A stretch of DNA of 45,664 nucleotides from Bacilli bacterium (lineage in GTDB: Bacteria > Bacillota_I > Bacilli_A > RF39 > UBA660): assembly GCA_017627015.1 (NCBI GenBank), contig JAGAHP010000035.1, positions 1 through 45,664 of the forward strand, in the 5' to 3' direction. Both the position numbers and the translations under genes were made by a program. Below, piece by piece: positions 1-45,664 of this stretch. Within the stretch, counting starts at the first letter, position 1; every line of letters starts with the position of its first letter. The notes beneath the pieces were generated by a model. It did no database searches. It was given only the letters and a program-made list of their open reading frames with translations, and was not told the origin of the DNA.

Positions 1-198
1 TGGAAGTACTATAGCACCTCTTAATTGTTGATCAGTTTTTTTAGTATCTAAATTAAGATTCATAGCAACTTCTACAGAACCATCAAATTTACTAGTACTA
101 GTCTTTTTAACTAATTCTATAGCTTCTTCTTTAGTATAAGCTTTACCTTTTTCAATTAATTCTAAAGCTTGTACGTACTTTTTACCTTTCTTTCTCAT
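1..198 (-). CDS. rplA: 50S ribosomal protein L1 (N-terminal part; runs off the window)
   Basis: Ribosomal protein L1 forms the mobile L1 stalk near the E site of the 50S subunit and in many bacteria represses its own mRNA. The 66 codons visible read [19 protein letters not shown] then a helix with [13 protein letters not shown] and [20 protein letters not shown], the usual L1 N-terminus. The ATG at 196-198 is preceded by a strong ribosome binding site (AGGAGGA at 202-208). The gene lies directly downstream of rplK, the usual L11-L1 pair, with a possible L1-binding hairpin between them. The rest lies beyond base 1. Confidence 0.95.
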
Positions 199-208
199 AA
201 TTCCTCCT

Positions 209-237
209 TGTGGTATTTGCGGATATTTCCTCCCACA
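209..237 (-). promoter_or_regulatory. Putative L1-binding hairpin in front of rplA
   Basis: Read on the minus strand, UGUGG (237-233) pairs with CCACA (213-209). A one-sided bulge GAGGAAA (232-226) follows the left arm, then a short UAU/AUA stem closes a 6-nt loop. The Shine-Dalgarno sequence of rplA (208-202) abuts the 3' arm, so a protein bound here would hide it. The same GUGGGAGG motif with a closing CCAC arm precedes rplK. Control by L1 is inferred from the known L1 feedback on the L11-L1 operon. Confidence 0.45.
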
Positions 238-256
238 TATCTATATATGTAAAATT

Positions 257-682
257 CTAATCCTTAATTTCGATACCCATATTTTTTGCGGTACCTTCAA
301 TAATCTTCATAGCTTCTTCAACTGTATAAGCATTTAAATCTGGTAATTTAGTTTCTGCGATTTGTCTAAGTTGATCTTTAGTTAATGATCCAACTATATC
401 TTTTGATCCAGTTGATGATGCTTTTTTAACTCCAGCAGTCTTTTTAATTAAGAATGCAGCAGGTGAAGTCTTTACTTTGAAATCAAATGATCTATCATCG
501 TAAATATATACTTCTACTGGAACTACATCGCCCATTTTATCTTTTGTAGCATCATTAAATCTGTTACAAAAATCTGGTAGTGGAATACCGAATGGACCTA
601 ATGCTGTACCAACTGGTGGAGCAGCTGTAGCCTTTCCTGCAGGGATTTGAAGTTTTACCTTATTTACTATTTCCTTTGCCAC
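257..682 (-). CDS. rplK: 50S ribosomal protein L11
   Basis: L11 binds the GTPase-associated region of 23S rRNA and supports factor-dependent steps of translation. The 141-residue product matches the usual family length and carries the IPAGKATAAPPVGTALGP segment and the C-terminal rRNA-binding domain ending VEEAMKIIEGTAKNMGIE. I place the start at the GTG at 682-680: AGGAGG at 696-691 is spaced 8 nt from it. An earlier in-frame GTG (691-689) overlaps that ribosome binding site and cannot be used with it. The gene lies between nusG and rplA and has its own probable promoter and leader. Confidence 0.96.
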   Translation of the reverse strand: MAKEIVNKVKLQIPAGKATAAPPVGTALGPFGIPLPDFCNRFNDATKDKMGDVVPVEVYIYDDRSFDFKVKTSPAAFLIKKTAGVKKASSTGSKDIVGSLTKDQLRQIAETKLPDLNAYTVEEAMKIIEGTAKNMGIEIKD

Positions 683-712
683 GAAAAACACCTCCTATAA
701 ATTTTTTTCGCG

Positions 713-743
713 AGTGGTACAAATGACTTGTATGCCTCCCACT
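713..743 (-). promoter_or_regulatory. Putative L1-binding leader hairpin of the rplK-rplA mRNA
   Basis: On the minus strand AGUGG (743-739) pairs with CCACU (717-713). Inside it, UACAA (732-728) pairs with UUGUA (722-718) around a GUCAU loop. The bulge is only on the 5' side (GAGGCA, 738-733). Two stems joined by an asymmetric purine-rich loop is the form expected of an L1 site, since L1 recognises such a structure in 23S rRNA and in its own mRNA. It lies in the 5' leader between the promoter and the rplK ribosome binding site. Confidence 0.55.
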
Positions 744-776
744 TCTTCTATATATAAAAATACATAGTGCCATAAT

Positions 777-805
777 AATATAACATGTTTTTACATGTTT
801 GTCTA
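777..805 (-). promoter_or_regulatory. Promoter of rplK-rplA
   Basis: The -35 box is TAGACA (805-800) and the -10 box TATATT (782-777), spaced 17 nt, immediately beyond the nusG stop codon. The spacer carries two ACATGT palindromes (783-788 and 793-798) separated by TTTT, about one helical turn apart. Confidence 0.6.
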
Positions 806-808
806 TAC

Positions 809-1348
809 TTATTTGTCAAGTTCTATTTGTGTTAAGTCAACCTCAACAGTAGTTTCTTGACCAAATAAATCTATTGATACTTTTGCTTTGTTATTTTCTT
901 TATCTATTTCTAATACTTTACCAGCCATTAACTTGAATGGACCATCATTAATCTTAACTTTGTCATCAACTTTAAGATCAACAACAACTGGTTTATCAGT
1001 AACACCAATAGTTTTAAGAATATTATCTATTTCATGTTTAAATAATGGGAATGGTTTAGCACCTTTACCAGATGATCCTAAGAAACCAGTAACACCTGGA
1101 GTATTTCTAACTACATACCAAGCTTCATCAGTCATAATCATTTCAACTAATACATAACCTGGGAATAGTTTTTTAACTTTTTCTTTCTTAACTCCGTCTT
1201 TTATTTCAACTTCTGTTTTTTCAGGTACTATAACTCTAAAAATATAATCTTGCATGTTCATAGATTGGATACGCATCTCTAACTTTTCTTTTACTTTATT
1301 CTCATGTCCAGAATAAGTATTAACTACATACCATTGTTTTTCTTCCAT
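809..1348 (-). CDS. nusG: Transcription termination/antitermination factor NusG
   Basis: NusG binds RNA polymerase and modulates pausing and termination. The 179-residue product starts MEEKQWYVVNTYSGHENKVKEKLE, typical of the NGN domain, with the conserved FPGYVLVEM and VRNTPGVTGFLG segments, and ends in a KOW domain (KINDGPFKLMAGKVLEID). The ATG at 1348 follows AGGAGGT at optimal spacing. An in-frame GTG seven codons upstream would overlap the end of secE and lacks a binding site. It follows secE closely, as is usual. Confidence 0.96.
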   Translation of the reverse strand: MEEKQWYVVNTYSGHENKVKEKLEMRIQSMNMQDYIFRVIVPEKTEVEIKDGVKKEKVKKLFPGYVLVEMIMTDEAWYVVRNTPGVTGFLGSSGKGAKPFPLFKHEIDNILKTIGVTDKPVVVDLKVDDKVKINDGPFKLMAGKVLEIDKENNKAKVSIDLFGQETTVEVDLTQIELDK

Positions 1349-1359
1349 AGTTATACCTC

Positions 1360-1572
1360 CTAAAACCACTCACTAATAGTTTTAACAATTGATTTGAAAT
1401 CAATCATACCTATTAATACTATAATATATTGAATTAACATAAAGAATATTGCGAAAAATGCAATTGTTAGAACTGTTATTCCAACGTTTTTCCATAATTC
1501 TTTACCTTTACACCATCTTATTCTTTTTACTTCTGCTTTCATATCAGAAAATAAGTCTTTAATTTTTTCCAT
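1360..1572 (-). CDS. secE: Preprotein translocase subunit SecE
   Basis: SecE is the small clamp subunit of the SecYEG channel in the cytoplasmic membrane. The 70-residue protein has an amphipathic N-terminal helix with the conserved EVKRIRW segment and one membrane segment (about residues 30-57), the Gram-positive single-span form. It ends with TAG (1362-1360) and nusG starts 12 nt later. The usual upstream neighbour rpmG (L33) is absent: only 86 nt separate secE from sigH. Confidence 0.94.
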   Translation of the reverse strand: MEKIKDLFSDMKAEVKRIRWCKGKELWKNVGITVLTIAFFAIFFMLIQYIIVLIGMIDFKSIVKTISEWF

Positions 1573-1624
1573 AATTTCACCTTTTTTCCAAATAAAAAAA
1601 CACTTCTTGTGCCTTCTTAACTAA

Positions 1625-1653
1625 AATATACCATAATTATATATATAAGTCAA
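1625..1653 (-). promoter_or_regulatory. Promoter of secE-nusG
   Basis: TTGACT (1653-1648) and TATATT (1630-1625) are spaced 17 nt, right after the sigH stop codon and 52 nt before the secE start. Confidence 0.7.
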
Positions 1654-1658
1654 CAATT

Positions 1659-2279
1659 TTAAGAAATGTTTTCCTTATTTAATATACTAGAAACTTTTGT
1701 TTTAATTCTACTAATAGCGCCATCTACTGCTTTTTCAGTGATATTTAGGAGCTGCGCTATTTCTTTATAAGTAAATCCTTGTATTCTTAAATTAAATACA
1801 TCTTGTTCTGATGAAGTTAATTTTTCTTCTATCTTATTATATAGTTCATCTTGTTCTTCTAATTCTATAAAAGACTTTTCAGGATCTATATTTTTATCAT
1901 CTAATATTAAATCCACTAATGGCTTACCAATACTATTAACAGTTGAATCAAGTGATATAGAATCATTTAATATTTTATTTTTATCTCTTGCAACATGTTT
2001 TAAGAAAGAAGCAATTTGTCTTTCTATACATAGATTTGCAAATGTATAAAATTTAACGTTTTTTTGGTCATTATAGTCATTTAAAGCTTGAGTTAGCCCT
2101 AGTCTACCTTCTTGGAATAAGTCATTAAATTCGAACCCTTTTGACTCTATAAACGTTTTATATTTAGAACACTTCATCTTTATTAAATTATCGTACTTTT
2201 CAAAAAATACATCACGAGCATCCTCATTGTTTTCAGATACTAAATATAATAATTCGTTTTCATCTTCATATTTAGTCAT
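1659..2279 (-). CDS. sigH: RNA polymerase sigma-H type factor
   Basis: In Bacillus, sigma-H directs transition-state, early sporulation and competence genes. The 206-residue protein has a region 2 with FNDLFQEGRLGLTQALNDYN and FYTFANLCIERQI, and a C-terminal region 4 helix-turn-helix (SSEQDVFNLRIQGFTYKEIAQLL, then NITEKAVDGAISRIKTKV). Length and spacing match SigH rather than an ECF factor. The rlmB-sigH-secE-nusG order is that of Bacilli. The Rae1/YacP gene usually between rlmB and sigH is missing (4 nt gap). Confidence 0.9.
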   Translation of the reverse strand: MTKYEDENELLYLVSENNEDARDVFFEKYDNLIKMKCSKYKTFIESKGFEFNDLFQEGRLGLTQALNDYNDQKNVKFYTFANLCIERQIASFLKHVARDKNKILNDSISLDSTVNSIGKPLVDLILDDKNIDPEKSFIELEEQDELYNKIEEKLTSSEQDVFNLRIQGFTYKEIAQLLNITEKAVDGAISRIKTKVSSILNKENIS

Positions 2280-2283
2280 TTAA

Positions 2284-2979
2284 TCACCCTTCATTTTTTT
2301 GTCTTACAACTTCATATATAGTAATACCAGCCGCAACTGATGCATTCAAACTATTTATTTTTCCACTCATAGGAATACTAATAACAAAATCACATTTATC
2401 TTTAACTAGTCTTGATATTCCGTTTCCTTCCGCACCAATTACTAAACATGTTCTTTCATCATATGATACATCCGTATAAGTTGTACCATCCATATCAGTA
2501 CCATATATCCAAAAACCATATTCTTTTAATTTATCAATTGTTTGAGCTAAGCTATTAACTTCTACTATATTTATATTGTTTAGTGCTCCAGCGGATACTT
2601 TCATAACAGTAGAATTAATTTCTACACCTCTTCTTTTAGGTATTATAATCGCATCTACACCAGCAGCTTCAGCAGTTCTTATTATCGCACCTAAATTATG
2701 AGGATCCTCTAAATGATCAAGCATAACTATAAATCTATCATTTAGTAAATCATCTAACTTACCATATTTATAATCTTCTATTTCTAAAACTATTCCTTGA
2801 TGATTACCTTTATATTTCTTATCTATATCTCTTTTATCCATTTTAATTGTCTTAATATTATTCTTTTCTATATAATTTAGAATCTTTTTATCATCAAATG
2901 TTTTAGATATAATTACTTTCTTAATTTCCTTACCGCTATCAATTACTTCTTCCGCAACATTTCTACCAAATACTATCAT
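2284..2979 (-). CDS. rlmB: 23S rRNA 2'-O-methyltransferase RlmB (SpoU/TrmH family)
   Basis: RlmB methylates the ribose of G2251 (E. coli numbering) in the 23S P loop. The 231-residue protein has an N-terminal substrate-binding domain (VFGRNVAEEVIDSGKEIKKV) and the SPOUT knot with its hallmark motifs: DHLEDPHNLGAIIRTAEA (motif 1), CLVIGAEGNGISRLVKDKCD (motif 2) and IPMSGKINSLNASVAAGI (motif 3). The start overlaps the mrnC stop by 4 nt (ATGA). It ends in TGA, showing that TGA is a stop here. Confidence 0.95.
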   Translation of the reverse strand: MIVFGRNVAEEVIDSGKEIKKVIISKTFDDKKILNYIEKNNIKTIKMDKRDIDKKYKGNHQGIVLEIEDYKYGKLDDLLNDRFIVMLDHLEDPHNLGAIIRTAEAAGVDAIIIPKRRGVEINSTVMKVSAGALNNINIVEVNSLAQTIDKLKEYGFWIYGTDMDGTTYTDVSYDERTCLVIGAEGNGISRLVKDKCDFVISIPMSGKINSLNASVAAGITIYEVVRQKNEG

Positions 2980-3356
2980 TTTAATACCTCCAATATTATA
3001 TTAAATAGTTCATCTATTCTTTCTTTATTATTATCTAAATATAAATAACCAAATAAACATTCAAATCCAGTAGCCCATTTATATGTAACTATATCAGTAT
3101 TTTTAGGATGTGAATAAGTAGAAGCATTTCTACCTCTTTTAACATAATCTATTTCTGTTTCGGTTAATATATTATTCTCTATAAAATAGTTAATAAATTC
3201 ACACTGCTTTTTAGCTGTTACAAAATTCATTGCTTCCTTTTGTAATTTATTAACTTTACTTATACCTGTACTAATTAAATAATCTCTAACTTTTAATTCA
3301 TATACTGAATCACCTAAATAAGCAAGTGATAATATATTTATTTCATTTATCCCCAT
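2976..3356 (-). CDS. mrnC: Mini-ribonuclease III
   Basis: Mini-III is an RNase III catalytic domain without a dsRNA-binding domain; it matures the ends of 23S rRNA precursors in Bacillus. The 126-residue protein shows LAYLGDSVYELKVRDYL with the catalytic acidic residue, the KGRNAS-like RGRNASTYSHPKNTD segment and the ATGFECLFGYLYL helix. It is translationally coupled to rlmB by a TGA/ATG overlap and begins behind the terminator of the giant upstream gene. The ribosome binding site is AGGTGG. Confidence 0.94.
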   Translation of the reverse strand: MGINEINILSLAYLGDSVYELKVRDYLISTGISKVNKLQKEAMNFVTAKKQCEFINYFIENNILTETEIDYVKRGRNASTYSHPKNTDIVTYKWATGFECLFGYLYLDNNKERIDELFNIILEVLK

Positions 3357-3399
3357 TTTCTTTCACCACCTATATAATAACACATTTTTATAAATAATA

Positions 3400-3430
3400 A
3401 AAAAGAGAATTAATCATTAATTCTCTTTTT
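3400..3430 (-). terminator. Rho-independent terminator of the giant surface-protein gene
   Basis: A perfect 15-bp inverted repeat (3400-3414 with 3416-3430) has A and T tracts at its ends. It contains the stop codon of the giant gene (3412-3410). Symmetry could let it act in both directions. Confidence 0.75.
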
Positions 3431-6400
3431 ACGATTAATAAACATATAAATACCAAATAAAGCACTTAATACAGCCATAGAAACAATTAGAATTATTCCT
3501 TGTGACTTGTGTTCTAAATCATATTTATATAATAGACCAAATACTGATGAACCTACATTAGATGAAGCATTTGGATTTAAACAAATACCATTTTCATCAA
3601 ATTGATAATTTACTCCGTCTATTTCGTACGAACCGTTTACATAAGCATCACAATCTACATAATTATTGCTATCTCCATCTAATTTAGAGAAATAGAACCA
3701 ATTATCATCTTGATCTTTAACCCAACCCATCTTAGCAATACCATTTTCTATATAATATAGTCTATTTTCACCACTAAGATTAGGTAATACTTGGAATCCA
3801 TCTGCTTTAATAACACCATGATCATAATATGACCATTGTTGATCTAGTAAATGATCTTGTGGAGGTTGAACAGATTCACTATTAATTAGTTGCCATCCAT
3901 GAAGTCTCCACTCAGCATATAATGTTATATTAGCTGAATAAGTATTCGCTGGAATAGTTCCTCCATTATCATAATGAGTACCTTGTCCATCAGCACTAGT
4001 ATTCCAACCAGTAAACTCATAATTATAATCTGAACCACTATTAGTAAATGAATTTAATACTAAAGTATTAGCATTAGCTGGATTAATTACTTGATCATTC
4101 ATAGTACCTGTTCCACCATTTGCATTAAACGAAACATTAATACTTGTAGTTGTATCTATCCACTGTGCATATAACTTAGTATATTTATTTATAGATCCAG
4201 CAGGAATAGTACTTCCATCAGAGAAACTAGTTCCACTTCCATCAGAAGCTGTATTCCATCCACCAAATACATAATCACCATTAGTAAATGTATTAGTATT
4301 TAATGTATTTAAAACAGTTGAATTAATAACTTGCATGTTCATTGTGCCTGTTCCACCATTTGCATCAAAATCTATACCTATAGATGTCTTATCAGTGAAG
4401 TATCCTGGATTATCATTATATTCATCTATTCTTGCATAGGCTTTATCAGTTTTTGAAGAATTAAATGTTGTTCCCCAGCCACCAACTAAGTTTATATCTC
4501 CAGTGAACATACTAGAAGAACTTTTTACTGATGTTGCAACAAAAGAATTAGTTGCATATATTGTAGTTAGTTTTCTACAACCATGGAACATAGCACTCAT
4601 AATTGTTACTTTACTTGTATCAAATTTATCGCCTAAATCTAAACTGGTTAAACTACTACAGCTGGCAAACATTAGTTCCATATTTGTAACACTGCTTGTA
4701 TCAAATTTGTCGCCTAAATCTAGACTCGTTAAACTGCTGCAATCACTAAACATAGCACTCATAGTTGTTACATTACTTGTATCAAATTTGTCGCCTAAAT
4801 CTAAGCTGGTTAAACTGCTACAATTATAGAACATAACAGATATATCTGTAACAGCACTTGTATCAAATGAAGATACATCAATATTTGTTAAACCTTTTAG
4901 ATTACTAAACATATATGAACTACTTGTATTTAAACTAGGATTTGTATCTTCACTCCACCAATATATAGTTCCATTATCATACCACATATAGATTGGTGTA
5001 TTGTATGTTTCGTTTGATATTGATACTATATTATCACTTGTCATAGAACTTATATCTGGCCTTGTACTTGACTTTTGTATTGATGTTATATTTGTATCTG
5101 ATGATGAATCTGTTGCAGATGCATTACCTGCTAATCTTTTCATTTTAGCATTTACATTTTTCCCTGTATCGAACATTGCATTTACTTCCATCCATTTTGC
5201 ATATAATTCTTTATTATTTAAAGAATCAATATTATCTATGACAGCTTGTTCATCATTATAACTTGTACCTGAACCATTTTGTTTTGTATTCCATCCAGTA
5301 AATTTATAACCTTGTTTTGTTGGTTCTTTGTAAGAAGTACTATCATAATATGAATTATTAACATACTTAATAATATTTGATGTTACATCTTGTTCAAATT
5401 CACCATTATTCGCATCAAAACTTACTGTTTTTACATTATCCCATTTAGCAATATATCTAGCTGAACTATTTGGAATTGTTTCACTAGTAACTTCTACACC
5501 TGTTTGTATATCAGTCCACCATCCTAAGAAGACATAACCCTCTCTAGTTGGTGTTGGTAGTGTTCCTAATGCTGAACCTTGATTAATATTCTTATATGTA
5601 GGACTTACTGTTCCACCGTTTGCATCAAACTCAACAGTGTAGAAAGCTTGTCCATTATAATTTATACATCTTCCTTCAGAATCAAATTCATAAGATACTC
5701 CATCTATAGTCTTAGTTACACTTCTATAAGCATTTGCATTTACATAACCATTACTTTGGCCATTTCCATCATCATCCTCTGTACTAAAGTAATAATAATA
5801 TCCACCATAGTTTAACCATCCAAGATGAGCTACCCCATTAACAAAGTAATATTTTTGCTCTTGTCCATATAAATCATTTAATAAATGGAAACCAGATTCT
5901 ATTTTTGTACCATTATCATAATATACCCATTCTTGTTCTAATAAATGCTGTGATGGAGGATTTAATGACGATCTATTTTGTAACATCCATCCTTCTTTTG
6001 CAGTAAAGTATCCCGGGTTACCATTATATTCATCTATTCTTGCATATTCTTTACCTGTATTTGAAGAACTATATTTTGTTCCCCATCCTCCTACAATTGA
6101 TTTACAATTAAAGAACATATTTGAAGAATCAGTAATATTAGTAGTAACAAATAATGGAGATGCATAAATAGTTATTAAACTTTTACAACCATAGAACATG
6201 CCACCATTTGATTTTACAATACCCATGTTTGGAGAATATGAGTCTGGAATATCAACAACCCCATTCATTTTAGTTACTTGACTTGTGTCAAAAGAACTTA
6301 AATCTAGATAAACTAATTTTTCACATTGCCAGAACATGGCTTCCATATTAGTTACTTTTGATGTATCAAAAGAGCTTAAATCTAGTTCTTCTAAGCTTTG

Positions 6401-9400
6401 ACAATTAGAAAACATATTATACATATATTTTAAACTACTTGTATTAAATGTACTTAAGTTTATTCTTTTTAAATTTTGACAACAACTAAACATTGAATTC
6501 ATATTTGTTACTTTGCTTGTATTAAATGATGTTAAATCTAAACTTGTTAATTCATAACAAGCTAAAAACATTTGTCTCATATAAACTACATTGCTTGTAT
6601 TAAAATTACTTAAATCTAAAGATAATAAATTATGACACCTTGCAAACATATCTGACATATCTGTTACTTTGCTTGTATCAAAACTACTTAGATCTACAGA
6701 GGTTAAATAGAAGCAACTAGAGAACATATCTGACATATCTGTTACTTTGCTTGTATTAAAACTTCTTAAGTCAAGTGATGTTATAATCTTACAACAAGAA
6801 AACATAGAATGCATCTTGGTTACGTTGCTTGTATTAAAATTACTAAGATCTAAACTTTGTAATACGTAACATTCATAGAACATATATGACATATCTGTTA
6901 CATTACTTGTGTTAAAGTTTATTACAGATAACGATGGTAATGATTTGCATTGATGAAACATCCATGACATATCTTCCACACTTGATGTATTAAAAGAAGA
7001 CAAATCTATTTGGGTTAATGAATTACAACAAGAAAACATAGAATGCATATTTGTTACATTGCTTGTGTCAAAACTAGTAAGATCTAAACTTAATAAGGAA
7101 CGACAACTTGAAAACATCAGTGTCATATTAGTTACACTTGATGTATTGAAATTTGATAAATTCAAGTTTTCTAAACTTTCACATATACAGAACATCCACG
7201 ACATATCGGTTACTTTACTTGTATTGAATGATGTTAAATTTAAACTTTCTAATTTTTTACAACTATAAAACATATTATTCATAGTAGTGACATTGCTTGT
7301 ATTAAATGAACTTAAATCTAAACTTGTTAGGCTATTGCATTCTGAGAACAGACGTATCATACTTGTTATTTTACTAGTATTAAATGATGTTAAATTTAAA
7401 CTTTCTAATTTTTTACAACTTCTAAACATATAATTCATATCTGTTAATTTACTAGTATTAAATGATGTTAAATCTAAACTTGTTAAACTGCTACATTCTG
7501 CGAACATACTGGTCATATCTGTAACATTACTAGTATTAAATGATGTTAAATCTAAACTTGTTAAACTGCTACATTCTCTGAACATACTGGTCATATATGT
7601 TACTTTACTTGTATCAAAGTTATCTAAATTAAGAGTAGTAATTGACTTTAGTTTATAAAACATATATGAACTATATTCATTTAAATATGTGTTTGTTGTT
7701 TCTGCCCACCAATATATTGTTCCATTTTCATACCACATATATATTGGTACAACAGATTCGCTTGATGACACTATATTGTCACTTGTCATTTGACTAACAT
7801 CTGGCATTATAGAAGATTTTTGTATACTTGTAATATTTGTGTCATCAGTACTGTATGAGGCAGATGCATTACCTGCTAATTTTTTCATTTTTTGATTTAC
7901 ATCATAACCACTATCAAAAGTAGCGGATGCTTCTATCCATTGAGCGTATACTGTCTTATCAGATAAGTTAGATATAAGAGCCTTTTCATCAGAATAAGAT
8001 GTTCCTGTGCCATCTTGTGATGTATTCCATCCGACAAACTTAAATTCATCTCTAGTTGGTTCTTCATATAATTTATCCGAAATAGTTTCGTACGGAGTAA
8101 CTACTGCATAATAACCATAGTATGCATTTGATGCATTAGAATAGAATGCAAATGTAGCTGTATTCCCTTCTATGTCAAATTCTACTGTTGTAATAGTATT
8201 ATTTCCACCAGTATATGTTTTTAATTGTCCCTTTGACATATTTCTTGTTACTTCACCATCATATGTACCTTTGAATACGTAAACGTAATCATAATTTACT
8301 TGTGTACCATATTTTAATTTAACATGCAATTTTTTTGCATTTTCAAACGTAACAACATCTTTAGTAGCTAAATTATTTTGATAAGAATCCGATCTAATAC
8401 CAGTGTCACTTATATTAGATGTATGGGAATATTTTTCTGTAGTTGTATTTTGGTATACTACTTGTCTAGTTGTTTCATCATCATCGAACTTACCACCATT
8501 TGCATTTAAAGTAACAGTATAATAAGGATTCCATTTAGCATATATTTTCATATCACCTGTTACAATAGTATCAGATGTTACTTCGCTTGTTAAATTACTG
8601 TTTTTGTACCATCCAATAAACGTATTTCCTAACTTTGTTGGTGTTGGTAATGGTCCTACTTCAGTACCATAATCTCTATTATAAGAACTTACTTCAGAAC
8701 CACCATTACTTTCAAATGATATAGTATATTTATTAGCAGTCATTTTAGCATAAACTGTAGTATTTTGTGTTGGTGTATATGTATTATCTATTTGAACATT
8801 ATCAACCATCCAATAATCTAACGTATATCCTGTTTTCACATATACAGGTAATTCTCCAATGGAATCTCCTTGATTAATATACTTGTAATCTACTAATTTA
8901 TCTCCATCTTTGAATGATATAACATATTCCCCTGACATTGATTTAGAATTGAAGTAACCAGGGAAATTTTCTCCCATGTCATAATGCGCATATTCTTTAT
9001 CTATATGATCTTCTGAATAGACTGTTCCTTGTCCTCCTACAAGATTTATATCACCATTAAACATTGCTCCAGATGATGTAACTTGGCTTACAACAAACAA
9101 GTCAGATACTGTTATACTTTCCAAACCAGTCATGCCATCAAACATATAAGACATATTTGTTACTTTACTTGTATCAAATGATCTTAAATCTAAATTCTTT
9201 ATAGAACTAGCAGAACCAAACATATGGGACATATTTGTTACATCACTAGTATCAACGTTATTTAAAGAAATACTCTCTAGTGAACTCATTGAACCAAATG
9301 AATCACTACAACTTGTACCAAAATATACATTATCCATTATTAATGTCTTTAATGAATTTGGAATTGACATACTTCCATGAATTGAATCTGCAGGATACTT

Positions 9401-12400
9401 TACAAAACTCCAATTACTTAGGTTTAATTTAATTAACGAGGAACAATAATAGAACATTGAACCCATACTTGATACATTTGAAGTATTAAACATACTTAAA
9501 TCTAATGATGTTAATGAGGAACAACCATTAAACATAGAATCCATATTTGTTACTTCACTTGTATCAAATGAACTTAAATCAAGTTCTGTTAATGAGGAAC
9601 AACTATTAAACATAACACTCATATTTGTAACATTTGAAGTATCAACATTATTTAAAGAAATTTCTTCAACTCCAGATAAACCACCAAATCCATAGTACAT
9701 GTTAGATGGTAATATAGCATTGTCCATAATTAATGTTTTTAAAGAACTAAACCCTCCAGAAGCGTTCATCATTAATGCTCCTTGATTTATATTACTTAAA
9801 TCCCAATTACTTAAATTTAATTCAATTAAAGATGAACAAGTATTAAACATTGCATTTATGTTTGTTACGTTTGAAGTGTTGAACATACTTAAATCTAATT
9901 CTGATAGCGACGAACATTTATAAAACATTGCTTCCATAGTTGTTACGTTTGAAGTATTAAAATCACTTAGATCTAATTCTGTTAAAGATGTACAATTTCC
10001 AAACATGTAATACATATTTGTAACATTATTTGTATCAAAACCATCTAATTCTATTTTCTTTAAATTTGTACAATTTCCAAACATAAAACTCATATCTGTA
10101 ATTGTTGTTGTGTTAGCATTATTTAGTTTTATTTCCTCTAAACCGCTAAGACCATTATTATAAAAATCCTTTAATGAAGTTAAACCACTAAAATCCCAAT
10201 TATTCATATTTAAAGTTTTTAAAGTAGTAGTGCTAGAAAAAATATCATACATATTGGTTACATTAGATGTATCAAAATCACTCAAATCTAGATTTACAAA
10301 TTTGGAACCAACAAACATACCAACCATTTTTGTAAGACTATCAGTCTGAACATTATCAAAATTTACTTCCTGTATATCAGAACCACCAAACATATCTGTT
10401 GTATTTTCAACTTTTCTTAAATCTGATTCGCTAAAATCTAATGATGGAACTTTTGTACCTTGGAACATTGCTACCATTGTTGTTACTTTACTTGTATTTA
10501 ATTTAGTTAAATCAAGTTCTGTAAATGTAGAACCACCAAACATAAAATTCATATTTGTAACATTTCTTGTATCTAAATAGCTTAAATCTATTGTATTAAT
10601 TTCTTGAAAATTTGCAAACATAAAAGACATATCAGTAACATTAACGGACGACATGTTTTCTATATCAATACTTTGTACTTTTGGCAATCCTGAGAACATA
10701 TATGAACTATCTTGATTTAAATATGCATTTGATGCCTCAGTCCACCAATATATTATTCCATTATCAAACCATGCATAAATAGGTATATTTGAATTTTCTG
10801 ATGAAACAATATTATTTGAATCCATAGTAGAAATATCTGGTTGAACATTAGATTTTTGTATCGAAACAATATCATCAACCGGTGTTATAGCTTCATTAAT
10901 AGTATATTTGTCACCACCATAGTATTGAATATAACTTTTTGGTTCACCTACTGACAATTCTGTTCCTGCTAATCCTTTGATTTTAACAATAAATTCCTCT
11001 CCTGAAGTAAATTCCGCAATTGGTTCACGCCACTTTGGTGTTAAAACTATATCATTATTTACTATATAATCTGATGTTATTTTTATTCCAGTAGTTATAT
11101 CTAAATACCAACCTTCAACTACAAGGTCTCCTTTTGTACCTGTAGGAAGATCTCCTATAGCAGTTCCTTCACCAACATATCTAGTTGTTTCTGATATTTC
11201 TCCACCATTTGAATTAAATGTTACTTTGAATCTTCTTGCTGGAATTACTTCAACGTCAATAGTTTTAGTTATTCCTGAAACAGTTCCAGTAATAGATATA
11301 GTAGTTATACCATCACTTATTCCTGTTACTTTACCAGTTGAATCAACTGTTACTACATCAGTATCATTAGAAGTATATGTAACAGTTTCCATACCTTCTG
11401 GACCAGTTATTTCTATTTGTCTTTCTTGACCTACTTTCATTGCTATTCTTATTGGATTAATTAATGCATTGTCTATTGTTGGAGTCCAATGAGCATAGAA
11501 TGTTACATCATTATTAATAACCGTATCTTTTGTTATTTCTGTTCCAACTGTTGATTCAGTGAACCATCCATCAAAATGATTATTATTCTTAGATGGTGTT
11601 GGTAAATTACCTACTTTAGATCCAGATGGAACTTCTCTTGTTTTTTCAGATATTGTTCCACCATTTGAATTAAATGTTACTGTTTTATTTGTTGGAGTTG
11701 GTGTTGATAATTCTAATTTTAGTGTTTTATAAGTTACTCCACCAATATCTTCAGTTCCTAATATTTTTGTAGAATCTGTTTCTATTTCAGAAATTTTAGT
11801 TTCATCAACATCATTTGATATAGATGGTGTATTACCAGTGTTTGATGTTTTTCCTGCATGATATGTAGATCCTTTTATGATACCATCATAGAATTTATAT
11901 GTATTATTCGCAATAATACCATAAGTTTTACCTTGTATTACAGGTGAATCTTTGATGTTTACATCTTTAACACCAATATTTAAAGTACCTTTTTCGTTAT
12001 AAATAGCGTATATATTAGTTGAAATAATAGTACCACTATTTAAGTTAATAGATCCATTATTTAAGTTATGAAGAGTCGCTCTTATAGTTGATTCAGAGCT
12101 AAAGTATACATTATTTAATGTTAAAGTGCCACCATCATTATATAATGCTTGTTTTGATGTTGTTTTTGAAACAATAATATTTGTTCCATCTACAACCATT
12201 GTACCTGTAGAGTTATTATTAATAGCTCCTTGAGCAACATTAGTGGTAATAGTACCATTTAATAGTTTTAATGTACCATTATTAACAACAACGTTAAGGT
12301 TTCCATTATTACTTAAAGTATGGTTTTGTAGATCTATTACAACATTTTTAGTAGTTGGTATCTCTGCTTTTTCTGCAGTATCTTGTAATAATACTATTTC

Positions 12401-15400
12401 TGTTTCTTCACCAGTTGTAGGAACATTTGATATAGCAGTTGCTAATTTAGTATAGTAAGTATTTCCTATTCTAGCCACTTTATCTGATGGAGCCCATATT
12501 GCATATAAAGTAATACTATCACCATTAGTAATATTTAATACTTCTTCTCCGTCATGATAACTTGTTCCTGAACCATCAGTTTCAGTATTCCAAGAATCAA
12601 ATATACTGTCTGATTTTGTAAATTCATTTGTAGTTAAACTAGTTTTTACATTCTTTGTAATACTTTGATCATTCATTGATCCTGTTCCACCATTTGCGTT
12701 GAATGTTACAGTATAAGAATTACTACTATAAATTGGTTTAACTGTTTGATTACCAGTTATTGTTAATATAGTTGGATTTACTGTTGAATTATTGCTCCAT
12801 CTATCAAACACATAATTTTCTCTATCTTTTGCAGTTAGAGTTAATTCTGTTCCATATGGATAATCTCCAGATAAATCTCCTTCTACTATATATTCAGTAT
12901 CTTCTAATGATAAAGTATAGATTATTCTATTATAAACATATATTACTTCTGTTGATCCATCTCCTGCGATTGTTGTTGTTTGAGTTTGTGGAGTAGTAAA
13001 TCCTGTATATGATTTAGTAAATGGAGTAATAGAAGTATCAGTTGTTCCAAATCTTTCTTCTACTTCATCTGAATATGTAGTTAAATCTAGATTTTGTTTT
13101 CTATGAATTACTTTATACATAGTGTCAGAATTTGCTACATATAATGGTTTAATTGTTACATTATCTGTTAAATCAAATACTAATGGATTATCTGTTTCTC
13201 CATTTGACCAACCTGTAAATGCATATCCAGCCTTTTCTTTTGCAGTTAATGTTACTTCATATCCATATGGATAATCACCTTCTGGAGTAGACTCATTTAG
13301 ATCTATGTCAGTAGTATTATCATATGTTAATGTGTAACTAATTCTATCGTAATCATAAGTTACTACTGTTGTTCCATCTCCTTTAATTGTTGTTGTTTGA
13401 GGAGTTGGTGAAATAAATCCTGTATATGTATTTACTTCTGGTGTTATAGTTGCTCCTGCTTGTCCTGTACTAGTTATTTCTTCTTCAACATCATAACCAT
13501 CTAAAGTTACTTTTTGTTTTCTATGAACTACTTTATATTGAACATCAGATAATTCTTCATAAATTGGAGATATTTCTGTATTTTCAGAAAGTGTAATCGT
13601 TAATGGATTACTTGTTTCTCCATTTGACCAACCTGTAAATGCATATCCTGATATTGGGTTTGCTGTTAAAGTTATTTCTGTTTCATATGGATAATCTCCA
13701 TTTGGAAGAGATGAAGTTACATTAGTTGTATCAGTTAGAGTAAATGTATATCTTTCTCTATTGTAAGTATATGTTACTGAAGCATTACCATCTCCAGTTA
13801 TAGTAATAGTTTGAGCTGTTGGTGAAATAAATCCAGTATAATCAACTACTTCTGGCGTTACTACTGTATCAGTTGTTCCTGTATAAGTAGTTTCTGTTTC
13901 TGTATATGTTTCACCATCTACATTTTCTTTTCTAATTATTACTTTATATGGTGTATTTGTATTTGCAGTATATATTGGGTTTATATTAGTATCTCCAGTT
14001 AAAGTTATTTCTCTTGGGTTAGTAGTATTATTATCACTCCACTTAGTAAATGTATATCCTGCCTTATACTTTGCCTCTAATGTTATAACAGTTTCATATG
14101 GATAACTGCCATCTTCATGAGAAGAAACTACATCTTCTTTATTTGATAAAGTAAAATCATACATTTTTCTAGTATAAATATAAGTTACTACAGTTGAACC
14201 ATCAGGTTTAACTGTTGTTGTTTGTGCTTGTGGTGATACAAATCCAGTATAAGTATGAACTTCTGGTGTTATTTCTTGATTTGTAGTTGCTGTATAATTC
14301 TCTTCTATATCAGTATATGTTTCCATATCAAGATTTTGTTTTTTATGAATTACTGTATATGGAGTATCTGAGTTAGCAACCCACTGAGCATATAAGATTA
14401 CATTTCCTGAAGTAGCTAAATTCTTAACTTCTTCTTCATCTTCATAAGTTGCACCTGTACCATCAGGTTCTCTATTCCATCCAGCGAATGTATATCCTTG
14501 TTTTACAAATGTATTCTTTGTTAATTTTTCTTGTTTATTATATGTCATTTCTTGATCTGACATAGTACCAGATCCAGTATTACTATTAAATACTACATAA
14601 TATTTATTTGCAGTATAACTTGGTGTAATAGTTGTATCATCATCTAAATTAAATGTAGTTGTTAAAGTATTATCTCCATTTGACCATCCTGCAAATGTAT
14701 ATCCTTCTCTTGCTTTAGCTGTTACTGATATTTCAGTTTGATAATAGTATTTACCATTCTTTGTACTATTATCTTCATCAATATAAGTTCTATCAGAAAC
14801 TGCAAAATCATATTTGTTTCTTGTGTAATTATATGTTACTGATGCTTTTCCATCTCCTGTAATAGTTATTTCTTCAGGTTCTGGTGAAGTAAATCCTGTA
14901 TATGTTTTAACTTCTGGTGTTACTTTTGATCCAGTTGTTCCATATAAAATTTCTGTTTCATAAGTTGTATATCCTTCACCATCTATATTCATTTGTTTAT
15001 GAATAACTTTATATGCTGTATCAGTATTACTTGAATATACTGGATTAATTTCAATATTATCAGTTAATGAAATAGTAGTTGTTTGATTAGTATCTCCATT
15101 ACTCCATCCAACGAAAGTATATCCTTCTTTATCTTTAGCAGTTAAAGTTATTTCTGTTTCATATGGATAACTTCCTGATTGATGAGATGAATTAACATCT
15201 TCACTATCATTTAAAGTAAATGTATATGATTTTCTAGTGTAATTATAAGTAACTACTGTTGTGCCATCACCTTTTATTGTTACTTCTGTAGGAACTGGCG
15301 AATCAAAACCAGTATAAGTTTTAACATTTGGCGTTACTTTTGTATCTGTTGTTCCTGTTAAGTTATCTGTTTCTGCTAAATCATATCCATCTAAAGTTAC

Positions 15401-18400
15401 CTTTTGTTTATAATGTTCTACTTTATAACTCGTATTAGTGTTTGCGGTATATGTTGGTTCTATAGATATATTTTTATCTATAGTAATTGTTCTAGGATTG
15501 TCAGTATTTCCATCGTTCCAACCACCGAATGTATATCCAGGAACAGTATTTGCCGTAACAGTTACTTCTGTTCCATATGGGTAGTCTCCTGAAGGTAATG
15601 AACTAGTCATATGTTCAGAGTCATTTACTGTATAAGTATACATTACTCTATCATAGTTATAAGTAACTACAGTTGAACCATCACCCTTAATTATTACTGT
15701 TTGTGTATCTGGGCTAGTAAATCCTGTATATGTTTTAACTTCTGGTGTTACTTCTGTATCTGTTGTTCCTGTTAAGTTATCTGTTTCTGCTAAATCGTAA
15801 CCATCTAAAGTTATTTTTTGTTTATAATGTTCAACTTTATAAGCTGTATTTGTATTAGCGCTATAACTTGGTGTTAAAGATACATCATCTGATAATGATA
15901 TAGTTCTTGGATTATCTGTATTATGATCAGACCATTCAGTAAATGTATATCCTGGAATATCATTTGAGCTAATTGTTATTTCAGTTCCATATGGATAATT
16001 ACCTGGTTCATGTGATGAAGTTACATTTTCTGTATCTGGTAGATTAAATGAATACATAATTCTATCATAGTTATATGTTACTTCTGTTGTACCATCACCT
16101 TTTATTGTAACTGTTTGGGTACTTGGTGATGTAAATCCTTCATATGTTTTAACAGTTGGTGTAACTTCTGTATCTGTTGTTCCTGTTAAATTATCTGTAT
16201 CAGCTAATTCGTAACCATCTAGAGTAACCTTTTGTTTATAATGCTTAACTGTATAACTTGTATCAGTGTTTGCTTTATATCTTGGTTCAATAGTTGTATC
16301 ATCTTCTAATGTTATAGTTCTTGGATTATCCATAACACCATCTGACCAACCATCAAAAGTATATCCTTCTTTCTCTTTGGCTGTTAATTCTATTTCAGTA
16401 CCATATGGATATTCACCAGGTTCTTTTGATGAAATTACATTTTCTGTATCTGGTAAATTAAATTCATACATTTCTCTTAAATATGTGTAAGTTACTGATG
16501 CATTACCATCTCCTGTAATTGTAATAGTTTGAGGATCTGGTGATACAAAACCAGTATAATCTACAACAGTTGGTGTTACCTCTGTATCTGTTGTTCCTGT
16601 ATAAATATTTTCTGTTTCAGTATATGTTTCTAAATCTATATTTTGTTTTTTAGTTATTACTTTATAAGATGTATCAGTATTTGCTTTCCATTTAGCATAT
16701 AGTATTACATTTCCAGATTCTGCTAAATTTTTAACTGTAGCTTCATCAGCGTAGTTAGTTCCAGTTCCATCTGCTTTTGTATTCCATCCATCAAATGAAT
16801 ATCCTACTTTAGTAAATGTACATTTTTTTAATACTTCATCTGCATCATATGTCATTTGTTGATCAGACATACTACCAGATCCAGTATTATTATTAAATAC
16901 TACATAATAAGTATTTGCATTATATATTGGAGCAATATTTAAATTTTCATCGATAGCAAACGTAGCTGGATTATCAATTTCTCCATTATTCCAAGAACTG
17001 AATGTATATCCAGGAACAGTATTTGCCGTAATAGTTACTTCTGTTCCATATGGATATTCTCCTGAAGGTAATGAACTAGTCATAGTATCAGGATTAGTAA
17101 TTGTATAAGTATATATTTCTCTATCATACTTATATTCTAATTCTGTTGATCCATCTGATTTTATTGTTATTTCTTGTGGTTCTGGGGAAGTAAATCCAGT
17201 ATATGTTTTAGTTTCTGGAGTTACTTTTGTATCTGATGCACCATATAAATTTTCTGTTTCCTCTAATTCATATCCATCTAGAGTTAATTTTTGCTTTAAA
17301 TGTTTTACTACATATTTAGTATTTGAGTTAGCTGAATAATGAGCTGTATATGTTTTATCTCCTGTACTTCCTTTTTGAATTGTTACTAGAGTTTGTAACG
17401 ATTCACCATTTGATCCTGTCCAACCACTAAATGTATATCCTGTCTTAGTTGGATTATTTAATGTAATTGTATCTTCTACTGTATACGTAGATGGATTAGA
17501 TGCAGATCCTCCATCTAGATTATAAGTAATATTATAATTATTTATATTATATCTTGCTTTTAATGTTGTATCACTTGTTACATCTACAATAGTAGTACTT
17601 TCTATTTTTTGGTCACCTAAATACCAACCAGTAAATGTATATCCTGGTTTAACTGCTTCAGGTAGATCACCATATGTTTCACCATATGTTCTTTCAATAC
17701 TAAATAATTTTTCTCCACCATCAGTATTAAAACTAATAGTATAAGTTTCTGCTATAAATTGGGCATATAATGTAACAGTTCCTGAAGTAGCTAAATTTTT
17801 AACAACAGCTTCATCTAAATATGGAGTGCCTGTTCCATCTGCTTTTGTATTCCATCCAATAAATTTATTACCTAGTTTTGTAAATGTATTTTTATTTAAT
17901 GCTTTTTCTTCATCATAAGTAAATGTTTGACTAGCCATTTCACCAGTTCCTGTATTAGCATTAAATTCTACTACGTATGTTTTAGCAGTATATATTGGTC
18001 TTATTGTTGTATTTTCAGTTAAAGTAATTGTTACTGGGTTAGTAGTTTCTCCATTTGACCATGATGAAAAATCATAACCTTCTTTTTCTTTTGCAGTTAA
18101 AGTTATTTCTGTTTCATATGGATAGTTTCCTGAAGGTAATGAACTTATTACATCTTCGCTATCATTTATAGTAAATTTATATTCTTTTCTTTCATACTTA
18201 TATTCTACTAAACTAGTACCATCTTGTTTTACAGTTATTTCTTGTGGCTCTGGGGAATTAAATCCTTCATATGTTTTAACAGTTGGTTTTACCTTAGTTC
18301 CGTAAGGCGCGCTAAAAGTTTCTTCAAGTACTGTATTATATGAACCATCTAATTGTTTTTGTTTATGAATAACTTTATATTCTACTTCACTATGAGCAGA

Positions 18401-19528
18401 ATAATTAGCAGTATATTCTTTATTTCCTGTGCTTCCTTTTGGAATAGCAACATTCTTTTCTGGTGTATCTCCGTTTGATCCTGTCCATCCAACAAATTCT
18501 ACTCCTTCTTTTTGGGCATCACTTAAAATAATATCATTGCTTTCCACAGTATAAGTAGATGGATTTGTTGTAGAACCTCCGTCTAAGTTATAATTAATAG
18601 AATAATTGATAATATTATATTTTGCTTTTAAAGTAACATTGCTTGTTAAATTAACAATTGATTCACTTGTAATTTTTTGGTTACCTAAATACCAACCAAT
18701 AAAATAATATCCTGTTTTAACAGCAGTTGGTAATGTACCGTATTTTTCTGTATTAATTACTTCTTTTGTTGTAGATTTAGCACCATTTTGATAATCAAAT
18801 GTTACTATAAATTTAGCAGTTTCTTTTTTTTCTTCTTTTTTATCGTCATTATTATTGTTATTATTACCTTGGTTATTATTGCTAGATTGATCATTACTTG
18901 AATCTCCACCAGTTTTTGGATTAATTTTTTCATAAACTGGATACAATCTTGTTCCGTCTTTTAAATTATATTCTTTATCAGTTTTATATTTTGCTTTTTC
19001 TGAACCTTTTTTATCAGAATATCCTAAAAATATATATCCTTCTTTTTCTGGTCCCATTGGTAATTTGACTTTTTCATCACCAAAAACAGATAAAACTTCA
19101 TCTTCAACATATATTTCTTTAAGTTTTCCATAATAAAACTTAATTTTAGTTTTATCTTTTATATTTTCTAAACTTTTAATACTTAATTTAACTTTAGTAT
19201 CTTTTCCGTGTTTTAGTAGTTTTAGTATTTCATCATGTGTAATGTTTTTGTTGTTAATTTCTACTTTGTATAAATAATAATCTTCATCTAAATAATTATG
19301 AATTGTAACGTCGTAAATATATCTATGATTTTTCTTTAAATTTTTAATATAAATTTCGTCATCATCAAAACTATCAACCACTTGTTTGATATTTGTTATT
19401 TTTATTCCCTTGTTATTCATTAATCTAGGACAACCCTTGATCAATAATAAAATTAAAATTATTAAAATTAATATAAAAATAAAAGTTTTTATAGTTCTTT
19501 TATTCACATTTCCATTACCATTATTCAT
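3410..19528 (-). CDS. Giant repetitive surface protein (5,372 aa), membrane segment at each end
   Basis: A surface adhesin-like protein, probably exported and held by the membrane; ligand unknown. Residues 15-30 are an uncleaved-looking hydrophobic anchor, then a 100-residue unique domain and an Asn-rich linker (about 205-243). About 245-2330 hold Listeria/Bacteroides repeats (Flg_new type, with F..W hallmarks such as GYTFTGWYLG) plus eleven MucBP-like modules (YTGFTSPEPQ type). About 2350-2610 look like a beta-helix (NNGTLKLLNGTITTN rungs), 2690-2765 like BIG2. Three cassettes of the bacterial 26-residue surface repeat (DUF285) lie at about 2850-3530, 3870-4510 and 4785-5050. Around 3700-3815 is a possible CUB-like stretch. 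Cell-wall-binding-type repeats (YYF..G..) lie at about 4515-4625 and 5210-5325. The C-terminus has a membrane segment (about 5344-5365) and a basic tail, with no LPxTG motif. Promoter and terminator are its own. Family assignments are by motif recognition. Confidence 0.9.
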   Translation of the reverse strand: MNNGNGNVNKRTIKTFIFILILIILILLLIKGCPRLMNNKGIKITNIKQVVDSFDDDEIYIKNLKKNHRYIYDVTIHNYLDEDYYLYKVEINNKNITHDEILKLLKHGKDTKVKLSIKSLENIKDKTKIKFYYGKLKEIYVEDEVLSVFGDEKVKLPMGPEKEGYIFLGYSDKKGSEKAKYKTDKEYNLKDGTRLYPVYEKINPKTGGDSSNDQSSNNNQGNNNNNNDDKKEEKKETAKFIVTFDYQNGAKSTTKEVINTEKYGTLPTAVKTGYYFIGWYLGNQKITSESIVNLTSNVTLKAKYNIINYSINYNLDGGSTTNPSTYTVESNDIILSDAQKEGVEFVGWTGSNGDTPEKNVAIPKGSTGNKEYTANYSAHSEVEYKVIHKQKQLDGSYNTVLEETFSAPYGTKVKPTVKTYEGFNSPEPQEITVKQDGTSLVEYKYERKEYKFTINDSEDVISSLPSGNYPYETEITLTAKEKEGYDFSSWSNGETTNPVTITLTENTTIRPIYTAKTYVVEFNANTGTGEMASQTFTYDEEKALNKNTFTKLGNKFIGWNTKADGTGTPYLDEAVVKNLATSGTVTLYAQFIAETYTISFNTDGGEKLFSIERTYGETYGDLPEAVKPGYTFTGWYLGDQKIESTTIVDVTSDTTLKARYNINNYNITYNLDGGSASNPSTYTVEDTITLNNPTKTGYTFSGWTGSNGESLQTLVTIQKGSTGDKTYTAHYSANSNTKYVVKHLKQKLTLDGYELEETENLYGASDTKVTPETKTYTGFTSPEPQEITIKSDGSTELEYKYDREIYTYTITNPDTMTSSLPSGEYPYGTEVTITANTVPGYTFSSWNNGEIDNPATFAIDENLNIAPIYNANTYYVVFNNNTGSGSMSDQQMTYDADEVLKKCTFTKVGYSFDGWNTKADGTGTNYADEATVKNLAESGNVILYAKWKANTDTSYKVITKKQNIDLETYTETENIYTGTTDTEVTPTVVDYTGFVSPDPQTITITGDGNASVTYTYLREMYEFNLPDTENVISSKEPGEYPYGTEIELTAKEKEGYTFDGWSDGVMDNPRTITLEDDTTIEPRYKANTDTSYTVKHYKQKVTLDGYELADTDNLTGTTDTEVTPTVKTYEGFTSPSTQTVTIKGDGTTEVTYNYDRIMYSFNLPDTENVTSSHEPGNYPYGTEITISSNDIPGYTFTEWSDHNTDNPRTISLSDDVSLTPSYSANTNTAYKVEHYKQKITLDGYDLAETDNLTGTTDTEVTPEVKTYTGFTSPDTQTVIIKGDGSTVVTYNYDRVMYTYTVNDSEHMTSSLPSGDYPYGTEVTVTANTVPGYTFGGWNDGNTDNPRTITIDKNISIEPTYTANTNTSYKVEHYKQKVTLDGYDLAETDNLTGTTDTKVTPNVKTYTGFDSPVPTEVTIKGDGTTVVTYNYTRKSYTFTLNDSEDVNSSHQSGSYPYETEITLTAKDKEGYTFVGWSNGDTNQTTTISLTDNIEINPVYSSNTDTAYKVIHKQMNIDGEGYTTYETEILYGTTGSKVTPEVKTYTGFTSPEPEEITITGDGKASVTYNYTRNKYDFAVSDRTYIDEDNSTKNGKYYYQTEISVTAKAREGYTFAGWSNGDNTLTTTFNLDDDTTITPSYTANKYYVVFNSNTGSGTMSDQEMTYNKQEKLTKNTFVKQGYTFAGWNREPDGTGATYEDEEEVKNLATSGNVILYAQWVANSDTPYTVIHKKQNLDMETYTDIEENYTATTNQEITPEVHTYTGFVSPQAQTTTVKPDGSTVVTYIYTRKMYDFTLSNKEDVVSSHEDGSYPYETVITLEAKYKAGYTFTKWSDNNTTNPREITLTGDTNINPIYTANTNTPYKVIIRKENVDGETYTETETTYTGTTDTVVTPEVVDYTGFISPTAQTITITGDGNASVTYTYNRERYTFTLTDTTNVTSSLPNGDYPYETEITLTANPISGYAFTGWSNGETSNPLTITLSENTEISPIYEELSDVQYKVVHRKQKVTLDGYDVEEEITSTGQAGATITPEVNTYTGFISPTPQTTTIKGDGTTVVTYDYDRISYTLTYDNTTDIDLNESTPEGDYPYGYEVTLTAKEKAGYAFTGWSNGETDNPLVFDLTDNVTIKPLYVANSDTMYKVIHRKQNLDLTTYSDEVEERFGTTDTSITPFTKSYTGFTTPQTQTTTIAGDGSTEVIYVYNRIIYTLSLEDTEYIVEGDLSGDYPYGTELTLTAKDRENYVFDRWSNNSTVNPTILTITGNQTVKPIYSSNSYTVTFNANGGTGSMNDQSITKNVKTSLTTNEFTKSDSIFDSWNTETDGSGTSYHDGEEVLNITNGDSITLYAIWAPSDKVARIGNTYYTKLATAISNVPTTGEETEIVLLQDTAEKAEIPTTKNVVIDLQNHTLSNNGNLNVVVNNGTLKLLNGTITTNVAQGAINNNSTGTMVVDGTNIIVSKTTSKQALYNDGGTLTLNNVYFSSESTIRATLHNLNNGSINLNSGTIISTNIYAIYNEKGTLNIGVKDVNIKDSPVIQGKTYGIIANNTYKFYDGIIKGSTYHAGKTSNTGNTPSISNDVDETKISEIETDSTKILGTEDIGGVTYKTLKLELSTPTPTNKTVTFNSNGGTISEKTREVPSGSKVGNLPTPSKNNNHFDGWFTESTVGTEITKDTVINNDVTFYAHWTPTIDNALINPIRIAMKVGQERQIEITGPEGMETVTYTSNDTDVVTVDSTGKVTGISDGITTISITGTVSGITKTIDVEVIPARRFKVTFNSNGGEISETTRYVGEGTAIGDLPTGTKGDLVVEGWYLDITTGIKITSDYIVNNDIVLTPKWREPIAEFTSGEEFIVKIKGLAGTELSVGEPKSYIQYYGGDKYTINEAITPVDDIVSIQKSNVQPDISTMDSNNIVSSENSNIPIYAWFDNGIIYWWTEASNAYLNQDSSYMFSGLPKVQSIDIENMSSVNVTDMSFMFANFQEINTIDLSYLDTRNVTNMNFMFGGSTFTELDLTKLNTSKVTTMVAMFQGTKVPSLDFSESDLRKVENTTDMFGGSDIQEVNFDNVQTDSLTKMVGMFVGSKFVNLDLSDFDTSNVTNMYDIFSSTTTLKTLNMNNWDFSGLTSLKDFYNNGLSGLEEIKLNNANTTTITDMSFMFGNCTNLKKIELDGFDTNNVTNMYYMFGNCTSLTELDLSDFNTSNVTTMEAMFYKCSSLSELDLSMFNTSNVTNINAMFNTCSSLIELNLSNWDLSNINQGALMMNASGGFSSLKTLIMDNAILPSNMYYGFGGLSGVEEISLNNVDTSNVTNMSVMFNSCSSLTELDLSSFDTSEVTNMDSMFNGCSSLTSLDLSMFNTSNVSSMGSMFYYCSSLIKLNLSNWSFVKYPADSIHGSMSIPNSLKTLIMDNVYFGTSCSDSFGSMSSLESISLNNVDTSDVTNMSHMFGSASSIKNLDLRSFDTSKVTNMSYMFDGMTGLESITVSDLFVVSQVTSSGAMFNGDINLVGGQGTVYSEDHIDKEYAHYDMGENFPGYFNSKSMSGEYVISFKDGDKLVDYKYINQGDSIGELPVYVKTGYTLDYWMVDNVQIDNTYTPTQNTTVYAKMTANKYTISFESNGGSEVSSYNRDYGTEVGPLPTPTKLGNTFIGWYKNSNLTSEVTSDTIVTGDMKIYAKWNPYYTVTLNANGGKFDDDETTRQVVYQNTTTEKYSHTSNISDTGIRSDSYQNNLATKDVVTFENAKKLHVKLKYGTQVNYDYVYVFKGTYDGEVTRNMSKGQLKTYTGGNNTITTVEFDIEGNTATFAFYSNASNAYYGYYAVVTPYETISDKLYEEPTRDEFKFVGWNTSQDGTGTSYSDEKALISNLSDKTVYAQWIEASATFDSGYDVNQKMKKLAGNASASYSTDDTNITSIQKSSIMPDVSQMTSDNIVSSSESVVPIYMWYENGTIYWWAETTNTYLNEYSSYMFYKLKSITTLNLDNFDTSKVTYMTSMFRECSSLTSLDLTSFNTSNVTDMTSMFAECSSLTSLDLTSFNTSKLTDMNYMFRSCKKLESLNLTSFNTSKITSMIRLFSECNSLTSLDLSSFNTSNVTTMNNMFYSCKKLESLNLTSFNTSKVTDMSWMFCICESLENLNLSNFNTSSVTNMTLMFSSCRSLLSLDLTSFDTSNVTNMHSMFSCCNSLTQIDLSSFNTSSVEDMSWMFHQCKSLPSLSVINFNTSNVTDMSYMFYECYVLQSLDLSNFNTSNVTKMHSMFSCCKIITSLDLRSFNTSKVTDMSDMFSSCFYLTSVDLSSFDTSKVTDMSDMFARCHNLLSLDLSNFNTSNVVYMRQMFLACYELTSLDLTSFNTSKVTNMNSMFSCCQNLKRINLSTFNTSSLKYMYNMFSNCQSLEELDLSSFDTSKVTNMEAMFWQCEKLVYLDLSSFDTSQVTKMNGVVDIPDSYSPNMGIVKSNGGMFYGCKSLITIYASPLFVTTNITDSSNMFFNCKSIVGGWGTKYSSSNTGKEYARIDEYNGNPGYFTAKEGWMLQNRSSLNPPSQHLLEQEWVYYDNGTKIESGFHLLNDLYGQEQKYYFVNGVAHLGWLNYGGYYYYFSTEDDDGNGQSNGYVNANAYRSVTKTIDGVSYEFDSEGRCINYNGQAFYTVEFDANGGTVSPTYKNINQGSALGTLPTPTREGYVFLGWWTDIQTGVEVTSETIPNSSARYIAKWDNVKTVSFDANNGEFEQDVTSNIIKYVNNSYYDSTSYKEPTKQGYKFTGWNTKQNGSGTSYNDEQAVIDNIDSLNNKELYAKWMEVNAMFDTGKNVNAKMKRLAGNASATDSSSDTNITSIQKSSTRPDISSMTSDNIVSISNETYNTPIYMWYDNGTIYWWSEDTNPSLNTSSSYMFSNLKGLTNIDVSSFDTSAVTDISVMFYNCSSLTSLDLGDKFDTSNVTTMSAMFSDCSSLTSLDLGDKFDTSSVTNMELMFASCSSLTSLDLGDKFDTSKVTIMSAMFHGCRKLTTIYATNSFVATSVKSSSSMFTGDINLVGGWGTTFNSSKTDKAYARIDEYNDNPGYFTDKTSIGIDFDANGGTGTMNMQVINSTVLNTLNTNTFTNGDYVFGGWNTASDGSGTSFSDGSTIPAGSINKYTKLYAQWIDTTTSINVSFNANGGTGTMNDQVINPANANTLVLNSFTNSGSDYNYEFTGWNTSADGQGTHYDNGGTIPANTYSANITLYAEWRLHGWQLINSESVQPPQDHLLDQQWSYYDHGVIKADGFQVLPNLSGENRLYYIENGIAKMGWVKDQDDNWFYFSKLDGDSNNYVDCDAYVNGSYEIDGVNYQFDENGICLNPNASSNVGSSVFGLLYKYDLEHKSQGIILIVSMAVLSALFGIYMFINRKKRIND
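4505..4918 (-). repeat. 26-residue-repeat cassette 3 (about four units, three nearly identical)
   Basis: Units of the form MF..CSSLTSLDLGDKFDTS recur about every 27 residues. Three are almost identical at DNA level (about 4590-4860), suggesting recent duplication. A head (F.TGKNVNAKMKRLAGNAS) and a GYF-ending cap flank it. Confidence 0.85.
6110..7668 (-). repeat. 26-residue-repeat cassette 2 (about 18 units of 78 bp)
   Basis: The consensus is MF..C.SLTSLDLSSFNTS followed by NVTDMS.; adjacent units at about 7503 and 7581 are exactly 78 nt apart. This is the TIGR02167/DUF285-type leucine-rich surface repeat. The cassette ends in a cap with VGGWGTKYSS and NPGYFTAK. Confidence 0.9.
9050..10705 (-). 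repeat. 26-residue-repeat cassette 1 (about 17 units, more divergent)
   Basis: Units such as MFGNCTSLTELDLSDFNTS mix with longer insert-bearing units (SSLKTLIMDN type, three copies), so this cassette is older or more diversified than the other two. Confidence 0.85.
12720..18400 (-). repeat. Eleven-copy MucBP-like/Listeria-repeat module array
   Basis: Each module has a beta-rich half (YKV.HKKQ..., YTGFTSPEPQTITIKGDGT, VTYNYDR) and a second half (SSLPSGDYPYGTEITLTAK, GYTFTGWSNGETDNP). The motif YTGF or YEGF occurs eleven times. Three consecutive modules (marks at about 15360, 15774 and 16188) are exactly 414 nt apart, that is 138 residues. Some modules are separated by an inserted GTGTMSDQ-type Flg_new repeat. 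Confidence 0.85.
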
Positions 19529-19549
19529 ACTATTCTACCTCTATTATTA

Positions 19550-19578
19550 ATTTTAACATTTTGCAAGCTTTTTTTCAA
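19550..19578 (-). promoter_or_regulatory. Promoter of the giant surface-protein gene
   Basis: TTGAAA (19578-19573) and TAAAAT (19555-19550) are spaced 17 nt, between the terminator of the upstream gene and the giant gene's ribosome binding site (AGAGGT). Confidence 0.55.
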
Positions 19579-19601
19579 GGATTTACACATTTTTTGCATA
19601 A

Positions 19602-19632
19602 AAAAATAATTGGTTTTTTACCAATTATTTTT
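19602..19632 (-). terminator. Terminator of the lipoprotein gene
   Basis: A 13-bp stem (19602-19614 with 19620-19632), 5-nt loop and U tract. The stop codon of the lipoprotein gene (19627-19625) lies inside the stem. Confidence 0.75.
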
Positions 19633-20092
19633 CACAAGTTGCACCCATTGATTGGTACATTGATTTAATACCTTTTACAGTAATTTTATTTGACTTATTA
19701 ACATATGATTTCATAGCTGGATTATCTTTAACAAATTTATTTAAATTCATCTTAGAGTAATCAATAGTAACTTTTGAAACAACTTTTCCATCTTTATTAG
19801 TTATTTCATACTTATAACCACCATATGAATCATTATTTGCTTTATATTGGCTTTTTAATTGTTTTTCAAAATAAGCTAAAATAGTATTATTTTTTGATTC
19901 TACTGTTTCAGTAGTTACTACTTTATTAACTTCATCTTTAGAAGAATAAACGTTGTATTCTGAAGTAATTTTATAACCACTAGCACTTTGATCAGATTTT
20001 AAAGTACATTTTGTAACTTTATCCTTTCCTAAACATCCAGTTAATAATACTACTAACATAAAAGCAAATGTTAATTTAACAAATTTTTTCAT
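19625..20092 (-). CDS. Small exported lipoprotein, function unknown
   Basis: The 155-residue product begins MKKFVKLTFAFMLVVLLTGC, a lipoprotein signal peptide with lipobox LTGC (Cys20), so it should be lipidated and held on the outer face of the membrane. The mature part is hydrophilic and rich in Lys, Ser and Thr, with alternating short strands (YKITSEYNVYSS, YKYEITNKDGKVVSKVTIDY). This resembles the YehR/DUF1307 lipoprotein type, but I am not sure. It has its own extended -10 promoter and terminator. It sits just upstream of the giant surface gene but appears to be a separate unit. Confidence 0.8.
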   Translation of the reverse strand: MKKFVKLTFAFMLVVLLTGCLGKDKVTKCTLKSDQSASGYKITSEYNVYSSKDEVNKVVTTETVESKNNTILAYFEKQLKSQYKANNDSYGGYKYEITNKDGKVVSKVTIDYSKMNLNKFVKDNPAMKSYVNKSNKITVKGIKSMYQSMGATCEK

Positions 20093-20131
20093 AATAGCTC
20101 CTCCTCTTTCTCCTTCTATTATTATGCTCTA

Positions 20132-20140
20132 ATTATAGCA
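20132..20140 (-). promoter_or_regulatory. Extended -10 promoter of the lipoprotein gene
   Basis: TGCTATAAT on the minus strand fits an extended -10 element. No good -35 box is seen at 16-18 nt upstream. Confidence 0.45.
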
Positions 20141-20156
20141 TAAAAATTCAAAAAAA

Positions 20157-20177
20157 AATACCCTTTAATCAGGTATT
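20157..20177 (-). terminator. Probable terminator of divIC
   Basis: AATACC/GGTATT stem (20172-20177 with 20157-20162) with the divIC stop codon in the loop, followed by a run of T on the minus strand. The stem is short, so strength is uncertain. Confidence 0.5.
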
Positions 20178-20455
20178 CTTATAATTATTTCTCCATCCTT
20201 TGAATATAAATACTTTTCTCTTGCATATCTAGCAACATAATCTGGGTCTTGAAGCTTTGTAACTGTTGCTTTTAATTCTTCTTCTTTATCTTTTAATTCT
20301 AGTAATTCTTTTTCAAATTCTTTTTTTTCTCTGTTTTTAACATATATTTGATACATTGTTGATCCTACACTTTGCAAGAGAATTGCACCAAGAGCAATAT
20401 ATACTAACGCAATTAAAAAGAATTTTCTTTTTACTTTTTTTCTTTTTGTACTCAT
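20165..20455 (-). CDS. divIC: Septum formation initiator DivIC (FtsB-like)
   Basis: DivIC is a bitopic division protein that works with FtsL and DivIB at the septum. The 96-residue protein has a basic cytoplasmic N-terminus (MSTKRKKVKRK), one membrane segment (about 12-32), an extracytoplasmic coiled coil rich in Glu and Lys (about 42-70) and the family tail with DPDYVARYAREKYLYSKDGE. It lies after yabP-yabQ, the same order as in Bacillus, but has its own promoter. Confidence 0.9.
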   Translation of the reverse strand: MSTKRKKVKRKFFLIALVYIALGAILLQSVGSTMYQIYVKNREKKEFEKELLELKDKEEELKATVTKLQDPDYVARYAREKYLYSKDGEIIIRIPD

Positions 20456-20491
20456 ATACTACTCCTTTCTAATGCATAACTATTCAATTTA

Positions 20492-20520
20492 ATTATATCA
20501 TTTAAAAATTTAAAGAGCAA
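20492..20520 (-). promoter_or_regulatory. Promoter of divIC
   Basis: TTGCTC (20520-20515) and TATAAT (20497-20492) spaced 17 nt. Confidence 0.6.
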
Positions 20521-20523
20521 TTT

Positions 20524-20796
20524 TTAATTTTTTATATGTGTAAAGTACTTTTTATAAAAAATAATACCTAAAATATACATTGGAAAATAATATATATGTA
20601 ATATTGAATTATTAATAAATCTAATTAAAATAAAATAAATTAAAACATGATCAGATATAAATAAAATATTAATTATAAATCTATATATTTTATTTTTATG
20701 AAGTAGTACTTTTTTGTTTATACTAATGGTAAAAGCAAAAAATAAACCATATATAAAATTAAATAATAAAGACTTAATTTGTAGTATTAATATCAT
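20524..20796 (-). CDS. yabQ: YabQ-like spore cortex membrane protein (short form)
   Basis: YabQ is a membrane protein needed for spore cortex formation in Bacillus. The 90-residue product is almost entirely hydrophobic, with about three membrane segments. The opening pattern ILQIKSLLFNFIYGLFFAF resembles the YabQ N-terminus. Assignment rests largely on position: it overlaps yabP by 4 nt and precedes divIC, exactly the yabP-yabQ-divIC order. It is less than half the length of Bacillus YabQ (about 200 residues), so it may be a reduced version or a different small membrane protein. Confidence 0.65.
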   Translation of the reverse strand: MILILQIKSLLFNFIYGLFFAFTISINKKVLLHKNKIYRFIINILFISDHVLIYFILIRFINNSILHIYYFPMYILGIIFYKKYFTHIKN

Positions 20797-21077
20797 TTAA
20801 ATAATCTGGATATAAAAGAAGATTCTTTTTTAGTTTCATCTATATAATCTACCTGATTTATTTTTCCTTTTATCGATATATTTCCTTGATATGTGTCTAA
20901 TTTTACTATCTCTAAATTTTCTCCTTTAATATGCATAAATCCTTGTATAGTCTCAAGTAAGAATTCTTCTTTATCAAAATTTTCTATTTTTACTACACCT
21001 GTTATTATTATGTTCTTTCTTTCTGATACTGAAAATGAATGACTTAAGTTAGTACTTATTTCTTTTATTTTATCCAT
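20793..21077 (-). CDS. yabP: Sporulation protein YabP
   Basis: YabP (YabP/YqfC family) is required for spore cortex formation, made in the mother cell in Bacillus. The 94-residue product contains the family core: SERKNIIITGVVKIENFDKE, EEFLLETIQGFMHIKGENL and a second half with GNISIKGKINQVDYIDE. The stop TGA overlaps the yabQ ATG, so the two should be translated together. It is strong evidence that the lineage has, or recently had, a sporulation programme. Confidence 0.9.
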   Translation of the reverse strand: MDKIKEISTNLSHSFSVSERKNIIITGVVKIENFDKEEFLLETIQGFMHIKGENLEIVKLDTYQGNISIKGKINQVDYIDETKKESSFISRLFK

Positions 21078-21112
21078 ATTTTTCCTCCATAATTAATTAT
21101 ATGAGGAAATAA

Positions 21113-21140
21113 AAAAAGAAGAACTATTCTTCTTCTTTTT
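21113..21140 (-). terminator. Probable terminator of spoVG
   Basis: An 11-bp stem of A/G against T/C (21113-21123 with 21130-21140), loop of 6 nt, then T-rich on the minus strand. It overlaps the spoVG stop codon and its Glu-rich tail, so part of the symmetry may reflect GAA codons. Confidence 0.45.
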
Positions 21141-21420
21141 CTTCTTCAGTAGTTGGGGCTTGATCTTCTGCTTTTTCGTATTCTCCTAAAATAGCAGTTT
21201 CAATCATTTCTCTACCTTCTGGAGTGATTGGATGAACAATATCTCTATACCCTCCTGTTGCAGTTTTTCTACTTGGCATTGCAACAAATAATCCATTATC
21301 ACCTGAAATAATTCTAATATCATGGATAGCAATTAAATCATCTAATAGAATTGATGCGATACCTTTCATTCTTGAACCGTCTTTCTCGATTTTCTTAACA
21401 TTAACTGATGTAACTTTCAT
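21124..21420 (-). CDS. spoVG: SpoVG, RNA-binding regulator
   Basis: SpoVG is a small conserved nucleic-acid-binding protein; in Bacillus it is a sigma-H target involved in septation and sporulation. The 98-residue product matches closely: MKVTSVNVKKIEKDGSRMKG, then the conserved ASILLDDLIAIHDIRII, GLFVAMPSRKT and YRDIVHPITPEGREMIE. A short acidic tail follows. It ends in TAG and is followed by a probable terminator before yabP. Confidence 0.96.
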   Translation of the reverse strand: MKVTSVNVKKIEKDGSRMKGIASILLDDLIAIHDIRIISGDNGLFVAMPSRKTATGGYRDIVHPITPEGREMIETAILGEYEKAEDQAPTTEEEKEEE

Positions 21421-21450
21421 ATTATCCCTCCTTAGTATAATGTCAATTTT

Positions 21451-21480
21451 ATTATATAATACTTTTCACTTTCAAATCAA
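21451..21480 (-). promoter_or_regulatory. Promoter of spoVG
   Basis: TTGATT (21480-21475) and TATAAT (21456-21451) spaced 18 nt. An AAGGAGGG ribosome binding site follows. No clear sigma-H promoter was recognised. Confidence 0.5.
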
Positions 21481-21503
21481 CATAAAAATTTTAAAAGTGT
21501 AAA

Positions 21504-22109
21504 CTATTTGTTTTTTTCTTCATATTCTGCTTCTATAATTGTATTTTCAATTTCTTCTTTTGTTTCTTTCTTAACTATTTTTCTAATAGCAAAACATTCT
21601 GCTAAATCAAGTACTGAATAAATTATTATTGTAACTCCTAATATTTGTACTAATGTTTTAGCTCCTGCAAATGGATTAAATACTAACAAAATACCTAATA
21701 CTATTATTAGAATAGATATTATTATTGAGCTAGCAGCGTTCTTATTTTTATTTAATGTTAATGCATATGATAATTTAGTTACACCGTTTATAAGCATCCA
21801 TATACCTAATAACAACGGAATAATACTCGCAACTGTATTTGGTTTAACAATGATAATTATACCAAATATAAACATAAACACTCCAAGTATAAAACTAAAT
21901 TCTAAATAGTTTTGAGATTCTCTATCAGTAAAGAATTGAACAATTGAAATTAAACCCCATAAAGCAAGAATAATTCCTAATGCATAACTTACTAAATGAA
22001 TTGCATCTTCTGGTCTTGCTAGTAAAAATGCACCTATTAAAATAAATAGAATTGAAAATATAATAGAAGTCATATTCATTTTTTTAATTTTTATTTCTAA
22101 ATTTCCCAT
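21504..22109 (-). CDS. DUF308 (HdeD-like) membrane protein
   Basis: The 201-residue product has six predicted membrane segments in paired blocks, with repeated motifs of the type F.LIGAFLL..P, LLGIWMLINGVTKL and IVLGILLVFNPFAG. This is the DUF308/HdeD layout, where one member is linked to acid resistance in E. coli; the role in Gram-positive bacteria is unknown. The C-terminal tail is charged and Glu-rich. It sits between spoIIR and spoVG with no clear functional link. Confidence 0.8.
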   Translation of the reverse strand: MGNLEIKIKKMNMTSIIFSILFILIGAFLLARPEDAIHLVSYALGIILALWGLISIVQFFTDRESQNYLEFSFILGVFMFIFGIIIIVKPNTVASIIPLLLGIWMLINGVTKLSYALTLNKNKNAASSIIISILIIVLGILLVFNPFAGAKTLVQILGVTIIIYSVLDLAECFAIRKIVKKETKEEIENTIIEAEYEEKNK

Positions 22110-22151
22110 ATTATCACCTAAATTAATTTTAACACAAAATAATTATTAGGT

Positions 22152-22685
22152 CTATTTTTTTATATATTTATCAATCAATTCTTTAACAAAAAATTTATAT
22201 TCAATTTCTGATGATGAATTATCTTCTGCTTCTAATAAACAAAGTGGTGGAAAAAGTACGCACCAAAAATTATCACCTTTTCCTTCTCCTAAAGTTACAA
22301 CTAAAGACTCATAATTTCCTTCTTTATAGGTAATACCTCTATATTTTTTCTAAGGAAAATGATTGTAACCATATTTAAGATCAAAAGATTTGTTATAATT
22401 TAATTCTTTAAGTTTATTTCTAGTTATATTATATAACTCTTTTTGGTGTTCATAGAGTATTTTTCTTGTGTCTTCTATAGATTTACTATCTTTTATTAAA
22501 CTAAATATTTCATTTTGAATAGTGTTTCTAACTTGAATTTTTATATTTTGATCATACACAGTATTTGAGTTAGCAATTACTCTAAATCTAATTGCTTCGT
22601 CAGGAATAATATTTTCTTCTTCTTTAAAATTTAAACCTATATATAAAAGACTAATTATTGATAATACTAATAGAATTTTTTTCAT
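22152..22685 (-). pseudogene. spoIIR: Stage II sporulation protein R gene, interrupted by an in-frame TAG
   Basis: SpoIIR is secreted from the forespore and triggers SpoIIGA to activate pro-sigma-E. The first 111 codons encode a signal peptide and the family core (IPDEAIRFRVIANSNTVYDQ, VRNTIQNEIF, YGYNHFP). A TAG stands at codon 112 (22352-22350). The same frame then continues for 65 sense codons with the conserved SpoIIR end: YRGITYKEGNYESLVVTLGE and NFWCVLFPPLCLLE, closing with TAG at 22154-22152. No indel is involved. It follows prmC, the order prfA-prmC-spoIIR being typical. Either a recent nonsense mutation, a sequencing error, or readthrough. Confidence 0.88.
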
Positions 22686-22690
22686 AAAAA

Positions 22691-22721
22691 AATCATCCTC
22701 TCTCTATCTTTATGGATGATT
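22691..22721 (-). terminator. Hairpin between prmC and spoIIR (terminator or attenuator)
   Basis: AATCATCC/GGATGATT, 8 bp, loop of 15 nt, followed by seven T on the minus strand right before the spoIIR ATG. The 3' arm includes the spoIIR ribosome binding site (GAGGA), so it could hide that site or end the prmC transcript. Confidence 0.5.
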
Positions 22722-22730
22722 ATTTTTATT

Positions 22731-23444
22731 TTATTCAATATTTGTAATAAATACCATTCTATCTCTTCCTTGCATATCTTTTTTACAAGTAATATTAGAT
22801 TCGGGTAAATATAGGTCTTTATATTTTTTTATATCATTAAATTGTTTCTCACCTATCTCAAAGGATATTAAATATTTGTCTTTTAAAATAGTTTTTATAT
22901 TTTTTAATATTTGTTCATAAAAATATAATCCGTTATTATCTGCATATAAAGCAGTATGTGGTTCATTATTTTTTACTATATCCATTATTTCTTCATCATA
23001 TGCAATATATGGTGGATTACTGATTACTACATCAAATTTATTATCTATATTCTCATAAATATTTGTGTTGATAAAATCAATATCTACTTTATTAAGTATT
23101 GCATTTTCTTTAGCAACATCTAATGCTTCTTTAGAAATATCAGTTGCGGTAACATTAGAATTTACCTTTTTCTTTAAAGAAATTGCAATGGCACCTGATC
23201 CTGTTCCAATATCTAGTATATCTACTTTTTTATCAAAAAATTTGTTTATATACTTAATAGTTTGGTCAACTAACTCTTCTGTTTCAAACCTTGGAATTAA
23301 TACATTTTTATTTACTTTTAATATATTTCCAAAGAAATCTACTTCACCAATTATATATTGTACTGGTTCACCTGAATCTAATCTAGATTTAGCTTCTTCG
23401 ATATTACCTTTATAATACTTCTTTAAATATTCTAAATCTCTCAT
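22731..23444 (-). CDS. prmC: Release factor glutamine methyltransferase PrmC (HemK)
   Basis: PrmC methylates the Gln of the GGQ motif in release factors RF1 and RF2. The 237-residue protein has the SAM-binding DILDIGTGSGAIAISL, the acidic loop VTATDISKEAL and the catalytic NPPY motif (VVISNPPYIA). EPHTALYADNNGLYFYEQIL and the ending CKKDMQGRDRMVF are typical. It is about 40-50 residues shorter than most family members because the N-terminal helical domain is reduced. It follows prfA, its substrate, separated by a hairpin. Confidence 0.93.
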   Translation of the reverse strand: MRDLEYLKKYYKGNIEEAKSRLDSGEPVQYIIGEVDFFGNILKVNKNVLIPRFETEELVDQTIKYINKFFDKKVDILDIGTGSGAIAISLKKKVNSNVTATDISKEALDVAKENAILNKVDIDFINTNIYENIDNKFDVVISNPPYIAYDEEIMDIVKNNEPHTALYADNNGLYFYEQILKNIKTILKDKYLISFEIGEKQFNDIKKYKDLYLPESNITCKKDMQGRDRMVFITNIE

Positions 23445-23464
23445 AATACCTCCAATTATAAAAA

Positions 23465-23493
23465 AAGAAAATTATTCTCCTGCTAATTTTCTT
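23465..23493 (-). terminator. Terminator of prfA
   Basis: A 10-bp stem (23465-23474 with 23484-23493), 9-nt loop and seven T on the minus strand. It contains the prfA stop codon (23474-23472). prmC begins 21 nt beyond, so it may only partly stop transcription. Confidence 0.6.
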
Positions 23494-24527
23494 CTTATAT
23501 CTTCATTAACTAACGCATCTATTATTTCGTCTAATTTTCCTTGCATTATTCTATCAAGCTGCATTAAAGTTAAATTAATTCTATGATCTGTTACTCTGTT
23601 TTGTGGATAATTATATGTTCTTATTTTTTCAGATCTATCTCCAGTTCCTATTTTATTTCTTCTTTCAGAACCTAATTCTTCTTCTTGTTTTCTTTGCATT
23701 TCATCATATATTCTTGCTTTTAATATTCCTAATGCTTTAATTTTATTCTTTAACTGACTTCTTTCGTCTTGGCAAGTAACTACTATTCCTGTTGGAATAT
23801 GAGTAATTCTAACTGCTGAATCTGTAGTATTTACTCCTTGTCCACCTGCGCCTGTTGATCTATATACATCGATTCTTAAGTCTTGTTCCTTAATATCAAT
23901 ATTAACATCTTCTACTTCAGGCATTACAAGTACTGTAGCAGTAGATGTATGAACTCTTCCTTGTGATTCAGTAGCAGGTACTCTTTGAACTCTATGTGAT
24001 CCTGATTCATATTTTAATTTAGAATAAACCATTTCACCCTTAACCATAAATTCTATTTGAGAATATCCTCCTGCTGATCCTTCTTCTGCATTAGTTACTT
24101 CTATTCTCCACCCTTGATTTTCTGCATATCTAGAATACATTTCAAATAAGTCTCCAGCGAAGATATTTGCTTCATCTCCACCAGCCGCTCCTCTTATTTC
24201 AACAATGATATTCTTATCATCATTAGGATCTTTTGGAAGTAATAATACTTCTAATTCTTTTTCTAAACTTTCTTTTTCTTCTGATAAATTATTAACATCT
24301 TCTTTAGCAAGTTCAGCCATTTCTTTATCATTTAATAGTTCTTTAGCTTCTTCTAAATCACTAAGTACTTTTTTATATACTTTATATTTATCAACTATTT
24401 CTGATATTTGAGACTGCTCTTTTGATAGAGTAGTCATTAGTTCTACATTACTAAGTACTTCAGGTTTAGATAGTTCTTCTGATATTTCATTATATCTTTT
24501 TAATGTTGTTTCTAATCTCTCTATCAT
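23472..24527 (-). CDS. prfA: Peptide chain release factor 1
   Basis: RF1 ends translation at UAA and UAG. The 351-residue protein has the usual N-terminal helical domain, the PAT stop-codon recognition tripeptide (GSHRVQRVPATESQGRVHTS) and the catalytic GGQ loop (RSTGAGGQGVNTTDSAVRIT). The C-terminal YNYPQNRVTDHRINLTL is standard. Because RF1 reads UAG, it would act on the internal TAG of spoIIR two genes downstream. The start follows AGGAGGC. The rpoE gene ends 9 nt upstream of it. Confidence 0.97.
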   Translation of the reverse strand: MIERLETTLKRYNEISEELSKPEVLSNVELMTTLSKEQSQISEIVDKYKVYKKVLSDLEEAKELLNDKEMAELAKEDVNNLSEEKESLEKELEVLLLPKDPNDDKNIIVEIRGAAGGDEANIFAGDLFEMYSRYAENQGWRIEVTNAEEGSAGGYSQIEFMVKGEMVYSKLKYESGSHRVQRVPATESQGRVHTSTATVLVMPEVEDVNIDIKEQDLRIDVYRSTGAGGQGVNTTDSAVRITHIPTGIVVTCQDERSQLKNKIKALGILKARIYDEMQRKQEEELGSERRNKIGTGDRSEKIRTYNYPQNRVTDHRINLTLMQLDRIMQGKLDEIIDALVNEDIRRKLAGE

Positions 24528-24536
24528 AAGTGCCTC

Positions 24537-24980
24537 CTATTCTTCTATATCTTCTTCGTCTACTATAGTTAAATCCTTCATATCTTCTTCATCATCTTTA
24601 GAATCATCTACTGCTTCGTCAGAATAATCATCTTCTAAATCCTCAGTATCTTCTGATTCTTCATCTATTATATCTTCTTCATCTGATTCTATTTCTTCTT
24701 CATCACCATCATCAACTACTACCTTAACTGAATGATTTTCTTTTAAATCCCAAATAGTAGAATCTATTAATATAAATCTTCCATCTGTAGTTAACGCAGT
24801 AAAGAAATCTGCTATTTTTTCTGCAAATTCTTCATCACTTAATTTTAATAATTTACAAACTTCCTTAAATAAATTAGGTGTATTATATTTTTTCTTTTTA
24901 TCTTCTTTAATTATTTCGTATGCTATGTCTGTATAACTCATTAATTCCAATTCTTCAATATTCTTTTTTCTAATACTCAT
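24537..24980 (-). CDS. rpoE: DNA-directed RNA polymerase delta subunit
   Basis: Delta is a Firmicutes-specific RNA polymerase subunit that speeds enzyme recycling and sensitises promoters to initiating nucleotide. The 147-residue protein has the folded N-terminal domain (LMSYTDIAYEIIKEDKKKKY, FTALTTDGRFILIDSTIWDL). A long, almost purely acidic disordered tail from about residue 90 (EEEIESDEEDIIDEES) follows, as in Bacillus. It lies between argS and prfA. Confidence 0.95.
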   Translation of the reverse strand: MSIRKKNIEELELMSYTDIAYEIIKEDKKKKYNTPNLFKEVCKLLKLSDEEFAEKIADFFTALTTDGRFILIDSTIWDLKENHSVKVVVDDGDEEEIESDEEDIIDEESEDTEDLEDDYSDEAVDDSKDDEEDMKDLTIVDEEDIEE

Positions 24981-25030
24981 TTTAAAATCTTCCTTCCATT
25001 ATAGTAATATATGAGAATTTAATTATTTTT

Positions 25031-26719
25031 CTACATTTTTTCAGGCATTTCTATACCCAATAATTTACATCCTGTCTTTAGTATATTTGCAACAATTGAT
25101 ATTAAATATACTCTAGAATTTCTTTCATCTATATCATCACTTAATATTTTATAAGTATTGTAGTAATCACTATATGTTTGCGCAAGCTTAATTAAATATC
25201 TTGATAATATATATGGTTCATTTTTATCTACGACTTCTTTTAGTACATCATTAAAATTATATATTTGCTTTACTAAGTCATAAGATAAATCATTACGTAA
25301 TTTATCATATTTCACATCATTAATCAATACTTCTTTATCAAGTTTACGTAAAATACTCTTAATTCTTACATACATGTATTGAATATAAGGGCATGTTTCT
25401 CCTTGAAATTCAAGCATTTCATCTATATCAAATACTTCATCTTTAATTCTAGAATTATATAGATCTCCAAATACAACTGCTCCTACACCAACTTTTTTAG
25501 CAACTTCATCTATATCTTCTAAATCAGGATTCTTATCAGATACTTTTGCTTTAGCTTTATTAATTGCTTCATCCAAAACATCTTGTACTTTAATAAAGTT
25601 TCCTTTTCTTGTAGACATCTTACCTTCTTTTAATCTATACATACCATATGAAACATGTTCTAGACCATCTACATATTTAGGATCTAAATCTAAATATTTT
25701 GCAACTGCAAAAACTTGTTTAAAATGCAAATCTTGTTCATACGCTGTTATATATAAAGATTTATCATAATCATAAGTTTTGGCTCTATAAAGAATTGCCG
25801 CTAAATCACGAGTAGCATAAATACTTGAACCATCACTTTTTTCTATAATACAAGGTGTATTAATATTAACATCTTCTAAATCTACTATTTTAGCACCTTG
25901 ACTCTCTACCAATTTATTATTTTTTTCTAATACTTTTATAATACTCTCTTTATCATTAACATAAGATGCTTCACCCTTAATTTCATCAAATTTAATACCT
26001 AATAATTCATAAGTTCTATTAAATTCATCCATACTTAATTCACTAAACTTTTTCCACAAGGAAACGCAATATTCATCTCCTTCTTCTAAAAGTTTAAAAT
26101 TATTTCTGCATCTTTCAAGTATTTCTTCATTTTCACATTCTTTATTAATTCTTACATATATTTCCACTAATTTATCTATGGGATTAGTTGATAAATCATA
26201 TTCGTTTCCCCATAGTTTATAACCTTCAATTAATTTACCAAATTGGGTACCATAATCTCCCAAATGATTAATACCAATAGTATTATATCCTAAATATTTA
26301 TAGATATTATATAGTGCATGTCCTATTAAAGTAGTTCTCATATGACCTATATGAAATGGTTTTGCAATATTAGGAGATGAATATTCAACACATATTGTTC
26401 CTTGCTCATGTCCTTTACCATAGTTTTCTTTTTTAGATTCATATTCTTTAAATACTTCTTTTGTTAAATATTCTTTGTTTATATAAAAGTTTAAATAACC
26501 ATTGACGCTTTCTATTTTTTCTATAATATCAGAACTAATTTTATCTTTTAATTCATCTGCGATTTGATTAGGTGCCTTATGTAACTCTTTTGCGAGTGCG
26601 AAACATGGAAAAGTATAATCACCTTTATCTTTTTCCTTGATTTCTTTAATTAGATCATAAGTATCTATACTTACTTCTTTATTAAGTAAAATAGATAATT
26701 CTTTCTTAATATTTACCAT
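25031..26719 (-). CDS. argS: Arginyl-tRNA synthetase
   Basis: ArgS charges tRNA-Arg. The 562-residue class I enzyme has an N-terminal Add-1 domain, the SPNIAKPFHIGHMRTTLIGH segment carrying HIGH, and the KMSK-type loop as GKMSTRKGNFIKV. The C-terminal anticodon-binding DALR-type domain begins near ETCPYIQYMYVRIKSILRK. It lies 5 nt behind the DUF1934-like gene, the ywiB-argS order seen in Bacillus, so both are probably on one mRNA with rpoE downstream. Confidence 0.97.
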   Translation of the reverse strand: MVNIKKELSILLNKEVSIDTYDLIKEIKEKDKGDYTFPCFALAKELHKAPNQIADELKDKISSDIIEKIESVNGYLNFYINKEYLTKEVFKEYESKKENYGKGHEQGTICVEYSSPNIAKPFHIGHMRTTLIGHALYNIYKYLGYNTIGINHLGDYGTQFGKLIEGYKLWGNEYDLSTNPIDKLVEIYVRINKECENEEILERCRNNFKLLEEGDEYCVSLWKKFSELSMDEFNRTYELLGIKFDEIKGEASYVNDKESIIKVLEKNNKLVESQGAKIVDLEDVNINTPCIIEKSDGSSIYATRDLAAILYRAKTYDYDKSLYITAYEQDLHFKQVFAVAKYLDLDPKYVDGLEHVSYGMYRLKEGKMSTRKGNFIKVQDVLDEAINKAKAKVSDKNPDLEDIDEVAKKVGVGAVVFGDLYNSRIKDEVFDIDEMLEFQGETCPYIQYMYVRIKSILRKLDKEVLINDVKYDKLRNDLSYDLVKQIYNFNDVLKEVVDKNEPYILSRYLIKLAQTYSDYYNTYKILSDDIDERNSRVYLISIVANILKTGCKLLGIEMPEKM

Positions 26720-26724
26720 AATAT

Positions 26725-27093
26725 CTACTCCTTTACTTTTATTTTAAATATAAAGTTTCCTATTTCTTCATCTTGTAACCATAATTTATATTCAATATCT
26801 ATATTTTTATCATTAACTATATATTTTGTTGTTTTAATATTCGCATCCATATAAAAATTTAATTTTTTAATAAAATATGATCCTTTTGTAATTGAATTAT
26901 CTTTAAAAATAAAATCTATTTCTGACTCTATATTTTTCTTGTGGAAAACTATAGAGTCGTTTATATCAATATCATAATTTTCTTCTTCTATGCTAAATAT
27001 ATAATGATTATCCTTATAAGTACAAGGAATATCTTTATAATTAAATTCTTCTTCATTATTTTTAATATATATATCTAGTTTAATATTTTTAAT
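26725..27093 (-). CDS. DUF1934 (YwiB-like) beta-barrel protein, probable ATT start
   Basis: The 122-123-residue protein is rich in Asp, Glu, Asn and Lys with short alternating strands (VFHKKNIESEIDFIFKDNS; KGSYFIKKLNFYMDANIKTT). This fits the DUF1934 calycin-like barrel that precedes argS in Bacillus as ywiB; function unknown. The start is unusual. AGAGG at 27106-27102 lies 8 nt before an ATT (27093-27091). The only in-frame GTG (27102-27100) overlaps that binding site and would lie some 10 nt from the presumed transcription start. No in-frame ATG or TTG follows nearby. Confidence 0.65.
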   Translation of the reverse strand: MKNIKLDIYIKNNEEEFNYKDIPCTYKDNHYIFSIEEENYDIDINDSIVFHKKNIESEIDFIFKDNSITKGSYFIKKLNFYMDANIKTTKYIVNDKNIDIEYKLWLQDEEIGNFIFKIKVKE

Positions 27094-27119
27094 AAAGAAC
27101 ACCTCTTTTTAACAAGAGC

Positions 27120-27125
27120 ATTATA
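27120..27125 (-). promoter_or_regulatory. -10 box of the DUF1934-argS unit
   Basis: TATAAT on the minus strand, in the 107-nt gap between divergent genes. The -35 region is weak. Transcription from here would begin near 27113, only about 20 nt before the ATT start. Confidence 0.45.
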
Positions 27126-27200
27126 ACATATAGTTATTAAAAATGCACTTATATTTTAACCTTTTTTTAACATAATATAAATAGAAAAATGGTGATTTTT

Positions 27201-29120
27201 ATGAAAAAAGGAAGAATAGTATTAAAAATATTTATATTTTTATGTTTTTTTATATGTTTATTTTTTTCTTTTTTATACTTTTTTGTTAAAGCTAGACCTA
27301 AATTAGATCTAAAAAAAACTAATACTATTATTATATATGATAAAGATAATAAAGAATTTTTTAGAGGAAACGGTACAAAAGAATGGGCAAGTTTAGATAA
27401 TATAAATAAAGATCTAATAAACGCAACTATATTTACTGAAGATAAAAGATTTTATAAACATAATGGTTTTGATTATATTAGAATAATAAAATCTATATTT
27501 GTTAATATAAAATCTGGATCTATTGAAGAAGGCGCATCTACTATAACACAACAGTACGCTAGAAACTTGTACCTAGATTTTGATAGAACTTATAAGAGGA
27601 AAATAAAAGAAGCTTATTTAGCTTTTAAAATGGAAATTAACTACTCTAAGGAAGAAATATTGGAGGGATACCTAAATACTATTAATTATGGAAATGGTGT
27701 ATTTGGAATAGAAAATGCATCTCATTACTATTTTAATAAAGATTCTAAAGATTTAACTTTAGCCGAAGCATCTATGCTTGCAGGTATACCTAAATATCCA
27801 CAGGAATATTCACCTATTAATAATGAAAAATCTGCGAAGAAAAGACAAAAACAAATATTAGATATTTTAGTAAAGAATAACTATATTACGAAAAATGAAG
27901 CTGAATTTGCATATAATACTAAACTTACTTATTATGGGAAAAAAGAAAAATATAACTTAACTACACTAATGTACTATAAAGATGCGGTTATGAACGAACT
28001 TAATAATCTAAGCATTATTCCTGATGATTATTTAGAAAGTAATAGTATAAAAATATATACTAATTTTGATTTAAAGGCTCAACAAGAGCTAGAAAAATCA
28101 ATAAATAATAATATTAAAAATAATTTACAAGTATCAAGTGTAATGATACATAATGAAACTGGAAGAGTAATTGCCTTAGTTGGTGGAAAAGATTATGAAA
28201 AAAGCCAATATAATAGAGTTATTTCATCTAAAAGACAAATTGGATCTACTATTAAGCCGTTTCTATATTATTCTGCTTTGGAAAATGGATTTAGTCCATC
28301 TTCTTCATTCTTATCAACAGATACCTCTTTTAATTTAGGAAATGATATATATAAACCTAGTAATTACGGTGATATATACGCAAATAAAAAGATTCCTATG
28401 ATTATTGCGTTAGCGTACTCGGATAATATATATGCTTTAAAAACAAATATGTTTTTAGGTGATAATGTACTAGTAAATACATTGAATAAAGTAGGAATTA
28501 AAAATATAAAGAATAACGTATCATTACCACTAGGCACAAGTGAAGTTAATATAATAGATTTAACTAATGGTTACTCTACCTTAGCTAGTGAAGGAGTATA
28601 TAAAGAACCTTACTTAATAAGGGCAGTTAAAGATAGTAATAATAATTTACTCTATGAACATAAAATCATTAAAAATAAAGTATTAAATAGTGATTATACA
28701 TATATATTAAGTGAATTAATGACTAATTGTTATGATAATAATTTAATAGATTATAGTCAGCCAACATGTATAAGTATTAAACCTAAACTAACTAAAACTT
28801 ACGCAATTAAAACTGGTAGTACTAACACAGATTCATTGATAGTTGGTTATAATAAAGATTATACTTTGGGTACTTGGGTTGGTTATGATGATAACAAAAT
28901 TTTAAAAAATGAAGATAACAAAGTAGCAAGAAATATATGGGCCGATACTATAGAGAACTATCTAAGAAATGAAGAAGATTCATGGTTTAAAAAACCAAAG
29001 AATGTTAATGCTGTTTTAGTTAATCCAATTAATGGTAAGATTGCCACAAATAATTCTAAAAAGAAAAAATTTATTTATTATTTAAAAGGAACTGAACCAA
29101 AAGAAAAAGATGCTCAATAG
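27201..29120 (+). CDS. Class A penicillin-binding protein (glycosyltransferase/transpeptidase)
   Basis: A bifunctional peptidoglycan synthase on the outer face of the membrane. The 639-residue protein has an N-terminal anchor (about residues 6-30) and a GT51 domain with the catalytic Glu80 (FTEDKRFYKHNGFD), GASTITQQYARNLYL and RKIKEAYLAFKMEINYSKEEI. A transpeptidase domain follows with S349-T-I-K352, S407-D-N and K537-T-G. The ATG at 27201 follows GGTGAT; an upstream in-frame ATG at 27189 has no binding site. It is the only gene here read toward oriC, so head-on to the fork, and shares a bidirectional terminator with the ParB gene. Confidence 0.95.
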   Translation: MKKGRIVLKIFIFLCFFICLFFSFLYFFVKARPKLDLKKTNTIIIYDKDNKEFFRGNGTKEWASLDNINKDLINATIFTEDKRFYKHNGFDYIRIIKSIFVNIKSGSIEEGASTITQQYARNLYLDFDRTYKRKIKEAYLAFKMEINYSKEEILEGYLNTINYGNGVFGIENASHYYFNKDSKDLTLAEASMLAGIPKYPQEYSPINNEKSAKKRQKQILDILVKNNYITKNEAEFAYNTKLTYYGKKEKYNLTTLMYYKDAVMNELNNLSIIPDDYLESNSIKIYTNFDLKAQQELEKSINNNIKNNLQVSSVMIHNETGRVIALVGGKDYEKSQYNRVISSKRQIGSTIKPFLYYSALENGFSPSSSFLSTDTSFNLGNDIYKPSNYGDIYANKKIPMIIALAYSDNIYALKTNMFLGDNVLVNTLNKVGIKNIKNNVSLPLGTSEVNIIDLTNGYSTLASEGVYKEPYLIRAVKDSNNNLLYEHKIIKNKVLNSDYTYILSELMTNCYDNNLIDYSQPTCISIKPKLTKTYAIKTGSTNTDSLIVGYNKDYTLGTWVGYDDNKILKNEDNKVARNIWADTIENYLRNEEDSWFKKPKNVNAVLVNPINGKIATNNSKKKKFIYYLKGTEPKEKDAQ

Positions 29121-29126
29121 CATCTT
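29107..29126. terminator. Bidirectional terminator between the PBP and ParB genes
   Basis: AAGATGCT/AGCATCTT, 8 bp with a CAAT loop. T-rich runs follow on the plus strand and, as A runs, precede it for the minus strand. It contains the PBP stop (29118-29120) and touches the ParB stop (29127-29125). Confidence 0.75.
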
Positions 29127-30090
29127 ATTTTTCTATTTTTATAATAAATTCAAAAATTTTATCAAATTCATAACTATCATAAGTAGAACTATATCCTTCT
29201 GATTTTAATTCTTCTATGAATTTTTTAACTTTCTCTTGTAATATATCTCTTTTTGAATTATCTGTTTCTTCTTCTAATAATAAAGTTTCTTCCATATCTA
29301 TTTCTGGTAATACTTTATCCTCAATTGATGGATAAACTTTATCTTCTATTTTAGGTATTTCAGATGTTTCTGATTTTATATCATTATCTGCTGTATCAAA
29401 GAATGTATTGAAATCCATTGAAGATTTACCTCCACCTAAACCAAATCCTTTATGAACTTGATTAATAGGTACGTATTCTTCATTATTAATGATACTATTA
29501 ATTAAATTATCAGTATCTCTTACATTCATTCTTTGTTTAATAATTCTATTTAATACTTCTATTTGATCATCTTCATTTTCTAACTTTAATAAACTTCTAG
29601 CATGTCTTTCACTTATTTGATTATTTAATAATGCATCTTGAACATCAGTTGATAAATTTAATAATCTTAGTTTATTAGAAATAGATCCTTGAGTTTTACC
29701 CATACGAGACGCTAACTCGTCTTGTGTTAAATAACCTCTATCTAATAATTTTTTATAAGATTTAGCTTCTTCTATTGGAGATAGATTCTTTCTTTGAATA
29801 TTTTCAACAATAGCTACTTCAGCTGATTCATTATCATTTAAATCTATAATTACAGCGGGAACCTTAGTTAAACCTGCGATATATGCAGCTTTATATCTTC
29901 TTTCACCCGCAATTATCTCATATTTATCCCCTATCTTTCTAAGTACTAATGGTTGAATGATACCATGTTGTCTTATTGATTTAGCTAACTCATTTAAAGC
30001 ATCTTCATCAAAAGATAGTCTAGGTTGAAAACGGTTAGGAATAATATCATCTAAAGATATTTCAAATATTTCTTTTTCCATATTATTCAT
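29125..30090 (-). CDS. ParB/Spo0J/Noc family DNA-binding protein
   Basis: Family members are CTP-dependent DNA clamps that load at specific sites near oriC, for segregation (ParB) or nucleoid occlusion (Noc). The 321-residue protein has the N-terminal CTPase domain (PNRFQPRLSFDEDALNELAK, then IIAGERRYKAAYIAGL) and ENIQRKNLSPIEEAKSYKKL. The helix-turn-helix is DELASRMGKTQGSISNKLRL, and the C-terminal part has an acidic linker and dimerisation tail. The position next to rsmG matches Bacillus noc, but the Noc-type membrane-binding N-terminus is not evident and no parA lies beside it. Confidence 0.88.
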   Translation of the reverse strand: MNNMEKEIFEISLDDIIPNRFQPRLSFDEDALNELAKSIRQHGIIQPLVLRKIGDKYEIIAGERRYKAAYIAGLTKVPAVIIDLNDNESAEVAIVENIQRKNLSPIEEAKSYKKLLDRGYLTQDELASRMGKTQGSISNKLRLLNLSTDVQDALLNNQISERHARSLLKLENEDDQIEVLNRIIKQRMNVRDTDNLINSIINNEEYVPINQVHKGFGLGGGKSSMDFNTFFDTADNDIKSETSEIPKIEDKVYPSIEDKVLPEIDMEETLLLEEETDNSKRDILQEKVKKFIEELKSEGYSSTYDSYEFDKIFEFIIKIEK

Positions 30091-30136
30091 AAGTATTACC
30101 TCTCTTTTTATTCTTATACATATATTATCATAATAT

Positions 30137-30164
30137 AAAAATCCATTTTTTACAATGGATTTTT
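30137..30164 (-). terminator. Terminator of mnmG-rsmG
   Basis: An 11-bp stem (30137-30147 with 30154-30164), 6-nt loop holding the rsmG stop codon, and a T run on the minus strand. Confidence 0.8.
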
Positions 30165-30854
30165 CTTAATTTCACTAAATTTTCTAGGATACTTTTGTTT
30201 ATTATTTCCTATCTTTTTAATAACAGGTAAGTTTCTAATACTGTTTTCAACAGGTAAATTAAAAGTAATAACTTCTTCTAATTTAGAATTCATAGTTTCT
30301 ATTGTACTTTTAGCTTCTTCTAATTCTTCATCTAATGTTGCTTTTAATGGAATAAAGTATCCATTTACTTTTACAAGAGGCATACATATTTCTACTAATA
30401 TATTTAATCTAGCAAATGCTCTACTTGTTACAATATCATATTTTTCTATATTATTTCTAGCAAATATCTCTGCTCTTTCATTACATATAAATACATTATC
30501 TAAACCTAATTCTTTTTTTACTAAGAATAAGAAATCTACTCTTTTTCTTAGTTTTTCTACTAGTGTTACTTTTAACTGTGGAAAACAAATAGCAAGAACT
30601 AATCCTGGAAAACCTGCGCCAGTTCCTACATCACATAAACTAACTGATTTTCTTAAGTTATATGCTTTAATTAAAGTTAAACTATCATAGAAATGTTTTA
30701 AATATACTTCATCATGTTCAACTATTCTAGTTAAATTAACATTTTCATTATAACTAACTAGTAATTCATACAACTTTTCTAGTTTATCTATTTGATCTTT
30801 AGTTAATGTAATACCTAATTTTTTTACTTCTTCATTAAAACTATTTATATTCAT
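30150..30854 (-). CDS. rsmG: 16S rRNA m7G527 methyltransferase RsmG
   Basis: RsmG methylates G527 of 16S rRNA; its loss gives low-level streptomycin resistance in several bacteria. The 234-residue protein has the SAM-binding [19 protein letters not shown] motif, the acidic [12 protein letters not shown] strand and the [13 protein letters not shown] catalytic region. It overlaps mnmG by 14 nt, the usual gidA-gidB pair, so the two are translationally coupled. Confidence 0.96.
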
Positions 30855-32661
30855 TAAAATACCTCTTCATATATACTGAAAGTATAGCTATATCACTTGG
30901 ATTAACTCCACTAATTCTACTAGCCTGTGAAAATGACATAGGTCTTACTTCTTTTAACTTAACTCTTGCTTCTGAAGATAAATTTGGAACTTTATCATAA
31001 TCTATATCAACTGGAATTTTTTTATTTTCTAGTTTTCTCATTTTTTCTGCTTCTTTTCTTGCTTTTTTAATATAACCTTCATACTTTATTTGTATTTCTG
31101 CTTGTTCTAATTCTAATTCATCATACTTAGAACTTAATTTATTTTCTATATCATAAATACTATTTTCAGTTCTCTTGATAAACTCTATTCCAGTCATTTT
31201 TTTATCTGATTTAATTGTTATTTCTTTTAGTTCTTCTAATATTTTATTAATATTTTCTTCTTTTTTAAGTAATTTATCATACTGTTTTTTTGAAATTAAT
31301 CCTACTTCATAACCATATTTTCTTAATCTAAGATCAGCATTATCAGATCTAAGAAGTAATCGATATTCCGCTCTTGAAGTTAATAAACGATATGGATCTC
31401 TAACACCTTTTGTTACTAAGTCATCAATAAGAACACCGATATAAGCTTCATCTCTTTTTAATATTAATGGTTCTTTTCCTTGCATTTTTAATCCTGCATT
31501 TATACCAGCCATTAATCCTTGACATGCAGCTTCTTCATAACCACTAGTACCATTTATTTGGCCTGCGGTATATAAATTTTCTACTAATTTAGTTTCAAGT
31601 GTTGGATATAAATCTCTTGAATCTATTGCATCATACTCAATTGCATAAGCATATCTTAGTATTTTAGCATTTTCAAGCCCTGGTAAACTATGTACCATTT
31701 TTTCTTGTACATCATGTGGCATACTTGTAGAAAAACCTTGAATATATATATCATCAAAGTATCTACTTTCTGGTTCTAAGAATAATTGATGTCTTTCTTT
31801 ATCCGCAAATCTAACTATTTTATCTTCTATAGATGGACAATATCTAGGACCAGTTCCTAACTTTTCCTTAATTCCACCATACATACTTGATTTTTCTAAG
31901 TTATCTCTAATTATTTTATGAGTTTCTTCTGTTGTATAAGTTAAATAACATGGTTCTTGATCTTCAACTTTATAATAAGGTTTATCATCAAAACTAAATG
32001 TATAAAGTTTATCATCACCTGGTTCCATTTTTGCTTTTGAAAAATCTATAGAACTTCTTTCCACTCTTGGAGGAGTTCCAGTCTTTAATCTTAGTATTTT
32101 AAAACCTAATTTTTCTAAATTTTCTGATAAGAATAAAGAAGGTCTTGTATTAGAAGGTCCTTGTCTAGTTCTAGTATCACCTACAAGAATATCTGCTTTC
32201 ATGTATGTACCAGTTGTAAGTATAACTGATTTAGCATTTATTTCTTTTCCTTCTGCTAATTTAACACCTACAATAGCATTATCTACTACTATTAAGTCTT
32301 CAACCATATCTTCTATAATTGTAATATTTTTATCTTCTTTTAATAATTTTTGCATTTCTTTTGGATAAGCAACCTTATCTCCTTGAGATCTTAATGATCT
32401 AACTGCTGGACCCTTTGCATAGTTAAGCATTTTCATTTGAAGTAAAGTTTTATCCGCTACTTTACCCATCATTCCACCTAAAGCATCAATTTCTCTAACA
32501 ACAATACCTTTAGCAGATCCACCAATATGTGGATTACAAGGCATCATAGCTATTTTATCTATAGAACCTGTTACTAATAATGTTTTAAAACCCATTTTAG
32601 CAAGGGCAAGTGTTGCTTCACAACCAGCATGTCCTCCTCCTACAACTATTGAATCATACAT
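30841..32661 (-). CDS. mnmG: tRNA uridine-5-carboxymethylaminomethyl modification enzyme MnmG
   Basis: MnmG with MnmE builds the cmnm5 group on U34 of several tRNAs, using FAD and methylene-THF. The 606-residue protein has the FAD Rossmann motif ([19 protein letters not shown]), [33 protein letters not shown] and the C-terminal helical region with [19 protein letters not shown]. The ATG follows an ideal AAGGAGGTGA. Its partner mnmE lies about 2.3 kb upstream on the same strand. Confidence 0.97.
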
Positions 32662-32701
32662 AAAATCACCTCCTTTTTATATAAAAGTTATAAGCAAATG
32701 T

Positions 32702-32730
32702 ATTATACTATATTTATTTATTTTTTACAA
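32702..32730 (-). promoter_or_regulatory. Promoter of mnmG-rsmG
   Basis: TTGTAA (32730-32725) and TATAAT (32707-32702) spaced 17 nt, just beyond the terminator of the sigma factor gene. Confidence 0.65.
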
Positions 32731-32735
32731 AGAAA

Positions 32736-32753
32736 AAACTACTAACGTAGTTT
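32736..32753 (-). terminator. Terminator of the sigma-factor gene
   Basis: AAACTAC/GTAGTTT, 7 bp with a 4-nt loop and six T on the minus strand; it overlaps the stop codon. Confidence 0.6.
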
Positions 32754-33960
32754 ATTCATCTAAAAATAATTTTAATGACTTAATTTCTTTATTTTTTCTA
32801 AGTCTTTGTAATCCTTTTGCTTCTATTTGTCTTACTCTTTCTCTAGTAACATGTAATAAAGGAGCAACTTCCTCTAAAGTCTTAGGAGTTTCACCATATA
32901 GTCCAAATCTATGTGTTAATACAGTTCTTATTTTTATATTTGTTTCTCTTTTACTGCTATTATCAATAGGAAAAACTACATCAAAAACTTCATCTATTTT
33001 TCTTTTTAAATCAGTATTTTCGGCATTTTTATAAATATCTTTTTCGCTTTTTTCATCTGACATAAAGTCCATCAATTCATTTGCTTCTCCATCTGATTCA
33101 TTTCCAACTTCTTTATTTAAACTAACACTAGAAAGATTAGATTCTTTTAACATTTTAATGGTTTCTACATCAAAACCTGTAAGGAAACTTAATTCTTCTA
33201 AACTTGGTTCAATACCAGAATGTTCACTTTGATATTTTGAAATTGCGTAATTAACTTTCTTTATATTTTGAATAACATGACATGGTTTCTTTATAGTATC
33301 TACTTTTTCATCTAAATATCTAGTAATAGATTGTCTTATCCACCAAGTTGAATATGTGGATAGTTTACATCCTCTATTTAAATTGAATTTTTCCACAGCT
33401 TTACCTAATCCAATACTACCTTCTTGAATTAAATCAAGGAATTCTCCTCTTCCTATATATCTTTTTGCAATATATAAAACTAACCTTAAATGACCAGAAA
33501 CTACTTGATTCTTATATTTTACATCACCCGTATCTTGATATTTTTTAATTAATTTATTAGTTTCTTCTTCAGATAAAGTTGGTTGTTTTTTTAATTCTCT
33601 GAAAAATATTTTATCGATATCTTCTGATAATGTGGAATCCTCATCTTTTATTATATTATCTAATTCTTCTAATTCTTCTAATTCTTCTTCTTGTTCTTCT
33701 ACAAATTTATAATTATTTAAAAATATATATGCATTTAAAAATCTTTTTATTTTATTAGATTTAATTCTATCTAATGTATCTAAATAAATCATCTTATTTA
33801 CTTCTTTTTCAATACTACATTCAGATACTATTGTTTTTAATGCATTTTTTATTTTTAAATTGTTATAAATAATTATAATAACATCCTTTGTACTAATATT
33901 AGAATTTATATAATTATCTAATAATTGTTCTAGTATTTTTAATTGTTTTTCAATAATCAT
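32752..33960 (-). CDS. Sigma-70 family factor, divergent primary-like paralogue
   Basis: The 402-residue protein has regions 1.2-4.2 of a sigma-70 factor. Region 2: HLRLVLYIAKRYIGRGEFLD, LIQEGSIGLGKAVEKFN and STYSTWWIRQSITRYL. Region 4.2: KTLEEVAPLLHVTRERVRQI. The 2.4/3.0 segment (EKVDTIKKPCHVIQNIKKVN) departs from the near-invariant primary form, with Gln where the extended -10-reading Glu normally sits. The first 120 residues are a helical, Glu-rich domain I do not recognise. The region 3-4 linker has an added stretch (VFPIDNSSKRETNIK). It is probably a group 2 type factor; I cannot exclude that it is the primary factor of a divergent lineage. A near-consensus promoter drives it alone. Confidence 0.82.
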   Translation of the reverse strand: MIIEKQLKILEQLLDNYINSNISTKDVIIIIYNNLKIKNALKTIVSECSIEKEVNKMIYLDTLDRIKSNKIKRFLNAYIFLNNYKFVEEQEEELEELEELDNIIKDEDSTLSEDIDKIFFRELKKQPTLSEEETNKLIKKYQDTGDVKYKNQVVSGHLRLVLYIAKRYIGRGEFLDLIQEGSIGLGKAVEKFNLNRGCKLSTYSTWWIRQSITRYLDEKVDTIKKPCHVIQNIKKVNYAISKYQSEHSGIEPSLEELSFLTGFDVETIKMLKESNLSSVSLNKEVGNESDGEANELMDFMSDEKSEKDIYKNAENTDLKRKIDEVFDVVFPIDNSSKRETNIKIRTVLTHRFGLYGETPKTLEEVAPLLHVTRERVRQIEAKGLQRLRKNKEIKSLKLFLDE

Positions 33961-33989
33961 AATATTCCCCTTCTTTAAAGTTGAAATAT

Positions 33990-34017
33990 ATTATATATAA
34001 AAATATTTTTTTGTCAA
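33990..34017 (-). promoter_or_regulatory. Strong promoter of the sigma-factor gene
   Basis: Consensus TTGACA (34017-34012) and TATAAT (33995-33990), 16-nt spacer. The -35 box lies directly behind the gpsA terminator. Confidence 0.75.
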
Positions 34018-34021
34018 AAAA

Positions 34022-34045
34022 AAATAGTATATTTATATACTATTT
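34022..34045 (-). terminator. Terminator of mnmE-gpsA
   Basis: A 10-bp stem (34022-34031 with 34036-34045), 4-nt loop and a long T run on the minus strand. It holds the gpsA stop codon (34042-34040). Confidence 0.8.
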
Positions 34046-34969
34046 AATATTTATAATATTCTTTGAATCCATATCTTCATATATAATTTTATATAAATTT
34101 AATATTAACGGACAATCTAAATTGTATTTATTAATTATATAAAATGCATCTTTTACTGTATCTAAACCTTCTATTGTAGATCCTACTTCACTATGAATTT
34201 CTTCTAGTTTTTTACCTTGACCAAGTAATATACCCGCTCTTTTATTTCTACTTTTACTACTTAGTGAAGTTCCATATAAATCTCCTAAACCTGATAAACC
34301 ATAAAATGTAGATTCTTTTGCGCCTAATTTTATACCTATTTCTTTTATTTCTTTTAATCCTTCAGTAATAATATATGAAGAAGTATTAACTTTATAATCT
34401 AAACCTTCTACTATTCCTGAGGCTACAGTAACTACATTTTTTAAAGCACCACCTACTTGTAGACCTACATAATCATTATTAAAAAGAATCTTAAAATTAT
34501 CTGTTTCTAAGTATTCAATTATATTTTTATTACCTGATAATTCTACAAATGTTGGGAGATCATCTCCTATTTCTTCTGCAAAAGATGGTCCCATTATAAC
34601 AGAAGCATCAATATTTAATTCTTCTTTAATAACATCTGTTAGTAACTTATCATTCTCCATTCCTTTTGATGCGAGTAATATTTGTTGATTATTATAGTAT
34701 TTCTTTATTTCTATACACATATTTCTTATTGTATCTGATGGAGTTACTAATACTAATAATTCACTATTATTAACTACTTCTTCTAAATTAGTTGTTGCTT
34801 TTATTGAACTATCTAATTTTATATTTTGAAGAGTTAAACAATTATGACTATTATTTATATTATTTGCTTCCTCTTCTAAATAAGACCACATAATTATTTC
34901 ATTTTTTTTACTAAAAGTATGAGCAAGTGCACAGCCAAATGCACCACTACCAATTATTCCTATTCTCAT
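34040..34969 (-). CDS. gpsA: NAD(P)+-dependent glycerol-3-phosphate dehydrogenase
   Basis: GpsA makes sn-glycerol 3-phosphate from dihydroxyacetone phosphate for phospholipid synthesis. The 309-residue protein begins MRIGIIGSGAFGCALAHTFS (NAD-binding GxGxxG-type) and has LLASKGMEND, the VIMGPSFAEEI segment, the catalytic Lys region GGALKNVVTVASGIVEGLDY and YGLSGLGDLYGTSLSSKSRN. I use the ATG at 34969 because it starts the Rossmann strand. A TTG seven codons earlier would overlap mnmE more. It starts 6 nt after the mnmE stop. Confidence 0.95.
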   Translation of the reverse strand: MRIGIIGSGAFGCALAHTFSKKNEIIMWSYLEEEANNINNSHNCLTLQNIKLDSSIKATTNLEEVVNNSELLVLVTPSDTIRNMCIEIKKYYNNQQILLASKGMENDKLLTDVIKEELNIDASVIMGPSFAEEIGDDLPTFVELSGNKNIIEYLETDNFKILFNNDYVGLQVGGALKNVVTVASGIVEGLDYKVNTSSYIITEGLKEIKEIGIKLGAKESTFYGLSGLGDLYGTSLSSKSRNKRAGILLGQGKKLEEIHSEVGSTIEGLDTVKDAFYIINKYNLDCPLILNLYKIIYEDMDSKNIINIK

Positions 34970-34974
34970 GTATC

Positions 34975-36312
34975 CTACTTTCCTAGACAAAATCTACTAA
35001 ATAGTTTGTCTATTAATTCATTATCATAACTTTCCCCTGTTACTTCACCTAAATAATCTATTATATTTTTAATATCAATTTCAAGCATATCTATTGGTAT
35101 ACCTTCATCTAAAGATTTTATTAGATTATTAGAAGATTGTTTAGCTTTCTTTAATAAAGATATTTCTCTGGCATTAGATATATAAGTCATATCACCATCA
35201 TTTATTTCATCTAATTTAAATAATTCATTTATTTTATTTAATAATTCATCTATATTGTTTTGCTGAGCACTAACTTTTACATATTCTTCTTCTAAATCTA
35301 TTTTTGATTCTAAATCCATTTTATTCACAACTATAATTCTTTTTTTATCTTTTGTTTTATCTAATAAATCTTTATCCTCTTTAGTTAATTTTTCATTATT
35401 ATTAAGTACTAACAATACCAAATCTGCTTTGTCTAAAAGTGATAAACTTTTTTCTACACCTATTTTTTCCACTGTATTAGTTGTTTCTCTTACACCAGCA
35501 GTATCTAGAAAATTAATTAATACTCCATTCAATCTAATAGAACCCTCAACTATATCTCTTGTAGTACCAGGAATATCTGTTACTATTGCTTTTTCTTCAT
35601 CTAATAATCTATTTAAAATCGAACTCTTGCCTACGTTTGGTCTTCCTAGTATTACTGTATTAATACCTTCTTTTATTATTTTTCCACTTTCAGATGTTTT
35701 TAATAAATCATCTATATCTTTATTTAATTCTTTTGAATAATTTCTTATATCATCAATAGTCATTACTTCTATATCTTCATATTCTGGATAATCAATATTT
35801 ACTTCAATATTAGATATTATATCTAAAGCTTTATCTCTTAGTTTATTAATTTTACTTGATAATCTACCATCTACTCCATTAATAGCCATCTTTCTAGCAC
35901 TTTCTGTTTTAGCATCTATTAAATCCATAACAGACTCTGCCTCAATTAAGTCAATTCTACCATTTATAAAAGCTCTTTTAGTAAATTCACCAGGTTCTGC
36001 GAGTCTAGCTCCATTTTCTAATAATAATTCTAATATTTTATTAGTAACTGATATACCTCCATGTGTATTTATTTCTACTATATCTTCTTTAGTATATGTT
36101 TTAGGCGCTAAAAATACTGATACTAGTACTTCATCTACTACCTTATCATTATCTATTATATGACCATAATTTATAGTATTACTCTTATATTTTTTTATAT
36201 CTTGATCAAATATTTTATTAACAATTTCTAATGCTTCATCTCCACTAATTCTAACTATTGAGATTGCACCTACTCCTTGCGCAGTTGAAATTGCAGCGAT
36301 AGTATCATACAT
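34975..36312 (-). CDS. mnmE: tRNA modification GTPase MnmE
   Basis: MnmE is the GTPase partner of MnmG in wobble-uridine modification. The 445-residue protein has the tetrahydrofolate-binding N-terminal domain (AAISTAQGVGAISIVRISGD) and a helical domain into which the G domain is inserted. G motifs: GRPNVGKSS (G1), DIPGTTRD (G2), DTAG (G3), NKMD (G4). The C-terminus is the conserved CxGK as FSRFCLGK. The ribosome binding site is AGAGGTGAT. Confidence 0.96.
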   Translation of the reverse strand: MYDTIAAISTAQGVGAISIVRISGDEALEIVNKIFDQDIKKYKSNTINYGHIIDNDKVVDEVLVSVFLAPKTYTKEDIVEINTHGGISVTNKILELLLENGARLAEPGEFTKRAFINGRIDLIEAESVMDLIDAKTESARKMAINGVDGRLSSKINKLRDKALDIISNIEVNIDYPEYEDIEVMTIDDIRNYSKELNKDIDDLLKTSESGKIIKEGINTVILGRPNVGKSSILNRLLDEEKAIVTDIPGTTRDIVEGSIRLNGVLINFLDTAGVRETTNTVEKIGVEKSLSLLDKADLVLLVLNNNEKLTKEDKDLLDKTKDKKRIIVVNKMDLESKIDLEEEYVKVSAQQNNIDELLNKINELFKLDEINDGDMTYISNAREISLLKKAKQSSNNLIKSLDEGIPIDMLEIDIKNIIDYLGEVTGESYDNELIDKLFSRFCLGK

Positions 36313-36356
36313 AAAATCACCTCTAAGAATTAATATATCATTTTTTAAGAAAAATA

Positions 36357-36379
36357 AAAAGTAGCATTAAGCTACTTTT
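36357..36379 (-). terminator. Terminator after the DUF4234 gene
   Basis: AAAAGTAGC/GCTACTTTT, 9 bp, 5-nt loop with the stop codon, and a T run on the minus strand. It would end the rpmH-to-DUF4234 transcription unit. Confidence 0.75.
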
Positions 36380-36708
36380 GATTGTATTTTTTTATTTAAT
36401 TCATTTTGTATTAAAGCATAAACTACAATTCCAAATCCAAATAGATTTAAAATTAAGTATAATATATTTGAATTAGATTCTTTATTATTCATTTTATCAA
36501 CAAATTCTCCCATTTTATATGCCCAATAAATTGAGTATATTCCACAAGTTACTAGTGATAATAAGAATACTACTCCTCCTGATGTAAAATTATCTTCTCC
36601 TGCTTCATGCTTTAATTCATCATTTAATACTATCATCCAATAAATACCATATATACCACAAGTTACTAGTGTAAGTATTATTGAAACAGCAATATTTCTT
36701 TCTTTCAT
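36367..36708 (-). CDS. DUF4234 small membrane protein
   Basis: The 113-residue protein has three predicted membrane segments and the motif LVTCGIY.IYW twice (about residues 15-24 and 51-60), the hallmark of DUF4234. Function unknown. It lies 4 nt behind khpB and before the terminator, so it is the last gene of the rnpA-yidC-khpB unit, in the place where mnmE usually follows khpB directly. Confidence 0.8.
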   Translation of the reverse strand: MKERNIAVSIILTLVTCGIYGIYWMIVLNDELKHEAGEDNFTSGGVVFLLSLVTCGIYSIYWAYKMGEFVDKMNNKESNSNILYLILNLFGFGIVVYALIQNELNKKIQSKVA

Positions 36709-36712
36709 ACTA

Positions 36713-37333
36713 TTACTCCTTTCCTTCTATTGGTTTAATAACAACTTTTCTGTTAGGTTCTTCCCCTTCACTTTCAGTTGTAATACCCTTAAAATTACCT
36801 AAAACATTATGAACTAATCTTCTTTCATATGAATTCATTGAATCCATAGTAATTGGTTCCTTTGTTTTAATTACTTCTTTAGCTAATTTTTTAGCTAATC
36901 TTTCAATGTTATGTTCTTGTCTAATTTTATAATTTTCAACATCTAAAACTACATTTACTTTGAATGGTACTTCTTTAGAAATAGCGGCTCTTAAAAGAGT
37001 TTGTAATGATGCTAAAGTTCTACCACCTTTACCTATTAATAAAGAACTGTTTTCTGAATGCATAGTAATTTTAATATAATTTTCTGTTCTTTGAGATTCT
37101 AAAACTACATCTTCTATTCCCATACCAACAGTAATATCTTTTACAAATTTCTTAGCAAATTCTAATATATCACTTTTTAAAGCAACTTTTAAAGTATATT
37201 TCTTCTTTTTAAGTAATCCTACTGTTTCTTCAGTAACATCTGTTACCATTTCATCTTCTTTAACGTCTAATTCTTTTAATGCTTGTAGTGTTAATTCTTC
37301 TACATTTTTTCCTTCAAAACTATATATTTTCAT
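36713..37333 (-). CDS. khpB: RNA-binding protein KhpB (Jag/SpoIIIJ-associated)
   Basis: KhpB (Jag) binds many RNAs, partners KhpA and affects cell elongation and division in streptococci. The 206-residue protein has the Jag N-domain (MKIYSFEGKNVEELTLQALK), a KH domain with the GxxG loop as LLIGKGGRTLASLQTLL, and an R3H domain (MNSYERRLVHNVL) near the C-terminus. It follows yidC closely, the conserved yidC-jag order. Confidence 0.95.
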   Translation of the reverse strand: MKIYSFEGKNVEELTLQALKELDVKEDEMVTDVTEETVGLLKKKKYTLKVALKSDILEFAKKFVKDITVGMGIEDVVLESQRTENYIKITMHSENSSLLIGKGGRTLASLQTLLRAAISKEVPFKVNVVLDVENYKIRQEHNIERLAKKLAKEVIKTKEPITMDSMNSYERRLVHNVLGNFKGITTESEGEEPNRKVVIKPIEGKE

Positions 37334-37346
37334 TTTACCTACTCCC

Positions 37347-38297
37347 TTACTGACTTACTTTCTTTTGTTTGATTTTTTTAGCTATTAAATTTTGAACAAT
37401 TGTAAAACATGTTGATGCAATCCAATATAATGATAAAGCAATTGAGAAATTAATAGACATGATTGCTATCATAATAACCATCATATTACTCATCATATTA
37501 GGATTTATATCACCTTTTTGAGGTGTTGGTGCTGTTTTATTTAATTTTTGCTGTAATATAGTTGTTCCTACAATTAATAATACAATTATTAAATATTCAT
37601 AATGACCTGAAGACATAGCTTTCATAGGAGTAGTTCCTAATATAAGACCAAATAATTTTCCTTCAAATATTACAGGAACTCTATTAATTGCTTCATAAAA
37701 TGCCATTAATAAAGGTATTTGTATAAATGCAAATAAACAACTTGAGAATGGATTAACACCATACTTTTTATATAATTGCATAGTTTCCATTGATTTCTTT
37801 TGCATTGATTCTTGATCATTTTTACCTTCATATTTCTTATTAATCCTATCCATTTCTGGTTGCATTTCTTTCATATTTTCAGATTGCATTGCAGTTTTTT
37901 GAGTTAATGGAGCTAATAATAATCTTATTAATAAACCTAATATAATAATTGATATACCATAATTTTTAAATAAACTATTCATTTTAACAAGAATCCAAGC
38001 TAATGGTTTAACAAAAATAGTTTCCCATAAACCATCGTAATTACTATCAGAAATCTTGAAATTCTCACATTTAGGTAATTTAGTTATATCAATTTGTTTC
38101 TTATATTTCTTATATTCTTTTACTAAACCTTTATCTGTAGGTTGACATAATATATTTTCATTAAGTGTAATTTTAACTGAATTATTTTCATAAAAAACAA
38201 TTTTCTTTGATTTAGGATCTTTTAATGCATGAGTACATCCAGTTAAAACAAATACTAATAAAAATAATAGTAGTATTCTTTTAAATTTATTTTTCAT
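37347..38297 (-). CDS. yidC: Membrane protein insertase YidC/SpoIIIJ
   Basis: YidC inserts and folds inner membrane proteins alone or with Sec; the SpoIIIJ form in Bacillus is also needed in sporulation. The 316-residue protein has a lipoprotein signal (LLVFVLTGC) and five membrane segments. The first carries the conserved Arg in the groove (IIILGLLIRLLLAPLTQKTA), and a basic cytoplasmic loop (EGKNDQESMQKKSMETMQLY) follows. The C-terminal tail is basic (KKIKQKK). It overlaps rnpA by 11 nt. Confidence 0.96.
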   Translation of the reverse strand: MKNKFKRILLLFLLVFVLTGCTHALKDPKSKKIVFYENNSVKITLNENILCQPTDKGLVKEYKKYKKQIDITKLPKCENFKISDSNYDGLWETIFVKPLAWILVKMNSLFKNYGISIIILGLLIRLLLAPLTQKTAMQSENMKEMQPEMDRINKKYEGKNDQESMQKKSMETMQLYKKYGVNPFSSCLFAFIQIPLLMAFYEAINRVPVIFEGKLFGLILGTTPMKAMSSGHYEYLIIVLLIVGTTILQQKLNKTAPTPQKGDINPNMMSNMMVIMIAIMSINFSIALSLYWIASTCFTIVQNLIAKKIKQKKVSQ

Positions 38298-38634
38298 TTT
38301 TTTCTCCTTCTAGTTTACATAATATTTCTAATAAATATTTTTTCTTATCTTCAAATGAAATATTTGTAATTTCTTTCCTTAATATTATAACATAATCGTT
38401 ATTGGTTGGAAATACTAAATTACTTTTATCAATTATATCCTTTATTTGTCTTTTATTCTTATTTCTTATAACAGCATTACCAAGTTTTTTTGATACACAA
38501 ATACAGAATCTATAATATTTACTTTCCTTATTATATATATTATAAACATAGAAAAAATTATTTTTATACATCTTTCCATTTTTTATAATATAATCTATTT
38601 CCGATTGTTTTTTTATTATATTTAATTTTTTCAT
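38287..38634 (-). CDS. rnpA: Ribonuclease P protein component
   Basis: RnpA is the protein subunit of RNase P, which cuts the 5' leader from tRNA precursors. The 115-residue protein is very basic and has FCICVSKKLGNAVIRNKNKR followed by QIKDII, the RNR motif. It follows rpmH, as in nearly all bacteria, and overlaps yidC. Confidence 0.95.
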   Translation of the reverse strand: MKKLNIIKKQSEIDYIIKNGKMYKNNFFYVYNIYNKESKYYRFCICVSKKLGNAVIRNKNKRQIKDIIDKSNLVFPTNNDYVIILRKEITNISFEDKKKYLLEILCKLEGEKNEK

Positions 38635-38679
38635 ATATTCACCTCAATACAAAAAAAACCACATTTATAGTGGAATTAA

Positions 38680-38802
38680 TTATTTTGATAATCTTTTACG
38701 ACCTTTTTTTCTTCTATTATTTAATACTTTACCTTTTACTCTAGAAAAAAATCCATGAGCTTTTTTCATATGTCTATTATTTGGTTGAAAAGTTCTTTTC
38801 AT
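38680..38802 (-). CDS. rpmH: 50S ribosomal protein L34
   Basis: L34 is a small, strongly basic 50S protein. The product is 40 residues, [20 protein letters not shown] then [20 protein letters not shown], four short of the common 44, with the canonical KRTFQPN start and the RKKGRKRLS end. The ribosome binding site is GGAGGTG. Its position next to rnpA and oriC is universal. A weak 4-bp GC hairpin with eight U follows at 38659-38673, perhaps a partial terminator. Confidence 0.96.
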
Positions 38803-38833
38803 AATACACCTCCAAGTCCTTAAAACATTAATG

Positions 38834-38862
38834 ATTATAATGATTTTTTATAAATAAGTCAA
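38834..38862 (-). promoter_or_regulatory. Promoter of rpmH-rnpA-yidC-khpB
   Basis: TTGACT (38862-38857) and TATAAT (38839-38834) spaced 17 nt, ahead of the GGAGGTG ribosome binding site of rpmH. Confidence 0.75.
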
Positions 38863-39132
38863 TTATTTTTTAATAAAATGTATATTAATTACGTTTTTTT
38901 AACAATTTTTGTGGAAAACTATTCATTTTTTCTATATAATATAAACTTATAAACTTTTTCAACAATTATCAACATCCATGTGGAAAAACGCAAATTGTGG
39001 AATAATACTATGTGGAAAGTGAAAATTTGTGGAAATAGTGGATAAATATATTTTACATATATAAAATAACAAAAAATAATCAACATTATATATGTGGAAA
39101 ACTGTGGAGAACTATTTTTTGCTTGTTTTTTG

Positions 39133-39160
39133 TTGAAAAATAAAGAAAAACAATTATAAT
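39133..39160 (+). promoter_or_regulatory. Promoter of dnaA
   Basis: TTGAAA (39133-39138) and TATAAT (39155-39160), 16-nt spacer. It lies 20 nt beyond the last DnaA-box-like site, so DnaA could control its own gene. Confidence 0.65.
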
Positions 39161-39195
39161 TAAATTAGTTAAAAAATACAGGGGAGGTGTTATTC

Positions 39196-40563
39196 TTGGA
39201 CAATAAAGAGATGATCTGGAAAAAATTTTTAAGTTTAATAAAAAAGAGAGTAGCGCCTATTGGTTATAGTACTTGGTTTGAAGAAACATATTTATATTCA
39301 TTAGATGATGAAGCAGTTATAGTAGTACCAACAATTGCTCATAAAAAAAATCTATCTGAAAGATATAAAGATATTATAGAAGATATATTAAATTCTATAA
39401 CAGGAACAAACTTTAATTTAAAATTTGTTTTAGAAAGTGAAATAGAAAAACAAAAGAAAAATGAAGAAGTACAATTAATTGAAGAAGAAACTGGTGTTCC
39501 TTATAATAGTTATAAGAAAGCACATTTAAATCCAGAATATACTTTTGAAAACTTTATGGTAGGGGAGAGTAATAAATTTGCTCAAGCAACTGCATTAGCT
39601 GTTGCAGAAAACCCAGGTAAAATGTATAATCCATTATTTATATATGGAAACAGTGGATTAGGTAAAACACATTTAATGCATGCAATAGGTAATTATATTG
39701 TTAATAATACTAATAAAAAGGTATTATATGCTAGCTCAAATGATTTTGTAACAGAGTTTTTAGGATTAAATAGAATACTAAATGGTGGAAATAATTTAGA
39801 TAAAGTAGCATCATTTAAGGATAAATATAATAATGTAGATGTTTTAATAATAGATGATATTCAATTTTTAGGGACAGCTCCTAAATCACAAGATGAATTT
39901 TTCCACACATTTAATACATTATTTGAAGATAAAAAACAAATAATTATATCTAGTGATAATTCACCAGATGATTTAAAAAATCTAGAAGAAAGATTAAGAA
40001 CAAGATTTAACTGGGGATTAAAAGTAAATATTTTTCCACCGGATAATGAATTAAGAAAAAAGATATTAAGAAATAAAATAGCTAATATGAACTTTGAATC
40101 TACTATTTCAGATGAAGTTATAGATTACATAGCTAATACATGCCAATCTGATGTTAGAAATCTTGAAGGTGCTTTAACAAGAGTTTGTGCTTATGCGACT
40201 ATTTTCTTTGAAGAAGAAATTACTATAAAATTAGCTATGGAAGCATTAAAAGGTACAGTTCATAATGCTACAAGTACAACAAATGATATTATTAAAATAC
40301 AAAGAGTAGTCGCAGATTATTATAATGTTACTGTAGATGATTTAAAATCTAAGAAAAGAGTATCTACTATAGCTTTTCCAAGACACATAGCTATATATTT
40401 ATGTAGACAACTTACTGATGAATCTTTTCCAAGAATAGGAATGGAATTTGGTGGTAGAGATCATTCAACAGTTATGAGTTCTTGTGATAAAATCTCAAAT
40501 GAGTTAAAAAATAATAAACAATTAGAAAAAATTATAGAAGAAATTAAGAAAAAATTAGAATAA
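39196..40563 (+). CDS. dnaA: Chromosomal replication initiator DnaA
   Basis: DnaA binds DnaA boxes and opens oriC. The 455-residue protein has an N-terminal domain I (MIWKKFLSLIKKRV, YSTWFEE), the AAA+ domain with Walker A (GNSGLGKTH, about 151-159), Walker B (VLIIDD, about 216-221) and RTRFNWGLKVNI. Domain IV carries the box-binding motif GGRDHSTVMSSCDKI. The start is the TTG at 39196. GGGGAGG (39181-39187) lies 8 nt before it, while the in-frame GTG at 39187 overlaps that site. Confidence 0.97.
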   Translation: MDNKEMIWKKFLSLIKKRVAPIGYSTWFEETYLYSLDDEAVIVVPTIAHKKNLSERYKDIIEDILNSITGTNFNLKFVLESEIEKQKKNEEVQLIEEETGVPYNSYKKAHLNPEYTFENFMVGESNKFAQATALAVAENPGKMYNPLFIYGNSGLGKTHLMHAIGNYIVNNTNKKVLYASSNDFVTEFLGLNRILNGGNNLDKVASFKDKYNNVDVLIIDDIQFLGTAPKSQDEFFHTFNTLFEDKKQIIISSDNSPDDLKNLEERLRTRFNWGLKVNIFPPDNELRKKILRNKIANMNFESTISDEVIDYIANTCQSDVRNLEGALTRVCAYATIFFEEEITIKLAMEALKGTVHNATSTTNDIIKIQRVVADYYNVTVDDLKSKKRVSTIAFPRHIAIYLCRQLTDESFPRIGMEFGGRDHSTVMSSCDKISNELKNNKQLEKIIEEIKKKLE

Positions 40564-40717
40564 GGTGGAAAAGTTGAAAGTTATAAACAACTAATCCACA
40601 TCAAAAATCGTTATAAATAAAAGGAAAAATTATGTTATTAACATTTTCCACTTTAATAATAATAAAAAAAGTATTAAAATAATAATAAAGAAACATTTTT
40701 CAAATAGGAGGGTTAAA

Positions 40718-41839
40718 ATGAAATTTACAATAAAGAAAGACATATTATTAGAAAATTTAAATAACGTATCACATGCTATATCAACAAAAAATGTTATACC
40801 CGTATTATCTGGTATTAAATTTGATTTAACTAAAGAAGGTTTATCATTAACAGCAAGTGATAATGAAATAGATATTAATGTATTTATAGATAAAAAATAT
40901 ATAGATAAAATAGATAAAACAGGTTCCATAGTAATACAAGGTAAGTTTTTATTAGATATAGTAAGAAAATTATCAGAAGATGAATTAAATATTGAAGTAG
41001 TAGATGGTTTAAAAATAGTATTATATAATAAAAATTCAACATATACTTTAAATGGTATTGATCCTGATGAATTTCCTAATTTAAATATTGAAAAGAGCAA
41101 TAAACCAATTGTATTAGATAAGAAAACAATTAAAACTATGGTTAATCAAACAATATATGCAACTTCTACCCAAGAATCTAGACCTATATTAACAGGTTTA
41201 AACTTTAAAATAGATAATGATGAGTTAGAATGTATAGCAACAGATTCTTATAGATTAGCTAAAAAGAAAGTTAAGTTAAATAAGGCTGTGGAAAATCCTA
41301 TAAATATAGTTATACCAGGTAAAAATATAGGAGAACTTGTTAAAATAATTAATGATGAAGAAGATTCTGTTAATATTCATATATTTACTAATAAAGTTTT
41401 ATTTGAATTTGATAATATAATTTTCCAATCTAGATTATTAAATGATGTATTTCCTAATATAAATAGATTAATTCCTACAGAATTCAAATTTATAATAAAA
41501 GCAAATTTAAATGATTTATTTAATGTTGTTGATAGAGCTTCATTATTAACTAGTGAAAAAGAGAAAAATGTTATAAAGTTTGAAACAGATGGAAATATAT
41601 TAACTGTTTTAAGTAATACTCCTGAAATAGGTGGAGGAGAAGAAAAATTAGCTATATCTAAAGATAATAATGAAGATATAAAAATTGCTTTCTCTGCTAA
41701 ACATATGATGGATGCATTAAGAACAATTAATAGTAAGGACGTTAGATTATTATTAAATAGCGAAATAAGTCCTATTATTTTAAATACAGATGATAGTGAT
41801 GATTTATTACAATTATTAATGCCAATTAAGACATATTAA
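40718..41839 (+). CDS. dnaN: DNA polymerase III beta sliding clamp
   Basis: DnaN forms the ring that holds the replicative polymerase on DNA. The 373-residue protein shows the three-domain clamp pattern: MKFTIKKDILLENLNNVSHA, the central TIYATSTQESRPILTGLNFK with TDSYRLAKKKV, and the C-terminal AFSAKHMMDALRTIN followed by LLMPIKTY in place of the usual LMPMRL/Y ending. The ribosome binding site is AGGAGGG. A 154-nt gap separates it from dnaA. Confidence 0.97.
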   Translation: MKFTIKKDILLENLNNVSHAISTKNVIPVLSGIKFDLTKEGLSLTASDNEIDINVFIDKKYIDKIDKTGSIVIQGKFLLDIVRKLSEDELNIEVVDGLKIVLYNKNSTYTLNGIDPDEFPNLNIEKSNKPIVLDKKTIKTMVNQTIYATSTQESRPILTGLNFKIDNDELECIATDSYRLAKKKVKLNKAVENPINIVIPGKNIGELVKIINDEEDSVNIHIFTNKVLFEFDNIIFQSRLLNDVFPNINRLIPTEFKFIIKANLNDLFNVVDRASLLTSEKEKNVIKFETDGNILTVLSNTPEIGGGEEKLAISKDNNEDIKIAFSAKHMMDALRTINSKDVRLLLNSEISPIILNTDDSDDLLQLLMPIKTY

Positions 41840-41842
41840 AAT

Positions 41843-41870
41843 AAAAAAGTTCAAAAAAATGAACTTTTTT
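41843..41870 (+). terminator. Terminator of dnaA-dnaN
   Basis: AAAAAAGTTCA/TGAACTTTTTT, 11 bp, 6-nt loop and T tract, starting 3 nt after the dnaN stop. Confidence 0.8.
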
Positions 41871-41927
41871 TTATTTTTCGACAAAAAATGACATTTTTTT
41901 TAATTATTTTGTGAAAAATAGGGGATA

Positions 41928-41957
41928 TTGTTTTCTCGATGTGGAAAATAATATATA
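41928..41957 (+). promoter_or_regulatory. Putative comK promoter with a DnaA-box-like site in the spacer
   Basis: TTGTTT (41928-41933) and TATATA (41952-41957), 18-nt spacer. TGTGGAAAA at 41940-41948, the form of the oriC sites, lies inside the spacer. Two AAAA-N5-TTTT boxes (41856-41868 and 41885-41897) resemble ComK half-sites but are 16 nt apart and the first is in the terminator. Confidence 0.4.
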
Positions 41958-41986
41958 GGAAATCAAAATAGTAAGGGGGAATGAAT

Positions 41987-42439
41987 ATGATTTCTTATGA
42001 AATAAACTGTGATACGCTTGCTCTTATACCCGTATCAGAAAAGGAAACTAAAATTATAGAAAGGAATAATATTTTTAATGTTAATAATTCAGTTATGAAT
42101 ATAATAGAGAATAGTTGTGAATATTTTGGTAGTTCATATTTAGGGAGACATGAAGGAACAAAAAAATTAATTGGAATAACTCATAAAGCACCAATCATAA
42201 TTGAGGAATCTAAGAATTTAATATATTTTCCTACAACATCACCAAGATTAGAAAATTGTATATGGATAGCTTTAAATAATATAAAAACATATGAAAGAAA
42301 GAATGGAAAAACTGAATTACAATTTATAAATAATCAAAAATTAAGATTAGATATTTCTTTTGGATCATTAGATAATCAAGTATTAAGAGCAACAAAATTA
42401 GAATCAGTTTTAAGAAAAAGAATAAATACTACTGAATAA
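41987..42439 (+). CDS. comK: ComK family competence transcription factor
   Basis: ComK is the master activator of DNA uptake genes in Bacillus. The 150-residue protein aligns along most of the family: ISYEINCDTLALIPVSEKET, CEYFGSSYLGRHEGTKKLIG, ITHKAPIIIEESKNLIYFP, then ENCIWIALNNIKTYE and the end LDNQVLRATKLESVLRKRI. It lacks the C-terminal extension of Bacillus ComK (192 residues). I use the second ATG (41987), 6-7 nt from AAGGGGGA; the first (41981) abuts that site. It lies between dnaN and recF, where Bacilli normally have the S4-domain gene yaaA. Confidence 0.88.
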   Translation: MISYEINCDTLALIPVSEKETKIIERNNIFNVNNSVMNIIENSCEYFGSSYLGRHEGTKKLIGITHKAPIIIEESKNLIYFPTTSPRLENCIWIALNNIKTYERKNGKTELQFINNQKLRLDISFGSLDNQVLRATKLESVLRKRINTTE

Positions 42440-42495
42440 GTGGTATTTTTTTATAAAAAAATAAAAAAATACGACAAAAACGGCTCATTTTGTGT

Positions 42496-42501
42496 TATAA
42501 T
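42496..42501 (+). promoter_or_regulatory. -10 box of an internal recF-gyrB promoter
   Basis: TATAAT, with a weak -35 candidate (GACAAA) 17 nt upstream. An AT-only 11-bp hairpin (42443-42453 with 42462-42472) lies just before it and could end the comK transcript. Confidence 0.5.
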
Positions 42502-42547
42502 AGTATTGTGTGTATAGGAGCATTATTTAAGGTGGTATGGTAAAAAT

Positions 42548-42570
42548 ATGGGCAAAAAAATAGGGTTTTA

Positions 42571-42571
<1 letters not shown>
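42548..42571 (+). CDS. Possible 7-codon leader ORF overlapping recF
   Basis: ATG...TAA encodes MGKKIGF and its stop overlaps the recF ATG (TAATG), an arrangement that suits termination-reinitiation. A binding site (AAGGTGG, 42529-42535) lies 12 nt upstream, which is long. recF itself has only AGGG before its start. The 131-nt gap holds nothing else that looks coding. Confidence 0.3.
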
Positions 42572-45583
<3,012 letters not shown>

Positions 45584-45595
45584 GAGGGTTAAAAT

Positions 45596-45664
45596 ATGGA
45601 TCACAGTAGAGATAGATTAGAAGAAAATAACATAGTAAAAGAAATTGAAACCTCATTCCTAGAA
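45596..45664 (+). CDS. gyrA: DNA gyrase subunit A (first 23 codons; runs off the window)
   Basis: The visible start MDHSRDRLEENNIVKEIETS followed by FLE matches the N-terminal arm of GyrA. AGGAGGG lies 7 nt upstream of the ATG, and the gap to gyrB is 12 nt. Confidence 0.92.
   Translation, partial: MDHSRDRLEENNIVKEIETSFLE

Follow-up and report, generated by a model that had tools for sequence, protein, structure and literature searches.

The 45,664-nucleotide stretch of DNA analysed here (the window) carries a gene for a protein of 5,372 residues that, as judged from its sequence, is probably a giant, two-ended, adhesin-like protein. In the reading we favour, to which we give a probability of about 0.6, this surface protein is exported by Sec, keeps an uncleaved N-terminal anchor, stops in the membrane at a C-terminal stop-transfer segment and is held as a loop at both ends. 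Should both ends indeed remain membrane-bound, the cell would present a loop of more than 5,000 residues and so hold a giant adhesin otherwise than by sortase anchoring or by a single C-terminal helix. The source is an uncultured bacterium related to animal-gut bacteria, and the giant may serve in sticking to things, a role suggested by its kinds of domain.

A preliminary description had placed an uninterrupted frame at 3410-19528, naming no strand. We find this frame on the minus strand, running from 19528 to 3410 with an ATG, 5372 codons and a stop codon, and without an internal stop. In 20 mononucleotide shuffles of the gene's DNA the longest stop-free frame reached 173 codons, and GC at codon positions 1, 2 and 3 of the gene is 0.355, 0.397 and 0.114, the third positions being strongly GC-poor (window GC 26.4%). 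Both observations argue that the frame is not a product of chance. The mass of the protein is roughly estimated at 0.6 MDa. The features are as follows.

3410..19528, minus: whole gene, 5372 aa, ATG start (ORF reading, shuffles)
19439..19486, minus: N-terminal hydrophobic segment, residues 15-30, probable uncleaved signal anchor (hydropathy, AlphaFold2, cleavage-site scoring)
19430..19438, minus: juxtamembrane K-G-C, residues 31-33; [KR]xC in 7/7 giants (N-terminus comparison)
19094..19417, minus: N-terminal beta domain, residues 38-145, no Pfam family above cut-off (comparison, AlphaFold2)
18923..19093, minus: B-repeat-like domain, residues 146-202; InlB B-repeat by fold, Flg_new below cut-off
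12494..18811, minus: conserved stalk, residues 240-2345; 11 pairs of a 67-residue repeat and an InlB-type B-repeat, with Listeria-Bacteroides repeats
11849..12478, minus: 210-residue segment, residues 2351-2560, one copy in each of seven giants (repeat map)
11285..11413, minus: Big_2 domain, residues 2706-2748 (profile search)
4229..11278, minus: variable middle, residues about 2751-5100 (repeat map, slice identities)
9140..10498, minus: PARCEL/DUF285 tract 1, residues about 3011-3463 (profiles, repeat map)
8087..8461, minus: CUB-like segment, residues 3690-3814, label weak
6332..7615, minus: PARCEL/DUF285 tract 2, residues about 3972-4399 (profiles, repeat map)
5660..6034, minus: choline-binding-like repeat region 1, residues 4499-4623, below Pfam cut-off
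4586..4783, minus: PARCEL/DUF285 tract 3, residues about 4916-4981 (repeat map)
3575..3958, minus: choline-binding-type repeat region 2, residues 5191-5318, Choline_bind_3 just above cut-off
3500..3562, minus: conserved juxtamembrane stretch ahead of the C-terminal segment, residues 5323-5343 (C-terminus comparison)
3434..3499, minus: C-terminal hydrophobic segment, residues 5344-5365 (hydropathy, AlphaFold2)
3413..3433, minus: basic tail, residues 5366-5372 (translation)
19625..20092, minus: lipoprotein-like gene, 155 aa, DUF1307-like (below cut-off), adjoining the giant
2284-3356: mrnC- and rlmB-like genes (names by reading), adjoining the giant's other side

The two ends of the giant

Hydrophobic segments had been claimed near residues 15-30 and 5344-5365, and both stand out in a Kyte-Doolittle scan (19-residue windows: 3.11 at residue 12, 2.50 at residue 5346, next best 1.18); just two segments in 5372 residues exceed 1.6, one per end. 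AlphaFold2 models one helix at residues 6-31 followed by a confident beta domain (model mean pLDDT 87), and at the C-terminus a helix at about 5343-5371 with low to middling confidence (mean pLDDT 69). A protein database queried with the N-terminus returned eight matches: P0002, with the same length as the window protein and 100% identity over the queried region, the clear relatives P0003-P0007, and the weak matches P0008 and P0009. The C-terminus query returned six matches, and among shorter proteins there was one weak match. A search for the same end-to-end layout, which the preliminary description had suggested, found it in P0003, P0004 and P0005 (4913, 7562 and 7640 aa), complete giants ranging from 4913 to 7640 residues. 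These four two-ended members are relatives of one group and not independent, P0005 being the most diverged.

The N-terminal segment is common to seven giants (the window protein and six relatives), as a leader of 12-14 residues, an uninterrupted hydrophobic core of 16 residues, then K or R, one residue and a cysteine. Scored by the -3/-1 rule, a strict signal peptidase I site is present in 0/7 giants as against 8/8 non-lipoprotein secreted controls, which were hand-picked by eye or as long closed ORFs of the loci (P0010, P0011, two ORFs of L102, one of L165, two of L167 and one of L168; one L102 control has its strict site elsewhere than expected, and a ninth ORF, L168:4289, was left out as having no hydrophobic run). 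A marginal site occurs in five of the seven giants, I-K-G ahead of C33 in the window protein; in P0007 and G016 this scoring found neither a strict nor a marginal one. It is unlikely, in our view, that the giant is a type I surface protein whose N-terminal signal peptide is cleaved, leaving the C-terminal helix as the sole membrane hold. The marginal sites would fit such a protein, and the staphylococcal adhesin Embp offers a parallel, its predicted anchor being a C-terminal membrane region according to the available sections of the source paper (PMC7587433). However, the strict sites seen in every control are missing from all the giants, and cleavage would leave P0007, G003 and G016 without any membrane anchor. 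An uncleaved anchor, which the preliminary description had considered as a condition for a loop, thus appears the better reading of the segment, despite the marginal sites. As net charge is alike on either side (+2 to +4), the positive-inside rule leaves the orientation of the first segment unfixed.

The [KR]xC boundary after the helix is found in 20 of 34 proteins examined, namely three giants and 17 of 31 others of the order that had been selected by N-terminal similarity, and in 0/76 single N-terminal hydrophobic segments of the rlmB neighbourhoods L001-L080, among which many genes are repeated. In L163 and L164, both among the 17, a 33-residue acidic leader precedes the helix, a feature that suits an anchor. 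We read the boundary as what may be a recurring anchor type of the order. An N-terminal helix followed by [KR]-[GS]-C was observed at L136, L137, L143, L144, L147, L152, L155-L157 and L160-L164, in many cases ahead of an apparent B-repeat.

At the other end, the window protein, P0003, P0004 and P0005 run through a conserved juxtamembrane stretch into a hydrophobic helix and finish with a basic tail, in agreement with the claimed segment and tail, and no LPxTG motif precedes the segment, as had also been stated. The narrow sortase pattern [LIV]Px[TS][GAS] matches the window protein only at 2369 and 4685, neither near the end; it has no match near the end in P0004 or P0005, and P0003 has VPESS 45 residues before the segment. 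A broader pattern also matches NPNAS at 5318, 26 residues ahead of the segment, which by reading is kept in P0004 and P0005 and not in P0003, and which we rejected as a sorting signal for this reason. The proposed contrast with sortase anchoring is a real one, as sortases occur in 13/13 related genomes and a protein of the same order (L168) ends in VPDTG, a hydrophobic stretch and a basic tail. The more distant P0010 (4102 aa), perhaps a two-gene fusion, has a likely signal peptide and, after it, two hydrophobic segments still close to the N-terminus; it also has an NPPTG stretch and a C-terminal hydrophobic segment.

P0007, G003 (L003) and G016 (L133) keep the N-terminus and lack the C-terminal hydrophobic helix. 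Here a diverged juxtamembrane stretch is followed by K.F.LP..AY.LRRYFMG and two or three residues to the end. This soluble tail, LP..AY.LRRYFMG, lies at L003:3502-3558, at L133:1726-1785 and at the end of P0007; a search for its DNA pattern in 385 genomes of the order hit the giant of G003 alone. Two-ended anchoring, as first proposed, is probable for the window protein and P0003-P0005 but is not family-wide: with three relatives lacking the segment it is neither fixed in the family nor needed by all.

It could be argued that the protein is single-ended in function, with the N-terminal anchor alone mattering and the C-terminal helix a dispensable addition or clipped off. At the N-terminus this overlaps the reading that we favour, and it accords with the three relatives that do without the helix and with the restriction of the helix to one group of four. 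Against it, the last 50 residues of the window protein and P0003 differ at one place (49/50 the same, by reading), whereas the preceding domain is far more diverged, and we regard a single-ended function as slightly less likely than a cleaved signal peptide. Because some natural relatives possess the helix and others lack it, what the second anchor contributes can be tested directly.

Quite improbable is a lipoprotein, in which C33 would be lipidated and the preceding segment removed; such a protein would still be two-ended, with a lipid at one end and the C-terminal helix at the other. The cysteine does sit at the same place in 7/7 giants, and the order has a second N-terminal group whose hydrophobic run ends in T-S-C or S-S-C, which fits a lipobox. 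The lipobox pattern bars charged residues at the -2 place, however, and this place is K or R in all seven giants, with F at -1 in P0007, so that the giants have no valid lipobox. The window's own lipoprotein, which has no strict signal peptidase I site, carries a normal lipobox, L-T-G-C. In one case of the T-S-C/S-S-C group (L098) the gene adjoins putative signal peptidase and TasA-like genes (named by reading).

Conserved stalk and variable middle

Pfam and NCBIfam confirm Listeria-Bacteroides repeats, InlB-type B-repeats, DUF285/PARCEL and Big_2 in the giant. TIGR02167 scores 849.7 bits over 33 stretches in the C-terminal half, and DUF285 (PF03382) 718.1 bits over 14 stretches; the PARCEL repeat consists of tandem units of 25-26 residues. 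Of the repeats named in the preliminary description, Listeria/Bacteroides and DUF285 are therefore borne out, but the MucBP-like label is not: MucBP is absent from the whole-piece scan at E 0.01 and, for two representative repeats of the 11, at E 1, where the sole match is aRib (0.032). The two cell-wall-type regions proposed there fared unequally, Choline_bind_3 reaching 27.7 bits against a curated cut-off of 27 at the C-terminal one (residues 5182-5372), but 11.2 bits at residues 4499-4623, which fails. A PDB profile search likens the wall-type repeat ahead of the end to those of clostridial toxin A and choline-binding proteins, with E values of 6.7e-6 and weaker. Dyad symmetry, a trait of PARCEL repeat DNA, was gauged on 26 units: the mean best palindrome fraction is 0.659, and codon shuffles, which are a weak control, give 0.618 (sd 0.061 per unit).

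A repeat map with seeds drawn from the window protein gives the same arrangement in 7/7 giants, namely an N-terminal domain at about 38-145, the alternating stalk and then one 210-residue segment. The stalk has 11 pairs of 67-residue repeat and B-repeat in the window protein, P0003, P0004, P0005 and G016, 13 in P0006 and 8 in P0007; coordinates up to residue 2560 match within about 10 residues among the window protein and P0003-P0005. Beyond residue 2560, PARCEL tracts, Listeria-Bacteroides repeats and CUB-like and choline-binding-like regions vary in number and order among the giants.

Identities in 250-aa slices, taken as best BLAST hits that could pair non-matching repeat copies, follow this division. 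Between the window protein and P0004 they are 87-98% in the first eleven slices (to 2750), 43-72% in the next nine (2751-5000) and 87 and 97% in the last two, from which it follows that the ends are kept and the middle changes. Against P0003 they are 91-96% to 1500, 52-85% on to 2750 and 40-55% after, the last slice mixing the kept end with an insertion; against P0005 they are 49-86% over the first ten slices (to 2500), then 36-48%. Kept ends and a changing middle suggest a system that diversifies the displayed part.

Could the giant be an assembly artefact, with at least two genes fused across collapsed repeats? The gene is rich in repeats and the giant copies of G003 and G016 are broken by contig ends, but P0003, P0004 and P0005 show the same two-ended layout on other contigs, and the kinds and order of domains up to the 210-residue segment are identical in all seven giants, which makes a fusion very improbable. 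The assembly of so repetitive a gene is nevertheless its uncertain part, as the reads are probably metagenomic, and the repeat number may still be wrong.

On the sequences compared, the family appears to combine an N-terminal anchor that is fixed and a stalk that is conserved to about residue 2350 with a PARCEL and B-repeat middle that changes fast and with one of two C-terminal ends. In the two-ended reading, Sec would export the giant while the first hydrophobic helix stays behind as an uncleaved signal anchor. The stalk of small beta domains, to about residue 2350, would carry the chain outward, and the fast-changing middle, with its PARCEL leucine-rich and B-repeat domains, would be the probable binding part; the kind of repeat is what leads us to place the repeats outside. 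The choline-binding-type repeat near the C-terminus may contact the wall. The second helix and basic tail would stop translocation, leaving some 5,300 residues outside as a loop. This membrane lock would be optional in the family, three relatives carrying the short conserved tail instead. It might even be possible, though we put this forward tentatively, that the family (about 0.5-0.8 MDa) pairs a fixed uncleaved [KR]xC anchor and stalk with two exchangeable locks, the membrane helix or the soluble LP..AY.LRRYFMG tail, and that the display region between them is swapped and diversified. The helix form would then be a loop clamped at both ends, and the soluble tail a new kind of C-terminal attachment signal.

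Locus and distribution

The N-terminal 208 residues match in 9 of 292 relatives of G003 at E 0.001, strongly only in G003 and G016, and in 43 of 385 genomes of the order sample, strongly only in G003. With RlmB as a probe, the closest loci belong to uncultured Bacilli metagenome-assembled genomes; for the first ten, the sources, where stated, are cattle, sheep and buffalo, 'Lapin' and 'RUG' being read as rabbit and rumen.

Beyond the giant's neighbours lie divIC, yabP and a yabQ-like gene (below the Pfam cut-off). divIC and mrnC adjoin within 300 bases in 12 of 14 scorable loci and are 1.3-1.7 kb apart in two (L007, L008), the other 66 of the 80 loci being unscorable because the pattern failed or the contig was short. 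The two loci nearest by RlmB, L001 and L002, have no giant at this place, and their genomes give no match to its N-terminus. In G003 the giant starts directly after divIC (L095); a C-terminal giant piece, on a different contig (L003), is followed first by a gene for a lipoprotein with 60% identity to that of the window, then by one more gene and by mrnC. The two pieces probably belong to a single gene in the same position. The start of the giant of G016 is flanked by the gene of a 503-aa membrane protein, with parB/parA-like genes beyond it, and beside neither giant piece was a lipoprotein gene seen. The lipoprotein gene accompanies the giant in two of the three genomes. Given the absences in L001 and L002 and the differing neighbours in G003 and G016, the giant's place is a variable insertion site.

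Between divIC and mrnC in L007 (4908-5807) and L008 (8623-9522), and ahead of mrnC in L003 (4160-5113), there is a gene coding for about 300 aa, among the first of which stands RVKDYSKN or RIKDYSKN; the divIC-mrnC interval appears to accumulate insertions. A stage II sporulation protein R-like gene at 22110-22685 of the window (minus strand) has one in-frame stop at 111 aa, its counterparts in L001, L002 and L095 reading 176-178 aa; the organism may have lost sporulation, or the stop may be an assembly error.

Relation to known surface proteins

Sortase-anchored internalin and B-repeat adhesins have B-repeats, Listeria-Bacteroides repeats, a hydrophobic C-terminal segment and a basic tail; unlike them, the giant has no LPxTG motif before the segment. 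The Pfam and NCBIfam libraries contain models of FIVAR, GA, DUF1542 and EsaA, and at E 0.01 they gave no match in the giant to the first three (both halves) or to the EsaA family. A C-terminal membrane segment, a trait of Ebh/Embp, is present in the giant by hydropathy.

Embp is the closest giant known to us (PMC7587433, PMC9302970, in the portions available). Ebh/Embp are likewise very large (Embp 1 MDa) and repeat-built with a predicted C-terminal membrane region, and the main text on Embp, as far as available, does not contain the word LPXTG (PMC7587433). Embp has a YSIRK export signal, however, in place of which the giant has an uncleaved-looking anchor. Among wall-spanning proteins with several helices the closest known to us is EsaA (EsaA/YueB of type VIIb secretion), described in the available part of the source as having a large extracellular part, two to six membrane helices and wall-spanning length (PMC10765036), but the giant is far larger and its domains are unrelated. 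Giant frames with several helices are also known from Omnitrophota, as an excerpt of that work records (PMC10066038). The literature searched held no match for the combination of such size, two end segments, a variable middle between kept ends, and two alternative C-terminal ends. Already known are the repeats and PARCEL proteins with two membrane segments. In its available part, the 2010 survey of PARCEL proteins sorts them into lipoproteins and one-helix, two-helix and many-helix types, predicts most tracts to lie outside and lists proteins with two membrane segments (PMC2996958). The giant has tandem repeats of 25-26 residues (TIGR02167/DUF285) and two membrane segments in common with such proteins, which belong to the BspA-like DUF285 surface proteins, and differs from them in its size, its fixed B-repeat stalk, its own N-terminal domain and the choline-binding-type repeat before the C-terminal helix.
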